Source of the DNA: Tuwongella immobilis
GTDB lineage: Bacteria > Planctomycetota > Planctomycetia > Gemmatales > Gemmataceae
Reading direction: 5' to 3'
DNA length: 64,000 nucleotides
NCBI RefSeq assembly: GCF_901538355.1
Contig: NZ_LR593887.1
Span: 1,898,920-1,962,919, forward strand
Shown in pieces: positions 1-64,000 of the stretch (position 1 is its first letter; every line of letters starts with the position of its first letter). A program made the position numbers and the translations under genes. The notes under the pieces are model-generated. The model searched no databases and was not told where the DNA came from. It saw only the letters and a program-made list of their open reading frames with translations.

Positions 1-53
1 TCATTCCATGCGATCATCAGGAAATTGTTCAACCAGCGACCAGGAACGATCCA

Positions 54-563
54 ATGCGACATCAGCCGCGAGATCATCTGATTCGCCTTCTCGCATCGCT
101 CAACGGAAGAGAAGTTTTCTGTGTCTATTGTGGCGTCTCAACCGGCTCGGTCTTGGATATTCACTTTACCCCCGTCAAACAGAGGCCAGAATCGCTCGGA
201 AATTCGCAGTTTTCTCGGCGTCATCGGGAATACATGGGGACGTTTTCTGTCTTTGTTGAGTGTACTTGGCGCATTCAGGGCCATGGCACGATTCTTGTTG
301 GTTCGGGGGATGCGACTGCTGATGGCGAGGAGGTTTTTCGCACGGTTCGAACGTTGGAAACTCGATTGGTGACGCAGGTGATTCTTCCGGCGATTGACCA
401 AATCCTCGATTTTGCGCTCTGCTTCGATAACGGTTTGCAACTCTTGGTGTTCTGCGACACGGGCAGGAACAGCCACGAAAACTTCACGGTGTTTGCTGAG
501 GATTCATGGATCTCCGTCGTAAACGGTTGTGCGATTGACTCGACATCTTCGAGCCTGCAATGA
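54..563 (+). CDS. Hypothetical protein
   Basis: A 169-residue protein that I do not recognise. The ATG at 54 is preceded by AGGAAC about seven bases upstream. The middle and C-terminal half look like a real folded domain: alternating hydrophobic stretches (TFSVFVECTWRIQ, QILDFALCFDNGLQLLVF) and an acidic turn (GSGDATADGEE), with no low-complexity sequence. No signal peptide or membrane segment is seen. The pattern resembles small beta-rich DUF proteins common in planctomycetes, but no family is assigned. The competing frames on both strands are arginine-rich or low in hydrophobic structure. It stands alone at the window edge with a gap of about 240 bases to the next gene. Confidence 0.6.
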   Translation: MRHQPRDHLIRLLASLNGREVFCVYCGVSTGSVLDIHFTPVKQRPESLGNSQFSRRHREYMGTFSVFVECTWRIQGHGTILVGSGDATADGEEVFRTVRTLETRLVTQVILPAIDQILDFALCFDNGLQLLVFCDTGRNSHENFTVFAEDSWISVVNGCAIDSTSSSLQ

Positions 564-803
564 TCGGGAGCGGGGATGATTCAGACGGCGGCGACTCTTT
601 CGGAGCGAATCGCATCCGGAAGGCCGATGGCCGCGGGGGCGTTCCGACTGGCTTTCTTGCATTGGCAACCGTGAGCGGAGATTTCGTCCATTGAACTCGA
701 CCGGGGTGATGGTGGGATGTTACCGGCGTGTGACAGACTGGCGGGGGGGGAAATGGTACGGTGATCTGGGTGGCGGAATCGTGTCATTGTGGGGGGAACG
801 TCT

Positions 804-1229
804 ATGAACCGCCGAGAGTTTTTTCCCAAGTTGGGGGCTTCCACCGGCGGGATGCTCACCGGGGCGGCTCTGGGTACGCTGGGGGCGACGGCATCGACGC
901 AGGCGTTTCAACCGATCGATTCCGGGCCGCAACTGCTGCGTGAATCGCAGATGAAGATGATTCTGCGGCGACCGGGATACCGCTTCACGGAACTCTATGC
1001 CAAGGAGGTCGAGTTTGTGGCTCGGGTGCGAATCGCCCGCGAGACGCCGTTACTGGAACTCTGGGCGGATGAGCAGTTGCCGTTGTTGATCCATTTACAC
1101 GGGGCGGGCGGTGGGTTGATCGAAGGGAAATGGTTGCGAGTGGTGGGGCTGATCATCGATACCGGGTATGGGGCGCTGATGGTCTGGCAGCGCCGCATGC
1201 AGTACGTCGAAGACAAGCCCGCTTCCTGA
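804..1229 (+). CDS. Hypothetical protein with Tat-like signal
   Basis: A 141-residue protein of unknown function. The ATG at 804 is preferred over the one at 789 because a GGGGGGAA run sits just before it. The N-terminus MNRREFF followed by a weakly hydrophobic glycine/alanine stretch (about residues 12-35) resembles a twin-arginine export signal, with a possible cleavage region near TASTQAF. The mature part has about 105 residues with a hydrophobic core (LPLLIHLHGAGGG; VVGLIIDTGYGALMVW) and no cysteines. Export through Tat is inferred from the signal only. It is convergent with the pseudouridine synthase gene downstream. Confidence 0.6.
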   Translation: MNRREFFPKLGASTGGMLTGAALGTLGATASTQAFQPIDSGPQLLRESQMKMILRRPGYRFTELYAKEVEFVARVRIARETPLLELWADEQLPLLIHLHGAGGGLIEGKWLRVVGLIIDTGYGALMVWQRRMQYVEDKPAS

Positions 1230-1295
1230 TGCGGGCGCCTCACCATTCAGGCGAGATGGCATTCGCCACGGTTCGCCTGAATCGACCAGACGCGA

Positions 1296-2792
1296 TTAGG
1301 CATCGTCTTCCGGCCATTCGTCCAGATCTTCATCTGCCGCAGTTCCAAGCGGACGATCGATGAACAGACCGTCATCGTCATCGTCGTCGTCCAGATCGTC
1401 GTCCAAATCATCCGCATCGAGATCATCCGCATGGAGATCATCGGCGGATGAATTCGCTGGCGTGGATGCGCCGTTGTCACCCGCGTTGTTGGCAAGTGCT
1501 TCGCCCGTCAGGGCTGCGCCAGCGATGATTCCACCGGCGAGAATTCCGGCGGGGAGCATGTCGGCGGGTTGGCTCGCGGCTGCGGCCGATTCGGCGGCGG
1601 GGTTTCGCAGCGCTTCCAGCAGGGTGGCCATGTCGTTGGGCAGCAGCGAATCCCAGTGCATTTTCGACCCGGTTTCCGGGTGAACGAAGCCCAGATGGGC
1701 GGCGTGCAGCATCGTGCGTTTGGCACCGGAGCGATCCGGCAGCGGGGCACCATGCAGCGGGCGATCGTACACCGTTTCGCCGGCCAGCGGGCAGCCCATT
1801 TCGCCCAGGTGGATGCGAACTTGGTGCGTGCGACCGGTCTCAAGGCGGCATTCCACCAGTGTGAATTCGCCTAATTCTTCGACAATGCGCACATGCGTGA
1901 CCGCACGCTGGGTCTGTTCGCCCGGCGTGATGACGCTGCCTCGGCGGCCATCTCCGCGATCATCGATGAAGTGCGATTCGATGCGACCCGCCGTCGGTTT
2001 GCCACGCACCAACGCCAGATATCGGCGTTCGATGGTATGCTCGCGGAATTGCTTCATCAGCGATTTCGCCGCGATTTTGTTGCGGGCGAAGACGACCAGC
2101 CCGGTGGTATCGCGGTCGATGCGATGCACGGAGATCAGTTTGCGATCGGGGGTGCCGATCGTCGGCGGAATGAGATCCGCGAGCGTTTTGGGCAGAAATC
2201 GCTTAGCGCGCTCGCCGAATTCGGCGGCTTCCTCGGCGTGTCGCATGGTGGTCATGCCAGCGGGCTTTTCGACAACCACCACGAAATCATCGACGTAGCG
2301 AATGCGCTCACTTGGCAGCATCGGCACCGGACGCGGCGCACGGGGCGGATTCGTCGGCTTGGGGCCGGGCGTCGGTTTGGCTTTCGCGGGGCGATCGTCA
2401 CGCGGCGATTGCGCGCGGGCGTCTCGATCCCGACTGGCGGTGCGATCCCGATCCCGGTCGCGCGGGGAAGCATCGCGGGGGGAATCGGGCCGATTGGCGG
2501 CGTTGGGTTTGGGTTGCGGTTTGGCCTTGGCAGCGGGACGAGCCGTGGAGACTTCGGCCTCTTCGGGCATCACCGCGCGCGACGGAAGCGCATGCTGGCC
2601 ATGCACTTCGATGCGCATGCCGACTTTCATCCGCATCACCGGATCGCCGGGAATATGGTTGTTCAACTTGATTTGACGTTTGAGCACGAGTCGTTTCGCC
2701 TGCGACCAGCTCAGTCGCAGCCGTTGGCGCAGCACGGCAGTCAGGGTGAGATCCGCCTCTTGGCGGGTAATGATAAACGAATCCAACAGCAT
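1296..2792 (-). CDS. RluA-family pseudouridine synthase with acidic tail
   Basis: A 498-residue protein that should isomerise uridine to pseudouridine in rRNA or tRNA. The N-terminal 65 residues look like an S4 RNA-binding domain (LRLSWSQAKRLVLKRQIKLN). A long Arg/Asp/Pro/Lys-rich linker follows (about 85-165), then the RluA catalytic domain with the signature HRIDRDTTGLVVFA, whose Asp is the expected nucleophile, and the RluA motif ETGRTHQVRIHL. The C-terminus (about 75 residues) is extremely acidic, with runs of Asp, and is not part of the usual family. The start at 2792 puts the S4 domain at the N-terminus and has GAGG upstream; longer upstream reading adds only Arg/Cys-rich sequence. The rRNA target cannot be told. 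Confidence 0.88.
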   Translation of the reverse strand: MLLDSFIITRQEADLTLTAVLRQRLRLSWSQAKRLVLKRQIKLNNHIPGDPVMRMKVGMRIEVHGQHALPSRAVMPEEAEVSTARPAAKAKPQPKPNAANRPDSPRDASPRDRDRDRTASRDRDARAQSPRDDRPAKAKPTPGPKPTNPPRAPRPVPMLPSERIRYVDDFVVVVEKPAGMTTMRHAEEAAEFGERAKRFLPKTLADLIPPTIGTPDRKLISVHRIDRDTTGLVVFARNKIAAKSLMKQFREHTIERRYLALVRGKPTAGRIESHFIDDRGDGRRGSVITPGEQTQRAVTHVRIVEELGEFTLVECRLETGRTHQVRIHLGEMGCPLAGETVYDRPLHGAPLPDRSGAKRTMLHAAHLGFVHPETGSKMHWDSLLPNDMATLLEALRNPAAESAAAASQPADMLPAGILAGGIIAGAALTGEALANNAGDNGASTPANSSADDLHADDLDADDLDDDLDDDDDDDGLFIDRPLGTAADEDLDEWPEDDA

Positions 2793-3014
2793 CCGCGTGC
2801 ATCCTCGAAACGATCGGCATAGAGTGAATTGATTTATTCTATGGCCGAAGTTGTGATTGACAAGAGCGAGCAGAGATGTTCCGCAAATCTGGCCGGGATT
2901 CGAGGCGGGGATCGCCCAGGGCACAGCCGGGCCGCAGACCGAATTGAAACGACTGCGGGAATCGCTATATTCAGCCGCATTCGGCGGATATGTGGCACTC
3001 GGGGTAGGTTCGCA

Positions 3015-4142
3015 ATGACGCGCCAGGCGATTCTCGAAGCGGCTCAGACAATTGTGGTCAAGGTGGGCACCAACGTGCTGTGCGATCCCAACGGCACGCT
3101 GGATCGCACGCGAATGCAGGCGCTGACCGATCAACTGGTGCGAATCCGTCAAACGGGCCGCCGGGTGGCGCTGGTGAGTTCCGGTGCGGTGGGCGCGGGG
3201 ATGGGGCGACTGGGGTTGGCGAAGCGACCCAGCGAGTTGCCGGAACTGCAGGCGTGTGCCGCGATTGGTCAGGCCGCGCTCATGCAGATGTATCAGGAAT
3301 GTCTAGCCCCATCGGGGGTGCAATCGGCTCAAATTTTGCTCACCGCCAGCGACTTCGATAATCGCACGCGGTATCTGAATGCTCGTCATACAATTCGCAC
3401 ACTGCTGGAGTGGAATTGTCTGCCGATTATCAACGAGAACGACACGATCAGCACCGCCGAAATCCGCTTCGGCGACAACGACCAACTCGCGGCGATGGTG
3501 ACGAATCTGCTGCAAGCCGAGTTGCTGATTCTGCTTACGGTGGTGGATGGCCTTTACTCGGCGGACCCCAATACCGATCCGACTGCCCGAATTCTGACAA
3601 CGGTGCCGACGATTGACCGATCGGTGACGGAGCTGGCCGGGGCGACCCGCTCGACGCTGGGCACCGGCGGCATGGGCAGCAAACTGCGGGCGGCGCGGCT
3701 GGCCACCAACGCGGGCGAGGCGGTCATCATGGCCAATGGGGCCAAGCCGGGAGTGATCGATGCGATCATGGGCGGAGCCGAAGTGGGAACGCTGTTTTTG
3801 CCGCACGGCGAAAATATGGCGGCGTGGAAGCGCTGGCTGGGATATACCGCCCAGCCTCGCGGTTCGCTGACGTTGGATGCTGGGGCCGTGACGGCGGTGG
3901 TGCAGAAGGGGCGAAGTTTACTGCCGATTGGCGTGCGGCAAGTGAGCGGCGATTTCGACGAAGGCGATGTCGTCTCGCTGCGGCAGGAAGATGGCCGCGA
4001 AATCGCTCGCGGGCTGTGTAACTACGATCATCGGGACGCCGCGCTGATCGTCGGGCAAAAGCGGGAGCAGATCGTCACGATCCTCGGACGGGTGCCGTAT
4101 GATGAGATGATCCATCGGGATAACTTGGTGGTGCTGGGATAA
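3015..4142 (+). CDS. proB: Glutamate 5-kinase
   Basis: A 375-residue enzyme that phosphorylates L-glutamate to gamma-glutamyl phosphate, the first step of proline synthesis. The amino-acid-kinase domain shows VVKVGTNVL near residue 14, SSGAVGAGMG near 55, IINENDTIS near 143, and the loop TGGMGSKLRAA near 220. The last ~95 residues form a PUA domain (GVRQVSGDFDEGDVVSL). The ATG at 3015 gives the normal family N-terminus; an upstream in-frame extension to 2829 is not family-like. It is divergent from the pseudouridine synthase gene, with about 220 bases between them for both promoters. proA is not adjacent. Confidence 0.95.
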   Translation: MTRQAILEAAQTIVVKVGTNVLCDPNGTLDRTRMQALTDQLVRIRQTGRRVALVSSGAVGAGMGRLGLAKRPSELPELQACAAIGQAALMQMYQECLAPSGVQSAQILLTASDFDNRTRYLNARHTIRTLLEWNCLPIINENDTISTAEIRFGDNDQLAAMVTNLLQAELLILLTVVDGLYSADPNTDPTARILTTVPTIDRSVTELAGATRSTLGTGGMGSKLRAARLATNAGEAVIMANGAKPGVIDAIMGGAEVGTLFLPHGENMAAWKRWLGYTAQPRGSLTLDAGAVTAVVQKGRSLLPIGVRQVSGDFDEGDVVSLRQEDGREIARGLCNYDHRDAALIVGQKREQIVTILGRVPYDEMIHRDNLVVLG

Positions 4143-4238
4143 CTGGCGGAACGCAAGCAAATTGACGCAGAAAATTTGGCATCTGCAAAATTGTGAGATA
4201 CAGTTCGACAGGAAATTTCAGATCCCCGGAGAATTCCA

Positions 4239-4385
4239 ATGGATATTCAGTGGATTCTGGGCATGCCCGGTCGGACTTATTCGCATGTCGTTTCGCAATA
4301 CGGAACGGTGGGCCTCATTGTCATGGGCATCGCCGCCTTCGGGTTGCTGGCGTTGCTCTATATTGCCTTTGATCGTCGTCGGTAA
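4239..4385 (+). CDS. Small single-span membrane protein
   Basis: A 48-residue protein with a clear ribosome-binding site (CCGGAGAA) before the ATG at 4239. It starts MDIQWILGMPGR and has one strongly hydrophobic stretch (about residues 23-44) that ends in the basic triplet RRR before the stop, so an N-out/C-in orientation is predicted by the positive-inside rule. No known function. It lies 96 bases after proB and just before an inverted-repeat hairpin, so it may be a separate short transcript. Confidence 0.6.
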   Translation: MDIQWILGMPGRTYSHVVSQYGTVGLIVMGIAAFGLLALLYIAFDRRR

Positions 4386-4411
4386 TCGTGTGTTCGAATG
4401 CCGACGCGAAC

Positions 4412-4450
4412 CTTGCCGACTCCCGGGATGAGTTCCCGCGAGTCGGCGAG
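4412..4450. terminator. Bidirectional hairpin between convergent genes
   Basis: A strong hairpin: the outer arms CTTGCCGACTC and GAGTCGGCGAG pair at 10 of 11 positions plus a G-U, and the inner arms CGGGA/TCCCG close a short loop. It lies between the plus-strand small membrane protein gene and the minus-strand VOC gene, where both transcripts must end. There is no T-tract, so termination is inferred from position and strength. Confidence 0.5.
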
Positions 4451-4498
4451 CAGGCGATTCGATTGCGATGCTTGGCGCATGCGAACGCCGATGCGGAT

Positions 4499-5329
4499 TC
4501 AGCTCACATATTGCAACAATTGCATGTTCACCCCACCGAGGTCGGTGCCGGGAATCGTTGCCGTGCGGGTGCCAGGCAGCACTCCGATGGCGGGATCACT
4601 CGGGTGGAATCCGGCCGCGCGGGCCTGGGCGACGGCGGCTTCCAGATCGGGCACTTCCCACGAGGTCATGCTCAGTAACCCCTGTGGCCGCTTCCAGATC
4701 GGGCTATCCGCGTCGGTTGGGCCGAGCAGTTCCAGCATGACATCGCCGATGCGAATTTGCCGAATGATCATCGTTGGAGTGACGATTTCACCCACCACTG
4801 GCAGATCGAGTTGATCGTGCCAGAATCGGGTGGTGGCCTCCAGTTGATGGGTGATGATCGCCAGATGGTCCATGCGTTTGAGCGGGAACGCATGCGCTGC
4901 GGGGACGGTTGGCAGCACCGAATCGTTGCACAGTCCGAAGGCGACGCCGGCTTCTTCGCGCAGGTCAAACCACGCGAATGGACCATCCAGCATGCAGGTC
5001 GCGGGGACACCCTTGGCAGCGAGTGTGGCGACACTCGAACGCAGATGCGGCACTTGGAGAATCAGGGCGACGGCCCCGGCACCCTGTTCGGCCAAGCGCT
5101 GGCTGGCTCGCCACCGAAGCGGGTGGTGCGGCTCCACATGCGCGGGCGGCTCGATGAATCGCAGCACTTGCAGCGGGTCGGAGTGGCCCACCACCAGCGA
5201 GCGGACATGCAAGTCCGGCACCGGAATTTGCAACGGGCCAATCGCGATGCCCAATCGGGCGTATTGCTCCGCGACGGCTTCCAGATTCGGGACCACTACC
5301 ACCATCGACTCAATCGCTGTGGCGTGCAT
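4499..5329 (-). CDS. VOC/glyoxalase-fold protein
   Basis: A 276-residue protein made of two vicinal-oxygen-chelate modules (about 1-135 and 145-276; the second starts KRMDHLAIITHQLEATTRFWHDQL). This fold binds a divalent metal and acts in glyoxalase, dioxygenase and epimerase enzymes. The second module keeps a likely metal His (DHLAII) and Glu (MLELLG); the first has Glu in place of some ligands. The start at 5329 has AAAGGA upstream. It lies 76 bases after the amidohydrolase on the same strand and is probably co-transcribed with it. Substrate unknown. Confidence 0.75.
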   Translation of the reverse strand: MHATAIESMVVVVPNLEAVAEQYARLGIAIGPLQIPVPDLHVRSLVVGHSDPLQVLRFIEPPAHVEPHHPLRWRASQRLAEQGAGAVALILQVPHLRSSVATLAAKGVPATCMLDGPFAWFDLREEAGVAFGLCNDSVLPTVPAAHAFPLKRMDHLAIITHQLEATTRFWHDQLDLPVVGEIVTPTMIIRQIRIGDVMLELLGPTDADSPIWKRPQGLLSMTSWEVPDLEAAVAQARAAGFHPSDPAIGVLPGTRTATIPGTDLGGVNMQLLQYVS

Positions 5330-5405
5330 GTTCGATTCCTTTCTCCCGAAGATCGGGCAGGGCGACGGGAGCATGATCGGAACGCAGCAACCCGTTTGGC
5401 TGCCG

Positions 5406-6452
5406 TTAGTTCCGCGATTGTAACAGCCGAACGGCGTTGTCGGTATACACCGCTTGCAGCAAATGCGTCGGCAGAGCCAGGCCGCGCAGCGTCGGTGTCG
5501 GCCCCTCGCCGGGTTGTGGCACATGATCCGGGTCGGCAATCGGCGATGGCCCCACCCAATCCGATTCCCAGAGCGTGCGCATGCACCAATAGCGACTTTC
5601 GTAATGCTCTTCCGGCAGTGGATGCCGCGTGACCAGATCCGTGCCCCAGAAAAAGCGATCCGGAAACTTCGTCACCAGCGCCCGAATCGCATTGGTGCGT
5701 TTGGAGATTTCCCGCACTTGCCATTTGGTCGCGCTGGTATCGACATAAAAATTCGGGTGCGACTCGAACAGTTCTTGGAGAAATTCCGGATTTTCCGGCG
5801 AGCCACCCATGTGGGCACCAATCCAGGTGCAATCGGAAAATTCCTGCATCAATCGACGCAGCGGAATATACTGATCGGCCTTGGTGCCATACTTGGCGGA
5901 ATCGGTGTAGACCGTCTCGAACCAGCGATCGGGGTCGCCGACGTGGACCATGACAATGCGGATGCCCGCTTGGATGGCGTGACGCAGCGCGGCAATTCGC
6001 CAGGGCGGATCGAGCGTGAGTCCGCGATCGCGTCCGCGTGGGGCGGCCCATAATTTGACAATTTCGATGCCCGCTTCCAGAAATCGATCGACCAAATCGA
6101 TGGCTGCGGAATCGGGTTCTTCCGGCTTTTTGTTGATCATTCCGTTGAATCGAATGCGGTCGCCGAGCCGTTCCCGCAGTGGGACAATATCTTGCGGCGG
6201 ACACATCGAAACGGTTTGGATGACGTGATACTGCTGGCCGATGTCGAGCATGCGGGCCGCCGAATCTGCCGAGCCAGCCGCGCCCGCGCCACCCGCCGGA
6301 CCCGCGGCTTGATCGCTGGGGGCGGTCATGGTGACATGGGCGTGCAGGTCGTAAATCGGGCCGGTGTAATGCAAATGCTGACGTTGGGAAAAGTCATGTC
6401 CCGTGCGATTCCATTCCGGGGCATCACCCTGCGTCGCGGGGGTATTGGTCAT
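5406..6452 (-). CDS. Amidohydrolase-family protein (TIM barrel)
   Basis: A 348-residue metal-dependent hydrolase of the amidohydrolase_2 type. Visible motifs are YDLHAHV near residue 35 (metal HxH), MVHVGDPDRW near 165, WIGAHMGGSPENPEF near 205, and FFWGTDLVTR near 265 (terminal metal Asp). Family members are decarboxylases or hydrolases; the substrate cannot be told. A short Ala/Gly-rich stretch (residues about 45-65) interrupts the barrel start. It is the first gene of a probable two-gene unit with the VOC protein, and it is divergent from the TPR/alpha-CTD gene. Confidence 0.8.
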   Translation of the reverse strand: MTNTPATQGDAPEWNRTGHDFSQRQHLHYTGPIYDLHAHVTMTAPSDQAAGPAGGAGAAGSADSAARMLDIGQQYHVIQTVSMCPPQDIVPLRERLGDRIRFNGMINKKPEEPDSAAIDLVDRFLEAGIEIVKLWAAPRGRDRGLTLDPPWRIAALRHAIQAGIRIVMVHVGDPDRWFETVYTDSAKYGTKADQYIPLRRLMQEFSDCTWIGAHMGGSPENPEFLQELFESHPNFYVDTSATKWQVREISKRTNAIRALVTKFPDRFFWGTDLVTRHPLPEEHYESRYWCMRTLWESDWVGPSPIADPDHVPQPGEGPTPTLRGLALPTHLLQAVYTDNAVRLLQSRN

Positions 6453-6640
6453 TCAGCGCGTTCCTTTCCGAGCACTCGTAACGATCCCGCAGGGAGGGGG
6501 GGCTTGCGGATACCCGGTGCTGTTCGCTATCATTGTATTTTTACCCTTGACAGCATGGCAACGGAAGTCGCCTCAATCCGATCCGAGAATCTCAGGATTG
6601 GGGGCCGGGACAGCCATCGGGGCCGGAGGAGTGATCGAGC

Positions 6641-7972
6641 GTGGACACGCCCATTGATTTGCGAGCGTTGCTGGTCGAACGCGAGGATTGTGATTCAGGC
6701 ACCGTCTCAAAACTGCGGGAAGGGTTGGCACAAGGCGGCAATCAACCGCGCGCCTTGCGCGAAGTACATGAGCTATTGGAAAAGAAACTCGAAACCGCCG
6801 ACCCCGTCAAAGCCAAGAAATGGCATCTGAAATTGGGGATTGTCTGCTTCTTCCTGGGCCGCATGGAAAAAGCCGTCGATCACCTCAAGCAGACCGAAGG
6901 GGCACTGTCCCAATTCTATCTGGGACGGGCACTGGTGAATCGGCAAGCCTGGGATGAGGCGCTGGAAGCCTTCGACACGGCGGAAAAGTCCGGCTACGCC
7001 GCCCCGCAAGTGCAATTGCAACGTGCCGGGATTTATCGTCAGAAGAACGAAGTGGCGACTGCCCGCGCGATTCTGGATAAGCTGAAGGAAATGGGCAGCC
7101 ACAGCGCAGAATATCACTTCCAATTGGCGGGCTGCCACCAAGCGGAAGGGATGCGTCTGGAGTTCATCAAGTCGTTGGAGCGTGCCGTCGAACTCGACCC
7201 CAGCCATACCGGGGCGCTGTTCCAACTCGGGTACGCCAATGATCTGGCGGGCAATGATGAAGACGCCATTGGCTACTACGAACGCTGCCTGAAGTATCCG
7301 CCCATCTACAAAGGTGTGCTCAACAATTTGGGCGTGCTGTACGAAGACACGGGCCGATTCGACAAGGCGATGGATTGCTACAATCGTCTGATTAAGGCGG
7401 ATCCGTTGGATGAACGCGCCAAGCTGTTCGCCCGCGATGCCGAACAATCGATGACGATGTATTATAATCCCGACGAAGAACAGACGAATATCCAATTCCG
7501 TCAGGTGTTGGAACTTCCCGTCTCGGACTTCGAGTTGTCGGTTCGCAGCCGCAACTGCTTGAAGAAAATGAACATCCGCACGCTGGGCGATCTGACGCGG
7601 ATCACCGAAGCCCAACTGCTGGCGAGCAAAAACTTCGGCGAAACCTCGCTGCTGGAAATTCGTCAGATTATGGATGCCAAGGGGTTGCGCGTTGGTCAAT
7701 CGTTGGAGCAAGGGGCGCAATTCGAAACGCGCTACCGCCCGCAACAGCCGATGAGCGCGGAAGAACAAGCGTTGTTGAACAAGTCGGTCAGCGAATTGAA
7801 CCTGTCGGTGCGTGCTCGCAAGTGCATGAACCGGCTGGCAATCAACACGCTTTCGGAATTGGTGTCGCGTTCGGCAGATGATTTGCTGGAAGCGAAAAAC
7901 TTTGGCATGACCTCGCTGACGGAAGTCCGCGACAAATTGTCGCAACTTGGGTTGAAATTGCGTGGCGACTGA
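6641..7972 (+). CDS. TPR protein with two RNA polymerase alpha-CTD-like domains
   Basis: A 443-residue protein. About residues 45-280 are tetratricopeptide repeats (for example YKGVLNNLGVLYEDTGRFDKAMDCYNRLIKADP). The C-terminus holds two copies of the helix-hairpin-helix fold of the RNA polymerase alpha C-terminal domain: ELSVRSRNCLKKMNIRTLGD with KNFGETSLLEIRQ, and LNLSVRARKCMNRLAINTL with KNFGMTSLTEVRD. In RpoA this domain contacts promoter UP elements and activators. There is no polymerase assembly domain here, so a regulator that mimics or competes with alpha is an inference. It starts with GTG after GGAGGA. The end overlaps tgt by 11 bases. Confidence 0.85.
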   Translation: MDTPIDLRALLVEREDCDSGTVSKLREGLAQGGNQPRALREVHELLEKKLETADPVKAKKWHLKLGIVCFFLGRMEKAVDHLKQTEGALSQFYLGRALVNRQAWDEALEAFDTAEKSGYAAPQVQLQRAGIYRQKNEVATARAILDKLKEMGSHSAEYHFQLAGCHQAEGMRLEFIKSLERAVELDPSHTGALFQLGYANDLAGNDEDAIGYYERCLKYPPIYKGVLNNLGVLYEDTGRFDKAMDCYNRLIKADPLDERAKLFARDAEQSMTMYYNPDEEQTNIQFRQVLELPVSDFELSVRSRNCLKKMNIRTLGDLTRITEAQLLASKNFGETSLLEIRQIMDAKGLRVGQSLEQGAQFETRYRPQQPMSAEEQALLNKSVSELNLSVRARKCMNRLAINTLSELVSRSADDLLEAKNFGMTSLTEVRDKLSQLGLKLRGD

Positions 7973-9107
7973 ACCGACTGCACCCACGCAACCTCCGGCG
8001 GCCATTCGGTTTACGCTTCTTGCGACTGATGGCCGCGCCCGGCTGGGACGCCTGGAAACACCCCATGGATTGGTGGATACGCCCATCTTCATGCCGGTTG
8101 GCACGCAAGCGACCGTGAAGGGGATCACCCCGGATCAGCTTGCGGCCTTTGGCTCGCGGATCATCCTGGGCAACACGTACCACCTGACCCTCCGCCCCGG
8201 CGATGCCCTCATCGCCGAGTTGGGGGGCTTGCACCGTTTCATGAGCTGGAACGGGCCGATTCTCACCGACTCGGGCGGCTACCAGGTGTTTAGCCTGGCC
8301 GATGTCCGCAAGATCACCGATGCCGGGGCGACGTTCAAATCGCATATCGATGGCAAGATTCTGGATCTCACCCCCGAACGGGCGGTCGAAATTCAGCAGA
8401 ATCTCGGCTCCGATATCGCCATGGTCTTGGACGAATGCCCGCCCGCGAAAGCCCCGGATGCGGTGATGCAAGCGGCGGTCGATCGGTCGATCCGCTGGGC
8501 GGAACGCTGCAAGGCGGCGCACACCCGCAAGGATCAGGCGCAATTTGCGATTATCCAAGGTGGGCTGGACATCAAACTTCGGCAACGCTGTGCGGAAGCC
8601 CTGGTGGCGATGGATTTTCCGGGATATGCCCAAGGCGGATTCAGCGTGGGCGAATCGCCGGAAGAGATGGCCGCCGCCCTGCCGGAATGCGTCGATGTGA
8701 TGCCGACCCACAAGCCGCGATACCTGATGGGCGTCGGTCGGCCGCAGGATCTGCTTGCGGGAGTTGCTTCGGGAATCGATATGTTCGATTGCGTGATGCC
8801 GACTCGCAATGGTCGCAATGCGATGGCGTTCACCAATTCCGGCCCGGTTCGCCTGCGGAATGCCCAACATCGGCGAGATCCCGCGCCGTTGGCGTCCGAT
8901 TGTGCCTGCTACACCTGCCAACATTTTAGTCGGGCATATTTGCATCATCTTTTTCATGTGGAAGAGATGCTCGGCCCGACGCTGGTTTCGTTGCATAATC
9001 TGGCGTTTTACTTGGACCTGATGGCCCGGACCCGATCCGCGATTGCCGCGGGACGGTTTGCGGAGTTCCATGCGGATTGTCTTGCCCGCTGGTCCGGAAA
9101 TGCCTAG
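7962..9107 (+). CDS. tgt: tRNA-guanine(34) transglycosylase
   Basis: A 381-residue enzyme that replaces G34 of GUN-anticodon tRNAs with the queuosine precursor preQ1. It shows FMPVGTQATVKG, LTDSGGYQVFSL (base-pocket Asp), GGFSVGE, GIDMFDCVMPTRNGRN (nucleophile Asp), and the zinc site CACYTCQHFSRAYLHH plus a downstream His. The start is GTG at 7962 inside the previous gene's last codons, which suggests translational coupling. The order tgt-yajC-secDF is conserved in many bacteria. Confidence 0.96.
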   Translation: MATEPTAPTQPPAAIRFTLLATDGRARLGRLETPHGLVDTPIFMPVGTQATVKGITPDQLAAFGSRIILGNTYHLTLRPGDALIAELGGLHRFMSWNGPILTDSGGYQVFSLADVRKITDAGATFKSHIDGKILDLTPERAVEIQQNLGSDIAMVLDECPPAKAPDAVMQAAVDRSIRWAERCKAAHTRKDQAQFAIIQGGLDIKLRQRCAEALVAMDFPGYAQGGFSVGESPEEMAAALPECVDVMPTHKPRYLMGVGRPQDLLAGVASGIDMFDCVMPTRNGRNAMAFTNSGPVRLRNAQHRRDPAPLASDCACYTCQHFSRAYLHHLFHVEEMLGPTLVSLHNLAFYLDLMARTRSAIAAGRFAEFHADCLARWSGNA

Positions 9108-9149
9108 GATCACTCTTTCACAGGCGATGCGACGCGGAGGGTGCGGTTC

Positions 9150-9584
9150 ATGGTGATGGCGTTGATTCTATCCGGCTGGTTGCTCCTAGCCGATGTGGAG
9201 GCTCCCGCGGCGGATGCCGGGGCGGCTCCCGTGGCTGGGGCGGAAGGGCCCGCAGCGACTGGCAAGCAACAACAGCCACCGGCGTTGTTCCAGTTTCTCC
9301 CGTTTATTCTGATTCTCGGGGTGTTCTTTGTGCTGCAACTGCGGACAACCCGGCAACAGCAACGTCAGCAACAAGAAATGCTGGCGGGGCTGAAGAAGAA
9401 TGATCGAGTCGTGACGACGAGCGGGATCATCGGCGTCATCGTGGGAATCTCCGAGCCATCCGGCAATGAACCCAGCGAAGTCACCCTGCGGGTGGATGAA
9501 GATACCAAGACGCGCATTAAAGTGTTGCGGACGAGTATCCATTATGTGTTGACCCGTGGGGATACGGACCCCGCCAAGAGCTGA
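9150..9584 (+). CDS. yajC: Preprotein translocase subunit YajC
   Basis: A 144-residue single-span inner membrane protein that associates with SecDF. An N-terminal hydrophobic segment (VMALILSGWLLLADV) precedes an Ala/Pro-rich stretch. The typical YajC core follows: a membrane span PFILILGVFFVLQLR, a Gln/Arg-rich stretch, then KKNDRVVTTSGIIGVIVGI and the conserved beta-rich end. The extra N-terminal hydrophobic segment is longer than in enterobacteria and may be a signal sequence. The ATG at 9150 is nine bases after GGAGG, whereas the GTG at 9141 abuts it. Confidence 0.93.
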   Translation: MVMALILSGWLLLADVEAPAADAGAAPVAGAEGPAATGKQQQPPALFQFLPFILILGVFFVLQLRTTRQQQRQQQEMLAGLKKNDRVVTTSGIIGVIVGISEPSGNEPSEVTLRVDEDTKTRIKVLRTSIHYVLTRGDTDPAKS

Positions 9585-9667
9585 CGAACCGCGACAGGCG
9601 CCCCCCAGACCGCAGGACGTGGCGGATCGGGAAGCCTACCGACCCTTGAGACAGAAGTACTCCGACC

Positions 9668-12600
9668 ATGCAACGATCTTTTCTTCGACCATTTTTGGTC
9701 TGCCTGATCCCGGTACTCGCCTCGATGGCTGTCGTCATCGCGGCGTTTGTCAAGTACCAGAACGGTGCAGGCGGCTTTAAGCTCGGCGTGGACCTCGTCG
9801 GCGGGACGATTCTCGTTTACGAAGTCGATGCGGAACGGATGCAACAACAGAACGCCTCGGCCACCGACGGCGCTCGCTCCAACTTTGAAATCAACGAGTT
9901 GGTGGACTCGCTCAAACGCCGGATTGACCCTGTCTCACAAAAGAACATCACCATTCGCCCGGTGGGTGATACCCGCGTGGAAATCATCCTGCCCTATGGC
10001 GCGGGCACCGATCCCTCGAAGAAGGCGACCACGTCCAGCGATGTGCAAGCCGTCCAGGATCTCATCAGCCAAGCGGGGCGGATGGAATTTCGGATTCTCG
10101 CCAATCAAAACGACGATCAGCCGATTATCTCGGCCCTGCGAGAATATTATGCCAACGCCAAAACCGATCCGGTCAAGTCCAGCCGGTTGGAGTTTCTGGC
10201 GCTCAACGGCTTGGCTCCGGTGGTGCCGCCCGGCAATTACAACGTCTTTGGTGATCCCGAAGATTTCGTGAATTACGCCTGGGTGGAACTCAGCCTGGAT
10301 GAGCGCGACCAGCTCAAGTTGAGCAATAAGTACGAAACACCCGCCGAAGGGATGGACAACAGCTTCTGGAAAGAACTGGAAGCCGCCCGCAAGACGGGGG
10401 ATATCGTGGTCAAATCGAATCCCACCAACGACGGCACCAGCTCGGCGGTTTACTTCTCGCGCCCCTGCATCTCCAAGCGGTATAAGGAAGATGAACGGGC
10501 GAAGATGAAGTACGAATACTTCGTGCTGACTCGTGTGACCCGCTACAAGCCGGATAACGTCACCCGCGAAGGCAGCATCAATTCGCTGGTCATCGGCGAA
10601 CGCAATGTCAGCATGACGGCGTTCCCCTCGCAAGATAGCCAGCTTCGCCCGGCAGTCGGCTTCCGCCTCAGTGGGGACGGCCCACGGATGTTCGGTGAAA
10701 TGACCGAACGCAACCGCCCCTCCGGTGCCGCCACCTCGGCGACGGTTCGTAACCTGGCCATCGTGTTGGACGACAAAATTATCTCCGCTCCGAACCTGCA
10801 AGCGGTGATTTCCGATAGCGGGATCATCAGCGGCTCGTTCACGCAAGATGATGTCACGTATATGGTTCGGCTGCTCAAGTCGGGGGCGCTGCCCGCGATT
10901 CTGAAGGCCCAGCCGGTGAGCGTGAGCACCATCGGACCGACGCTCGGTGCCGACACCATCCGCAGCGGGACAACCGCCGTGGTCGCCGCGTTTGCCGCCG
11001 TCCTCCTATTCATGGTGTGGTACTACCGATTCGCCGGGTTTGTCGCGTCGGTGGCGCTGTTCGCCAACTTGCTGCTGACGGTCGCGTTCATGGTCGCCGT
11101 GAATGCCACGTTCACGCTGCCCGGTTTGGCGGGCTTGGTGCTGACGTTGGGGATGGCCGTCGATGCCAACGTGCTCATTTACGAGCGCGTCCGCGAAGAA
11201 CTCGACCGCGGTGCCAATCTGCTGACCGCGATTCGCAACGGGTACGATCGAGCCTTCCCGACGATTATCGACACGCACTTGTCGAGTATCTTCACCGCGA
11301 TTGTGCTCTACTCCGTGGGCAACGATACGCTCAAGGGGTTCGGCATCAGTTTGACCGTCGGTTTGGTCATCAGCTTGTTTACCTCGCTGTATATCACCCG
11401 AACGATGTTCGATTATTGGATGGTCAAGACCCGCCCCACGACGCTGAAGATGAAGCGCATGCTGTCGAAGCAAAACATCGACTTCATGTCGCTGCGGAAA
11501 GTCTTCTTCCCGACGACGGTGGTGCTGACGGTTCTCGGCATCGGTCTGTTCCTGTGGCGTGGCCAAGCGGGATTGAACATCGACTTCTTGGGCGGTACCG
11601 CCTACGGTGGCCGACTGGAAAAGCCGATCGAAATCAGCGAATTGCGTAAGTTGGTGACCGAAACCGCGATGGCCGCGCGGTTGAAGGTGGAATCGGTCAA
11701 GCCGACGGATGATCCGCTGAAGTATACGATCGCGTTTGCCAATGCCGATGCAGCGACGCCGACGGTGACCGTGCAACTGGCGAACAATCCGCTGCCGAAA
11801 CAGCCGGATGCCACGCCGGAAGCCCGAGCCGAAGCCGTGAAAGCACGCGTGAGCCAACTGCCGGACGTCTCGGTGGAACAACTGTTCCTTTCCAGCGACA
11901 CCGCCAGCAGCGGCAGCCGCTACTTCACGCTACGGACCACCGAGCGCGAAGCGTCTCTGGTGCAGGTGATGCTCGATCGCTTGTTCCGTGATGCGGAAAA
12001 CAAGCCGCTGTTGGATATGACGCTGCTGGAAAGTTGGAAGCAAGAGAAGGCCGACTACATTCTGACCTTCAACTCGCATATTTCGAGCAGCTACATTCGT
12101 TCGCTGTTGGATCGGCAGTTCCCCGGCACCTCCGCCGAACGGACGCAAATTCCGTTTGAACTGGAAGGCATCGCGGATGACAACCCAGCCAACGCGGATG
12201 AACGCTACAAGACGATGAAGCTGATTCCGCTGGCGGTGCCGGTGGATGGCGCGCGAACGGCGCATCTGGTTGGCCCGGTCTTCGGGGTGCCGTTCTCACT
12301 GCAAACCGGGCCGCTCTCGGTGCCCGCTCGCATGCTCGCCATCCAAGGGCTGCCCGACCCCAGCACGATGCCGGAGATTCTCAGCAAGGTCAAAACGCAA
12401 TTGGCGCAATCTCCGCAACCGGAACGGCTCGATGTGTTCGACGGCGTTCTCGCTCAGGAAACGCAATCCCGGGCGATCTATGCGATTCTCGCCTCGTGGG
12501 TGGCGATTCTGATGTACCTGTGGTTCCGCTTCGGAAGCTGGACCTTCGGTTTGGCTGCCGTGTTGTGCTTGATCCACGACTTGGCGTTGACGCTCGGCAT

Positions 12601-13075
12601 CATCGCGGCCTGCCACTACCTGTTCGATACGCCCATTGGGTGGTTGTTCCAGCTTCAGGACTTCAAGATCAACCTCGATACCGTGGCCGCGTTGCTTACC
12701 TTGGTGGGGTATTCGGTCAACGATACGATCGTGGTGTTTGATCGAATCCGCGAAGTGCGGGGCAAGAATCCGATGCTGACCCCGGCGATCATCAATCAGT
12801 CGGTGAACCAGACCCTCAGCCGCACCATTCTGGCATCGTTGACCACCTGGCTGGTGGTGGTGGTGCTGTATCTGTTCGGCGGCGAAGGTGTCCACCTGTT
12901 CTCCTTCGTGATGGTCGTGGGCGTGTTGATCGGGACGTACTCGTCGATCTATGTCGCCAGCCCGCTGCTGCTGTGGCTGGGCGAAGGGCAACCCGCCAAG
13001 CCCGCTGCCCCTCCCGTCCCGGTGAAGGCTCCCGCGAAAGCGGCCCCGAGCAAGGACGGCGATGCCAGCAAGTAA
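9668..13075 (+). CDS. secDF: Fused protein translocase SecDF
   Basis: A 1135-residue protein joining SecD and SecF, proton-driven motors that help Sec substrates leave the membrane. The SecD half starts with one span, then a large periplasmic P1 domain, then five more spans with the motif LVLTLGMAVDANVLIYERVREE. The SecF half begins near residue 600 (FFPTTVVLTVLGIGLFLW), has its own periplasmic domain with an unusually long insert (about residues 660-880), and ends with the SecF motif VAALLTLVGYSVNDTIVVFDRIRE. An Ala/Pro/Lys tail closes it. A strong hairpin terminator follows. Confidence 0.95.
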   Translation: MQRSFLRPFLVCLIPVLASMAVVIAAFVKYQNGAGGFKLGVDLVGGTILVYEVDAERMQQQNASATDGARSNFEINELVDSLKRRIDPVSQKNITIRPVGDTRVEIILPYGAGTDPSKKATTSSDVQAVQDLISQAGRMEFRILANQNDDQPIISALREYYANAKTDPVKSSRLEFLALNGLAPVVPPGNYNVFGDPEDFVNYAWVELSLDERDQLKLSNKYETPAEGMDNSFWKELEAARKTGDIVVKSNPTNDGTSSAVYFSRPCISKRYKEDERAKMKYEYFVLTRVTRYKPDNVTREGSINSLVIGERNVSMTAFPSQDSQLRPAVGFRLSGDGPRMFGEMTERNRPSGAATSATVRNLAIVLDDKIISAPNLQAVISDSGIISGSFTQDDVTYMVRLLKSGALPAILKAQPVSVSTIGPTLGADTIRSGTTAVVAAFAAVLLFMVWYYRFAGFVASVALFANLLLTVAFMVAVNATFTLPGLAGLVLTLGMAVDANVLIYERVREELDRGANLLTAIRNGYDRAFPTIIDTHLSSIFTAIVLYSVGNDTLKGFGISLTVGLVISLFTSLYITRTMFDYWMVKTRPTTLKMKRMLSKQNIDFMSLRKVFFPTTVVLTVLGIGLFLWRGQAGLNIDFLGGTAYGGRLEKPIEISELRKLVTETAMAARLKVESVKPTDDPLKYTIAFANADAATPTVTVQLANNPLPKQPDATPEARAEAVKARVSQLPDVSVEQLFLSSDTASSGSRYFTLRTTEREASLVQVMLDRLFRDAENKPLLDMTLLESWKQEKADYILTFNSHISSSYIRSLLDRQFPGTSAERTQIPFELEGIADDNPANADERYKTMKLIPLAVPVDGARTAHLVGPVFGVPFSLQTGPLSVPARMLAIQGLPDPSTMPEILSKVKTQLAQSPQPERLDVFDGVLAQETQSRAIYAILASWVAILMYLWFRFGSWTFGLAAVLCLIHDLALTLGIIAACHYLFDTPIGWLFQLQDFKINLDTVAALLTLVGYSVNDTIVVFDRIREVRGKNPMLTPAIINQSVNQTLSRTILASLTTWLVVVVLYLFGGEGVHLFSFVMVVGVLIGTYSSIYVASPLLLWLGEGQPAKPAAPPVPVKAPAKAAPSKDGDASK

Positions 13076-13111
13076 TCGCTAACAATCTCCGATTGATGCG
13101 ATGATTCGATT

Positions 13112-13162
13112 CCGGAGGGACGCTCTGAGTTTGCTCAGAGATTCCCTCCGGTTTGCGTTTTT
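13112..13162 (+). terminator. Rho-independent terminator after secDF
   Basis: CCGGAGGGA and CTCTGAG pair with CTCAGAG and TCCCTCCGG around a TTTG loop, followed by a T-rich stretch ending in five T. It is the clearest intrinsic terminator in the host part and marks the end of the tgt-yajC-secDF unit. Confidence 0.9.
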
Positions 13163-13237
13163 CCAGGTGGGATTCTGCGCACCAACTGGCATAATAGTGG
13201 CGATGGATTTGCAGAGGATTTTGCAAGGGGATTCCCG

Positions 13238-15040
13238 ATGATGAACACCACACTCAAGGAAGCCGTGCTGCGCGTGCTTCCACAAGTGACGACTCCCGCT
13301 CAATATCTGGGCGGCGAACTCAATTCGGTGGTCAAAGATCATCGCCAAGTCCGCGGGAAACTCTGTCTGGCCTTCCCGGATACCTACACGCTGGGCATGA
13401 GCCACCACGGGCTGCAAGTGCTCTACACGATCATGAACAATGATCCGCAATGGGCCTGCGAACGGGCCTTCACGCCGTGGTTGGATTTCGAGGCCGCGCT
13501 CCGCAAGCATCGACTGCCGTTGTACAGCCTGGAGACGTTCACCCCATTGGGGCAGTTCGATCTCATCGGCTTCAGCCTGCAATACGAAGTCAGCTATTCC
13601 AACGTGCTGAATATGCTCGACCTGGGCGGGGTGCCGATGTGGGTGAAGGACCGCACGCTGGAGCATCCGCTGGTGATCGCGGGTGGGCCGGGAGCGCAGA
13701 ATCCCGAAATCCTTGCGCCGTTTGTGGATCTGTTCGTCATTGGCGATGGCGAAGAGAGCCTGCCGCACATCATGCAGATGTGGATGGATCTGAAGCAGGC
13801 CGGCAATCTGAGCCGCGAAGATATTCTCGCCGCGATTGTTCGCTCCGTGAATTGGGCGTATGCCCCGCAATTCTACGAGCCGGAATATCACCCCGATGGG
13901 ACGATTGCCGCCATGCACCGCACGCGATCCGACGTGCCGAAAGAAATCATGGCGTGCACCATCACCAAAGATTTCGACGATATTCCGCTGCCGACCAAGC
14001 CGGTGGTGCCGTTCGTCGCCACGCCGCACGATCGCATCGCCATCGAAATTATGCGTGGCTGCCCGCACCAGTGCCGATTCTGCCAATCGACGGTCATCAA
14101 GCGGCCGCTCCGCATCCGCTCGGTGGAAACCATCGTGCAGGCCGCGCTGGAAAGTTACCGCAACACGGGCACCAACGAAATCAGCCTGCTCAGCCTCTCC
14201 AGCAGCGACTACCCGCACTTCGAAGAACTCGTCAAACGAATGCACGAAGTCTTCAATCCGCTGGGCGTCAATGTCTCGCTACCGAGTCTGCGGATTAACC
14301 ACCAATTGCGAACGCTGCCCGGCCTGATTCGTGGCGTCCGTCGCGGCGGATTGACGCTGGCCCCGGAAGTGGCCCGCGATGACATGCGCGAGCAAATCCG
14401 CAAGAAAATCAAAAACGACGATTTATTCGAAGGCTGCCGCGAAGCCTTCAAAAATGGCTGGGAACGGGTCAAACTCTACTTCCTCTGCGGATTGCCCGGC
14501 GAACGGCCCGCGGATCTCGATGGCATCGTGGAGATGGCCGAGACGATCGCCCGCATCGGCAAAGAAGTGCGCGGCCGCTATGCCGAGGTGACGGCGTCGG
14601 TGTCGAATTTCGTCCCCAAGCCGCACACGCCCTATCAGTGGAACGGCCAACAGCCCCGCGAGTATTTCGAGTGGGCCGGGCGATATCTCAAGAGCCGCTG
14701 CCGACTGAAATCGGTCAGCATCAAGCAGCACGATATCGATACCAGTTTGCTGGAAGGAATTCTGACTCGGGGCGATCGTCGGATTGCGCCCGCGCTCTAC
14801 GAAGCCTGGCGTCGCGGGGCACGGCTCGATGGCTGGAAAGAGTGCTTCAACGCGCAATTGTGGTGGGACACGTTCCGCGATCTTGGCATCGACACCGCGT
14901 TCTACAGCCAACGGCAACGCCCCATGAACGAGGTGCTGCCGTGGGACCATGTCAACGTCAAGAAGGGCCGCGCCTACCTGGAAAAGGAACAGGAACGCAG
15001 CCGCGTCCAACTCACCGTCATGGCCGAAGCGACGATGTAA
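13238..15040 (+). CDS. B12-binding-type radical SAM protein (TIGR03960-like)
   Basis: A 600-residue protein of the TIGR03960 type. The N-terminal ~200 residues look like a degenerate cobalamin-binding Rossmann domain (FDLIGFSLQYEVSYSN; VIAGGPGAQNPE; GDGEESLPHIM). The radical SAM core has the cluster motif CPHQCRFC (Cys 275, 279, 282). Many relatives carry or neighbour a DUF2344 domain, which is absent here. The substrate of the family is not known to me. It starts at tandem ATGs (13238/13241) after AAGGGGA. It is monocistronic between the secDF terminator and a repeat. Confidence 0.85.
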   Translation: MMNTTLKEAVLRVLPQVTTPAQYLGGELNSVVKDHRQVRGKLCLAFPDTYTLGMSHHGLQVLYTIMNNDPQWACERAFTPWLDFEAALRKHRLPLYSLETFTPLGQFDLIGFSLQYEVSYSNVLNMLDLGGVPMWVKDRTLEHPLVIAGGPGAQNPEILAPFVDLFVIGDGEESLPHIMQMWMDLKQAGNLSREDILAAIVRSVNWAYAPQFYEPEYHPDGTIAAMHRTRSDVPKEIMACTITKDFDDIPLPTKPVVPFVATPHDRIAIEIMRGCPHQCRFCQSTVIKRPLRIRSVETIVQAALESYRNTGTNEISLLSLSSSDYPHFEELVKRMHEVFNPLGVNVSLPSLRINHQLRTLPGLIRGVRRGGLTLAPEVARDDMREQIRKKIKNDDLFEGCREAFKNGWERVKLYFLCGLPGERPADLDGIVEMAETIARIGKEVRGRYAEVTASVSNFVPKPHTPYQWNGQQPREYFEWAGRYLKSRCRLKSVSIKQHDIDTSLLEGILTRGDRRIAPALYEAWRRGARLDGWKECFNAQLWWDTFRDLGIDTAFYSQRQRPMNEVLPWDHVNVKKGRAYLEKEQERSRVQLTVMAEATM

Positions 15041-15060
15041 CCCCGCTCGCCATCCTGCCA

Positions 15061-15154
15061 AGCCGCGACCGAAATGTCAGCAGCCGTGGGCGAATTCCCT
15101 TTGGCGGAATGCGTCCACGGTTGTGCGGCCTCTGGTGCCATCTCCGGTTCATCG
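15061..15154. repeat. 94-bp direct repeat, copy A
   Basis: This stretch matches 16839-16932 in the same orientation with about seven mismatches in 94 positions. The two copies flank the lipoprotein gene. The repeat is not part of any convincing gene here. It may be a dispersed genomic repeat or the footprint of an inserted segment. Confidence 0.85.
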
Positions 15155-15216
15155 GGACGAGCTGTCCCTTCGATTGTCAAGTACGATGGTTCGATGAATC
15201 GCATCGCTCATGCGAA

Positions 15217-16491
15217 TCATGGTTCTCTTGGGGCGTTGGTCTCGAGATCGAACGATTTCAGTTCTGGCAAATCATAGAACCTCAACGACAGGGTACCGAT
15301 CGACGCCAACGTGCGGCCATCAGGGGAACAAACAAGTTGCGTTGATCCACTGACGAGAAGCGATTGGATCGGTTTGGGACTGGTGGGATCATAGATCTCA
15401 ACTTCCATGCTCGACCAAGTTGTATTTTCCTGACCCGGAACCGGATGTTCCTGGGTTTTGCGAACGATCGCCAAGCGAGGGGAACCGAAGGCCGGCGTTC
15501 GATCGCGGGCTTCAAACGTGATCGGTTCTCGGCTAAGTTCTTTTCCAGCCGCAACATCCCACCGGACAAGCTCTTCCGTCCCCGGAAAGCCGACCACTGC
15601 CAGGACGAATCCACCGTGATAGACGACGGGAAACTTACTTCTCGTATCATGACGAGGACTTTTTGACACTAAAAGCTGTTGTTTGCCAGTCTTTGTGTCA
15701 AAGATGCGATATCCGGCATTGTCATTTTGAATGAGATACTTTCCGTCTGGTGTAAAGCCATGCAATACGTAGCTATCGACCTGCGATGTCCAACGCTCTT
15801 GCCCCGTTGACGTGTCAAAAAGCCGGAGCTGAAGTCTGAAATTTCGCATCTCGGTTGGCCAACAGACAGTTGCCACCGATTTGCCATCGGGCGACAAGAC
15901 AGCTGATTCTCCAGGAACCGAGATCCGTTTTTCCCATCCCGTTTCGGTTTTTTCATGCACCCAGCCTTGGCGTTTGCTCGAGTCGGATTGGGTATCGGAA
16001 TACGCCAGTCGGCGGCGATCCGCTGAGAACACAGGATGAGTCCATGATCGCAATGATTTGTTTGTCCCGGGGATATCACTTAATTGGCCCGTTGTGAAAT
16101 CGAGAAAACGATATATTTGGATGAATGTTTTTGGTTCGGGCACACTAACTGACCAGGTTTGGCCATCGCCTGTTCCAGCGATTAATGTGCTCCGATCCAT
16201 CGGAGACGTCCAGCTCCCGATTTCCTTTCCATCTTCGATCGACCATAACTTCCATTTAAGATTTCCTTTCGCCGCTGCAGGATCGTTACCGATTGGCGAA
16301 ATCCAGCCAGCAAAGGCCTTCCCATCGACTGCGAAGAGTGGGTCCTCAACTGACCCATTTGTCAAGATCGTCGCTTTGGGTTTGCTCAGCAGACTGCTGG
16401 GGTCGTCACAGCCCGTTAAACTCAGCGATAGGAACAGCCCAACTCCTGCGAATAATCGTCGTATCGTCGATGCTTCTGATTTCCGGTTCAT
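15217..16491 (-). CDS. Secreted lipoprotein with WD40/beta-propeller-like repeats
   Basis: A 424-residue protein with a signal sequence ending in the lipobox LSLTGC, so the mature protein is predicted to be lipid-anchored at Cys. The rest is beta-rich with propeller-like turns (VFSADRRRLAYSD, VLSPDGKSVATVCW, GFTPDGKYLIQNDN, VCSPDGRTLASIG). It is probably a protein-interaction or binding surface rather than an enzyme. Its base composition looks less GC-rich than neighbouring genes. It sits between two direct repeats, which fits acquisition as a unit or recombination between repeats. Specific function unknown. Confidence 0.75.
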   Translation of the reverse strand: MNRKSEASTIRRLFAGVGLFLSLSLTGCDDPSSLLSKPKATILTNGSVEDPLFAVDGKAFAGWISPIGNDPAAAKGNLKWKLWSIEDGKEIGSWTSPMDRSTLIAGTGDGQTWSVSVPEPKTFIQIYRFLDFTTGQLSDIPGTNKSLRSWTHPVFSADRRRLAYSDTQSDSSKRQGWVHEKTETGWEKRISVPGESAVLSPDGKSVATVCWPTEMRNFRLQLRLFDTSTGQERWTSQVDSYVLHGFTPDGKYLIQNDNAGYRIFDTKTGKQQLLVSKSPRHDTRSKFPVVYHGGFVLAVVGFPGTEELVRWDVAAGKELSREPITFEARDRTPAFGSPRLAIVRKTQEHPVPGQENTTWSSMEVEIYDPTSPKPIQSLLVSGSTQLVCSPDGRTLASIGTLSLRFYDLPELKSFDLETNAPREP

Positions 16492-16497
16492 GTGATC

Positions 16498-16838
16498 CTC
16501 CCATTTTGGATTGATCGGATGAGGTGTACGTTGGTTTCGATGTTCGGGATGTCTTGTCGCAAGAGATGGTCATTCCACATCATCGGGCTGAACTTCATCT
16601 GCAATGCTTGGCTTCACGAGGACTTTCTGGAGACATCGTTGCCGAGCCTTGGAAACCAGTTGAGATGTCGCTCGTCAGGCTGTCAATCAATTCGACGAGC
16701 GACTCAACATGACCGAGAAGGACCGATGGAACATGCTCTCGCAATGATTTATTGTGCGATCCAAACTGGATGGATGCTAGCATTGTTTTGATTGAATTGC
16801 GAGTGAATTGCTGTTTTTGTAGAGTATTGAATAAGCTT
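16498..16838. other. Gene-free, comparatively AT-rich stretch
   Basis: No convincing gene, RNA or terminator is seen. Short open frames exist on both strands but lack a believable start site and protein-like composition. Its A/T content is higher than the surroundings, like the adjacent lipoprotein gene. It could be a decayed insertion, ending at copy B of the 94-bp repeat. Confidence 0.5.
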
Positions 16839-16932
16839 AGCCGCGACCGAAATGCCAGCAACCGTGGGCGAATTCCCTTTGGCGGAATTTATCCACGGTT
16901 GTGCGGCCTCTGGCGCCATCTCTGGTTCATCG
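16839..16932. repeat. 94-bp direct repeat, copy B
   Basis: The second copy of the repeat at 15061-15154, same orientation, about 93% identical by eye. The copies diverge right after GGTTCATCG, and the match begins with AGCCGCGACC in both. Confidence 0.85.
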
Positions 16933-16972
16933 TCGAGGGACGCCGGGCAAGACAAAGGCGCGGCGGCTGGCG

Positions 16973-17860
16973 TTAGCAGGTCTTCCACTCATAGCGCAGG
17001 CCACCGAATTGGTCGACGGCGATGAGTTCCGTTGCCGAGATGGTGCGGATGCGATACGAGAAAATCTGTTGGCGCTGTTCGGCGTCGGTCGATGCGGTGA
17101 TGGTGCAGATGACCACGCCGTCGATCAGCTTCCAGGTGCCGCTCGATACGACATCGCCATGGAACAGTTTGCCGAACTTTTTCTTGAATGATCGCTTCGA
17201 GCTGAACGTGCCATCTTCGTTGACGGTGAACATCACCAGCCAATCGTCATTTTGGTGGCCCCACGTCCCGATCAAATTCCGGCGAATGGTGGCATCCCAA
17301 TTTGCGGGCGGTGGCACCGGGGCGGGCGGCGGCGGAATCACCGGCGCGGGCGGGATTACCGGCGCGGGCGGAATCACCGGAGTCGTCTGAGCGACGGGAA
17401 ACGCGGGTGGCGGGGGAACGCCTCGGATTCGTTTCAGCGTCAGCAGAATCGTCGGCTCGCCCTTCTTGGCGGAAAAGTCGATCGGTCGAGCATTCGCTTC
17501 GGGCGTTCCCAGACAAAGCAGCAACACGTTATCCGATAAGACGTAAATCCCTTTCCCGGCGACCTTGTCCGCTCCCGCCAAATCCAACGACTTTGGCGAA
17601 GTCTTTTCATTAATCACAAATAGGACGGTCTTCTTTTCGTTGGTGCTGGGCTTCACAAAGCTGATGCTTTGGTCTTTGATGGTGAATCGGCCATCGACCG
17701 CAAACCGTGTGCGGAGCATATCTTCGGGCATCACCGTGCCATCATCAATTAGCGCGGTAATCTCCCATGTCCCCTGCATGCGATCCAGATCGGTTTGAGC
17801 AAGGCTCGTATTCGCCAGTCCCAGCAGCAGCCCAATCATCCATGTCCATCGTACCATCAT
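16973..17860 (-). CDS. Secreted TIGR03067-like protein with Pro-rich linker
   Basis: A 295-residue protein with an N-terminal signal peptide (WTWMIGLLLGLANTSLAQ). The first domain starts LDRMQGTWEITALIDDGTVMP, the typical opening of the TIGR03067 domain that is expanded in planctomycetes. A proline-rich linker made of repeated PPAPVI units (about residues 165-195) leads to a second lipocalin-like beta domain (LIGTWGHQNDDWLVMF ... GDVVSSGTWKLIDG). The linker DNA is correspondingly repetitive. AAAGGAG lies before two adjacent ATGs at 17860/17857; either could be used. Function unknown. Confidence 0.8.
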   Translation of the reverse strand: MMVRWTWMIGLLLGLANTSLAQTDLDRMQGTWEITALIDDGTVMPEDMLRTRFAVDGRFTIKDQSISFVKPSTNEKKTVLFVINEKTSPKSLDLAGADKVAGKGIYVLSDNVLLLCLGTPEANARPIDFSAKKGEPTILLTLKRIRGVPPPPAFPVAQTTPVIPPAPVIPPAPVIPPPPAPVPPPANWDATIRRNLIGTWGHQNDDWLVMFTVNEDGTFSSKRSFKKKFGKLFHGDVVSSGTWKLIDGVVICTITASTDAEQRQQIFSYRIRTISATELIAVDQFGGLRYEWKTC

Positions 17861-18115
17861 GCGACTCCTTTCGTGACAAGCCGACAGGCCCGCCATCCTA
17901 CCCGCATGCCCCAATCCCCACAAGCCACGCTCCCAACGGTGAGCGGCGACCATGAGTTGATCGGGAGTGGGTGACAATGGGCGGAGACGAACGCGATTCC
18001 ATGATGCGGAATGAGCGGAGACGCGATTGCCGGAGTGATGTGCAAGTGGGATCGAATTGGCGAGAGTGGACGACACGCCTGCGAGTCAGAACGGTGACTC
18101 GCAGGCGGACGAGGC

Positions 18116-19942
18116 TTAGCGGTAGGAAATTGGCATGGGCGTGGAGGTCCAATCCCGTGGGGCATCCGACAGCGAATCTTCGGCACCGCGATCGCGGAAG
18201 ATATGCAGGATTCGCGCCCGGCCAAGTTCCTCGAACTTCGGTTCGGGGTAGACATCCGACTGGAACGGCTGATCGACGGTGAATTCGTGGATCATCACCC
18301 GAATCTTCGGAATCAGTTGGAAGTGGATTTCCTCCACGCGAATGCCGGTGCCGGTCTCGCCGCCGGAGCGGTCATACAATTCAAACATTTGGCGAAGCAC
18401 ACGAGCCAAGCGTTTGCTGCTGATGCCATCTTCCAGGAAGATCAGGTCCACCTGCAAAGCCCGCAGCATTCGGAACAGATATTGCCGGGCCGGGCGATGC
18501 AGCAGCACGCTATATGGGGTGCCCAGCGGCTTCATCATCAGCGATTCATCGCGTTCCGGGGATTCCTCGGGTTCATCGCGGAGGACGCCGTTGATGAGCA
18601 GCAGGTGCGGGGCGATCCAGAATCCGCTGCCGTTTTGATATTCTTGCGATCGCACTTCGGCAATCAATCGCTTGAGCTGATGGACGATATATCGGCGGAG
18701 TTGAATTTCGCCTCGGCGTTCGAGCCGTTCGCGGACGAGTTCTTCATCCAGATCGTCCAACGACACTTTGAGCGGCCAGCGGGGATCGAATTCGCGGGCT
18801 TCGCTCTCGGCGGGCATGACCACTTCAATCGCCACATCGCTGGGGTAGCATTTGCGAACGCCAAAGTGTGGTTGGAATCCCCACTTGCGAAGAATCGCCC
18901 CAACTCGTTTGGTGCCAAGCTCTTGCAGATCGCGGACGAGAACGCTTGGCTTGCTGCGGCGGCACGGGTCGTTCCACCACAGGGAAGCCAGGGCGTAGAT
19001 GCCGGCAAACAGCAATCCTGGGGTTAACCACGTCATCGCGGTGCCCAAGAGCATCGTAATGGGCATATTCTGGCTGGCTTCCAATCGATTGAACAGTCGC
19101 CCGCCGATTGATGCGATGGTGGTGAGCAGGAGCAGAAATGCCAAGCTGGCCAAGCCGCCGAAGGCGAGGCGATGCACCGGCAGCGAGGCGATGCGGCGTG
19201 GATCGTTGCCCCGCCAGAGAAACGGCATCGGGTGCGATCCGCGCGGCAGCATCAACCCAATGCTGACAATGCCGACGGTGAGTGTGAGAATCGGCACAAT
19301 ACTGATCGGCAATGTCAGTTCGGCGGCGACCAACACACCTAAGTAGATCGCAATGCTGAACATCGATCCGGGTGGGAATGGCTCATCGGATAAGAGCGGC
19401 CGCCCGCGGAAGCCGTTGAGCATCACCGAGATTGGCAGAAAGACGCCGAACAACACCGCGACAAATAGCACCAACCAGAGTGCGGACAATCCCAGCAGAT
19501 AAAGCGTGTAGCTGCCAACCATTCCGACCGTTCGCCAGCCTTCCGGGAGCATCAACCAAGCGGCGGTGGTGGCACAACAGCCCACAACCAGCAGCGCCAT
19601 GGCACCGAGCATGACCGGCGGCATTCGCCGGGGAAGCGGTGGTGTGCCACGTAGGTCGATGCCAATCTCGAATTTGGTCAGTGTATCGATATTGGAACCA
19701 ATTCGGTTCCCGATGCGGAACAGCCACGAGACCCAGGGAATCGGGGCGTGTCGATGACGCATTTGTACGACGACGCCAATGAGCACGAGAAAGCCCGCGG
19801 CGAGGCTATCGTGCAGATCAGAGGTTGATTGTCGGCCAACGATTTCCAGCCCGATAATCGAGGCGAAAACGGCCAGTGAGAACCAGCCCGAAAGCTGGAA
19901 CCATTCTCGGAGGTGCAGAATTGTCGAGTTGAGCAGCTTCAT
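18116..19942 (-). CDS. Multispanning membrane protein with soluble C-terminal region
   Basis: A 608-residue protein of unknown function. The first ~330 residues contain about nine hydrophobic spans (for example SLAVFASIIGLEIVG; MLGAMALLVVGCCATTAAWLML; YLLGLSALWLVLFVAVLFGVFL; GGLASLAFLLLLTTIASIGG; PGLLFAGIYALASLWW). The last ~270 residues are charged and soluble, with ELVRERLERRGEIQLRRYIVHQLKRLIAEV and a possible ligand- or nucleotide-binding region. An ATG at 19942 is used in preference to a TTG start at 19999. It stands alone between the TIGR03067 gene and the ACT-domain gene on the same strand. Confidence 0.7.
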   Translation of the reverse strand: MKLLNSTILHLREWFQLSGWFSLAVFASIIGLEIVGRQSTSDLHDSLAAGFLVLIGVVVQMRHRHAPIPWVSWLFRIGNRIGSNIDTLTKFEIGIDLRGTPPLPRRMPPVMLGAMALLVVGCCATTAAWLMLPEGWRTVGMVGSYTLYLLGLSALWLVLFVAVLFGVFLPISVMLNGFRGRPLLSDEPFPPGSMFSIAIYLGVLVAAELTLPISIVPILTLTVGIVSIGLMLPRGSHPMPFLWRGNDPRRIASLPVHRLAFGGLASLAFLLLLTTIASIGGRLFNRLEASQNMPITMLLGTAMTWLTPGLLFAGIYALASLWWNDPCRRSKPSVLVRDLQELGTKRVGAILRKWGFQPHFGVRKCYPSDVAIEVVMPAESEAREFDPRWPLKVSLDDLDEELVRERLERRGEIQLRRYIVHQLKRLIAEVRSQEYQNGSGFWIAPHLLLINGVLRDEPEESPERDESLMMKPLGTPYSVLLHRPARQYLFRMLRALQVDLIFLEDGISSKRLARVLRQMFELYDRSGGETGTGIRVEEIHFQLIPKIRVMIHEFTVDQPFQSDVYPEPKFEELGRARILHIFRDRGAEDSLSDAPRDWTSTPMPISYR

Positions 19943-20079
19943 AGAGCCATTCCACCATATTTGGTGGTCTGACTCCAATGAATCTTGGTTTGAATGCAAA
20001 ATTCGTGAGGTGGCATTCGCAACTAATCGCTAGAGATGCGCTAGTTTGCCAACTCGATCGACCCGTGACAACCCCGAAA

Positions 20080-20571
20080 TCAGTCGATCAGGTCAGAATC
20101 GGTAAAGATCGTAAAGCCTTCCCGCATCAGGGTCACGCAGGCGGCTTCGTGGTCTTCCACGTAGAGTGCCAGTGCGGTCGATCCCGATGGGCCGACTCCG
20201 ATAAGAATCGGGTAGGTGTAATGGATGTTGATTTCACCCACGAGCAGGGCTTTGCAGATCTGCAGGATCGGCTGCGGATCATCTGGCATTTTGACGACCA
20301 AGAGATCGCTTTCGGTATAGGCGATTCCGGCGGATTCGAGAATCTCGGTGGCTCGTTCCGGGTCGCTGAAGACCATGCGAATGACGGCACAGTCGGCGGA
20401 GTTGATGACACTCAGCGAGACGATCCGCAGATTGGCCTGTTCGAAACGGCGGACCGTATCGAGCAGCCCGCCGACGCGGTTGGCCAAAAAGACATTAAAT
20501 TGTCGAACACTGGGCCAATCCCGACCTCGAGCGGTCAAATAGTCGGTTTCTGCGCCGTCACCGTAACTCAT
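20080..20571 (-). CDS. ACT-domain regulatory protein
   Basis: A 163-residue protein with tandem ACT-like modules. The first reads SVRQFNVFLANRVGGLLDTVRRFEQANLRIVSLSVINSADCAVIRMVF and the second lies near LVVKMPDDPQPILQICKALLVGEINIHYTYPI. ACT modules bind amino acids and regulate metabolic enzymes. The ATG at 20571 has GGGAGAGAG upstream. It is divergent from recA and lies next to no biosynthetic gene, so the ligand is not known. Confidence 0.8.
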   Translation of the reverse strand: MSYGDGAETDYLTARGRDWPSVRQFNVFLANRVGGLLDTVRRFEQANLRIVSLSVINSADCAVIRMVFSDPERATEILESAGIAYTESDLLVVKMPDDPQPILQICKALLVGEINIHYTYPILIGVGPSGSTALALYVEDHEAACVTLMREGFTIFTDSDLID

Positions 20572-20768
20572 GCTCTCTCCCGAATTTGAGTTGCGCGCAG
20601 TATAGTCGATGTCACAAGATTTCGTCAACGGTGCTTGCGAGTTGGCCGCAGTTTGTTATGCTGACATTTGTATAGTTCGTGGCGAGCGACAACTTTCGCT
20701 TTTCGATTCCTCGCCAAGCGGTGTACCATTGCAGCGGGAACCCCTTCACCAGCAAAAGGATCTGGGCC

Positions 20769-21935
20769 ATGGCCGACCACGAAAAGGAACTGAAAAAGGA
20801 TCTGAAAGGCGCGTTGGCTTCCATCGAGAAACAGTTCGGCAAAGGCGCGATTATGCCCTTAGGCCAACGCTCCAATATGGAAGTGGAGGGGATTACCACC
20901 GGGGCACTCAGCCTGGACTTGGCCTTGGGCGGGAAGGGGCTGCCGCGCGGGCGGATCGTCGAAATCTTCGGTCCGGAATCCTCCGGGAAGACCACGATTG
21001 CCTTGCATGTGCTGGCGAATGCCCAAAAAGAGGGCGGCGTTGCTGCATTTATCGACGCAGAACACGCGCTCGACCCCAGTTGGGCCAAGCGAATCGGTGT
21101 CGATCTCGAATCGCTGCTCGTCAGCCAGCCGAGCTATGCCGAAGAAGCGCTCAAGATTGCTGAAATGTTGGTCAAGTCGAATGCGGTGGATGTCATCGTC
21201 ATCGACTCCGTCGCCGCACTCGTTCCGAAGAACGAAATCGATGGCGAAATTGGCGATACGCACGTCGGTCTGCAAGCGCGATTGATGAGCCAGGCGCTGC
21301 GGATTCTGAACCCGGCGATTTCACGCACCAATACCTGCTTGATCTTTATCAACCAAATCCGGCAAAAAGTCGGCGTCATGTTCGGGTCGCCTGAAACGAC
21401 TTCCGGCGGGTTGGCGTTGAAGTATTACTCGTCCGTGCGATTGGATATTCGCAAGACGACGGGCATCAAGGATGGGGAAACCACCGTTGGAACGCGGGTG
21501 AAGGCCAAAGTCGTCAAGAACAAGGTCGCGCCGCCGTTCCGAGTTTGCGAATTCGACATGATGCACGATCGCGGCATCAGCGTCGAAGGGGACGTGCTGG
21601 ATCTGGCACTCGAAGAGAAAATCGTCGAAAAGTCGGGGGCTTGGTTCAATTACGGCAATGCTCGATTGGGGCAAGGTCGTGAGAATGTCAAGCAGCATTT
21701 GCGGGATACCCCCAGCCTGTTGGAGGAAATTCGTGCAAAGGTGCTCGCGATTCGCATGACCAAAGAAATGCCGATCGAAATCGGTACCCCACAAGAGGTT
21801 GCGGAAGCGAACCTGGATGAAATGCCTGCCGATCTGCTGCCGCCGCCACCCGCGAAGGGGAAAAAGGGACGCGGTGCGGCCTCCACGCCGGTGGTGATGC
21901 CGGATGGTGAGATCGTCGGTGAATCGGGCGAATAA
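20769..21935 (+). CDS. recA: Recombinase RecA
   Basis: A 388-residue recombinase that forms filaments on single-stranded DNA and stimulates LexA/CI-type self-cleavage. It shows Walker A GPESSGKT, Walker [13 protein letters not shown], the L1/L2 region ([31 protein letters not shown]) and the C-terminal region. The tail is Pro/Lys/Gly-rich rather than strongly acidic. The ATG at 20769 gives the standard N-terminus with AAGGA upstream. No SOS box of the GAAC-N4-GTTC or CTG-N10-CAG type is visible in the 197 bases upstream. A phage repressor of the cleavable type is found later in the window. Confidence 0.97.
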
Positions 21936-22123
21936 TCGGAGGTCGAGGTTCTTCCGACATCGGGAATCGCGGCGACGGCGAGGCGAAGGGGCGGGCAAGG
22001 GCGGGGTAAATCGGGCGAGGCGGGGGAACTCCTCTTCGCGCGGTTAGCCCCACTCCGGTAAGCTACCTCCGCATCGGCGGGCAAGGACGCTCGCAGACGC
22101 CGACTCCGGATGAGGAACCTGCT

Positions 22124-23725
22124 GTGACGGACCGCTCGAAACCAGTTGTCCAACGTCGGTTACTGCGTGGGGCACTGACGAATTGGCTGGCGTTTGCCGC
22201 CGTCATGGCCTCGTCATTTTTTCTGGCACCCTATCTCATTCGCCGACTCGGAGATGCCACCTATGGCGTCTGGGGATTCGTCGAATCGATCCTTGCTTAT
22301 CTGACACTCCTTGATTTGGGGGTGGCCGCCTGCGTGACGCGCTACGTCGCCAAGCTGCATACCACCGGCGAACGTGACGAACTCAATCGGCTCGTATCCT
22401 CTTGCCTGGCCTTGTTTTGCATCGCGGGCGGGGCGATTCTCGCCATCGGTACTGGCTTGTCGTGGTGGTTGGCCCCGACGCTCCAAGCGAAGGCAGACCT
22501 TGCGGGCAATGTGCTGCCGTTCATGCTGCTGATGGTCGCCAACTTGGCGGTGACGCTCCCGTTGGGGATTTATCCGTCGATTCTCGATGGATTGGAGCGC
22601 TACACCCAGAAAAGCCTGATCCGCCTGGTGGCGCTGGTGGTGCGCGTTGCAGGCATCGTGGCGGTAACGGAACTCTCACCGGGACTATTCGGTCTTGGAA
22701 TGGTTTTGACGCTCACCAATCTTGCTGAGCATCTTGCATATGTGCTGTTGGTGCGGCGAGTGATGCCGGAACTGGTGTTGTCCCGGCGATTGGTCGATCG
22801 CGTAACACTCGCCCGAGTGAAGGGTTACAGCGTCGATGCCTTCTTGGCCATGCTCGCAGGGCGGATCACCGTGCAAACCGCCGCCGTGGTCATTGGCATG
22901 ATGATTTCGGCGGTTGCCGTGACGCATTTTCTGATTGCATCCCGATTGGTGGAAATGGCCAAGTCGCTGCTCCGCTCGGCCACCACCACGCTGACGCCGG
23001 CATTCAGTTCGCTGGAAGCGCAGGGCAAGATCGATGAGATGCGGGCAATTTATCTGACGGCGACGCGATTGTCGCTGCTGCTGGGGCTGCCCTTGGCGCT
23101 CGGCATGATCTGGTTCGGCCCTGCGTTCCTCACGCGATGGCTGCATTCTGCCGAATATGTGACCGTTTCCTACCCGACGTTGTGGATTCTGGCGGCGACG
23201 CTGCCATTTGTGGTGGCGCAATCGGCGGCGGCTCGGGTGCTCTACGGCGTGGGGCGGCTTCGCGGCTTCGCCCGGATGGCGCTCGTCGAAGCGGCAGTAA
23301 ATCTGACGCTCAGCTTGATTTTGGTGCGATCCATGGGGATTCAAGGGGTGGCGATTGCGGTCGCGATTCCGAATGTGCTGTTCTGCATCGCGGTGATTGT
23401 CACCGCCTGTTCGCATCTGCAAATTCGCGCAAGCGTTTATTTGCGAACGGCTTGGCTTCGGCCAATTGCGCTGAATCTGCCGCTGGCGCTCGCCGGGTGG
23501 GCGATCACCCGCTCGTTCCCACTCGAAACCTGGGGCGAACTTGCGTTGGCTGGTGCAGTCGGGGGGCTGCCGTACTTACTGATGGTGGCGATCACGGAGG
23601 GGAAATTCCCCAAGTGGTTGGCACCACGGGAGTTGCTGAAACGCATGGCGGGGAAACTCTCCCCGGGCGCTCGTGCGTCTGCACCAGCGAATCCGACGCC
23701 TGCACCACGGGCGACTGGTGGCTAA
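22124..23725 (+). CDS. Polysaccharide flippase (Wzx/MATE-like)
   Basis: A 533-residue integral membrane protein with about 14 hydrophobic spans, starting with a GTG after GAGGAA. It opens LLRGALTNWLAFAAVMASSFFLAPYLIRRLGDATYG, the usual start of the polysaccharide biosynthesis/flippase family, which moves undecaprenyl-linked sugars across the inner membrane. Gene neighbours (recA, groES) give no pathway, and no glycosyltransferase lies beside it. The last 25 residues are Ala/Pro-rich. Confidence 0.85.
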   Translation: MTDRSKPVVQRRLLRGALTNWLAFAAVMASSFFLAPYLIRRLGDATYGVWGFVESILAYLTLLDLGVAACVTRYVAKLHTTGERDELNRLVSSCLALFCIAGGAILAIGTGLSWWLAPTLQAKADLAGNVLPFMLLMVANLAVTLPLGIYPSILDGLERYTQKSLIRLVALVVRVAGIVAVTELSPGLFGLGMVLTLTNLAEHLAYVLLVRRVMPELVLSRRLVDRVTLARVKGYSVDAFLAMLAGRITVQTAAVVIGMMISAVAVTHFLIASRLVEMAKSLLRSATTTLTPAFSSLEAQGKIDEMRAIYLTATRLSLLLGLPLALGMIWFGPAFLTRWLHSAEYVTVSYPTLWILAATLPFVVAQSAAARVLYGVGRLRGFARMALVEAAVNLTLSLILVRSMGIQGVAIAVAIPNVLFCIAVIVTACSHLQIRASVYLRTAWLRPIALNLPLALAGWAITRSFPLETWGELALAGAVGGLPYLLMVAITEGKFPKWLAPRELLKRMAGKLSPGARASAPANPTPAPRATGG

Positions 23726-24021
23726 CCGCCGATCGATGGATGGAATCCCGCGCGCTCCCCAGGCTTGCCGTTGCAGGTCTGGGGAGTCGGCATTTGGAGC
23801 GCGACGAAGTCTGCCAGATCGACAGTCGCGCATGGTTTGGCAGGATTCGGGCTGACAGATTGTCACAGTGGGGCAGATTGAGATTTCCCGTAAGTATTGA
23901 TGAAACAAGGGGTTGTAAATTATTTTCGAAACAGGCACGCGAATTGCTTGCAAGAAAGGGCACTGACACGCTGGCTCGCACGCAACCCAGGCATGACCGC
24001 CGCTGCGTAACGGAGACGAAG

Positions 24022-24318
24022 ATGAATCTGAAACCGATCGCTGACCGGATCATCGTCGAGCGGTTCGCCGCCGCCGAGAAGACGGCTGGCGGCATTCTGC
24101 TGCCGGACAACGCGAAGGATAAGCCCCAGAAGGGGAAGGTTCTTGCGGTTGGCCCCGGCAAGATGCTCAAAGACGGGACTCGTCGTCCGCTGCAAGTCGC
24201 TGTTGGCGACGTGGTGTTGTTCACCGCCTGGGCGGGGAATGAGTACCAAGATCAGGCCCAATCGCGGGATATTCTCGTGATGCATGAAGAAGACGTTCTC
24301 GCGGTCGTCGAAGGCTGA
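24022..24318 (+). CDS. groES: Co-chaperonin GroES
   Basis: A 98-residue lid protein of the GroEL chamber. It opens [34 protein letters not shown], contains the mobile-loop GGILLP, and ends [16 protein letters not shown] lies six bases before the ATG. It is followed after 54 bases by groEL in the normal operon order. No CIRCE inverted repeat is seen in the 296 bases upstream, so HrcA control is not indicated. Confidence 0.96.
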
Positions 24319-24372
24319 TTTCCAGCGACGCGAATTGCATTGTTTCGGATTTCACCTGATGGAGAGGAAGAC

Positions 24373-26001
<1,629 letters not shown>

Positions 26002-26071
26002 TTCGTCCGCATTCGGATTCTCGTGTGTCTGGCCGACGATGACCCGCTCATTGTCTCCAGACACCCCATCT

Positions 26072-26120
26072 CACCTCGTGCCTCGGCGATTCAGTCGCCG
26101 GTCACGAGGTGTTGGCGTTT
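26072..26120 (+). terminator. Terminator after groEL
   Basis: CACCTCGTG pairs with CACGAGGTG, and inside it TCGGCGA pairs with TCGCCG around a TTCAG loop. A short T-rich stretch (TTGGCGTTT) follows. It lies 70 bases after the groEL stop. Confidence 0.7.
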
Positions 26121-26211
26121 GATGGGCAATCTTCCAGGAATTGGATCATTCGGCTTTCGGAAAAATCGGGGCTGAAAAACTTCGACTGCCACGATTGACG
26201 TGCGGCGAATC

Positions 26212-26239
26212 ATGGTTTATAACCATGTTGTTATATAAC
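26212..26239 (+). promoter_or_regulatory. Palindromic operator upstream of arsR-like gene
   Basis: ATGGTTTATAACCAT (26212-26226) is a perfect inverted repeat, followed by the perfect palindrome GTTATATAAC (26230-26239). Both share GTT(T)ATA-type half-sites and lie 14 to 42 bases before the ATG of the ArsR-like regulator, where ArsR proteins usually bind to repress their own operon. Binding is inferred. Confidence 0.65.
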
Positions 26240-26253
26240 CTGTGGGGAATCGA

Positions 26254-26664
26254 ATGCGTCCGCCGGAGCGATTAAGCCTTCTCTTTGCGGCATTGGCCGA
26301 CCCGACGCGGCGAGCGATTCTGGCTCGACTGGCGAAGGGCGAGGCCACCGTTATGGAATTGGCCAAACCGTTTGCGATGAGTCAGCCGGCCATCTCCAAG
26401 CATCTGCGGGTGCTGGAAGAGGCGGGGCTGATCTCGCGTGGGCGGGACGCTCAGCGGCGACCGTGTCGGCTCGAAGCGCAACCGTTGATGGAGATTCGCG
26501 ATTGGCTGGAAGAGTTCCGCCAATTGATGGAACTTCAATACCAGCAACTGGATGCGCTTTTGGATGAGCTGAAAACGGACGCATCGAATTCCCCACGTTC
26601 GCAACCTTCAACGGAGCAATCGCATGTCGATGAATCCCCCGGTGAGCATTCAACTTCCCAGTGA
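26254..26664 (+). CDS. ArsR-family transcriptional regulator
   Basis: A 136-residue winged-helix repressor. It reads LSLLFAALADPTRRAILARLAKGEATVMELAKPFAMSQPAISKHLRVLEEAGLISRGRDAQRRPCRLE, the complete ArsR DNA-binding domain. No metal-binding Cys pair of the ArsR/SmtB type is seen, so it belongs with the non-metal ArsR regulators paired with SRPBCC proteins. The start at ATG 26254 has TGGGGAA upstream. Its 3' end overlaps the SRPBCC gene by 41 bases. Confidence 0.9.
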   Translation: MRPPERLSLLFAALADPTRRAILARLAKGEATVMELAKPFAMSQPAISKHLRVLEEAGLISRGRDAQRRPCRLEAQPLMEIRDWLEEFRQLMELQYQQLDALLDELKTDASNSPRSQPSTEQSHVDESPGEHSTSQ

Positions 26665-27124
26665 CTGTGAGATCGTTCTGACTCGGCAGTTTCGGGCACC
26701 GCGCGACTTGGTTTTCCGTGCGATGATTGAGCCGACATTGGTGCGTCGGTGGTTATCCGGGCCGCCGGGCTGGACGATGACCGATTGCGAGATCGACGCG
26801 CAGGTCGGTGGACGGTATCGCTATCGCTGGGCCAGTGACGATGGGCAGAGCATGCAGATGACCGGTGAATATCGGGAAGTCGTTGCACCCGAACGGCTTG
26901 TGAATACCGAGACCTTTGACTTTGGCTGTGCATCTCAGGCGGGAGAGCAAGTTGGCACCGCCGTGCTGACCGAAGCCAACGGCGTGACCACGCTGACGAC
27001 AACGGTGGTCTACCCCAACAAAGTGGCTCGTGATGGCACGTTGGCGGCGGGGATGGAGCACGGAGTGGCCAATTGCTATCGGCTCTTGGATGCGATCCTC
27101 GACGAAGTGAGTGCAGCGGCGTAA
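26624..27124 (+). CDS. SRPBCC (AHSA1-like) protein
   Basis: A 166-residue protein of the START/Bet v1-like fold. It shows the AHSA1 pattern VLTRQFRAPRDLVFRAMIEPTLVRRWLSGPPGWTM, GGRYRYRWASDDG and a C-terminal amphipathic helix (GMEHGVANCYRLLDAILDEV). The fold binds hydrophobic ligands; no catalytic function is established for this subgroup. It is translated from within the ArsR-like gene and is presumably controlled by it. Confidence 0.85.
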   Translation: MSMNPPVSIQLPSDCEIVLTRQFRAPRDLVFRAMIEPTLVRRWLSGPPGWTMTDCEIDAQVGGRYRYRWASDDGQSMQMTGEYREVVAPERLVNTETFDFGCASQAGEQVGTAVLTEANGVTTLTTTVVYPNKVARDGTLAAGMEHGVANCYRLLDAILDEVSAAA

Positions 27125-27268
27125 GTCGTTTTCTGTCAACGAGATCGGTGGATCATCCCGGATGGGTCATGGTTCGATTGTGGGGTGATTTTCCTCGAAT
27201 GGAATCATGCGAATCCGGGGTGGTTCGGTGGCAGAGTAGGTGGGCTGGGAGAGCGTCGCGGTTCGGGA

Positions 27269-27296
27269 TAGACTTTCTGGGCCGGTGGGGTATACT
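27269..27296 (+). promoter_or_regulatory. Possible sigma-70 promoter for E1-E2 operon
   Basis: TAGACT (27269-27274) and TATACT (27291-27296) are spaced by 16 bases and lie about 60 bases before the E1 alpha start. The -10 element matches 5 of 6 and the -35 matches 4 of 6 consensus bases. It is a pattern call only. Confidence 0.35.
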
Positions 27297-27354
27297 CGCC
27301 CCGCTTGAGGTTTGGCGTCTGTCGCAACCTCGCGGCTCGAAAGGAGGTTCCGCC

Positions 27355-28440
27355 ATGACTCCCATCACTCCACCGCAATCCACGGTTGTCGTGCGAAGCG
27401 GAGCCGATCCCTCCCTAACTCTCTCTGCTGAAACCGCTTGCACGATTTATCGCCAGATGGCTCGGACGCGAATGCTCGAAATTCGCACCATTCAGATGAG
27501 CAAATCGGGCGAAGGATTCTTCTGGGTCGGCGGACCCGGCGAAGAAGCCTTCAACGTCTGTTTGGGCTTGCAAGTCCGCAAAGGCTGTGGGCCGGCCTTC
27601 GATTTTTTGCATCTGCATTATCGCAGTTCGGGCGTGCTGCTCAGCATGGGCATGCCGATGATGGATCACTTCCGTCAGATGGCAATGCGAGCCACCGATC
27701 CGCATTCCCTGGGGCGGAATTTCGTCGGTCATTATAGCATTCGTGCGTGGAATGTCGTGCCGATTAGTTCGGTCATTTCCGTGCAGTATGCGATGGCGGC
27801 AGGTTCGGCGATGGTGCAGAAACGCTACGGCGGCGAGGGGATCACCATTGTCACCGGCGGCGAGGCGGGGACGGCGTCGGGCGATTTCCAAAGTTGCATG
27901 CTGTGGAGCAGTCGGCCCGGGCAGGAAGTGCCGACGCTGATCATTGTTACGAACAACGGCTACGGCATTTCGACGCCGGCGGAGAGTCAGATTGGGGCGG
28001 ATCGCTTGGTCGATCGGGCCGCTTCGTTCGGCATCTCGGGCGAATCGATTGATGGCAATGATCCGATTGCGAGTTGGCACGCGATTGCGCGTGGGATGAA
28101 GGTTTGTCGCACGCAGCGACGACCGTATTTCATCGAGGCGAAAGTCGGGCGATTGTACGGGCATTCGTCCTCATCGGGTGGCCAGCGCGTGGCCGGCGAG
28201 TTGGATTGTCTGCTTCAGTTTGAACAATCTCTGATTAATTCTGGTGCCGCGACTGCCGACATATTGGAACAGATTCGCCACGAGGCGGAAGAAGAGGTCC
28301 GGGCGGCCGCGGATGTGGCCGTGCATGAACCCGCGCCAACCCCTGAGGATGTGTATCGACATACGTTTGCACCCAGTTCCGTGGATGCGATTTATCCCAC
28401 GGATTACACCGGCTTGCCCGGTGGTTCCGAAGCGAGATAA
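27355..28440 (+). CDS. 2-oxoacid dehydrogenase E1 component, alpha subunit
   Basis: A 361-residue thiamine-diphosphate enzyme subunit that decarboxylates a 2-oxoacid and passes the acyl group to lipoamide. The TPP motif begins TGGEAGTASGDF and ends at IIVTNNGYGIST, close to branched-chain (BCKDH alpha) and acetoin types. It also shows FLHLHYRSSG and HYSIRAWNVVPISSVIS. AAGGAGG precedes the ATG. It heads an operon of E1 alpha, E1 beta and E2; whether the substrate is pyruvate or branched-chain oxoacids is not settled. Confidence 0.9.
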   Translation: MTPITPPQSTVVVRSGADPSLTLSAETACTIYRQMARTRMLEIRTIQMSKSGEGFFWVGGPGEEAFNVCLGLQVRKGCGPAFDFLHLHYRSSGVLLSMGMPMMDHFRQMAMRATDPHSLGRNFVGHYSIRAWNVVPISSVISVQYAMAAGSAMVQKRYGGEGITIVTGGEAGTASGDFQSCMLWSSRPGQEVPTLIIVTNNGYGISTPAESQIGADRLVDRAASFGISGESIDGNDPIASWHAIARGMKVCRTQRRPYFIEAKVGRLYGHSSSSGGQRVAGELDCLLQFEQSLINSGAATADILEQIRHEAEEEVRAAADVAVHEPAPTPEDVYRHTFAPSSVDAIYPTDYTGLPGGSEAR

Positions 28441-28446
28441 CCCGTT

Positions 28447-29505
28447 ATGGCCACATTGGTTCAGGCCATTCGATTGGCCCTTCATTACGGTGAGACGCAT
28501 CTGGGCGTAACCGACATTTTTGGCGAAGATGTGGGCCCGCCATTGGGTGGGGTGTTTACCGCAACCCAAGGATTGAAAACGGCTTGGAACTCGCCGTTGG
28601 ACGAACGTGGAATCATTGGCACCGCCATGGGCATTGCTTGGGCGGGCGGGCGTCCGGTGGCGGAAATTCAGTTTTGCGATTACGCGCTGAATACGATCGA
28701 TTTGATGAAGTTAGCCGGGAGTCAGCGCTGGGCCGGTGCCGGCGAATGGGAATTGCCAATGGTGGTGATGACCCCCACGGGCGCGGGGATTCGTGGCAGT
28801 CTCTATCATTCGCACTGCTTTGAGAGTTGGGCGAGTCGGCTCAGCGGTTGGAAAATCGTCATGCCCAGCACGCCGTTGGATGCCTATGGGTTGATGCTTT
28901 CGGCCATTGTCGATCCGAATCCGGTGCTGATGCTACTGCCCAAAGCGCTGATGCGGGTGCCGGGGGCGGAGCGGATTCCTGGTGAGCCGGAAAGTGCCGA
29001 CCAACTGCGAGCGATGATCGATGCGCCAGTTGGGGATCGCCGAGATTGGCAGCCGACTTGGCCCGAGATTCAGCCGCACTTTATTTCGCTGGGCAAAGCG
29101 GCAACGCGACGCGAAGGCGATGCCGCCACCGTGATTTCCTACGGGCGAACGCTGCCGCTTTGTGTGCAAGCGGCGGATGAAATTCGGGACTCGCACCAGA
29201 TTGCTTGCGAGGTCATCGACTTGCGAACGCTTTTTCCTTACGATTGGGACACGATTCGCGCTAGCATTCTCCGCACAGGCCGGGTATTAATTGTGCATGA
29301 GGATACCGAAGTCACGAGTTTTGGCGAGCACTTGCTCCGCCGAGTCGTGGAAGAGTGTTTCTACGATCTGATGGTCAGACCGCGATTGGTGCAGGGAAGG
29401 CACCTTCCGGGCATCGGACTCAATCCGATGTACGAAGAGCAGACACTCCCGCAATTGTCGGGCATCCGCCAGGCAATGTTGGAGTTGGCACGCGAGGCGG
29501 CGTGA
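28447..29505 (+). CDS. 2-oxoacid dehydrogenase E1 component, beta subunit
   Basis: A 352-residue partner of the E1 alpha subunit, starting six bases after its stop. It shows VTDIFGEDVGPPLGGVFTATQGL, GIAWAGGRPVAEIQFCDYALNTIDL (the subunit contact and TPP-binding face), and the C-terminal transketolase domain CEVIDLRTLFPYDWDTIRASI followed by VLIVHEDTEVTSFGEHLL. It is complete in length. Close spacing implies co-expression in equal amounts. Confidence 0.93.
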   Translation: MATLVQAIRLALHYGETHLGVTDIFGEDVGPPLGGVFTATQGLKTAWNSPLDERGIIGTAMGIAWAGGRPVAEIQFCDYALNTIDLMKLAGSQRWAGAGEWELPMVVMTPTGAGIRGSLYHSHCFESWASRLSGWKIVMPSTPLDAYGLMLSAIVDPNPVLMLLPKALMRVPGAERIPGEPESADQLRAMIDAPVGDRRDWQPTWPEIQPHFISLGKAATRREGDAATVISYGRTLPLCVQAADEIRDSHQIACEVIDLRTLFPYDWDTIRASILRTGRVLIVHEDTEVTSFGEHLLRRVVEECFYDLMVRPRLVQGRHLPGIGLNPMYEEQTLPQLSGIRQAMLELAREAA

Positions 29506-29540
29506 TTTCGCCTGGCGGAATGCAGGGAAAGGATTCCGGC

Positions 29541-30953
29541 ATGGAATTTCGCGTACCTCAACTCGGTGAGGGGGTTTACGAAGCGGAAGTCGTGCGCTGG
29601 CGGGTGACCGTCGGGCAGACCGTTCGCTCCGGTCAACCCTTGCTCGAAGTGATGACCGACAAAGCGACCATGGATGTGCCGGCTCCGTTTCAGGGCACCA
29701 TCACACGGTTGCTATTGGAACCGGGCCAACGTGTCCCCATCGGCACGGTCATGCTCGAATTCACCCCCACAGTCACGGAATCACTCCCCTTGGGCGGTCC
29801 TTCCCCAAGTCTTTACGCAACCACTGGTTCCAATCCCAACCCGGAATTGCCTCGCGCGGTCACCCCGCCACCCAATCGGATTGTGTTGCGATCGAACGAT
29901 CCGCAAACCGTTCCGATGTCGCATCCTCAATCCCGGCCAACGCCTGCGGCCGCACCATCGGTTCGGCACTTGGCCCGAAAATTGGGCATCGATCTCAACA
30001 CGGTTTCAGGGACGGGGCCGGGCGGTCGCATTCTGATGGACGATGTGCTGTCGGCGACTCCGATGGGCGGAGCGGGTGCCGATCGCGGTGATTCATCAAT
30101 GCCACCTCCGCCGTTGCCGCCGTTACCCCTCATGCCGACGCCGACGATGACCTTGCGTGGCACGGCCGGCCCGACGTTGAATCTCGGTCAGCCCGGCACC
30201 CGGATTCCGATGCACGGACTGCGTCGGCAAATGGCGGACTACCTGACGGAAGTCACCCGCCGCGTGCCGCAGTGCAGCCTCATCGACGAATGCGATCTCA
30301 CCGATGTGGTTCGACTGCGGGATACGCTGAAAGAGACGTTGCAACAGCAAAGTATCAAGCTGACGTATCTGCCATTCTTTGTGATTGCGTGTGTGCGGGC
30401 ATTGAAGGAAGTGCCGCTGTTCAACAGCAGCTTGGACGAGCATCGCAACGAAATTGTGCTGCATGATCGCTATCACATTGGGATTGCCGTCGCGGTGCCC
30501 GATGGGGTGTTGGTGCCGGTGCTACGTGACGCCGATCAGATGGATATTATTACGATTGCGCGGGAGATTGAGCGAATTAGCCGCGCCGCGCGAGCGGGGA
30601 CCAGCAGCCGCGAAGATCTCCAAGGTGGGACGTTTACGCTGACGTCGATCGGTGGGATCGGCGGGTTGATCGCCACGCCGATGGTGCCGCATCCGCAAGC
30701 AGCGATTTTGGGCATTGGCAAGATCGTGCGTCGGCCGGTCTACAACGCCGACGATGAATTGCGATCGGCACAGATGGCCTATCTGTCATTGTCGTTCGAC
30801 CATCGCATTTTGGATGGTGCGATTGCCGCCACATTTGTGAATGCGGTGATGCGTCAGTTGCAGAATCCCGCACGGTTGCTCTTGCCCGCCGATCTTCGCG
30901 AAGGAATTGCACCCGCCGCAAGCCCAACGACGCCATTCCGACGGTCGGCGTAA
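29541..30953 (+). CDS. 2-oxoacid dehydrogenase E2 (dihydrolipoyl acyltransferase)
   Basis: A 470-residue core protein of the dehydrogenase complex. One lipoyl domain (residues about 1-75, lipoyl Lys in MTDKATMDV) is followed by a Pro-rich linker, a peripheral subunit-binding domain (VRHLARKLGIDLNTVSGTG, about 140-180), a second linker, and the catalytic domain with LSFDHRILDGAIAATFVN (His/Asp active site). The ATG at 29541 is eight bases after AAAGGA. No E3 gene follows; the strand switches right after. Confidence 0.94.
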   Translation: MEFRVPQLGEGVYEAEVVRWRVTVGQTVRSGQPLLEVMTDKATMDVPAPFQGTITRLLLEPGQRVPIGTVMLEFTPTVTESLPLGGPSPSLYATTGSNPNPELPRAVTPPPNRIVLRSNDPQTVPMSHPQSRPTPAAAPSVRHLARKLGIDLNTVSGTGPGGRILMDDVLSATPMGGAGADRGDSSMPPPPLPPLPLMPTPTMTLRGTAGPTLNLGQPGTRIPMHGLRRQMADYLTEVTRRVPQCSLIDECDLTDVVRLRDTLKETLQQQSIKLTYLPFFVIACVRALKEVPLFNSSLDEHRNEIVLHDRYHIGIAVAVPDGVLVPVLRDADQMDIITIAREIERISRAARAGTSSREDLQGGTFTLTSIGGIGGLIATPMVPHPQAAILGIGKIVRRPVYNADDELRSAQMAYLSLSFDHRILDGAIAATFVNAVMRQLQNPARLLLPADLREGIAPAASPTTPFRRSA

Positions 30954-30987
30954 GTCGAGTATCCATCAGGGTTACCGTTCGATTCGG

Positions 30988-31062
30988 TTATCGCACCCGC
31001 CGTCGGATGCGAAACCAGATCATCGCCGCGCAGACGATGAACAGCAGTAGGATTCCGCCCAT
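30988..31062 (-). CDS. Possible 24-residue membrane microprotein
   Basis: An ATG at 31062, just after the YfhO-like stop, opens a 24-residue frame that reads MGGILLLFIVCAAMIWFRIRRR and two more residues. It is one hydrophobic span followed by a basic end. A G-rich stretch (GGGGGCGAA) sits before it and overlaps the end of the upstream gene. Size alone makes chance likely, but the span and positive end look like a small membrane protein. Confidence 0.35.
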   Translation of the reverse strand: MGGILLLFIVCAAMIWFRIRRRVR

Positions 31063-31072
31063 TTCGCCCCCA

Positions 31073-33469
31073 TCAAGAAATCGATGGCGATGCCATCTCC
31101 ACTTTGGGAACCACCGCTCCCCGATTCCGCAGCCAACCGAACACAAAGCCCACTCCAACAAGCACCATTGTGATGATGGTGATGGTGGCCCCGCGATTGA
31201 GCGATTGTGATTCGATTCGGAATTCGACTTTGCACGACGTGCTGGGAAGGACAACGCCCCGGAAGCAGCCGTTGACGCGGAGAATCGGTTCGAGTTGCCC
31301 ATCGATGCGAGCGGTCCATTCCGAGAACCAGACATCGGTGAGAACGAGCATCCCGACTCGGCCGGCTTCGACTTCGACCACGACGCGATTCGGCTGATAT
31401 TCGGTGATCGTGGCGGTGCGCTTGCTTGCCCCCGGTTGCGGCTGTGGCATGGCGCTGGGGAGATTGCTGACCAGTGCCGTCGTGCGGAAGTCATTGTCCC
31501 GCATCGCGTTCCGTGCCGACTCTGCATCTTCGGGCATCGGCAGGAGTTTCTCCACCACAAAGGCACGCGGCATCACATTGGGATTCTCGAACAATCCGTA
31601 GGCCGGAATGTCATAACTGCGTGGATGTTCGAGATGGTACGCCATCGCCGGGCCTTGCTGCGCTACGAGCTTCCAATCGGCGGGGGGCGGGCGATCCAGT
31701 GGCGACAAGCAGTAGCGAACGCCGAGAAGATCGATCAGTTTGGGATTGCGAATCGGCACATCGCCCAGGAACGGCGATTGCAGAAAATCAACGCCCTTGG
31801 CCACGGGGCGGTCTTGCACCCATCGCCAATAGCGTCGATACCAGCCAACATCCAACGGGTTGTAACCGCCAATCGTGGGAATGCCGGCGTGCACGGCGAC
31901 ATACGCGCCACCGCCAAAGGGCGTTAGCGGAATTTCGGTTTCCGATGGCGCCTCGGTCATGGGGAAACTCCAGCCTCGGTCCATGGCTCGATCCGTGGGC
32001 TGAATCCGCTCGGCGAGCGCGGCGACAATCGGTGTCGGTTTCAGCAACGGTTCCGCAGGGCGAACTTCCACCAGGGGGAACAGTACGATTCCGCTTTCCA
32101 GCAGCAGAATCGAGAGCCAAATGGGACGCAACCGCATGCGAGTGATGGGGTTCTGCTCCCGGATCAGCATGGCGAGCATCGCAATCAAAACGGGCAGAAT
32201 CAGCCAATACGGATGCAGCAGGAACGTGACTTTGGGCCAGAGTTCGAGGATGAACAAGCCCGCGCCAATGACCACGAATGCGAGTATCATCACCGACCCC
32301 AACAGGCCGCGCTTCAGCAATTGGGGGAATTCGCCGCGTACCCAGCGATCCGAGATGTCGCCCATGAGCAATGCCATGGGGAAGGCGACGAGTGTCATCA
32401 ATCGCAGATGAATCCGAAACATCCGAAAGACGGGCAATTGTCCCCAAATCCATTCCGGCACAAGTGCGAGCATGGTCAACAGCACCCACACGCCCAAGAC
32501 CAATCGCGTGCGGAACTCGCGCGCCCCGCGCAGAAGCCCGATCAGGAACAACGACACGATCCCCCAGCCGGAAATTGCCTCCCAGCTCACATAATCTTCG
32601 GTCAGTGGAACGGCCAACAGATTCCCAAGTGCTGCTTTGGTAGAAACGCCGGCTAAGCCGCGGTCGCCGGAAAAGTCGCGGAGTGAGGCTTGGGTGGCTT
32701 CCCATGTCGGGAGTAGTTGAACGGCGTATAACCCGAGTGCGGTTGCGCCGCCGAGTGCGCCGAGGGTGAAGAATCGTCGCAATCGGGTGAGTCGTCGTGT
32801 GCCTGCGTCGGATTGGGGTTCCGCGACAACGCCGATGCTCCAAATGACGAGCAGCAAAGCAGAATAGGCCACCCATTGCGGGTGAACCGAAAAAGCGATC
32901 AAACTAAACGCCACGCCGCCGCCCAATGCACTGACGAAGCTACCGGTGCGAATGGCGCGCTCGATGCCCCAGACGGCGAGCGGCAGCCAGGCCAGGCCGG
33001 AGAGGATCGTATGGCCGGCGACCAGAATGTGCAGCAGCCATTTGCCGGCGAACATCCAACTCGTGGCGGCCACGATTGCCCCGAATTCGGACAATCCGCG
33101 ATACCGGGCGAACCCGGCCATGGCCAGCCCGGCAATCCAGACATGGAGAACGATCATCCAACTCAAATACGAGGGAAGCGCCTCGGTGGGCAGCAACAGC
33201 AACGGCCAGTTCAGCGGGTAGAAGATTCCGACCTGCGGATCGTGCAAAAATGGCGACCCCGCGAATTGGGTGGGACACCACAGCGGGAATTCGCCGGTTG
33301 CGCGGAAACTGGTGAGCCAGAAATGCTTCGCCGGCAGATGTTGGTAGAGAATGTCGCCGGTGTCGGTGGCCAGCAGTTGATCGGGATGCCGCACGAGGTC
33401 GACGAAAAGCAACAACGTCAGTGCCAACAACAAGAGCGGCGTGCCGACGATGCGAATGATCTGGCTCAT
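31073..33469 (-). CDS. YfhO-family membrane protein
   Basis: A 798-residue integral membrane protein with many hydrophobic spans and an extracytoplasmic C-terminal part. It has the early loop ATDTGDILYQHLPAKHFW and FPLWCPTQFAGSPFLHDPQVGIFYPLNW, typical of the YfhO family, whose members resemble GT-C glycosyltransferases and transfer sugars to envelope polymers. The Asp near residue 50 in TGD is the position expected for the catalytic acid in GT-C folds; that role is inferred. ATG 33469 is chosen over a TTG further upstream. It lies 39 bases after cobL on the same strand. Confidence 0.8.
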   Translation of the reverse strand: MSQIIRIVGTPLLLLALTLLLFVDLVRHPDQLLATDTGDILYQHLPAKHFWLTSFRATGEFPLWCPTQFAGSPFLHDPQVGIFYPLNWPLLLLPTEALPSYLSWMIVLHVWIAGLAMAGFARYRGLSEFGAIVAATSWMFAGKWLLHILVAGHTILSGLAWLPLAVWGIERAIRTGSFVSALGGGVAFSLIAFSVHPQWVAYSALLLVIWSIGVVAEPQSDAGTRRLTRLRRFFTLGALGGATALGLYAVQLLPTWEATQASLRDFSGDRGLAGVSTKAALGNLLAVPLTEDYVSWEAISGWGIVSLFLIGLLRGAREFRTRLVLGVWVLLTMLALVPEWIWGQLPVFRMFRIHLRLMTLVAFPMALLMGDISDRWVRGEFPQLLKRGLLGSVMILAFVVIGAGLFILELWPKVTFLLHPYWLILPVLIAMLAMLIREQNPITRMRLRPIWLSILLLESGIVLFPLVEVRPAEPLLKPTPIVAALAERIQPTDRAMDRGWSFPMTEAPSETEIPLTPFGGGAYVAVHAGIPTIGGYNPLDVGWYRRYWRWVQDRPVAKGVDFLQSPFLGDVPIRNPKLIDLLGVRYCLSPLDRPPPADWKLVAQQGPAMAYHLEHPRSYDIPAYGLFENPNVMPRAFVVEKLLPMPEDAESARNAMRDNDFRTTALVSNLPSAMPQPQPGASKRTATITEYQPNRVVVEVEAGRVGMLVLTDVWFSEWTARIDGQLEPILRVNGCFRGVVLPSTSCKVEFRIESQSLNRGATITIITMVLVGVGFVFGWLRNRGAVVPKVEMASPSIS

Positions 33470-33508
33470 GGCAGTCTCGTACGAAAGAAACATCCCGAAT
33501 CGATGCAA

Positions 33509-34786
33509 TCAGGCCATGCGACGGTCGTTGGGAATCGGCTTGATGACACTGAGCAGATAGGTCGGATTCACCGCCTCGAATCGGATCGATTCGAGTTGTT
33601 CGACGCTGCGGGCGATGTTGATGAGCTTCACATCGACCGGGACGCCTTGACGTTTGAGTGTCTCGTAGGTGGCCATCAGCATTTCGAGGGTGGCGACGTT
33701 GACGCAGAGGGTGCCGCCTGGACGCAGCACTTGGAACGAGGCTTCGAGCAATCGCGCGACTTCGCCGCCGTTGCCGCCGATGAAAATGGCATCGGGCGCG
33801 GGCAAATGCTGGAACACGCCGGGCGCCATGCCGTGGACCGCCTGCACGTTCTTGATGCCGTACATTTCAGCATTGGCAACAATGAGATGGTAATCGGCGG
33901 CGTCTTGCTCGATGGCGTAGGCGGTCCCCGGTGCGACGAGTTGCGCCGCTTCCAAGGCGACGGATCCGCTCCCCGCGCCGACATCCCACATCACTTTCCC
34001 GGGTTGCAAATCGAGCCGTGCCAGTACCAACGCTCGCACTTCTTCTTGCGTAATCAGGCCCGTTTTCGGGCGACTTTGGGCGAATGCATCATCGGGATTG
34101 CCAAAGCGCCGCAGCTTGGCCGTGGCTTTGACCGTATCCGGGCGACCGGGCTTGCGTCGGAGAATCATCACGTTCAGCGGATCGAACTGCATCGATTGAA
34201 TGTCGCTCAATTCGCCTTGGGTGATGCGTTCATCTTTTCCGCCGAGATTCTCGCAGACATACGCCCGGAAATAATCCAACCCACGGGAGAGTAATTCCCG
34301 CGCAATTCGGGCGGGATGGTAGGTATCGCTGGTAAACAGCCCCACGGTTTCCACAATGCGAATGCGATCCAGCACATCATCCAAGGTGCGTGTGCTGAGG
34401 TCGGTGAGGTAGGCTTCTTCCCAGGATTCTTTGATGCGAGCGAAGGCCAACTGCATGCTGCTGACGTGCGGCAACACCTCGAAATGCTCTTTGCCCAGTT
34501 TATCGCAGAGGTAGCGGGCGATGCCGTAAAAGAGCGGGTCGCCGCTGACGACGATGACCATGGCCTTGCGACCCAATTGGCTGCGGATCAGATCGACGAT
34601 TTCCTGAAGATCGCTGCCGATGCGGTGCCGCTCGGCGTTGATTTCCGGGAGCAATCGCAGGACATTCTCGGAGCCCAAGACCAACTCGGCATGAAGCAAC
34701 ACCTCACGCGACCGACTGGTGAGCCCAGCCAAGCCGTCGTTGCTGATGCCAATGATGACCACTTTATTTGCCGTCGCGCTCGACAT
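33509..34786 (-). CDS. cobL: Precorrin-6Y C5,15-methyltransferase (decarboxylating)
   Basis: A 425-residue fusion of CbiE and CbiT used in cobalamin synthesis. The N-terminal half (1-210) is a tetrapyrrole methylase: VVIIGISNDGLAGLTSRSREVL, VVSGDPLFYGIARYL, HVSSMQLAFARI. The C-terminal half is a Rossmann methyltransferase: VMWDVGAGSGSVALEAAQL, IFIGGNGGEVARLLEASFQVLRPGG. GGAG lies seven bases before the ATG. No other cobalamin gene is in the window, and no cobalamin riboswitch was recognised upstream. Confidence 0.93.
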   Translation of the reverse strand: MSSATANKVVIIGISNDGLAGLTSRSREVLLHAELVLGSENVLRLLPEINAERHRIGSDLQEIVDLIRSQLGRKAMVIVVSGDPLFYGIARYLCDKLGKEHFEVLPHVSSMQLAFARIKESWEEAYLTDLSTRTLDDVLDRIRIVETVGLFTSDTYHPARIARELLSRGLDYFRAYVCENLGGKDERITQGELSDIQSMQFDPLNVMILRRKPGRPDTVKATAKLRRFGNPDDAFAQSRPKTGLITQEEVRALVLARLDLQPGKVMWDVGAGSGSVALEAAQLVAPGTAYAIEQDAADYHLIVANAEMYGIKNVQAVHGMAPGVFQHLPAPDAIFIGGNGGEVARLLEASFQVLRPGGTLCVNVATLEMLMATYETLKRQGVPVDVKLINIARSVEQLESIRFEAVNPTYLLSVIKPIPNDRRMA

Positions 34787-34930
34787 GAGAATTCTCCGAT
34801 TCAGGGTCGAGGTGGATTGTAGCATCCAAACCCGGCTGCGGAGAAGGATTTGCAAAAAACAATCCCCCCAACCCCGTTCCGAACCGGAAGCGAGATCAGG
34901 GGGAGGAACCAATTTCAGCAATCCAGCCCT

Positions 34931-35006
34931 GGGTCGGGTGGCACCCCATTGGCAGCGAAATCGCTACCCGTGACGTGCCCACCCGACCCCCGACAAGATG
35001 CTCGGG
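34931..35006. repeat. Structured inverted-repeat element
   Basis: GGGTCGGGTGGC (34931-34942) pairs with GCCCACCCGACCC (34977-34989) across about 35 bases, and right next to it CCCGA (34989-34993) pairs with TCGGG (35002-35006). The layout of two adjacent hairpins looks like a dispersed element or a terminator for the weak minus-strand frame that ends at 35014. The bases 34787-34930 hold no gene. Confidence 0.5.
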
Positions 35007-35013
35007 CAGTGGG

Positions 35014-35208
35014 TCAGGCTGCGTTGCGAGTGTGCGAGTTCACGGCATGCCAGCCGTCACCTCGCCACTCAAACACGCCTTGATGCGAGCCTTGAAAGGC
35101 CACGCAATAGCGACCATGCCACGAGCAAATCTGCCAACCCTGGCTCCGAAGAAGTTCAAAGTTCGGCTCAAATGATAAGCCGGTACCGGGAGTGGATCGC
35201 AGTTCCAT
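35014..35208 (-). CDS. Possible small hypothetical protein
   Basis: A 64-residue frame (MELRSTPGTGLSFEPNFE...) rich in Trp, Gly and His, with AGGAG 11 bases upstream. An in-frame start at 35271 would add 21 residues. Its aromatic composition (GWQICSWHGRY, VFEWRGDGWH) looks protein-like and unlike a shadow frame, and a hairpin element follows its stop. Nothing homologous is recognised. The stretch 35209-35454 contains no better gene. Confidence 0.35.
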   Translation of the reverse strand: MELRSTPGTGLSFEPNFELLRSQGWQICSWHGRYCVAFQGSHQGVFEWRGDGWHAVNSHTRNAA

Positions 35209-35454
35209 GGAGAGTGGCACTCCTAATCCGGTGAATTTCAAAGGAGAATTTCCATCGGCACACCTATTCATCGGCAATAATGTCGGCGAACCTGAGGAAA
35301 AATCCCGAGAATCGACGATACGCTCATTTCATGCAGCGAAATTGCAAATTCTCGAAGCGCGAGGACTATTCGCATCACCGACCTTTTCGGTGAGACTGAG
35401 AAATGGTATGGTCGAATCGGTATTTTGTGTTCCAGAGATGAGAGGGGCTGGTGG

Positions 35455-35781
35455 ATGACACGCGAAGAACGCCTGCAATCCGTAGCGGATCAACTCACAA
35501 GTCGCGGTCTCGGCTGCCAAGTCCAACCGTTCCGTGGCGAACCGAATCTGCGCTGCTCGCGCCTGACGAACGGCCGCTATCATGGCCCGTGTTTTTGGTT
35601 ATTCATTTCCGATCAAGACGAGTGGCGGATTCTCACCATGCAGGATGAATGCTTTGCGATTCCGGCGGATGAGCTGCCCGCCGATGTGGCCGAGGCGACG
35701 TTGAATGAGATGGATTCGTCGATGGCCATGCCCGCAGACCTGATTGAGTGGTATCGGCTGGCCGTTCGGAAGATCAATTAA
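35455..35781 (+). CDS. Hypothetical protein
   Basis: A 108-residue soluble protein starting at an ATG after GAGGGG. It is compact with an aromatic core (CFWLFISDQDEWRILTMQDECFAIP) and a C-terminal helix (ADLIEWYRLAVRKIN). No signal, span or known motif is seen. It is separated from lpxK by 175 bases and is probably transcribed alone. Confidence 0.65.
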   Translation: MTREERLQSVADQLTSRGLGCQVQPFRGEPNLRCSRLTNGRYHGPCFWLFISDQDEWRILTMQDECFAIPADELPADVAEATLNEMDSSMAMPADLIEWYRLAVRKIN

Positions 35782-35956
35782 CCGAGTGATTCCAGTGATC
35801 CGGATGATCGAGAGTCGTTCGATCGTTGCGTTGTTGATTCGGGAGTTTGCCCAGGTTGCGGAGGGGTGAAATTTTCTTGGCGTTGACAGGTTGCGCGAGT
35901 TCGGAATATAACCAGTCAGCCGGAGATTCCCGAGTTTTCCTGGATGGTGCCATTGG

Positions 35957-37048
35957 ATGGGCAGTCGCCTGCGGGATTGGGTGTTGAGCGTGATTCGCGG
36001 ACGGCGAGGGGTGCTGGCAAGCATGACTCGCGCGGGCTTGTGGACGCTGCAATGGCCGTATCGGCTCGCGGTTGCCTGGCGGAATCGGCAGTTCGATCGC
36101 GGCGTCGGCGTGGTTGGCGTGGGTGTGCCGGTCATCTCGGTCGGCAACCTGACCGTCGGTGGCACCGGCAAAACTCCATTTGTGGAATATCTGGCACAAT
36201 TCCTGCGAGATTCCGGGCTGCAAGTCTGCATTCTGAGTCGGGGTTACGGCTCGGACGGTGGGCGGAACGATGAGGCGATGGTTCTGGAAGAGAACCTGCC
36301 GGATGTACCGCATCTGCAAGCGGCGGATCGGGTGACGTTGGCCCTGACCGCACGCGAAGAATTGGCCGCCGAGGTGCTGATTCTGGATGATGGATTTCAG
36401 CATCGACGGTTAGCCCGAACCTGCGATCTGGTGCTGCTGGATGCAACCGATCCCTTTGGGCAGGAGCATTGTCTGCCACGCGGATTGCTGCGGGAGCCGA
36501 TTCGCAATCTGCGACGCGCTCACATGGCGATCATCAGTCGAGCCGATCAGGTCAGTCCCGACGAACTGCAGGCGATTCGCACGCAGATTCAGCGGATCGC
36601 GCCGGATTTACCCATCGCCACGGCGGTGCATCAGCCATTGGAATTGCTCGGCGTCGCGGGACAACAACAAGCGTGTGAGTTGCTTGCGGGCCGGTCGGTG
36701 GTGGCGTTTTGTGGCATCGGGAACCCAGAAGCGTTTCGGCATTCGTTGGAGCAACTCGGGGCGACGATTCGAGCGTTTCGGAGCTTTCCGGATCATCATG
36801 CGTATTCGCGGGATGATGTGGCCGACTTGGAACGCTGGGTGGAATCGCAGGCCGATGCCGATGCCTGGGTCTTGACCACGCAGAAAGATTTCGTCAAACT
36901 CCAGATCGAATCCCTGGCCGATCGCCCCGTGTGGGCGCTGCGCATTGGCATGGGGTTGCGTGAAGGCGAGGAACGACTCCAAGCCTTGTTGGAACAGGTA
37001 GCGGCGTCGCCATCCGTGCCGTTACCGGACGAATTGGACGAGGAATAG
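35957..37048 (+). CDS. lpxK: Tetraacyldisaccharide 4'-kinase
   Basis: A 363-residue enzyme that phosphorylates the 4' position of the lipid A disaccharide at the inner membrane. The P-loop motif SVGNLTVGGTGKTPFVEYL lies near residue 60, with ILSRGYG and EVLILDDGFQHRRLARTCDLVLLDA downstream. It shows the family end (DADAWVLTTQKDFVKL). It opens the LPS operon; the next gene starts 179 bases later. Lipid A acylation genes are not in the window. Confidence 0.95.
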   Translation: MGSRLRDWVLSVIRGRRGVLASMTRAGLWTLQWPYRLAVAWRNRQFDRGVGVVGVGVPVISVGNLTVGGTGKTPFVEYLAQFLRDSGLQVCILSRGYGSDGGRNDEAMVLEENLPDVPHLQAADRVTLALTAREELAAEVLILDDGFQHRRLARTCDLVLLDATDPFGQEHCLPRGLLREPIRNLRRAHMAIISRADQVSPDELQAIRTQIQRIAPDLPIATAVHQPLELLGVAGQQQACELLAGRSVVAFCGIGNPEAFRHSLEQLGATIRAFRSFPDHHAYSRDDVADLERWVESQADADAWVLTTQKDFVKLQIESLADRPVWALRIGMGLREGEERLQALLEQVAASPSVPLPDELDEE

Positions 37049-37227
37049 ACATTCCTTGTCGTGGTGGGATGGATACGGTTGCAAGGATGCGGCCGGTCGG
37101 AGCGCATGGAATGCGCGAGCGGTCCCGTTCCGTTCGGCTCTCCGGTGTGCACGTCTGGATCATCCGTGGATCGATGGTGTGGATCCCCGAATCTCAGCGG
37201 CCTGCCTACCCCATGGGAGAACGCCGG

Positions 37228-38718
37228 ATGACTGCCAACTTGATTGACCTCGTTCAAGACCTCGGCCAACCGCGTGTGCTGGTGCTGGGCGATTGCATGC
37301 TGGATCGCTACATCTGGGGCAACGCCGAGCGAATCAGCCAAGAGGCACCCGTGATTCTGCTGCACGCGGATCATCGGGAGGAGCGACTCGGCGGGGCATC
37401 GTCGGTAGCGACCATGCTGCGGGCGCTGGGTGCCAAGGTGCATCTGGCCGGCGTGGTGGGCAACGACAGTGACGGTCGCGGGGTGCGGCAGATTCTCACC
37501 GATCTGGAAATCGAACACGAAGGTGTGGTCACCGCCATGGAGCGGCCCACCACCGTCAAAGAACGCTACATGGGCCGCGCTCAGGCCCGACATCCACAAC
37601 AAATGCTCCGCGTCGATTACGAGACCCGCACGGCCATCAACGCCGATACCGAACGGGAATTGATGCAGGCGATTACCGCCCAACTCTCGCGGGTGGATGT
37701 GGTGCTGGTCAGCGATTATGACAAAGGCGTCTGCACGCCGGCGGTCATGGCGCAAACTATTGCGCTGGCCCATCATCGGGGCATCCGCGTGATTGCCGAC
37801 CCGATTCGCGGACGGGATTACCGGAAATATCACGGCTGCAACGCGATCACGCCCAACCGGTTGGAAGCGGGATTGGCGACTGGGCGTGTCATTCAGACGA
37901 TTGATGAAGCGATGGCTGCCGCGGCGCAACTTCGCGAGTCGCTCGATCTCGAAGCCGCGATTGTGACGTTGGACAAAGACGGCATGGCGCTGGTGCATCG
38001 GGATGGCCGTCGCGGCTTATTCCCGACTCGCCCCCGACAGGTGTACGACATCACCGGCGCGGGCGACATGGTCATGAGCGTGTTGGGGTTGGCCCTGGCC
38101 GCTGGCGCAGATTACGAAGCCGCCATTCAGTTGGCGAATGTCGCCGGTGGGCTGGAAGTCGAGAAGATCGGCGTCGCTACCGTCAGCCGCGAAGAAATTC
38201 TCACCGATCTCATGCACGTCCCGTTCCGCTCGGAACAAAGCCCGACGATTCACAAAATTCGCACGCTGCCGCAACTGGTCAACGAAATCGAGATGCGTCG
38301 GCGAAATGGGCAGACCATTGCGTTTACCAACGGCTGTTTTGATGTGCTGCACGCCGGGCATGTGCAATATCTCCACGAGGCCCGCGCTCAGGCGGATGTG
38401 CTGGTGGTGGGACTCAACAGCGATTCCAGCGTGCGATCGCTGAAAGGCCCGGAACGGCCCGTCAACAGCATGGATTCTCGGGCGATGGTGCTGGCAGGAT
38501 TGCAGGCGGTCGATTACGTGACGATTTTCAACGACGCCACGCCGATTGAGCTGATTCGCGCGGTTCGCCCCGATGTGCTGGTGAAGGGTGCGGATTACAC
38601 CAAAGAGCAAGTGGTGGGCAGCGAATTGGTGGAAAGTTACGGTGGCCGGGTGCATCTGGCCGGGCTTCGCGAAGGCGTCTCGACCACGAATTTGATCCAG
38701 CGGATTCGCGCGGCGTGA
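37228..38718 (+). CDS. hldE: Bifunctional heptose 7-phosphate kinase / heptose 1-phosphate adenylyltransferase
   Basis: A 496-residue bifunctional enzyme of ADP-heptose synthesis. The N-terminal ribokinase-like domain (1-340) has VLVLGDCMLDRYIWG, GGASSVATML, and DITGAGDMVMS with the catalytic Asp. The C-terminal cytidylyltransferase-like domain (about 355-496) has FTNGCFDVLHAGHVQYL and LNSDSSVRSLKGPERPV. The ATG at 37228 has GGGAGA upstream. It supplies the heptose used by the following glycosyltransferase. Confidence 0.95.
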   Translation: MTANLIDLVQDLGQPRVLVLGDCMLDRYIWGNAERISQEAPVILLHADHREERLGGASSVATMLRALGAKVHLAGVVGNDSDGRGVRQILTDLEIEHEGVVTAMERPTTVKERYMGRAQARHPQQMLRVDYETRTAINADTERELMQAITAQLSRVDVVLVSDYDKGVCTPAVMAQTIALAHHRGIRVIADPIRGRDYRKYHGCNAITPNRLEAGLATGRVIQTIDEAMAAAAQLRESLDLEAAIVTLDKDGMALVHRDGRRGLFPTRPRQVYDITGAGDMVMSVLGLALAAGADYEAAIQLANVAGGLEVEKIGVATVSREEILTDLMHVPFRSEQSPTIHKIRTLPQLVNEIEMRRRNGQTIAFTNGCFDVLHAGHVQYLHEARAQADVLVVGLNSDSSVRSLKGPERPVNSMDSRAMVLAGLQAVDYVTIFNDATPIELIRAVRPDVLVKGADYTKEQVVGSELVESYGGRVHLAGLREGVSTTNLIQRIRAA

Positions 38719-38752
38719 GTGCAGCATCGCTCGCAGCCAAAGGAGTGGCTCG

Positions 38753-39805
38753 GTGAAACGGTTGGCTCTGTTTTTGCCGAATTGGATCGGGGATGTCGTG
38801 ATGGCAACCCCGGCGATTCGAGCCGTCCGCGATCATTTTCCCGATGCGGAACTGATCGCCGTCTCGCGGCCCTATGTGGCAGCCACCATGGCGGGGGCAC
38901 CCTGGTTTCAACGGGTGCTGCTGTTCGATAAAAAGGGGCCTAGCGAGCATCGCACCCCCGGCGTGGCCAAGCAGTTGCGGCAACTCGGAGTCGATGCCGC
39001 CATTCTATTTCCCAATTCGTTTCGCTCCGCCTTGGCCGCGTGGCTGGGCGGTTGCAAGCACCGCATCGGCTATGTCCGCTACGGTCGCGGCATGCTGCTG
39101 ACCGACAAATTCTACCCGCTGAAATCGCGGGGCAAAATCATCCCCACGCCGATCATCGACGATTACAACAAACTGGTCGAGCCGCTGGGCGTGCCCAATC
39201 CCGGTCATCGGATGGAACTCTTTACCGAGCCTGCGGATGAGGCGGCGGCGGATGCCATCTGGAAGGCGGCCGATCTTCGCGGTCGAGAGGTGATTGGCCT
39301 GAATCCCGGTGCGGCTTTCGGAGCGGCCAAATGTTGGCCCACGGAATCATTCGCGCGGTTGGCACAGAAGTGGATCGATGAACGCGGGAGCCGAATTCTG
39401 GTGCTTTGCGGTCCCGCCGAGCGCGAACTGGCGCGAACCATCGTCGAAATGACCCGCCGACCGCAAATCACGTCGCTGGCCGATGCGCCAGTGTCGCTGG
39501 GGCTGACGAAAGCCTGTGTGCGGCGGCTGGATCTGCTGATTACCACCGATAGCGGGCCACGACATTTCGCCAGTGCGTTTGCCCGGCCGGTGGTGGCGCT
39601 GTTTGGGCCGACGTTTATTTCCTGGACGGAAACCTACGATCCGCGTGCGATTCTGCTGCAAAAGCAGGTGGAATGTGGGCCGTGTCAACTGCGGGTCTGT
39701 CCGGTGGATCATCGCTGCATGCGGGAGTTGACCCCCGAGGAAGTCTATCGCGCGGGGGTGGATCTGCTCGCGGGCCGCACGGGAGAAACTCGCTATGTCC
39801 ACTGA
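38753..39805 (+). CDS. GT9 heptosyltransferase (WaaF-like)
   Basis: A 350-residue glycosyltransferase of family 9. It opens LALFLPNWIGDVVMATPAIRAVRDHFPDA and has the GT9 core IGLNPGAAFGAAKCWPTESFARLA, then DLLITTDSGPRHFASAFARPVVALFGPT. It matches heptosyltransferase II, which adds the second heptose to the inner core. GTG start after AAAGGAG. The end overlaps the next gene by 11 bases. WaaF versus WaaC or WaaQ cannot be settled by eye. Confidence 0.88.
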   Translation: MKRLALFLPNWIGDVVMATPAIRAVRDHFPDAELIAVSRPYVAATMAGAPWFQRVLLFDKKGPSEHRTPGVAKQLRQLGVDAAILFPNSFRSALAAWLGGCKHRIGYVRYGRGMLLTDKFYPLKSRGKIIPTPIIDDYNKLVEPLGVPNPGHRMELFTEPADEAAADAIWKAADLRGREVIGLNPGAAFGAAKCWPTESFARLAQKWIDERGSRILVLCGPAERELARTIVEMTRRPQITSLADAPVSLGLTKACVRRLDLLITTDSGPRHFASAFARPVVALFGPTFISWTETYDPRAILLQKQVECGPCQLRVCPVDHRCMRELTPEEVYRAGVDLLAGRTGETRYVH

Positions 39806-41051
39806 TCGCGTTGTGCTGCATCCCGCCGGCGAAATTTGGCTTCGCACACTCGGACTCACCCACGCGGACATGCTCGCCGATCTGCCCGGTGAGATTGTCT
39901 CGGGGCACACCGATCGCCACGTTCGCCGATGCCTGCTGGGCAAAGGCCCGATGCAGCAGATGGTGATCCTGAAGCGCGAACATCGCATTCGCTGGCAAGA
40001 TCGCCTGAAACATGCGCTCGCCGGGTGGGGCCTGATCTCCAAATCCGAGCGCGAAGCCCGCACGTTGCTGCAATTGCAGCAGCTTGGCTTCCCCGCGCCA
40101 CGACTGTTGGCGCGTGGGCAAACCGCCACCGGCGTTGGCTTTGTGCTGATTCGCGGCATCCCCGATCTTGCCGACATCCGCACTGCGTTGGAGCGGGCCA
40201 CCCCCAGTGAACAGGAACAGATGCTGCGGTCAATCGGCATCTGGATCGCGCGACTGGTGCGGGCTGGCATTGAGAATCCGGACTTGACCGCCAAGCATGT
40301 TTGCTTTCACGGAATCGGCACCGATCCAATCTTTCTGGATTGGCAGAACGTGATTCGCCGATCTGCGAATGATTTAGCCGCCGGAAATCGGATGCTTGCC
40401 AGACTTGGCGTGACTCTGCCTGGCGGAATCATCACGAATCGGCTGTTGCTGACACTGCTGATGGGCTATCGGCGGGAACTTCGCGGCGTGGTGCCAACCT
40501 TGCCGCGCATAAGCGAACAGATTCGATTAGTGCAATCGCTGCAGGAGCGTTTCCGCCGCAAACGTGCCATTCGCCACCAACTGGCGGAGCGTCCGCATCG
40601 AGCGGAGCAACGCTTGATCTGGCTGGATGGCGAGGCGATGTGCGTGATTCCCGAAGCGGTGTCGCTGCTGCAATCCCCAGAAATGCAGCGCGAATGCACG
40701 ACGATCGCTCCCAACGATGCCCGACTATTGCGATTGGCGGATGGCCGGTTGCTGCTGCGGGTTCGGGAGCGGATTCGTTTTTCTTGGGGGAAACTCATCG
40801 CCGACCTGCGCGGGCGAATCTGGCGGATGCCGGTGATGCGCGAGGCCCGCTGGCACTTTGCCCAAGAGCGAGCCGGGCAGCGGATGCCGCGCTTGCTGGC
40901 GTTTGGTCAACGACTGAGTCACTTCGGCGGGCAGGGGTTTCTGTTGCTGGAAGTGGAGCCTGCCTTGACGCCATCGCCCACTTCGGGCACGATGCCGTTG
41001 CGATTCGCTAAACTTCCATCGACCGCGCAGGAGGCGCAGGCATGCCGGTAG
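39795..41051 (+). CDS. LPS kinase-like protein (Kdo/WaaP family), atypical
   Basis: A 418-residue protein of the lipopolysaccharide kinase superfamily. The first 230 residues have the N-lobe (MVILKREHRIRWQDRLKHALAGWG; LLQLQQLGFPAPRLLARGQ) and a C-lobe in which the catalytic loop reads NPDLTAKHVC (Asp kept, preceding His changed) and the metal-binding segment reads FLDWQNV. The C-terminal ~100 residues repeat an N-lobe-like segment (EARWHFAQERAGQRMPRLLAFGQ) without a second C-lobe. It may phosphorylate core sugars or act as a partner for the next kinase. Confidence 0.8.
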   Translation: MSTDRVVLHPAGEIWLRTLGLTHADMLADLPGEIVSGHTDRHVRRCLLGKGPMQQMVILKREHRIRWQDRLKHALAGWGLISKSEREARTLLQLQQLGFPAPRLLARGQTATGVGFVLIRGIPDLADIRTALERATPSEQEQMLRSIGIWIARLVRAGIENPDLTAKHVCFHGIGTDPIFLDWQNVIRRSANDLAAGNRMLARLGVTLPGGIITNRLLLTLLMGYRRELRGVVPTLPRISEQIRLVQSLQERFRRKRAIRHQLAERPHRAEQRLIWLDGEAMCVIPEAVSLLQSPEMQRECTTIAPNDARLLRLADGRLLLRVRERIRFSWGKLIADLRGRIWRMPVMREARWHFAQERAGQRMPRLLAFGQRLSHFGGQGFLLLEVEPALTPSPTSGTMPLRFAKLPSTAQEAQACR

Positions 41052-41917
41052 AACCGAAACTCGCTCGGCCCGGCCGCGATTCCCGAGCGTGGCGGTGGAT
41101 CGAATGCGCCCCCGAATGGCCCGCGCTGGCCGGTACCGATTGGGTGGAGACGATTTTTGAGGTGGATGTGCAGGATCGCCTGCATCGCAAGCAGGGGCGT
41201 TCGATTGCGCGGTGGACGCTGGAATCGGAAGCCGGTCGCTGTGTGGTCTATCTGAAACGGCACTTCGTTCTGCCTCGGATGAACGGGGTGCTGGCGCGAA
41301 TTTGGCCGCGTGCGGTTTGGTCGCCGGGCATGGAAGAATGGCAGCATCTGCAAACCGCGGCCCAGTTGGGTGTGCGAGTGCCGCGAGCGATGGCGGCGGG
41401 GCAGGTGGTTGGGCCGGATTACCGCGTGCGAGGGTTCATCGCCGTCGAGGAACTGGCGGATCAACTCGCGCTGCATGAGGCGATTCCGTTGGCGGCACGC
41501 AGTCTTGAGCCGTTGGCGTTCGACCGCTGGAAACGCGGACTGATCGGCGAAATGGCGCGGCTGGCTCGATTGCTGCACGATGCGAACTATTTTCATCAAG
41601 ATTTGTATTTGTGCCACTTTTACATTCCGCGATCGTTCTGCTTGCCGGGCGGTGCCCCGAGCGATTGGACGGGCGAAGTGGCGATGATTGATTTTCACCG
41701 GTTGACGCACCGCCGCGTGGGCGCATTTTGGTCACGAGTCAAGGATTTGGCCCAATTGCTGTATTCATCGGATGAATTCGGCGTGACGGAACGCGATCGA
41801 TTGCGATTCGCACGGGCTTACGGCTTGAGCCGACGCGGTTGGTCGGCGTGGTCGTGGCGGTTGATTGGTCTCAAAGCGGCACGCTACCGAAACCATAATC
41901 GCAAAGCAGGAGGCTGA
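41042..41917 (+). CDS. LPS core kinase (Kdo/WaaP-like)
   Basis: A 291-residue kinase of the same superfamily with canonical motifs: lysine in VVYLKRHF, the catalytic loop NYFHQDLYLCHFYI and the metal-binding AMIDFHRL. Members phosphorylate heptose or Kdo in the inner LPS core. It overlaps the end of the preceding kinase-like gene by 10 bases and lies three bases before the next glycosyltransferase, so all three are made together. Confidence 0.88.
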   Translation: MPVEPKLARPGRDSRAWRWIECAPEWPALAGTDWVETIFEVDVQDRLHRKQGRSIARWTLESEAGRCVVYLKRHFVLPRMNGVLARIWPRAVWSPGMEEWQHLQTAAQLGVRVPRAMAAGQVVGPDYRVRGFIAVEELADQLALHEAIPLAARSLEPLAFDRWKRGLIGEMARLARLLHDANYFHQDLYLCHFYIPRSFCLPGGAPSDWTGEVAMIDFHRLTHRRVGAFWSRVKDLAQLLYSSDEFGVTERDRLRFARAYGLSRRGWSAWSWRLIGLKAARYRNHNRKAGG

Positions 41918-41920
41918 GCG

Positions 41921-43090
41921 ATGGATATTGCCCTGTGTTACGAGAGCGTTCTGCCCAATCGTGGCGGTTGCGAGACGTACATTGCCGATCTCTCCCGCCG
42001 ACTGGCTCGAGATGGGCATCGCGTGCATTTGTACGCTTGTCGGTGGGATGCCTCGGCATTGCCGACGACGATGCACTACCATCGGCTGCATGTGAAACGC
42101 GGCTTGCGATTTCTGCGACCGTGGCGATTCGCCCAGGCATGCGAAGACGCCTTGGCCCAGGCCGATCACGATGTGACCATCGGATTCGACAAAACCTGGG
42201 GGCAAGATGTGCTGTATCCGCAGGGCGGGCTGCATGCGGCATCGCAAGCGTATAATCGCCGCAAATTCCCGAATGCGGCCACCCGTTGGCTTGCGGATCT
42301 GGGCAAATTGCTCAGCCCGGCACCGTGGTCATTTGCGCGGCTGGAACGCAAGCAATATCTGGGACCGAATCGCCCGAAGATTGTCGTCAATTCGCGAATG
42401 GTGCAGCGGCACTTCGAGGAATTTCTGGAGATTCCCGCCGATTCGATTCATGTGTTGCCCAGCGCCATCGATCCGGGTCGTTTCGAGCCAATGAATCGGC
42501 TGGTGCTGCGCAATCAAGAACGCTCCGATTGGGGCGTTGAGCCATCGGAAACGGTGGGGCTGTTTGTGGCGATGAACTATCGTCTCAAGGGGCTGGCACC
42601 GCTCTTGCATTCGGTGGCGAAGATGGAGCGGGGCGTGCCGTTTCGGCTGGCCGTGGTGGGGCACCCGAAGACGGGTCGATACGAGCAGTTGGCCGCGAAG
42701 TTGGGCATCTCCGACCGGGTGAAATTCCTCGGCTTCCGGGCTGATCCGAAATCGGCGTATTTTGGCGCGGATTTCTTGGTGCATCCGACGTTTTACGATC
42801 CCTGCTCGCTGGTGGTGCTCGAAGCCCTGGCGTGTGGATTGCCAGTGGTGACGACGGCGTTCAACGGCGCATCGGAATTGATGCATCCGGGCGAAGATGG
42901 CTTTGTGGTGGAAACGCCGCACGATCATGCCGGGATTGCGCAAGCCATGACGCGGCTGTGTGATCCGAGTTTCCGCGCGGCAGCAGCCAGCAAAGCGCGA
43001 CAAACCGGACAGAGTTGGACATTCGAGCAACATTACCAGGGATTGCTGCGGATGTTCCAGGATGTTGCAGTCCGACGACGGGCCGCGTAA
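41921..43090 (+). CDS. GT4 glycosyltransferase (WaaG-like)
   Basis: A 389-residue GT-B glycosyltransferase. The donor-binding C-terminal domain has VGLFVAMNYRLKGLAPLLHSVA, FRLAVVGHPKTGRYEQLAAKLGI, and the GT4 EX7E segment near PCSLVVLEALACGLPVVTTAFNGASEL. This fits WaaG, which adds the first outer-core hexose. It closes the LPS operon; a deacylase with its own ribosome site follows. Confidence 0.87.
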   Translation: MDIALCYESVLPNRGGCETYIADLSRRLARDGHRVHLYACRWDASALPTTMHYHRLHVKRGLRFLRPWRFAQACEDALAQADHDVTIGFDKTWGQDVLYPQGGLHAASQAYNRRKFPNAATRWLADLGKLLSPAPWSFARLERKQYLGPNRPKIVVNSRMVQRHFEEFLEIPADSIHVLPSAIDPGRFEPMNRLVLRNQERSDWGVEPSETVGLFVAMNYRLKGLAPLLHSVAKMERGVPFRLAVVGHPKTGRYEQLAAKLGISDRVKFLGFRADPKSAYFGADFLVHPTFYDPCSLVVLEALACGLPVVTTAFNGASELMHPGEDGFVVETPHDHAGIAQAMTRLCDPSFRAAAASKARQTGQSWTFEQHYQGLLRMFQDVAVRRRAA

Positions 43091-43129
43091 GCTGAAGCGG
43101 GATTCCGCATTGGCTCTGCGAGGCGACAT

Positions 43130-44716
43130 ATGCTCTCATCACTCACGTTGGCCGCGATGTTGACCGTCGCGGCTGATTCCATTCCCTGCGATCTTGTCCT
43201 GAAGAATGCCACGCTGTTTGATGGCACCGGTTCGCCGGGCGTGCGAGGCGATCTCGGCATTCGCGGCGAAACCATCGTCGCCATGGGGGAATTTTCACCC
43301 GCGCCCACCGCCAAGGGCATGCCGAAGATCATCGATTGTTCCAATTGGTACATCGCGCCAGGATTCATCGATCTGCACACACATTGCGACACGGGATCGC
43401 CCGGTTTGACGGAGCCGCGCGGGCGGGCCAATCGATGCTACACCACGCAGGGGGTGACGACCGTGGTGACGGGCAATTGCGGGTCGGGGCCGACGTCGAT
43501 CGAAGGCTTCTATTCGCAGCTTGCCGACGGTGGAGTGGCGACGAATGTGGCGCATCTGGTGCCGCATAATTCCGTTCGGCGCGAAGTGATGGGGAATGTC
43601 AATCGCCCGCCGACGGCTGCGGAGTTGGCCCGCATGCAAGCCCTGGTGGAAACCGGCATGAAGCAGGGGGCGTGGGGCATGGCCACGGGGTTGATTTACA
43701 ATCCTGGAACGTACAGTCAGACCGCGGAACTCATTGAATTGGCCAAAGTGGTGCAATCGCAAAACGGCATCTATGCCAGCCATATTCGGGACGAAGGCAC
43801 GGGGCTGCTGGATGCGATTTCCGAGGCGATCCGCATCGGCCGCGAGGCGAAACTGCCCGTGCATATCTCGCACATCAAGGCATCGGGCCGCAAAGCGTGG
43901 GGCAAAAGCGCCGACGCTATCGGCATGATCCGCGAGGCGCAATCCAAGGGGCAGATCATCACGGCGGATCAATATCCGTACATTGCCAGCAGCACATCCC
44001 TGTCGGCGACCGTGGTGGATGCCCGATTCCGAGAAGGAACTTCCACGGATTACCGCAACCGCTTCGACAATCCCGAGTTGTTGCCGAAGATCCGCGCGAG
44101 TATCGCCGCCAATCTGGAAGGGAAAAAGCGGGGCGAAACAATTCTGATTGCTCGCTTTCGGCATCAACCGCGCTGGCAGGGGAAACGGCTATCCGAAATT
44201 GCCGCCGAGCAGAAACGCGATGTCGTGGATATTGTGCTGGAAATTGAAACACATGGCGGGGCGCAAATCGTCAATTTCTCGATGAACGATGAGGATATGC
44301 GACTGTACATGAAGCAGCCGTTTGTCGCCACCGCCAGCGACGGCAGCACGCAAGTGCCCAGCGACACCGTGCCGCACCCGCGCAGCTACGGCACCTTCCC
44401 ACGCAAAATCGGGCGATTCGCAATCGGCGAGAAACTCATTCCGGTGGAGCAGGCGATTCGCAGTGCCAGTGGGTTGCCCGCAGATGTGCTGCGACTGCCG
44501 AATCGGGGCTATCTCAAGGTCGGATTCGCGGCCGATATCGTCGTGCTGGATCCGAAGACGTATCGGGACCAAGCCACGTTCGAGAAGCCGCACCAATTTT
44601 CGACCGGCGTGGTGCATCTGTTCGTGAATGGTCAGCCGGTGATCGAAGATTCCAAGGAAACCGGCCAACTTCCGGGCCGTCCGCTGGTGCATCAGGCGAA
44701 ACCGACTCCGAAATAA
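43130..44716 (+). CDS. N-acyl-D-amino-acid deacylase
   Basis: A 528-residue zinc amidohydrolase. Visible ligands are FIDLHTHCD, a Cys in GVTTVVTGNCGSGP, YASHIRDEGTG, HISHIKASG and ATASDGSTQVPSDTV. It begins with a short hydrophobic segment (LSSLTLAAMLTVAA) that may be a signal peptide; the domain start (CDLVLKNATLFDGTG) is standard. It removes acyl groups from D-amino acids. It starts 39 bases after the LPS operon with its own GAGG and may be read through. Confidence 0.9.
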   Translation: MLSSLTLAAMLTVAADSIPCDLVLKNATLFDGTGSPGVRGDLGIRGETIVAMGEFSPAPTAKGMPKIIDCSNWYIAPGFIDLHTHCDTGSPGLTEPRGRANRCYTTQGVTTVVTGNCGSGPTSIEGFYSQLADGGVATNVAHLVPHNSVRREVMGNVNRPPTAAELARMQALVETGMKQGAWGMATGLIYNPGTYSQTAELIELAKVVQSQNGIYASHIRDEGTGLLDAISEAIRIGREAKLPVHISHIKASGRKAWGKSADAIGMIREAQSKGQIITADQYPYIASSTSLSATVVDARFREGTSTDYRNRFDNPELLPKIRASIAANLEGKKRGETILIARFRHQPRWQGKRLSEIAAEQKRDVVDIVLEIETHGGAQIVNFSMNDEDMRLYMKQPFVATASDGSTQVPSDTVPHPRSYGTFPRKIGRFAIGEKLIPVEQAIRSASGLPADVLRLPNRGYLKVGFAADIVVLDPKTYRDQATFEKPHQFSTGVVHLFVNGQPVIEDSKETGQLPGRPLVHQAKPTPK

Positions 44717-44753
44717 TTGGAGCTTGGCGTTACGACCGCGACTCATGACATCG

Positions 44754-44797
44754 CTCCCGCCGTCGCGCTGGTTGCATCCAGTCTGCGACGACGGGAG
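44754..44797. terminator. Bidirectional hairpin between convergent genes
   Basis: CTCCCGCCGTCGC (44754-44766) pairs with GCGACGACGGGAG (44785-44797) at 12 of 13 positions. It lies between the plus-strand deacylase and the minus-strand methyltransferase. There is no T-run; the call rests on stem strength and position. Confidence 0.6.
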
Positions 44798-44830
44798 TGT
44801 GAATCGCTCAGCGATTCCGCAATAATCGTT

Positions 44831-46003
44831 TCAGTTGGCGAAATATCGGGCATCTTGTTCGACTTCGACCACTTGCCGCAGGGTGCGAATCACCAATGGC
44901 ACCGCACCGTGCGTAAACAGCCGGAATTCGCTGCCAAATGCGGTCTCGGTGAGTTCGAAATCGAGAGCGAATTCGGCGAAATCGCCTTTGGGAATTTCGC
45001 CCACGGTCACGGTTCGACTGCCATGAACTTTCGCGCCGCCTTCATTGGCCATGTCCAAGACACACGCCGGTGTATTCGCCGGGAGATCCGCCGCCGAGTG
45101 CGCTTTGCCAATGCGGAAAATCACGCGATGTTTCCCGGGCCGCAGCGGGACATACGGGCCGAAGAGCACATAACCCGGGGCGTTCGCTTCCACCCGGAAG
45201 AGCCGATTCTGTCCGCCGCCTTCGGGATGAATGCCATCGCGGACGAATTCTCGGGTCTGAGCAGCCGCAAATGCTTCATCATAAACAGCTTGCGTCAATT
45301 TCGAGACCAATTCCCGATTCGGCTGCCGATTCGATTTCCGCGCTTCCAGCCACCAGGAGAAGCAATCTTCGGGCCGCGAGGCCGACAACGCCACGCGACG
45401 CTTCCACGGCCAACTCGGGAACGGCACCGTCGCTTCATACGGCAGCAAGCAATGATCTTCTGCCCCGTAGCACAGCCAAACACCGCGCACATCGATGATA
45501 TCGAATCCGGCGGCTTTGGTGATTTCAACGATTTCTTCGACGTTGAATTCGGCGGTATGTTGCGGATGGTGCCAGTGGTACCATTTCGTCACCCGGCGAT
45601 TGGGGCTGTCCATCACCAGCACGCCGCCATCGCTCAGCACGCGGTGCGATTCGCAGAGGAAATTCGCCAGATCGTCTGGCCACATATGCTCCACGGTTTG
45701 ACCTGCGAAGACTAAGTCCGCTTCGCCGTTCTTGACATCGTGCATGTTGCCCAGGTAATTCGAGATCCACACCGCCTCGGGGGGAAGATCATCGGGCTTA
45801 CTTTGGTAGGCTTCCACGCCGATATGCTTGGTCAAACTGGGGTAACATTCACGCATCCAATCGAAGTACCAACCACCGGCAGCGCCGCCGCTGAGAACGG
45901 TTTTTCCACCCGGAGGCATCTTCCGCAATTCGCGGGTCCGCAGCTCGTGCAGGAAGACGTTGAAATTCTCCATCGGAGCATCGGGGATTTCCTCCCAGGC
46001 CAT
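44831..46003 (-). CDS. SAM-dependent methyltransferase with C-terminal beta domain
   Basis: A 390-residue protein. The first ~210 residues are a class I methyltransferase (TVLSGGAAGGWYFDWM, ADLVFAGQTVEHMWPDDLANFLCESHRVLSDGGVLVMDSP). Residues about 270-390 form a beta-rich domain (YVLFGPYVPLRPGKHRVIFRIG), possibly carbohydrate-binding. This resembles enzymes that methylate surface sugars, an inference. The ATG at 46003 has AGGAGAG upstream. Confidence 0.8.
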   Translation of the reverse strand: MAWEEIPDAPMENFNVFLHELRTRELRKMPPGGKTVLSGGAAGGWYFDWMRECYPSLTKHIGVEAYQSKPDDLPPEAVWISNYLGNMHDVKNGEADLVFAGQTVEHMWPDDLANFLCESHRVLSDGGVLVMDSPNRRVTKWYHWHHPQHTAEFNVEEIVEITKAAGFDIIDVRGVWLCYGAEDHCLLPYEATVPFPSWPWKRRVALSASRPEDCFSWWLEARKSNRQPNRELVSKLTQAVYDEAFAAAQTREFVRDGIHPEGGGQNRLFRVEANAPGYVLFGPYVPLRPGKHRVIFRIGKAHSAADLPANTPACVLDMANEGGAKVHGSRTVTVGEIPKGDFAEFALDFELTETAFGSEFRLFTHGAVPLVIRTLRQVVEVEQDARYFAN

Positions 46004-46321
46004 GGCTACTCTCCTGCAAGGCGGATTCATGGGAAACCGAGGCGAATATTCTGCCGCGCACGATATCGCAACCCCCGCCAATTGCCAAGCCGAACTCCCG
46101 CCGCACTCCACCACGGGGCGCACGGACCCGTTCGCATGAACATCGGGGCATCGGCCGCATTCACGCCGACCTTGCCGGATTCCGAAGGGGGCGTATGGTT
46201 GGTACGGTCGGCTGGAGATGGGCAATCGAAACTGTGGAGAGCATCCAAACGACAGTCCCGTGGCAATGCCGTGGAAGTGGGCATCGACACGGGACAGGTG
46301 ATAGTCGGCATCGCAAGCGAA
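46004..46321. other. Gene-free stretch
   Basis: No supported gene or RNA lies between the DUF1559 stop and the methyltransferase start. Minus-strand frames that extend the methyltransferase upstream here are Pro/Arg-rich with no family match. It presumably holds the methyltransferase promoter; none is obvious. Confidence 0.5.
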
Positions 46322-47296
46322 TTACGGCTCGTTGACGATTTCCGTGCCCGATCGGGTAATCAACGCAACCAGGGTGCCCAACGTCATGGAATCGCGAGCG
46401 AAGCGAACGGAACCATCGCAGTACAAGGCATTTGCGCCGCCGGTGTGGAAGGCATAAATCTCCGTGCGATTGGTGCAATTGATGGCACGAGTCCGCGTGG
46501 AATTATTGCTGGTGGTGGTTACCGCGGAGCTAGATTCGGGGTTGGCCGGATCGCAGCCGTCAATCACGAGGCTGGCCTGATGATCGGCCCACGCGCCGGC
46601 CGATGGACTATCGGTGCCAAACTGACGGCCCATGCCGAAGATGCCGGGATTGCCCGCACATTCGCTCACCACCATCGTGTTGGAGGTTCCATCGGTCACT
46701 GCGGTGATCGCTGTGGTAATGTTGGGCTGCAACGCGCCTTGGAATCCGCTGGGAATCGGTGCCAGCAGCGTCGCGGGGTTGACTGTGCTGCGAACGCGGA
46801 TGAGAACGCGATAATCTCCCACGGCGGCCACAAACGATGGCGATGTGGTTACATTCCGCGTTCGGTTACTTCCCGGAGCCGACGGGCATTGATAAATCGC
46901 CACGGGGGTTCCGCTTGCGGTCCGATTCTGAGCATTGAATCGCCAGTCGGCCGTCTGCACGAACAGCCGCTGCAAATTCTCTTGTTCCAGATACGGAAGC
47001 AAAATTGCAAACAGGCTTTGCGACCCTTGGCCGGGCGGTCCTGGTGGCGGATTCGGCGGCGCAAGGTCAAAGACGGTGCCGGTATCGTAGGCACCAGGGG
47101 GGAGTCCACCGCGTGCGGACTCAAAATTGTGAATCGCCAGGCCGATCTGCTTGAGATTATTCTGGCATCGCATCCGCGACGCTGCCTCTCGCACTTTTTG
47201 AACCGCCGGGAGTAGCAGTCCAATCAAGATGGCAATGATCGCAATGACGACTAACAGTTCGATCAAGGTAAACGCGGGACGGAATCGAAATCGCAT
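46322..47296 (-). CDS. DUF1559 protein with type IV pilin-like N-terminus
   Basis: A 324-residue planctomycete-type protein. It starts [37 protein letters not shown], the prepilin peptidase site and hydrophobic helix of type II secretion pseudopilins, then [16 protein letters not shown], the DUF1559 hallmark, and ends with the H-X9-DG region ([16 protein letters not shown]). These occur in large paralogous families; exact role unknown. TTGGAG precedes the ATG. Confidence 0.93.
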
Positions 47297-47455
47297 GGAA
47301 ACGCAACTCCAACATCAAAATTCTGTTGAAATGCGTTGGAGGGAGAGTCCAAGCACCATTTCATAGTAGGAGCTAACGGAAGGAACAGACAAGAGCCGGG
47401 CTGGAAAAAACTCATTAAAATTTCACCGAGATCACAATCATTCGAGGGGGGAATC

Positions 47456-48361
47456 ATGGATCGCAAGCCACCGTGCATCTTGGCAATCGGGGAAATGCTC
47501 TGGGATGAACTCCCCAGCGGGGCCATGCCGGGCGGTGCGCCGTTGAATTTCGCTTGGCATTGTCATCAACTCGGTGCGGAGGTCGTGCTCATCAGCCGAG
47601 TTGGGGCGGATGAGCGGGGCGATGCGTTGCGAGAATTGCTGCAATCGTGGAGGATTTCCGATCGCTGGCTGCAAACCGATGCGACCCGCCCCACCGGCCG
47701 AGTCGAGGTGCGACTTTCGGCATCCGGCGAGCCGAGCTATTCCATTCTCGAAAATGTCGCTTATGATGCAATCGAATGGCCCCCACTCGATTCAGAAATA
47801 TGGGCACGGGTTGATGCGATTTCCTATGGCACACTCGCTCAGCGATCGCCACAATCGCAGTCGGCGATTCAGTTTGGGCTGGCGCATGCCAATCCCCGGC
47901 TGCGAATCTGCGATCTGAATTTGCGGCCGCCGTTTGTCGATGCCCGCACCGTTCAGGCGAGCATTCAAGCGGCGAATTGGCTGAAATTGAACGAGATGGA
48001 ACTCCCGAATGTCGCGGAAATGCTCGGGCTGCCCGGGCATTCGCCGGATGACTGGGTGCTGGAGTTGCAGCGGCGCGAGCCGCAATTGCAATTGGTGGTG
48101 CAAACGCTGGGTGAAGCGGGGTGTCGGCTCTGGGCCAATGGCCAATCGTGGCAGATTCCCGGCGTGTCGGTTCCCGTGGTGGACACCGTGGGGGCAGGGG
48201 ACGCCTTCACGGCAGCGCTGTGGATTCGGCGTTGGCACGGGGCGGATTGGCCGATTGCCGCGCTGCATGCGACACAATACGCCGCATTGGTCGTTCAGCA
48301 TCCAGGTGGGACGCCACGAATCCCGAATACCGACTTTCCCTGGAATCAGGTGCGATCATGA
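47456..48361 (+). CDS. PfkB-family sugar kinase (fructokinase-like)
   Basis: A 301-residue carbohydrate kinase. It shows ILAIGEMLWDELPSGAMPGGAPLNFAWH and VLISRVGADERGD at the sugar-binding end, and VVDTVGAGDAFTAALW with the catalytic Asp. The best guess is fructokinase. GAGGGGGGAATC lies before the ATG. The stop overlaps the next start (ATGA), so it is coupled to the acetyltransferase. Confidence 0.87.
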   Translation: MDRKPPCILAIGEMLWDELPSGAMPGGAPLNFAWHCHQLGAEVVLISRVGADERGDALRELLQSWRISDRWLQTDATRPTGRVEVRLSASGEPSYSILENVAYDAIEWPPLDSEIWARVDAISYGTLAQRSPQSQSAIQFGLAHANPRLRICDLNLRPPFVDARTVQASIQAANWLKLNEMELPNVAEMLGLPGHSPDDWVLELQRREPQLQLVVQTLGEAGCRLWANGQSWQIPGVSVPVVDTVGAGDAFTAALWIRRWHGADWPIAALHATQYAALVVQHPGGTPRIPNTDFPWNQVRS

Positions 48362-48954
48362 AATGGTCATTGCCGGGCAATTCGTGGAATCCGCCCCAGT
48401 TGCAGACGGCCCGCCTGACCATTCGGCCGCTGGTACCCAACGATGCCGAGGCGATTTTCGCGTTTTGCTCCGATTCCCGAATGACGGAATACACACTCTG
48501 GGAAACGCATCAATCCATTGCAGATACGATGCAGTTTCTCCGCGAATACGCTCCATCCCGCTATCGGGAACAGATCCCCGAACCACTCGGAATCGTCCTG
48601 CGGAACGACCATTCCGATTCAGTCATCGGCACGCTGGGGGGCTTCTGGATCTCCAAATCCAACGGCACCATGGAACTCGGCTACGCCATCGCCGCCAATT
48701 TCTGGGGACTTGGCTTTGCCACCGAAGCAAGCCAAGCCCTCATCGATTATCTGTTCACCGACTACCCCATTGAACGGCTGCAAGCCCGAAGCATGACCCC
48801 GAATCGGGCCAGTTACCGCGTGTTGGAAAAACTGGGATTCCGCTACGAAGGCACCATGCGCTCGCTGATCTACCGCCGCGGCCGCTACTGGGATGTTGGC
48901 ATCTTCGGCATGCTCCGAGCCGACTGGGAATCCTCTCGGCGCACACGGACCTAA
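48358..48954 (+). CDS. GNAT N-acetyltransferase (RimJ/RimL-like)
   Basis: A 198-residue acetyltransferase. It opens LQTARLTIRPLVPNDAEAIFAF and has the RimJ/RimL core GTMELGYAIAANFWGLGFATEASQALIDYLF followed by NRASYRVLEKLGFRYEGTMR. It transfers acetyl from acetyl-CoA to a protein N-terminus or small amine. It overlaps the sugar kinase by four bases and ends just before the tRNA-Sec gene and the prophage. Confidence 0.87.
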   Translation: MKWSLPGNSWNPPQLQTARLTIRPLVPNDAEAIFAFCSDSRMTEYTLWETHQSIADTMQFLREYAPSRYREQIPEPLGIVLRNDHSDSVIGTLGGFWISKSNGTMELGYAIAANFWGLGFATEASQALIDYLFTDYPIERLQARSMTPNRASYRVLEKLGFRYEGTMRSLIYRRGRYWDVGIFGMLRADWESSRRTRT

Positions 48955-48981
48955 TTTGATATCATGACCGTGTCGAATGAG

Positions 48982-49076
48982 GGAAGTGTTCCCGTAGCTG
49001 GTGCTCGGTGCGGTCTTCAAAACCGTCATCGGGTGGTATCCCCACCCGAGGTGGGTTCGATTCCCATCCGCTTCCG
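48982..49076 (+). tRNA. selC: tRNA-Sec (anticodon TCA)
   Basis: A 95-base gene. The acceptor GGAAGTG pairs with CGCTTCC, followed by discriminator G; the anticodon arm CGGT/ACCG holds the loop CTTCAAA with anticodon TCA; a long variable arm CGGGTGG/CCACCCG marks a class II tRNA; the T-arm is GTGGG-TTCGATT-CCCAT. This reads UGA as selenocysteine. CCA is not encoded. The 3' half is antisense to the integrase gene end. selA, selB and selD are not in the window. Confidence 0.93.
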
Positions 49077-50327
49077 TGAATTTGTTTGAGTGTCACAGTG
49101 AAAACCGCTCGTTGTGTGAAATTCGCCTTGTTTTTGCGAGGTTTCAGATTTGGGGGAACGCTCCAGATCGTCAGAGATCGCTTCTGAGTGCGCCGCTTTT
49201 TGCGCCGCTTTTGGTGGTGGGGTCCATTGCTGGGCTGCGTCAAAACTGGAGTCCGTCGTGTCGATGTAATGCCGCATGGCGACGGCCTGGGTGTTGCCGA
49301 TCCATTTGGTAACCACAGCGAGCGGAAAGTTTGCCGCCAGGTCACTTTCGCATGATGCTCGCAGCGCGTGCCAGATGCGTGGCCAGGGAGTCAGGCCAGC
49401 ACGACGCACTACTTTGGCAAGGGTGGTGCGGAGATTGGCACCGGCCCAGCCGTCCGCCCCGGCAGCCCGTTGACGGAAATCCTCGGGCATTACAAACTCC
49501 GTCCCTTCCGGAGTTGCATCCCAAGCAGCCTCCAGATGCGGGCGAAGCAGGGGGAAGATGGGAATCGTGCGAATCCCGGTCTTTGGGCTTTCGAGGACGA
49601 TTCGCCCACGCCCCCAATCGATGTCGCCCCATCGCAACGAGAACGGTTCACTTGGGACGCGCATGCCGGTGTATCGTGCAAATGCGACCAAGAGCCGCCA
49701 CCATAAGTTGGGGCAGTGCTCGATGACTTTGTGAATATCCTCATTGCTGACATAGGTACGACGTTCGGATGGGTTCCCACCTTTGCAGCTTGCGTGCTCC
49801 CAAGGGTGCGGGCGTTTGAACTGGCGGGCGGCTTCTCCCCACATCGTTTTCGCGTGCCCGAGGCGTTTGTGACGTGTGCTCGGTCGCAGGTCGGCCATCG
49901 CATCCAGGAAGGTTTCCGCGTCGGCATGGCAGATGGATTCTAATCGGCGATGACCAAACAGCCGAATGAGCAGATCGACTGTTTGTCGCCATGTGCGAAT
50001 CGAGGTCGGTTTGTGGCCCGCTCTCACTCGCCCTTCGATCCACTGCGTCAGCCATTGTTCGACGGTGAATCGTTCTTCGAGGACGATCAGATCTACCGCA
50101 GCAAGTTTCTCTTTGAGTTGTTCCCCGATGGCATCCAGCCAAACCGCTGTTTCTCGTGGCAGCGGCTGACCGCTTAATTGGGCCGCCAAGATCATCTCGA
50201 CATGCCGGCGGACTGACTCCGCATCCTTCTTCGAGATCTTCCCCAGTCGGATGGTCTTGCGTTTTCTGTCGCTGCTGAGGAACTGGATTCGCCGTGTGCC
50301 ATTCGGGTCATTGACAAGACTGGCCAT
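49026..50327 (-). CDS. int: Tyrosine-type phage integrase
   Basis: A 433-residue site-specific recombinase. The N-terminal SAM-like domain is near ERFTVEQWLTQWIEGRVRAGHKP. The catalytic domain has AFARYTGMRVPSEPFSLRWGDID (first Arg), PRIWHALRASCESDLA (His-x-x-Arg) and NTQAVAMRHYIDTT (Tyr nucleophile). The last ~17 codons are read from the antisense strand of the tRNA-Sec 3' half, so the attachment core lies within the integrase reading frame. This is the usual arrangement for integrases that target tRNA genes. Confidence 0.93.
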   Translation of the reverse strand: MASLVNDPNGTRRIQFLSSDRKRKTIRLGKISKKDAESVRRHVEMILAAQLSGQPLPRETAVWLDAIGEQLKEKLAAVDLIVLEERFTVEQWLTQWIEGRVRAGHKPTSIRTWRQTVDLLIRLFGHRRLESICHADAETFLDAMADLRPSTRHKRLGHAKTMWGEAARQFKRPHPWEHASCKGGNPSERRTYVSNEDIHKVIEHCPNLWWRLLVAFARYTGMRVPSEPFSLRWGDIDWGRGRIVLESPKTGIRTIPIFPLLRPHLEAAWDATPEGTEFVMPEDFRQRAAGADGWAGANLRTTLAKVVRRAGLTPWPRIWHALRASCESDLAANFPLAVVTKWIGNTQAVAMRHYIDTTDSSFDAAQQWTPPPKAAQKAAHSEAISDDLERSPKSETSQKQGEFHTTSGFHCDTQTNSRKRMGIEPTSGGDTTR

Positions 50328-50406
50328 GTGCGCTATTACCTCAATTGCATGTGAGGGCGAGGGGGAGACGCGGTGGGTGCATGGACGGCACCTGCCGCGT
50401 TATTTT

Positions 50407-51012
50407 TTACGCATGTCGATTTGTTCGTCGGATGATGCCTACAACGACACCGAACAGATAGTCACCAGGGCTAATCGTATGCTCCCAACCGTCCGGAGAT
50501 TTCAATCTCCCACGATCTAATCTTTTGCAGACGCATCCTTCCTCATTGATCCAAGCAACACAAATATCACCTTGTTCAGGAACACTGTTCCGTTTGGTCA
50601 AAATGTAATCACCATTCAAAATGTGTTCGTCAACCATACTATCTCCGCGAACTTTGTAAGCAACGCAGTCATAAAACATATGTCCAACTGCAAGTTTTTC
50701 ATGGATCGAAGATCCTTCAAGATGGCCGGGTCCAGCGCCGACCTCGCCCAGCACTTCAATTTCAACCGCCAATTCTTGCGCAATAAATCTCGCTGGATGA
50801 TCTTCTGGAAGGTATCGAGCAAGCTCGCCAGGTTGAAGCCTCAAAGCGATTTCTAATTGACGGACCAAATGAGGCGATTGCTCAACACCTCTCGCACCGT
50901 TCTCAAGTTGTGAAATGTATTGCGGAGTTCTTCCGACTATCGATGCTAGTTCGGTTGCGTTCATGCCCAAGTTTTTTCGTGCATCACGAACAGCTTCACC
51001 TAATCCCATCAT
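50407..51012 (-). CDS. Phage repressor, LexA/CI-like (HTH + S24 peptidase)
   Basis: A 201-residue regulator. The N-terminal Xre helix-turn-helix reads LGMNATELASIVGRTPQYISQLENGARG. The C-terminal S24 domain has the nucleophile in YKVRGDSMVDEHIL and the general-base Lys in CVCKRLDRG. A possible cleavage Ala-Gly lies in LGEVGAGPG. It should keep the prophage silent and be inactivated by RecA-stimulated self-cleavage. It is divergent from the KilA-N gene across three operators. Confidence 0.92.
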   Translation of the reverse strand: MMGLGEAVRDARKNLGMNATELASIVGRTPQYISQLENGARGVEQSPHLVRQLEIALRLQPGELARYLPEDHPARFIAQELAVEIEVLGEVGAGPGHLEGSSIHEKLAVGHMFYDCVAYKVRGDSMVDEHILNGDYILTKRNSVPEQGDICVAWINEEGCVCKRLDRGRLKSPDGWEHTISPGDYLFGVVVGIIRRTNRHA

Positions 51013-51029
51013 TGCACCTATTTTGAATT

Positions 51030-51082
51030 AACACCTGTTGACTCGGATTGTAACACGTGCTAATATTGACTTAGCACGTGTT
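51030..51082. promoter_or_regulatory. Lysogeny switch: three operators within divergent promoters
   Basis: AACACCTGTT (51030-51039), AACACGTGCT (51052-51061) and AGCACGTGTT (51073-51082) all fit the palindrome AACACGTGTT. Their centres are 22 and 21 bases apart, two helical turns. A rightward promoter TTGACT (51038-51043), 17-base spacer, TAATAT (51061-51066) overlaps the first two sites. A leftward promoter TTACAA (complement of 51048-51053) with 17 bases to TAATTC (complement of 51025-51030) faces the repressor gene. Confidence 0.8.
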
Positions 51083-51097
51083 ACAATACTGTACGCC

Positions 51098-51838
51098 ATG
51101 TCACAACGCGTGTCAACACAACATCCAGAAGAGTATCGAATTGTGACTACATCCATGATCCAACGCAAACTTGGTGAGCATCCAGTGCAGCAACGCAATG
51201 ATGGATACATCAATGCAACGCAATTGTGTAAAGCGGCGGGGAAGTTGTTTGCCGATTATCGACGTTCTGCTGAGACAAAGGCATTTTTAGATGCGTTGGG
51301 GAGCGATATGGGAATTCCCATATCGGCGGAAACAACGGAACTGCAGATTTGCAGATCGGTTTTGATCGAAGCGAAAAAAGGAGGTGCGGGCCCTCAAGGC
51401 ACCTGGGTCCACCCACGAGTTGCGATTGATTTGGCCCGGTGGTGCTCGCCTCAGTTTGCGGTTGTGGTGAATGGCTGGATCTTCGAGCTGATGAATCGGG
51501 GCAGCGTAGCACAACCGTCGACATCAATGCCTGGGGCGAGCGCGAAAATCCCCGTGCTGAAAAAGGGTCGCCGCGCTGCAATCGAAAATAATTCAGACGA
51601 CCATTACGACATTATGGAGCACCTGCTGTCGACGGGTCGAAATCCGACTGCCCGCCAACTCTACCTTATCAAACAACTCACCGACATCTTGTTGCGAGTG
51701 TGCGGCTATCAACCGCGAACCGATGGGCGGGTCGAATACAAATACAGTGCACCTGCAGCATTGGCGTTGATCTACGCAGTCTGGATCGATCACATGCTCG
51801 AAGCGGATGCAGACCACTACTTCGGTCTCGATGACTGA
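51098..51838 (+). CDS. KilA-N domain protein
   Basis: A 246-residue phage protein. The KilA-N DNA-binding domain spans about residues 22-130: QQRNDGYINATQLCKAAGKLFADY, then GTWVHPRVAIDLARWCSPQFAVVVNGWIFELM. The C-terminal ~110 residues are unassigned. ATG 51098 lies 32 bases after the predicted rightward -10 box. In this position, first gene under the operator-controlled promoter, it may act as a Cro-like or early regulator; that is inferred. Confidence 0.87.
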   Translation: MSQRVSTQHPEEYRIVTTSMIQRKLGEHPVQQRNDGYINATQLCKAAGKLFADYRRSAETKAFLDALGSDMGIPISAETTELQICRSVLIEAKKGGAGPQGTWVHPRVAIDLARWCSPQFAVVVNGWIFELMNRGSVAQPSTSMPGASAKIPVLKKGRRAAIENNSDDHYDIMEHLLSTGRNPTARQLYLIKQLTDILLRVCGYQPRTDGRVEYKYSAPAALALIYAVWIDHMLEADADHYFGLDD

Positions 51839-51912
51839 TTGAGCAGCCCCCGCGAGCGGGAATCCCTCATCCCGCTCGCCGTCCGTCCCGTACCCCACTT
51901 GAGAATGCACCG

Positions 51913-52548
51913 ATGACGAACCTCCTCAAAGCCCGCCAGGTGGCCGAGTACCTGCACGTACCTTGCCGCGAATTCCTGGACATGGTCGAGGCTGGCCAAG
52001 GGCCGGTCTGCATCCTACTGCCATCTGGTCGGCGTCGGTGGCGGCTTGCCGATGTCGATGCGTGGGTGGCCTGCCATGCGGTGAGCGTGTCCGCCGCTGC
52101 CGCTGCCACTGCCGCCGCTCCCGCGCCTGCCCCTCCTGAACCCGCGCCTGTCCCGTTGCCTGTCCCCCCGGTGAACGATTGCACCGGGACGAATGCCCAA
52201 AATCAGGGGGGCCGACCGTCCGGGACGGGGGACGGGACAGGCGAGACCGCAGAAAATAATTCAGATAATTTCGCATCCGAATCCGCTGATGCGACTGGTG
52301 CGATTGCGGACAAGCTGTCGCAAGCCCAAATCGAAGTGCTGAGCGTGCTGCCGATGCACGGGACATGGCTGACAACACCAGCAGCAGCCCGACGCATAAG
52401 TGCTGATATCTCGCCGACTTCGGGCGATTTTCGCCGCAAGATTCGCCAGCTAAAAGAGGCCCGGTTGATCGATTCCACCAACCAAGGATTGCGGCTTACG
52501 GAACTGGGCAAATCGGTGCGGTTACACCTGGAAAATGAACCGCCGTGA
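51913..52548 (+). CDS. DNA-binding protein with excisionase-like N-terminus
   Basis: A 211-residue protein. Residues 1-50 look like a MerR/excisionase helix-turn-helix (LLKARQVAEYLHVPCREFLDMVEAG; WRLADVDAWV). A Pro/Ala-rich linker (about 55-90) and a Gly/Ser/Asn-rich stretch follow. Residues 135-211 form a likely winged helix (LSQAQIEVLSVLPMHGTW; RRKIRQLKEARLIDSTNQGLRLTELGKSV). A regulator role is inferred from the two DNA-binding ends. It follows the KilA-N gene by 74 bases. Confidence 0.7.
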   Translation: MTNLLKARQVAEYLHVPCREFLDMVEAGQGPVCILLPSGRRRWRLADVDAWVACHAVSVSAAAAATAAAPAPAPPEPAPVPLPVPPVNDCTGTNAQNQGGRPSGTGDGTGETAENNSDNFASESADATGAIADKLSQAQIEVLSVLPMHGTWLTTPAAARRISADISPTSGDFRRKIRQLKEARLIDSTNQGLRLTELGKSVRLHLENEPP

Positions 52549-52549
52549 C

Positions 52550-52588
52550 GCCTGTCCCGGACAGGCAAAACCCATTCGTCCCGGACAT
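52550..52588. promoter_or_regulatory. Inverted repeat with extra half-site
   Basis: GCCTGTCC (52550-52557) and GGACAGGC (52559-52566) form a 17-base palindrome with a single central base. TCCCGGACA recurs at 52580-52588. It lies right after the preceding stop and about 80 bases before the next gene, as an operator or a short hairpin would. Confidence 0.45.
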
Positions 52589-52668
52589 AGGGAATCGCAC
52601 AACCCCTGCTACCGTTGAAGTCGTGATCGCTGGAGATCACCGAATCGAAACTCAAATGCGAGGTGAGC

Positions 52669-52902
52669 ATGTACAAGATCGCGGAAGTGAAGAAGCCAAG
52701 CGCAGTGCCGCAGATCGCACTGCGGCTCGAAGAGATTGCCCGAGCGATGGGCATCAGCACCGCATCAGTCCGCAAGCTGGTGCGGAACACCGATATCCCG
52801 GTGATTCGCCTACCGAAAAGCCGCGTCATGATCTTCCCCACCCGCGAGGTGACGGAATGGCTCAGCAAGCAAGTCAAGAAAGGCGGTGAGGCCAATGGGT
52901 GA
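52669..52902 (+). CDS. Excisionase-like helix-turn-helix protein
   Basis: A 77-residue protein. It reads LRLEEIARAMGISTASVRKLVRNTDIPVIRLPKSRVMIFPTREVTEWL, a complete winged excisionase/MerR-type DNA-binding fold. It may be the directionality factor for the integrase or an early regulator. ATG 52669 lies five bases after GAGGTG; a GTG at 52663 is possible. It overlaps the next gene by eight bases. Confidence 0.75.
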   Translation: MYKIAEVKKPSAVPQIALRLEEIARAMGISTASVRKLVRNTDIPVIRLPKSRVMIFPTREVTEWLSKQVKKGGEANG

Positions 52903-53329
52903 GCTGATCGAGCTTCGGGTGCCCAAACACAACCGAATCGAGCTCTTTGATTTCGCTATGACGCTATCCGAAACATGCGGATTCGCAGGCGCAATGGCTT
53001 TTGGTCAGATGGCCGGAAGCATGTCCGAGACGTGCTGGGAATGGTCCCAGGAGACGTTCGGAACCGCCGAGCAACGTGGGCCCAAAGGAGCATTGCTGCA
53101 CCTCGAAAAGGAAGCCCGGGAGGCCGTCGAGGCCATCGGGACCGACAACCTGACCGAGGAACTGGCCGACTGTCAGATCCTCATCTGGGACGCGGCCCGC
53201 CGCGCTGGGCTGGGACCAGTCGAGCTGCTCCATGCGGTCAGACAGAAGCTCGAAAAGAACATGGCCCGCCAGTGGCCGATGCCCACAACAGATCTGCCCG
53301 TCGAGCACATCCGGGAGGGCAGCAAATGA
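52895..53329 (+). CDS. DUF550-like (MazG-related) nucleotide pyrophosphohydrolase
   Basis: A 144-residue protein. The middle and C-terminal part reads GPKGALLHLEKEAREAVEA, then LTEELADCQILIWDAARRAGLGPVELLHAVRQKLEKNMARQWP, the helix pair of the DUF550/dATP-dGTP pyrophosphohydrolase group, whose Glu and Asp residues bind magnesium. Phages use such enzymes to adjust nucleotide pools. The N-terminal 60 residues are unassigned. ATGA overlap with the next gene. Confidence 0.75.
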   Translation: MGELIELRVPKHNRIELFDFAMTLSETCGFAGAMAFGQMAGSMSETCWEWSQETFGTAEQRGPKGALLHLEKEAREAVEAIGTDNLTEELADCQILIWDAARRAGLGPVELLHAVRQKLEKNMARQWPMPTTDLPVEHIREGSK

Positions 53330-53886
53330 CTCCCGAGCAACTGGTGGAGAAGTTCTGGGATGGTGCAATGGCTGTCGCAGCATCATTCGTCAGTAAAAAC
53401 CGCAGCCTTCGCCAACACTCTGATGAGTTGCGATCCCGTGCATCTGAAGCACTCTGGCGATCCGCTCAGCGATTTACGACGGAGCATCATGCCGAGGCGA
53501 AGTTCTGGACTTACGCCAAGCATCGTGTGCATGGGGCTTGTCTGGATTACTGCCGGGAGTTGCATAGCACTTGGCTGGTCAATGGCCCAAAAGCGAAAGT
53601 GGTGCCATTTACCGATCTGGCCAATGAGGACGGCTTTTGTCGCCAACCGGAGTTGCGATTCTCAGCACAGATGGGACCGATTGCTGATTTCATCAACGAA
53701 TCGCAATGGGCCAATTTAACGCGATGTCTAACGAGCCGTCATCGCGACATTTTGCGTTTGAGATTCGAGTCAGGGCGGTCGTACTCCGAGATCGGCAGAT
53801 TGTTTGGCATTCGGCCAAACAGGGTCATGTCGATTGTGCGTCAGTCAATCAAACGGATTCTGTCTTCGGTGAGGGTGGCCGCATGA
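53326..53886 (+). CDS. Sigma-70-like protein 1
   Basis: A 186-residue protein. Region 2-like sequence: DELRSRASEALWRSAQRFTTEHHAEAKFWTYAKHRVHGACLDYCREL. Region 4-like helix-turn-helix: LTSRHRDILRLRFESGRSYSEIGRLFGIRPNRVMSIVRQSIKRI. It lacks region 1.1 and most of region 3, like small alternative sigma factors. Whether it recruits RNA polymerase to late promoters is inferred. It overlaps both neighbours by four bases. Confidence 0.8.
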   Translation: MTPEQLVEKFWDGAMAVAASFVSKNRSLRQHSDELRSRASEALWRSAQRFTTEHHAEAKFWTYAKHRVHGACLDYCRELHSTWLVNGPKAKVVPFTDLANEDGFCRQPELRFSAQMGPIADFINESQWANLTRCLTSRHRDILRLRFESGRSYSEIGRLFGIRPNRVMSIVRQSIKRILSSVRVAA

Positions 53887-54497
53887 CATCCAATGCGAAG
53901 GAACGTCGCCGCTTTACTCGGGTGGGTGGGTATACCAAACTCCCTTTCGACTTTATCACCGAGGAAGAACAACGGCTGTTGGTCGAGGAGCATGTCCCAT
54001 TCGCCCTGCGGGTAGTGCGTCATGCTGCGAAGAAGATCGGCCACCGCACGAACCAAAATCACTTCGATGAATTGGTGTCAGAGGCTCACCTGGCGCTGAT
54101 CCTGGCCGCGAAGCGATTTGATCCTGCCCGTGGTGTGCTCTTCAGCACCTATGCGTCGATTTGGATCCGTTCGTTTATCCGTCGATACCTCGTAACCCTC
54201 CCCAAAGACACGGGTTACGGAGCGACTTTGCTTCCTTCTGATGATTGCCGAGATGATTTCACAGCCCAGATCCCCGACAAGGCGGCACCGAAATCATGGG
54301 GCGAGGAGGAATGGCGGAAAGTCCTGAGAGTGCTACCTGACAAGCAAAAGCTGGTCGTCGAGATGCTATTTCGTTCTGGCCTGAACCTCGAACAAGCGGG
54401 TGCCAAACTCGGAATCAGCCGAGAGAGAGTGCGGCAACTCAAAGAAAAGGCCTTGGACCGGATCTTTCACAGAGCAGACATTCCGGAGGCACCATGA
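53883..54497 (+). CDS. Sigma-70-like protein 2
   Basis: A 204-residue sigma-like protein. Region 2: FDELVSEAHLALILAAKRFDPARGVLFSTYASIWIRSFIRRYL. Region 4: LPDKQKLVVEMLFRSGLNLEQAGAKLGISRERVRQLKEKALDRI. It is closer to the classic sigma-70 pattern than its upstream neighbour. A start at ATG 53883 overlaps the previous stop (ATGA). Two successive sigma genes in a prophage are unusual. Confidence 0.85.
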   Translation: MTSNAKERRRFTRVGGYTKLPFDFITEEEQRLLVEEHVPFALRVVRHAAKKIGHRTNQNHFDELVSEAHLALILAAKRFDPARGVLFSTYASIWIRSFIRRYLVTLPKDTGYGATLLPSDDCRDDFTAQIPDKAAPKSWGEEEWRKVLRVLPDKQKLVVEMLFRSGLNLEQAGAKLGISRERVRQLKEKALDRIFHRADIPEAP

Positions 54498-54928
54498 ACG
54501 CGATCGACATCCTGAACCGACTCGCTGATGCTGGCGAGGCCCATCTGAAGCAAGAAGCCGAGAACCGTGAGCGGCAAGAACGTGAACGGCTGGCACATGC
54601 ATGGAGCAACTTCCTCGCAACGGCACGCACCATCCTTGGTGACATCTTCCCGATTCCCGAAACAGCACCGGCTGCTTTCGACGGGAAACACACGTTCTCG
54701 CTGCCCTTCTATCCCTTTGGGATCGCAGTCTGGGCAGACATCTATCACAACATCACTTGGAAGCTGTCTGCCTTCCGCGTTGTGGTCCAGAAAGAGTTTT
54801 CACGCATTCAAGCGGTTGATCTGCTGCCAGAGCAATTCCAGTATTGCCAACGGCTCGACGTGGCCATCGCACTGGCCCGCCGCGTTGCAACCAATCAGCT
54901 AATCTCCACCACCATCCAACCCAACTGA
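54494..54928 (+). CDS. Hypothetical phage protein
   Basis: A 144-residue protein not recognised. Residues 5-50 are a charged helix, likely coiled coil (AHLKQEAENRERQERERLAHAW). The rest contains a hydrophobic beta-like stretch (FSLPFYPFGIAVWADIYHNI) and a final helix. It overlaps the second sigma gene by four bases and precedes the metallopeptidase-fold protein by nine. Confidence 0.65.
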   Translation: MNAIDILNRLADAGEAHLKQEAENRERQERERLAHAWSNFLATARTILGDIFPIPETAPAAFDGKHTFSLPFYPFGIAVWADIYHNITWKLSAFRVVVQKEFSRIQAVDLLPEQFQYCQRLDVAIALARRVATNQLISTTIQPN

Positions 54929-54937
54929 GGAACGCCC

Positions 54938-55489
54938 ATGGACGGAATCGAAGTCTGCACCCGGAAAAACCGGCCTGATCTGTACGAGATGTTGAAGGAT
55001 CTTATTGCAAAGCATCATGCCCATTTGTGCGAAGCGGACATTGTCATCTGTTTCAACTTCAATTGGAAGCCTGATTCCGACGGGCATCTTAAGCTGGTCG
55101 AAGTGACCCGAGCTAGCGCTGTCACCCAATGTCTGTCTGCAATCCGGGTCGATCTGATCATCACTCTGAACCAGCAGCATTTTGAAAAAATGGACGATAC
55201 GCAGAAACGGGCATGTCTGGATGAAGCCCTTTGCCGTTGTAAAGAACGGCAGGATCAATCCGGAAGGACCATTGGTTATCGGGTCAGCAAAATCGACTTC
55301 TGCGGCATGATGGAAAACATCAAGCGGTTCGGCCCATGGCAGACCACGTTGAAAACTGTCCAACGGCTGCTCAACGCCGAGGAGGAGCCGGGTCTGTTTG
55401 ACGCTGTCTCCGAAGAAATCGCCGACGCCGAATACGAGCTCTCAGAATCGGCAACCATCCCCATGCTGCCGGAGGGCCAATCATCATGA
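54938..55489 (+). CDS. Phage metallopeptidase-fold protein, active site degenerate
   Basis: A 183-residue protein that follows the layout of the putative phage metallopeptidase family: an N-terminal helix, a beta region (DLIITLNQQHFEKMDDTQKRACLDEALCRCKE) and a C-terminal helix. Where I recall the family having a HELCH-type zinc motif, this protein reads DEALCRC, lacking both histidines. It is probably catalytically dead or has another role. Family assignment is by pattern only. Confidence 0.55.
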   Translation: MDGIEVCTRKNRPDLYEMLKDLIAKHHAHLCEADIVICFNFNWKPDSDGHLKLVEVTRASAVTQCLSAIRVDLIITLNQQHFEKMDDTQKRACLDEALCRCKERQDQSGRTIGYRVSKIDFCGMMENIKRFGPWQTTLKTVQRLLNAEEEPGLFDAVSEEIADAEYELSESATIPMLPEGQSS

Positions 55490-55662
55490 CAACCGAGCTA
55501 CTGTGCCCGCGCTGCGGGCGGCATCTGTGGACGGATCGCCGCGATGGTCGCCGGTATTGTCCCGGCCTGTTGTGTGCAGGCCCACCGGCTGCTGCGCCAT
55601 CCAACAGCCCTAACAGTCCAGACATCTCGATGTCTAAAAGGATGGAGCCAAGTGCGAATTAA
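55486..55662 (+). CDS. Small zinc-ribbon protein
   Basis: A 58-residue protein starting at the ATGA overlap with the previous gene. The first 30 residues have two Cys pairs (LLCPRCGRHLW and YCPGLLC), fitting a zinc ribbon. The tail is Pro/Ser-rich. It overlaps the next gene by 11 bases. Confidence 0.6.
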   Translation: MTTELLCPRCGRHLWTDRRDGRRYCPGLLCAGPPAAAPSNSPNSPDISMSKRMEPSAN

Positions 55663-55951
55663 GACCCCCGAAGAACTGGGGCTCCCTCATCCTCCAGCGC
55701 ATCTGCGGGCCACCCTGGTCGCCGAACACGCGGCCAGGGTGGAGCGGGAGGAGCGACTGCACCCCACAACGCACCGATGCCAGTGCTGGGCCTGCGATGC
55801 GTTGGCGCCACCGTACCGATCGGCTGATTGGGCGAGATGGCATGTTCGAGAGACAAGCGGCTATCCACGACTGCTCGAAATTTACTGCCCTGCCTGCTTT
55901 GCGGAGTGGGGCTGGCCGGATGACACAGACGATTCACAACCGGAGGGATGA
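55652..55951 (+). CDS. Hypothetical Cys-rich phage protein
   Basis: A 99-residue protein starting at GTG 55652, five bases after GGAG. It has two Cys clusters (CQCWACD, YCPACF) and several Trp residues, consistent with a small zinc-binding domain. Function unknown. It ends in the ATGA overlap with the Sak4-like gene. Confidence 0.6.
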   Translation: MRIKTPEELGLPHPPAHLRATLVAEHAARVEREERLHPTTHRCQCWACDALAPPYRSADWARWHVRETSGYPRLLEIYCPACFAEWGWPDDTDDSQPEG

Positions 55952-57069
55952 CCGTGTCCGTTCTCAGCAAGGTTCGAACCGCGGCCCCCGCGCTGCCATC
56001 GCGGGTGTTCATTCATGCCCCCGAGAAATGGGGCAAGTCATCGGTGGCCTGCTATGCCCCGAAACCAGTTTTCATCCTTACCGAGGGCGAAACTGGTCTG
56101 TTGTCACTGATCGAGTCGGGGCAGGTTCCCGAGACCTCTTACCTACCCGAGGCCCGATCATTTGACGATCTGACAGCGTATTGCAACGCCATCCTGTACG
56201 ACGACCATGACTATCGATCCCTCGTGATTGACACATCCAATGGGGCCGAACGACTTCTCGGTCAAAAGGTGCTGGATGAGGAGTTCAACGGGGTGATGAT
56301 GGGCAAGGACGGGTTCACGTCTTACGGCAAAGGCGATCTCGCCTGTGTCTCGCACTGGACCCGCTTTTTGCGACTGCTGGATGAGATCCGTACCAGCCGC
56401 AAAATGATGGTCATTCTCTTGGCACATACCAAGGTGAAAACTGTCAACAACCCGACTGGCCCTGACTACGATCAACTTCGCCCGGATGGTGTCGAAAAGC
56501 TCTGGTCGCTCACCCACAAATGGGCGGACATCATTGCAGCAGGTGTCCACGACCTGACAGTCAAAGATGACAAGGTCAAGGACTCGAAGGGGCGTTACCT
56601 CGTTTGTGCTGGGACTGCGTCCATCGTGGCAGGCAATCGCTACGGTCTGCCGGATCGTATCTCCTGCGGCAAGTCCGCTGAGGCAGGCTGGCAGAATTTC
56701 GCTTCGGCTGTCCGGGCTGCCAAGTCTCGGGGCCAGCGTCAGCCGATTCCTGAGCCGGCGAAACGGGTGGATTCAGAGCCGCAACCAGCCCCAACGCTGC
56801 CACCAACGCCACCAACGCCAGTGTTAACCCCGGAAACTGCACCGCCACCGCCACCAACGACAGTTGCCGACTTGCCGACAAACACCGTTGGCAAGCTCTC
56901 CACCCGTGCCATCGAACTGATGCACAAACTCAAGCTCTCTTGGACGGAGGCGCGTCAACAGTACAGCCCGTTGATTGGGATGCCGGAAGGGGAGGTTTAC
57001 AAGCTCACCGATCTGACTCCGTCGCAACTTGAACATCTGATTGAGATGCTGGAGGAGAGCCAAAAGTGA
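55948..57069 (+). CDS. Sak4-like RecA-fold ATPase (phage recombination)
   Basis: A 373-residue protein. The first 245 residues are a RecA-like phage ATPase: P-loop variant HAPEKWGKSS, Walker B SLVIDTSNGAERLL, and the middle MMVILLAHTKV. A Pro-rich linker (about 265-310) leads to a C-terminal helical domain. Sak4-type proteins work with single-strand annealing and the YqaJ exonuclease encoded next. It overlaps neighbours on both sides (ATGA, GTGA). Confidence 0.8.
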   Translation: MTVSVLSKVRTAAPALPSRVFIHAPEKWGKSSVACYAPKPVFILTEGETGLLSLIESGQVPETSYLPEARSFDDLTAYCNAILYDDHDYRSLVIDTSNGAERLLGQKVLDEEFNGVMMGKDGFTSYGKGDLACVSHWTRFLRLLDEIRTSRKMMVILLAHTKVKTVNNPTGPDYDQLRPDGVEKLWSLTHKWADIIAAGVHDLTVKDDKVKDSKGRYLVCAGTASIVAGNRYGLPDRISCGKSAEAGWQNFASAVRAAKSRGQRQPIPEPAKRVDSEPQPAPTLPPTPPTPVLTPETAPPPPPTTVADLPTNTVGKLSTRAIELMHKLKLSWTEARQQYSPLIGMPEGEVYKLTDLTPSQLEHLIEMLEESQK

Positions 57070-57713
57070 AGATCCTGAAGCTCACCCAGGGCAGTCCTGA
57101 TTGGCTGGCCTGGCGGCAGCTCGGGATCGGAGGCAGTGACGCCCCCATCATCATGGGGGTGTCACCATACTCGACCCGCGAAAAGCTGCTTGGTCAGAAA
57201 CTGGGATTGGTCCCCAAAGACGAAGCCTATGCCATGCGCCGTGGCAGCCGGCTCGAACCGTCCGCTCGTGGCATGTACCAGATCCGCGAAGGGTACAGTA
57301 GCGCCGAGCCCGTCTGCGTCATCCACCCGGATTTCGATTGGTGCCGCGCATCGCTCGATGGGCTTGTGCTCGGCGCGATGGATCAGCCGTCGCATGTGTT
57401 GGAGATCAAGTGTTGGTCGTGGCAGAAGCATGACTATGTGCTGAATGGCATCGTGCCCGATGAGGTCTACCCGCAGATCCAGCATCAATTGTTCTGCTGC
57501 GAATTGGATCGTTGCGACTTGGTCAGCTACAACCCGAGCGAGAAATTTCTCGCCACGGGCGAAGAGTATGCGTGCCTGACGGTCAAGGCAGACGCTACCT
57601 ACCAAGCAAGCATGTTCGCCGAGGAGTGCAAATTCTGGGAGGAACTGAACGAACGGCTCCGAGCTCGCACCGTCCGATCCGGGTGGCAGGCACCCATCAC
57701 GGAGGACCTATGA
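57066..57713 (+). CDS. YqaJ-type phage exonuclease
   Basis: A 215-residue PD-(D/E)XK nuclease. It shows QGSPDWLAWRQLGIGGSDAPIIMG, RRGSRLEPSARGMYQ (conserved Glu), DFDWCRASLDGLVLG (Asp) and HVLEIKCWSW (E-x-K). This is the lambda-exonuclease-like partner that resects DNA for recombination. It starts at GTG within the stop of the Sak4-like gene. Confidence 0.9.
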   Translation: MKILKLTQGSPDWLAWRQLGIGGSDAPIIMGVSPYSTREKLLGQKLGLVPKDEAYAMRRGSRLEPSARGMYQIREGYSSAEPVCVIHPDFDWCRASLDGLVLGAMDQPSHVLEIKCWSWQKHDYVLNGIVPDEVYPQIQHQLFCCELDRCDLVSYNPSEKFLATGEEYACLTVKADATYQASMFAEECKFWEELNERLRARTVRSGWQAPITEDL

Positions 57714-58747
57714 AGCTCCCCATCCTGGATTGGCTGCGGATGCCGTCGCTGCGGCTCTGCTCCCCGGCGGCGGTCGCTCTCTGGGCCCAGATGATCCCGG
57801 CGATGGTGGAGTCACCGACGCCGGGCCATCTCGTGGATGCCACCGGTGATCCGCTCGACGACGCCAGCATCGCCAAGCTAACAGGGGTTAGCGCAGATGG
57901 TGTATCTGTGCTAGTCAGCGAGTTGGTCAAGGCTGGGATTCTGGCGGTTGAAGGAAAGACGATCGTCTCTCCGATGGTCCGGCGGGAGATGGGGTTCCGA
58001 CGAGTTTGTTCACTATCAGGAAAGGCCGGTGCCCCCCATCGTTGGCCTGTCCGAAATACCAACGCTCAAACGGGCCACTGCCAACCTGTTAAGGTACCTG
58101 TTGAGGTACCTGATCACGTACCTGTTAAGGTACCTGTTGAGGTACCTGATCACGTACCTGTTAAGGTACCTGTTGAGGTAGGGCTTTTTGGCCCCCCCCA
58201 TACCCCCCCAGAGACTAAGACAGAAGAAAAGACAGAAGACAAAAAGACATTCCGTGCTGCGCACGGGCGGGGCGGTGCCCCGCACGTAGCCCGACAATCT
58301 GACGCTGACCAATGCGACAAGCAGAAGGCGAATCATCCCAAAGCTGTACAGTATTGGTGCGACTCTTGGCAGAAACTTCGAGGCGTGAAGTATCCGTTCA
58401 ATGGCGGCAAGGATGCCAAGACGATCTCGTGGATGCTGGCTCAGGTCGAAGGCGATTTGGCCCGCTTCCAGGCGATCATCGATGGGTATCTGGCGAGCGT
58501 CGAAACCTACGTCATCAACCAGGGCCATTCCCTTGGTGTGCTGCGGTCGCAGTTCTCGACATGGTACGCACGCGCTGAAGCACCCCAACAATCGCCAGAA
58601 ACGCCCCGTCTGTTCGTTCCGACGGCATCAGATGACCCAAACCTCACCTACGAAGAAAAGATCCGAATATTGGTCGAGGAGGAGGACCGGCTCAGCCCCG
58701 AGGAGCAACGGGAAAGGTTGTTGCGGCAAATGGGGGGCAGCGAATGA
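57710..58747 (+). CDS. Phage replication initiator-like protein with internal iterons
   Basis: A 345-residue protein. The N-terminus (about 10-95) is a winged-helix-like region (SIAKLTGVSADGVSVLVSELVKAGILAVE). The centre encodes the peptide repeat VPVKVPVEVPDH nearly three times; the underlying DNA is a 96-base iteron array. A charged Lys/Glu stretch follows. The C-terminal ~120 residues (YWCDSWQKLRGVKYPFNGGKDAKTISWMLAQVEGDLARFQAIIDGYL) are helical and resemble replication-protein ends. The layout matches lambda O. The start ATG follows GGAGG. Confidence 0.7.
   Translation: MKLPILDWLRMPSLRLCSPAAVALWAQMIPAMVESPTPGHLVDATGDPLDDASIAKLTGVSADGVSVLVSELVKAGILAVEGKTIVSPMVRREMGFRRVCSLSGKAGAPHRWPVRNTNAQTGHCQPVKVPVEVPDHVPVKVPVEVPDHVPVKVPVEVGLFGPPHTPPETKTEEKTEDKKTFRAAHGRGGAPHVARQSDADQCDKQKANHPKAVQYWCDSWQKLRGVKYPFNGGKDAKTISWMLAQVEGDLARFQAIIDGYLASVETYVINQGHSLGVLRSQFSTWYARAEAPQQSPETPRLFVPTASDDPNLTYEEKIRILVEEEDRLSPEEQRERLLRQMGGSE
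58085..58180 (+). repeat. Iteron array (candidate phage replication origin)
   Basis: Eight 12-base units in tandem: CCTGTTAAGGTA, CCTGTTGAGGTA and CCTGATCACGTA repeat in this order, giving two perfect 36-base units (58085-58120, 58121-58156) and two thirds of a third (58157-58180). A polypyrimidine/polypurine stretch follows with an A-rich run near 58214-58250. This lies inside the initiator gene, as in lambda. Origin function is inferred. Confidence 0.85.
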
Positions 58748-59409
58748 GCGATACCCCGAAATGGTACACCGATCTGCTTGTCGTCTATGGCCCCATTCTG
58801 GGTGCCGACCAAAAGGGCGTGATGACTGTTCTATTACAGTGGTTCAGGCTGTTCTTGCAGTGTGGATACAGACGAGAGGAGATCGAGGACGGATTTGCCA
58901 CACTCGCCAAGGATCCGAATCGCCCGACGTACCGCCAAGAGATGCTGGTTTACATTCAAAGGGCGATTCATCAGTCGCGTGCGGCGGCCAAACAAAGCGA
59001 GCGAGTCGAGGAGGAGACTGCGCCACCCTGCGACATTTGCGGCGGCAGTGGCATCGTCGTGGTACCTCGACTGGAAGACGTTGAGTTCGGGGCATGGAAA
59101 TTCGTCCAATCGATTCCTGGCAGCAAGCCTCGGCGCTGGACTTCCACGGTGGCATGCAGTTGTCCCAAGGGGGCTCGAACTGCCGAGTTCACCCGCTCGA
59201 AGGACGCCCAGGGTAAGCATCGAGTCACGCGGCCGATGCGGACGCTGGTCAACTACGAATCGCGGAACCCACACTGGCGGGAGCAATTAGCGGAAGAGGA
59301 AGAACGTCAGAAGCTCCAGCGCAAGGTGGAGGGCGACACTGCGGATTTGGATCACAAATCTGGCCGCGTCAAAGGCTTAGGGGCGATCCCGAAGGAGTGG
59401 CTGGAATGA
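58744..59409 (+). CDS. Hypothetical phage protein with zinc finger (possible helicase loader)
   Basis: A 221-residue protein overlapping the initiator by four bases. The N-terminus is helical (VMTVLLQWFRLFLQCGYRREEIEDGFATLAK). A zinc-finger-like centre has CDICGGSG and CSCPKG. The C-terminus is charged. Its place right after the initiator fits a helicase loader or primosome partner, but no such motif is visible. Confidence 0.6.
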   Translation: MSDTPKWYTDLLVVYGPILGADQKGVMTVLLQWFRLFLQCGYRREEIEDGFATLAKDPNRPTYRQEMLVYIQRAIHQSRAAAKQSERVEEETAPPCDICGGSGIVVVPRLEDVEFGAWKFVQSIPGSKPRRWTSTVACSCPKGARTAEFTRSKDAQGKHRVTRPMRTLVNYESRNPHWREQLAEEEERQKLQRKVEGDTADLDHKSGRVKGLGAIPKEWLE

Positions 59410-59777
59410 TCGAGCTCGAATTGCCATGGCCACCAAGTGTGAACAGCTACTGGCGCACCTTCCAGGGGCGAATGATCATCAGCCGGGAAGGGCGAGAGTA
59501 TCGCAAAGCGGTGCAAGTATTGCTGTTACAGCTTGGGCCATCCATTCGCCAGCACGCCACCGAGCGGCTGGCAGTGTTGCTCCAGGTGTTTCCTCCGGAT
59601 CGGCGGCGGAGAGACTTGGACAATCTGGGCAAGGCTCTGCTCGACGCCCTCGCTGCGGCGGGGGTTTACGAGGATGACAGTCAGATCGATGATTTTCACG
59701 TGATTCGACGGCGGGTCGTGAGCGGCGGCAAGGTCTTGGTGGCGATCAATGTCATGGAGGAATCATGCTCATCCTGA
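59406..59777 (+). CDS. RusA-like Holliday junction resolvase
   Basis: A 123-residue endonuclease. It opens MIELELPWPPSVNSYWRT and has the catalytic region RRRRDLDNLGKALLDALAAAGVYEDDSQIDDFHVIR, with the conserved Asp residues. It resolves recombination or replication intermediates. It overlaps the previous gene by four bases and the CsrA-like gene by 13. Confidence 0.9.
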   Translation: MIELELPWPPSVNSYWRTFQGRMIISREGREYRKAVQVLLLQLGPSIRQHATERLAVLLQVFPPDRRRRDLDNLGKALLDALAAAGVYEDDSQIDDFHVIRRRVVSGGKVLVAINVMEESCSS

Positions 59778-59980
59778 AGCGATACATCGGGCAGCGGATC
59801 TTTCTGCAACTGCCGAACGGCCAGGAAGTTACCGTTGTTGTCACCGAGATTGATCGACGCAGCAACTCGGTCAAGGTTGGCATCGAGGCCCCCCGATCGA
59901 TCAGCATTGTCCGGGCTGAGATTGCTGTCAGGGTGGAGCCGGCGGCCAAGGTGGAGTGGGATGATCCGGTGTCGAATTGA
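59765..59980 (+). CDS. Phage-encoded CsrA-like RNA-binding protein
   Basis: A 71-residue protein. It reads MLILKRYIGQRIFLQLPNG, then VTEIDRRSNSVKVGIEAPRSISIVRAEI, a full CsrA fold (strands 1-5 and the VRAEI end). CsrA dimers bind GGA motifs in mRNA leaders and block or stabilise them. Its gene is followed by a non-coding stretch with tRNA-like RNAs and a terminator. Bacterial CsrA is 60-65 residues; this has a short tail. Confidence 0.85.
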   Translation: MLILKRYIGQRIFLQLPNGQEVTVVVTEIDRRSNSVKVGIEAPRSISIVRAEIAVRVEPAAKVEWDDPVSN

Positions 59981-60013
59981 CAAAACCGACATCGCGGAAT
60001 ATCTCCGCGGTAT

Positions 60014-60117
60014 CCACACGGGGCGGGCACGTTGACCCGCGAGACTAGGCGGCAGGCCGAAAGGCGACACCTGAGGGCCGCTGTTCTTTCGACCCGGTTC
60101 AACTCCGGGCGTGTGGC
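60014..60117 (+). ncRNA. tRNA-like cloverleaf RNA without anticodon arm
   Basis: CCACACG (60014-60020) pairs perfectly with CGTGTGG (60110-60116). A T-arm CCCGG-TTCAACT-CCGGG (60093-60109) has the consensus TTCRANY loop. A five-pair D-arm-like hairpin (GCGGG/CCCGC) lies at 60023-60040. In place of the anticodon arm is a long stem (60041-60088) capped by GCC-GAAA-GGC. No anticodon loop is seen and the D-loop lacks GG. It sits two bases before the next tRNA-like gene. Expression not shown. Confidence 0.6.
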
Positions 60118-60119
60118 AT

Positions 60120-60200
60120 GCCCCTGTGGCGAAAAGCAAACGCGACCATCCCAAAAATGGTTGTCCATAGGACATGTCGGTTCGAGACCGGCCAGGGGCA
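60120..60200 (+). tRNA. Atypical tRNA-Leu (anticodon CAA)
   Basis: An 81-base class II tRNA: acceptor GCCCCTG/CAGGGGC with A discriminator, D-stem GCG/CGC, anticodon stem ACCAT/ATGGT with loop CCCAAAA, variable arm TGTCC/GGACA, T-arm GTCGG/CCGGC. The anticodon CAA and the long variable arm point to leucine. Two features are odd: position 33 is C rather than U, and the D-loop (AAAAGCAAA) lacks the GG that docks with the T-loop. It may not be translation-competent. CCA is not encoded. Confidence 0.75.
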
Positions 60201-60211
60201 AAAAAATCGAT

Positions 60212-60264
60212 CTCCCCAGGAGACCACTTTCATTTCTGGAGTGGACATTCCTGGGGAGGTTTTT
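60212..60264 (+). terminator. Terminator after the tRNA-like genes
   Basis: CTCCCCAGGA pairs with TCCTGGGGAG and, inside, CCACT pairs with AGTGG; a run of five T follows. It separates the early operon and tRNA-like RNAs from the packaging genes. Its loop carries GGA motifs that a CsrA protein could bind. Confidence 0.85.
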
Positions 60265-60373
60265 GCCAGAAACCTGCGGATTACACCCAGATCACACCTC
60301 TCGCTCACGAACCAACCACACACATGAGCTCGCCAGGAACAATCCAGGAGTGGAATGGATCTGGAGGCCAGGC

Positions 60374-60946
60374 ATGTTGACCCCGAAGCAGGAACGTTTT
60401 TGTCAGGAATACATTGTCGATCTGAATGCTTCGGCGGCGGCTCGGCGGGCTGGGTATTCCCACCGCACTGCTGGCAGCATTGGCGAGGAACTCCTGAGAA
60501 AACCTGAAATTTCGGCGCGCATTCGAGAGTTGAAGGATGAGCAGGCCCGCCGCACGCAGATCACTGCGGATCAGGTCTTGGCGGAACTGGCGAGGATTGC
60601 CTACCTCGATCCACGCAAGCTGTTCCATCCGGACGGTTCACTCCGATCGATCCAAGAATTGGATGAGGATACGGCCCGAGCGATTGCGGCGATCGATATC
60701 GAGGAACGCTTGTCTGGACGTGATCTGGTGACTCGCACGATAAAGAGGATCAAACTCTGGAATAAGGTCGAGGCGTTGGACCGGCTGGCACGCCATTTCG
60801 GATTGTTCACGGATCGGTTGGAGTTGGGCGGCAAGCTGGCGGTGACGACGATGGTGCCTTTGGAGGAGATGACGGATGAGCAGCTTGCCGAGATCGCCTC
60901 ACGAGGCAGCGGCGGAACTGCTCCGTCGTCGTCAGGCGCGTCGTGA
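60374..60946 (+). CDS. terS: Terminase small subunit
   Basis: A 190-residue DNA-recognition subunit of the packaging motor. It opens LTPKQERFCQEYIVDLNASAAARRAGYS, the standard TerS DNA-binding domain, followed by ELLRKPEISARIREL. The middle has the central coiled region and the end is Ser/Gly-rich. ATG 60374 gives the family N-terminus. It overlaps terL by 71 bases in another frame. Confidence 0.92.
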   Translation: MLTPKQERFCQEYIVDLNASAAARRAGYSHRTAGSIGEELLRKPEISARIRELKDEQARRTQITADQVLAELARIAYLDPRKLFHPDGSLRSIQELDEDTARAIAAIDIEERLSGRDLVTRTIKRIKLWNKVEALDRLARHFGLFTDRLELGGKLAVTTMVPLEEMTDEQLAEIASRGSGGTAPSSSGAS

Positions 60947-62465
60947 CCTTCTGGAGTTCGTTCGATACACCAAAGGCGACTATGAGCCGAACTGGCACCA
61001 TGAACGCATTGCGGCGAAGCTGGATGATTTGGCGTCTGGTCGGATCACTCGGCTGATGGTGTTTGCTCCACCCCGCCATGGCAAGAGCGAATTGGTGTCC
61101 CGGCGGTTCCCCGCGTATCTGCTCGGTGCCCACCCGAACACATCGATCATCGCGTGTGCCAGTACCGCGGATCTAGCGAGTGACATGAACCGGGATGTGC
61201 AGCAGTGCATCATGTCGCCCGAGTTTCAGCGACTCTTCCCGGCCACGCAATTGCGACCGGGACGGGCCAACTCCAGCACTTTCGAAACGGTCGCGGGCGG
61301 TCGATATATCTGCGCTGGTGTGGGTGGTCCGATCACGGGTCGCGGCGGCGACATGCTGATCATCGACGACATTTTCAAAAACGCCGAAGAGGCCAATTCA
61401 CCCACCATTCGTTCCAAGATTCGGCGCTGGTATGAAACGACGTTTCGCACTCGAGCGATGCCGGGTGCACGCATCCTGATCACGCTCACGCGCTGGCACC
61501 CCGACGATCTGGCGGGCCAATTGCAGACGCTGATGGGCAGCGATCGTAACGCGGACCAATGGGAGGTCCTCTGTCTCCCCGCGCTAGCCGGTGAGGGCAC
61601 GCCGACCGAGACCGATCCTCGGCGACCGGGTGAGGCACTGTGGCCTGCTCGGTTCCCGGTTCGATCGCTCATGGCCGCGAAGGCGGGTTGCATCCCAGCG
61701 GACTGGCTGGCGCTGTATCAGCAAGCGCCGATTCGAGAGGGTGGCAACCACTTTCGCCGCGATTGGTTCCGTCGATGCCGCGTGGGCCAATTCGACACGG
61801 CTGGCGATTCGTTCGTGCTGATTCAGCCGGACGGAACGACTCGCCGCGTGATGCGAGATGCTTGTCAGGTGATTGTCACGGCAGACCCAGCCACCAGCGA
61901 AAAGGAGACGAATGATCCGACGGCAATCGGGGTGTACGCAATGACTCCGTCGGGGGATTTGTTGGTATTGAGCGTGATTGCCGAGCATTTGGATCTGGGT
62001 GCAATCCCGGATCGACTGGTAGCAACTGCGAACGCATGGGGAGCCACCTACATCGCTTTGGAATCGGATGGATTCCAAGTAAGTGTCGCGCGTGCGACCC
62101 GAGAAGTGGCCGGCTGTCCGGCCGTGCGGGAGTTGTCGCACGAAGGCAAGGGCAAGCTGTCGCGTGCAATCCCGGCGATCATTCGGGCCCAATCTGGCCA
62201 GATCTATGTGCTTCAGGGTGCCGATGGTCAGGAGCTGCCGTGGGTGGGATCATTCTTGGATGAGTGCGAACAATTCACAGGCTTGTCGGGCAATCGTGAT
62301 GATCGCGTGGATACGCTGGCCTATGCAGTTTTGGAGATGCCAACGCTGGCCGCGAATGGGCCAACGCTGGTGGCGGCATCGCGGCGGGCCCGACATGGCG
62401 CCAGCACATCCGACGAGGATGATGAGGACGTGAGCGACTTGCCAACATCTCGACACCGCTGGTGA
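60876..62465 (+). CDS. terL: Terminase large subunit
   Basis: A 529-residue ATPase-nuclease of the packaging motor. The ATPase has Walker A LMVFAPPRHGKS near residue 65 and Walker B DMLIIDDIFKNAEEA. The C-terminal RNase H-like nuclease begins near VTADPATSEKETNDPTAIGVY with later Asp residues (ALESDGFQ; DDRVDTLAYA). The acidic C-terminal tail (TSDEDDEDVSDL) is common in TerL. It starts inside terS. Confidence 0.93.
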   Translation: MSSLPRSPHEAAAELLRRRQARRDLLEFVRYTKGDYEPNWHHERIAAKLDDLASGRITRLMVFAPPRHGKSELVSRRFPAYLLGAHPNTSIIACASTADLASDMNRDVQQCIMSPEFQRLFPATQLRPGRANSSTFETVAGGRYICAGVGGPITGRGGDMLIIDDIFKNAEEANSPTIRSKIRRWYETTFRTRAMPGARILITLTRWHPDDLAGQLQTLMGSDRNADQWEVLCLPALAGEGTPTETDPRRPGEALWPARFPVRSLMAAKAGCIPADWLALYQQAPIREGGNHFRRDWFRRCRVGQFDTAGDSFVLIQPDGTTRRVMRDACQVIVTADPATSEKETNDPTAIGVYAMTPSGDLLVLSVIAEHLDLGAIPDRLVATANAWGATYIALESDGFQVSVARATREVAGCPAVRELSHEGKGKLSRAIPAIIRAQSGQIYVLQGADGQELPWVGSFLDECEQFTGLSGNRDDRVDTLAYAVLEMPTLAANGPTLVAASRRARHGASTSDEDDEDVSDLPTSRHRW

Positions 62466-62510
62466 TCGAGGCTCCATCGGAACAATCCCTCAACACGCTG
62501 GGGGATGCCG

Positions 62511-64000
62511 ATGGTTGCGACAACGGATGCCGACAATGATCTGCAATTGACCGACTCGAATGGGATGTTGTTCCCTCAGTACACGTCATTTGCAGCGATC
62601 TTCAATCAATTCTCACGAGCTTATTCCCATCGTTGGGATGAGGCCATTCGCCACAGTGCCTCCAACGCTTTGGCGATGCGGCGGGACACGTTCATTCTGT
62701 CGCTCCTTCAGGAGCGACAACTGCCGGTAACGGCGATGAACTGGTCGATCATCCCGGAAGATGAGAACGACGCGAACCAGGTGCACATCTGTGGCACTCT
62801 GACCAAGATCGTCGAACGCACCCCGCGCTGGCAGTCGATGCTGCTCAACCTGCAACAGGCTCTGTGGTACGGTCGATATGGCGTGCAGATCGTGCCGAAG
62901 GTCTGCGAGGTGATGGGCCAGCGCCGTTGGGTCGTGGGCGAGCACAGCCCGGTGAATGGCGACAAGATCCAGTATCAGTGGGATGGCACGCCGCTGGTGT
63001 TTCTGAACGCCTCAGAACTCGGATCGCGGTTCCAGTCGGAGGACATCGTCTACACCGACCGTGTGCCAGCGCTGCGGTTGCACCGCGATGAGTGGCGATC
63101 GCGGTTCATCATTCACAAGCACCTGTCGGATGATGCTGATTTTTTCGAAGGCGAGATGGCAGGCGGCGTTCATGGTGTCGGCCTCCGCAGCCAGGTCTAT
63201 TGGACTTGGTGGCTCCGGGACGAATTCTTGGCCTGGGCCACCGACTTCATGCAGAAGGTCGGCACGCTGGGGCTGATGGTCTTTTATTACGAGATGGGGA
63301 ACCCGAAGTCGCAAGAGGCAGCGGAGCGTGCGGCCCGTGATTGTTCCCGTCGCAATGCAATCACGATGCCCAGACCATCGGGCAGCTCGAAGGAGACTGC
63401 CAGCGCCGAACTGCTCCAGCCCACCAACACCGGGATCGAAACGCTCAAGGGCATGATCGCGGACTACTTCGAGTCGCATATCCAGCGGCTGATTGTCGGG
63501 CAATCGCTCTCGGGCAACGCTGGCAGCACGGGACTGGGCAGCGGTGTCAGCGACCTGCACGCCGACACGAAATACCAATTGCTCAAGTTCGACGCTGGCA
63601 ATCTGTCCGGCACACTGACCACCGATCTGGTCGGTCCGCTGATGCGTTGGAACTTTCCCTGGGCGAAGTTCGCGGCCCGTTTCCAGATCAATGTCCCAGA
63701 CCCCAACAACAAAGAGCAGATGGAGGCGGTCTCCAAGGCCAGTAGCCTCGGAGTCACATTCCGGGCCGATGATGTCCGCAAGCTCACCGGCATGGCCAAG
63801 CCAGGCCCAGACGATGAGGTGATTGGTCAGCAGCAGCAACAGTCCCCCGGTCTTGGGATGGCGGATGCTGACCCGCTCGCCCAGTTGCAGCGATCGGTGT
63901 CGATGCTGTATCAGCTCGTGGCCGAACGCATCCCGTGGCATTACGCGGAGCCACCCGAGGACCCGGAGTTTGAGCGGAAACACCCTCGGCGATCGGATGG
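62511..64000 (+). CDS. Portal protein (DUF935/Mu gp29-like), incomplete
   Basis: The first 496 codons of a portal protein; the gene runs off the window. It has the DUF935 pattern: RHSASNALAMRRDTFILSLLQERQLPVTAMNWSI early, MLLNLQQALWYGRYGVQIV, and LIVGQSLSGNAGSTGLGSGVSDLHADTKY with the usual C-terminal helical end. The portal is the ring through which DNA enters the capsid. The start at ATG 62511 follows GGGGG; an in-frame ATG at 62505 is possible. Confidence 0.88.
   Translation, partial: MVATTDADNDLQLTDSNGMLFPQYTSFAAIFNQFSRAYSHRWDEAIRHSASNALAMRRDTFILSLLQERQLPVTAMNWSIIPEDENDANQVHICGTLTKIVERTPRWQSMLLNLQQALWYGRYGVQIVPKVCEVMGQRRWVVGEHSPVNGDKIQYQWDGTPLVFLNASELGSRFQSEDIVYTDRVPALRLHRDEWRSRFIIHKHLSDDADFFEGEMAGGVHGVGLRSQVYWTWWLRDEFLAWATDFMQKVGTLGLMVFYYEMGNPKSQEAAERAARDCSRRNAITMPRPSGSSKETASAELLQPTNTGIETLKGMIADYFESHIQRLIVGQSLSGNAGSTGLGSGVSDLHADTKYQLLKFDAGNLSGTLTTDLVGPLMRWNFPWAKFAARFQINVPDPNNKEQMEAVSKASSLGVTFRADDVRKLTGMAKPGPDDEVIGQQQQQSPGLGMADADPLAQLQRSVSMLYQLVAERIPWHYAEPPEDPEFERKHPRRSD

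What the first reader, a model, noticed from the sequence alone, without database searches (positions are those of the whole stretch)
60014..60264. Phage RNA locus: anticodon-less tRNA-like cloverleaf, atypical tRNA-Leu and terminator behind csrA
Two adjacent RNAs have perfect 7-bp acceptor stems and good T-arms. The first (60014-60117) replaces the anticodon arm with a long GAAA-capped stem; the second (60120-60200) has anticodon CAA but C33 and a D-loop without GG. Both look like tRNA mimics rather than working tRNAs. T4 also encodes stable tRNA-cluster RNAs of unknown function. A role as decoy for tRNA-processing, modifying or anticodon-cleaving enzymes is a testable inference.
Basis: partly seen in the sequence, partly recalled or inferred. 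Interest (0 to 1): 0.8.

Follow-up and report, generated by a model that had tools for sequence, protein, structure and literature searches.

The report
Prophage tRNA-Leu plus anticodon-less tRNA-like RNA
A virus dormant in a bacterium's chromosome carries, side by side, a real but altered leucine transfer RNA gene and a second tRNA-shaped RNA that has lost the part that reads the genetic code; the pair probably helps the virus withstand attacks on tRNAs, but this has not been tested.

Summary
Two abutting tRNA-type genes lie in a prophage between csrA and the terminase genes. Only these two places in 64 kb join a 7-bp Watson-Crick acceptor to a 5-bp T-stem with a TTCRA loop; about 0.02 are expected by chance. 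RNA2 (60120-60200) is not a mimic. It scores 71.6 bits against a tRNA-Leu covariance model, like independent phage tRNA-Leu genes. Its GG-less D-loop recurs in a tRNA-Leu(CAG) of a 218-kb phage; only C33 is odd. An identical copy (81/81) sits in a second, otherwise unrelated prophage. RNA1 (60014-60117) is the strange one: intact acceptor, D-like and T-arms, but a 50-nt irregular stem replaces the anticodon arm. RNA1 is not a lone accident: the second prophage has a tRNA-like element with RNA1's acceptor near its RNA2 copy, and a host CRISPR spacer matches an RNA1-like T-arm and acceptor. In a sister prophage the slot holds a queuine-transglycosylase-like moron gene, leaving only RNA2's 3' end. 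Y RNA, tmRNA, codon supplementation and tRNA-dependent lysogeny are disfavoured or excluded. Counter-defence (refractory tRNA plus decoy) is the best guess for function, not shown; neutral decay of RNA1 remains possible.

The parts
60014..60117 (+). RNA1: tRNA-like cloverleaf without an anticodon arm (acceptor 60014-60020/60110-60116, D-like 60023-60040, long irregular arm 60041-60090, T-arm 60093-60109, discriminator C60117; CCA not encoded)
   Evidence: fold -49.9 kcal/mol with acceptor, D-like and T pairs at P 0.93-1.0; chance expectation; CRISPR spacer relative
60120..60200 (+). RNA2: phage-type tRNA-Leu(CAA), C33 at 60151, anticodon 60152-60154, GG-less D-loop 60132-60140, A73 at 60200
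   Evidence: ARAGORN; 71.6 bits against tRNA-Leu covariance model; 81/81 identical copy in a second prophage
60209..60261 (+). Strong hairpin followed by TTTTT (60260-60264), intrinsic-terminator-like, also T-tailed on the minus strand
   Evidence: fold z -5.2; kept in the sister prophage with one A-U to G-C double change but without the T tract; minus-strand site
59765..59980 (+). csrA-like gene (71 aa), last protein gene upstream of the RNA pair
   Evidence: Pfam CsrA E 7e-13; 94% identical in the sister prophage
59397..59777 (+). RusA Holliday-junction resolvase gene
   Evidence: Pfam RusA, phrog_34
60374..60946 (+). terminase small subunit gene
   Evidence: Pfam Terminase_2 E 2e-40
60876..62465 (+). 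terminase large subunit gene
   Evidence: phrog_38 E 1e-100
49054..49140 (+). left attachment site: 3' end of host tRNA-Sec (48982-49076) plus 64 nt, repeated about 42.7 kb downstream at genome position about 1990649
   Evidence: 87-bp repeat, 97.7% identity; ARAGORN tRNA-SeC

Best explanation
RNA1 and RNA2 are a two-gene tRNA-type cargo cassette (a moron) of a temperate phage. SHOWN by sequence: RNA2 is a tRNA-Leu(CAA) of a phage lineage with an altered anticodon loop (C33) and a shortened D-loop; RNA1 keeps the acceptor, D-like and T-arms but has an irregular 50-nt arm in place of the anticodon arm, so it should not be able to decode; the cassette is optional and is exchanged between phages. 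INFERRED: both are cut from one transcript by the host's tRNA-processing enzymes and given CCA. INFERRED, most likely function: counter-defence against host systems that cleave or disable tRNAs, with RNA2 as a replacement tRNA whose altered anticodon loop resists cleavage and RNA1 as a non-decoding decoy or sink for enzymes that grip the acceptor/T-arm half of tRNAs.
For: Structure beyond chance. RNA2 fits a tRNA-Leu model at 71.6 bits and is homologous to a tRNA-Leu(CAG) of a 218-kb phage over the D-arm, variable-arm 3' side and T-arm. RNA2 is identical over 81 nt in two prophages whose flanks share nothing. The second prophage also has an element with RNA1's acceptor (CCACACG/CGTGTG, expected 0.04 by chance). 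A host CRISPR spacer carries an RNA1-like T-arm and acceptor (one loop difference over 26 nt), and its tail matches the sequence just upstream of the second prophage's RNA2 copy (0 of about 3000 null windows), so RNA1-like and RNA2 sequences probably occur together in a second phage lineage. In the sister prophage the same slot holds a queuine tRNA-ribosyltransferase-like gene, filed by PHROGs under moron/host takeover. TTG is not over-used by the phage (0.249 of Leu codons; 0.255 in host ORFs) and the host has its own tRNA-Leu(CAA), so codon supplementation is not needed. [quoted passage not shown]
Against: No expression data. No PrrC/RloC-type AAA_13 protein in this host; other tRNA nucleases were not surveyed. 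The cassette is dispensable (the sister lacks it). RNA1's middle arm has no comparative support: no full-length homologue was found in 95 genomes of the family, 392 of the phylum, or the virus collections. No published example of an anticodon-less tRNA decoy in a phage was found in the papers searched.
Confidence: 0.4

Rival explanations
1. RNA1 is a decaying tRNA pseudogene (a tRNA whose anticodon region was replaced by an insertion or recombination), kept only as a passenger next to a useful tRNA-Leu (RNA2).
For: Phage tRNA arrays contain degenerate members, the cassette is lost in the sister prophage, RNA1 has no full-length homologue and its fold z-score is only -2.2. ARAGORN at relaxed settings finds a weak Ser(GCT) reading inside it, 15 kcal/mol worse than the best fold.
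Against: The acceptor and T-stem are free of mismatches. A spacer shows a relative that changed only in the T-loop within the T-arm/acceptor. An element with the same acceptor exists in a second prophage.
Confidence: 0.3
2. The RNAs act mainly in cis as tRNA punctuation: RNase P and 3' processing at RNA1 and RNA2 separate the csrA message from the terminase message, with the hairpin as stop or 3' end.
For: Position between csrA and the terminase genes, two nucleotides between RNA1 and RNA2, hairpin with T-tract directly downstream.
Against: The sister prophage keeps csrA, the hairpin and the terminase genes without the tRNAs; the second prophage has the same RNA2 at a different place, after capsid-region genes.
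Confidence: 0.12
3. RNA2 simply supplements UUG decoding for the phage, and RNA1 is irrelevant.
For: RNA2 is a complete tRNA-Leu(CAA) by model score.
Against: The phage's TTG share equals the host's and the host has its own tRNA-Leu(CAA); C33 should weaken decoding (general knowledge).
Confidence: 0.12
4. RNA1 is a bacterial Y RNA (YrlA) or a small tmRNA relative.
For: YrlA RNAs and tmRNA are known bacterial RNAs with tRNA-like domains and no normal anticodon arm.
Against: The YrlA model has a circularly permuted order (T-arm, closed acceptor, D-arm) and RNA1 does not match it; no Ro60/TROVE protein in the genome. RNA1 has A3-U70 instead of G3-U70, and ARAGORN finds no tmRNA in the window.
Confidence: 0.03

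Closest known systems
Phage-encoded tRNA genes, proposed or shown to counter tRNA-cleaving defences (PMC10264068, PMC11555353, PMC13096335)
   Same: RNA2 is a phage tRNA-Leu with an anticodon-loop change; it sits in a phage cargo slot; a homologue lies in a tRNA-rich phage.
   Different: RNA1 has no anticodon arm and cannot replace a cleaved tRNA; the host's tRNA nucleases are unknown here; no experiment.
Bacterial Y RNA YrlA (Rfam RF02553)
   Same: A non-coding RNA with tRNA-like T- and D-arms; one candidate lies in the tRNA array of the same 218-kb phage that holds RNA2's relative.
   Different: YrlA is circularly permuted and pairs with Ro60; RNA1 is not permuted, does not match the model, and this genome has no Ro60.
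tmRNA
   Same: Acceptor plus T-arm kept, anticodon arm replaced.
   Different: No G3-U70, no tmRNA call, much shorter.
Naturally occurring tRNAs with non-canonical structures (review PMC7609411)
   Same: tRNA-derived RNAs that depart from the canonical cloverleaf.
   Different: The passages of the review that I read describe changed acceptor/T-arm lengths or missing D- or T-arms, not replacement of the anticodon arm.
Phage T4 stable RNAs C and D
   Same: Stable non-tRNA RNAs beside phage tRNA genes.
   Different: No comparison with their sequences was made.

Membership tests
tRNA-Leu (RNA2) | Overall tRNA-Leu sequence and structure | tested here: met
   71.6 bits, E about 2e-16, against a model of host and phage tRNA-Leu; phage tRNA-Leu genes not in the model score 64-74 bits. 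One of the six model rows, L056 CAG, shares RNA2's D-arm.
tRNA-Leu (RNA2) | Long variable arm and A73 discriminator | tested here: met
   TGTCC ATA GGACA variable arm; A60200
tRNA-Leu (RNA2) | G18-G19 in the D-loop | tested here: not met
   D-loop AAAAGCAAA; the same loop is in L056 tRNA-Leu(CAG), so the lineage tolerates it
tRNA-Leu (RNA2) | U33 before the anticodon | tested here: not met
   C33; 81 of 87 ARAGORN-called tRNAs held here have T33; two others with C33 lie in the tRNA array of phage L056
tRNA-Leu (RNA2) | Charged with leucine and decodes UUG | not testable with these tools
   needs biochemistry
tRNA (RNA1) | 7-bp acceptor and 5-bp T-stem with TTCRANY loop | tested here: met
tRNA (RNA1) | Anticodon arm with 7-nt loop | tested here: not met
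   only a G-U-rich 5/7/5 candidate, 15 kcal/mol worse than the best fold
tRNA (RNA1) | Match to Rfam tRNA model | tested here: not met
   no RF00005 match up to E 10. The same search also missed RNA2, so this is weak evidence.
YrlA Y RNA (RNA1) | Permuted tRNA-like domain plus Ro60 partner | tested here: not met
   no YrlA match; topology differs; no TROVE protein
tmRNA (RNA1) | G3-U70 pair, tag reading frame | tested here: not met
   A3-U70 in the sequence; no tmRNA call
[quoted passage not shown]
   the attachment site is tRNA-Sec, left intact at attL; RNA2 is Leu
Anti-defence phage tRNA | Protects phage against a tRNA-targeting defence | not testable with these tools
   host PrrC/RloC-type protein absent; others not surveyed

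The most novel reading that the evidence does not exclude
Phages of this planctomycete-type host carry a mobile pair made of a refractory tRNA-Leu and a dedicated anticodon-less tRNA decoy, the decoy being a new kind of phage anti-defence RNA that occupies enzymes recognising the acceptor/T-arm half of tRNA.
Probability: 0.15. Interest if true: 0.8.

Novelty: new variant of a known kind. Interest (0 to 1): 0.5.

Why it matters
Why phages carry tRNA genes is a long-standing question, and the current answer (replacing tRNAs that defences destroy) predicts tRNAs that still decode. RNA1 keeps the half of a tRNA seen by processing enzymes, CCA addition and elongation factor but has no anticodon arm. 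If it is made as a stable RNA, it separates decoy from replacement, two functions that ordinary phage tRNAs confound. The second-prophage element and the CRISPR spacer indicate that such RNAs circulate among phages of one host.

Tried and rejected
Codon supplementation: TTG usage equals the host's. tRNA-dependent lysogeny: attachment site is tRNA-Sec and reconstituted. Y RNA: permuted topology, no Ro60. tmRNA: no G3-U70, no call. Ser(GCT) reading of RNA1: 15 kcal/mol worse than the best fold. GAAA-capped arm: 10.8 kcal/mol worse. The 15-mer D-arm search in IMG/VR and GTDB contigs gave mostly chance coding matches; real ones were only L024 (the second prophage itself) and L056. RNA1 acceptor/T-arm patterns in IMG/VR and in 392 genomes of the phylum gave no relative beyond element A in L024. 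Terminase-based search for related viral contigs found none; within 298 genomes of the class only distant terminases. A covariance model of a chromosomal extended-anticodon tRNA-like RNA found only its three founders clearly, plus ordinary tRNAs at low scores. No PrrC/RloC-type protein in the host. An alignment with one sequence on the wrong strand was redone; a script failed and was redone.

Full report
WHERE IT IS. The window lies in a 6.69-Mb single-contig genome whose closest searchable kin form one family; the size and kin suggest a Gemmataceae planctomycete, but no name was given. The right part of the window is a temperate prophage integrated at host tRNA-Sec: 87 bp spanning the end of that tRNA (49054-49140) recur about 42.7 kb downstream. 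The local gene order is Sak4-like annealing protein, YqaJ/RecE-type exonuclease, two unknown proteins, RusA, CsrA, RNA1, RNA2, hairpin, terminase small and large subunits.

THE OBSERVATION. RNA1 (60014-60117) and RNA2 (60120-60200) are two nucleotides apart. Scanning the window on both strands for a 7-bp Watson-Crick acceptor next to a 5-bp T-stem with a TTCRANN loop, with 60-130 nt in all, gives exactly these two places; Markov-1 simulated windows give 0.017 on average. Unconstrained folding gives cloverleaf-type structures for both. In RNA1 the acceptor, T-stem and D-like stem have pair probabilities of 0.93-1.0. No plausible 5-bp/7-nt anticodon arm exists except a G-U-rich Ser(GCT)-like one whose fold is 15 kcal/mol worse than the best.

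RNA2 IS A tRNA-Leu. Rfam's general tRNA model did not report it. A covariance model built from the five host tRNA-Leu genes and one phage tRNA-Leu scores it at 71.6 bits, against 73.6, 65.2 and 64.2 for phage tRNA-Leu genes that are not in the model. Its GG-less D-arm GCGAAAAGCAAACGC is identical in a tRNA-Leu(CAG) of a 218-kb phage with a large tRNA array, and both also share the end of the variable arm and most of the T-arm; a pattern from that second part finds only these two sources in 2.9 million viral contigs. The pattern used to find that phage was the D-arm itself; its location inside a called tRNA-Leu, and the similarity outside the pattern, are the independent evidence. C33 is unusual (81 of 87 called tRNAs held here have T33) but recurs in that phage's array.

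THE PAIR IS SHARED AND EXCHANGED. A second prophage in the same genome (4318-4337 kb) has RNA2 identical over 81 nt while the DNA around it is unrelated. About 250 nt further on it has element A (L276 15845-15934) with RNA1's acceptor (CCACACG...CGTGTG; 0.04 expected by chance) and a tRNA-type T-arm with 4 of 5 pairs, then a tRNA with anticodon CAU and a large insertion (46.9 bits to Rfam tRNA), and a third tRNA-like element. A CRISPR array of the host (at least 154 repeats) has a spacer reading ATGACCCGGTTCGACTCCGGGCGTGTGGAATGGGGAACGA: its first part is RNA1's T-arm and acceptor with one T-loop change, and its tail matches, with one gap, the sequence upstream of RNA2 in the second prophage (no match as good in about 3000 null windows). 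Other spacers match the second prophage. So an RNA1-like gene probably existed near RNA2 in a relative of that second phage. I infer that the two travel together.

THE SLOT. A sister of the window's prophage (6407-6440 kb, terminase 91% identical) matches it up to the csrA stop and again from the last 20 nt of RNA2. Between them, in place of the two RNAs, it has a 243-aa protein of phrog_887, queuine tRNA-ribosyltransferase, in PHROGs' moron/host-takeover class. The junction lies near the GTTCGA of the T-loop, which the end of that gene also contains. The downstream hairpin is kept with an A-U to G-C double change but without its T-tract. The cassette is therefore cargo and dispensable.

FUNCTION. 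Shown: structure, homology of RNA2, sharing, optional slot. Not shown: expression, processing, charging, function. The codon-supply explanation has no support (TTG 24.9% of phage Leu codons, 25.5% in host ORFs; the host has tRNA-Leu(CAA)). Lysogeny rescue is excluded by isotype. Y RNA and tmRNA fail defining tests. Published work proposes that phage tRNAs carry anticodon-loop changes that resist anticodon nucleases (PMC10264068) and shows that phage tRNAs rescue phages from tRNA-cleaving systems (PMC11555353). A tRNA-Leu with C33 and a companion without an anticodon arm fit that setting, RNA1 as decoy being the inferential step. The main rival is that RNA1 is a decaying tRNA; no full-length homologue allows a covariation test.

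A PARALLEL. A chromosomal tRNA-like RNA with an extended hairpin in place of the anticodon loop is conserved in this genome and two others of the family (87% and 80% identity), with three compensated pairs in that hairpin and a GNRA loop in two of three. It is not shown to be homologous to RNA1, and three sequences are few, but it shows that tRNA-type RNAs with a rebuilt anticodon arm persist in this group.

VERDICT. A real and unusual finding in RNA1, an ordinary one in RNA2. New variant of a known kind (phage tRNA-type cargo); function open.

Noticed in passing
L274 5644-5755 (genome 5825643-5825754), L283, L284: Chromosomal tRNA-like RNA of 106-112 nt with a 14-bp hairpin in place of the anticodon loop and a long variable arm, conserved in three genomes of the family with three compensatory pairs; 27.7 bits to Rfam tRNA, below its threshold.
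   Followed up: partly
L275 6809-7767 minus strand (genome 6682808-6683766): Chromosomal array of nine degenerate second-copy tRNAs (Glu, Asp, three Leu, Met, two Ser, Arg); two Leu lack the long variable arm and the Asp copy shares RNA2's 5' end GCCCCTGTGG.
   Followed up: partly
L276 15940-16078 (genome 4333939-4334077): tRNA-like gene with anticodon CAU and a large (about 60-nt) structured insertion in the variable region, in the prophage that holds the RNA2 copy; 46.9 bits to Rfam tRNA.
   Followed up: partly
L003 779-1510: Queuine tRNA-ribosyltransferase-like (phrog_887) gene occupying the RNA1/RNA2 slot of the sister prophage.
   Followed up: yes
L281 (genome 5943014-5955909): CRISPR array with at least 154 repeats; several spacers match the prophage at 4318-4337 kb of the same genome, and one matches an RNA1-like element.
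   Followed up: partly
L056 692-820 minus strand: YrlA-type Y RNA candidate (37.8 bits, below the 69-bit threshold) inside the tRNA array of a 218-kb phage.
   Followed up: no
window 48982-49140: Host tRNA-Sec used as prophage attachment site; its 3' end and 64 further bases are repeated about 42.7 kb downstream.
   Followed up: yes
window 58084-58180: In-frame repeats (VPVKVPVEVPDH) inside the unknown protein at 57695-58747.
   Followed up: no
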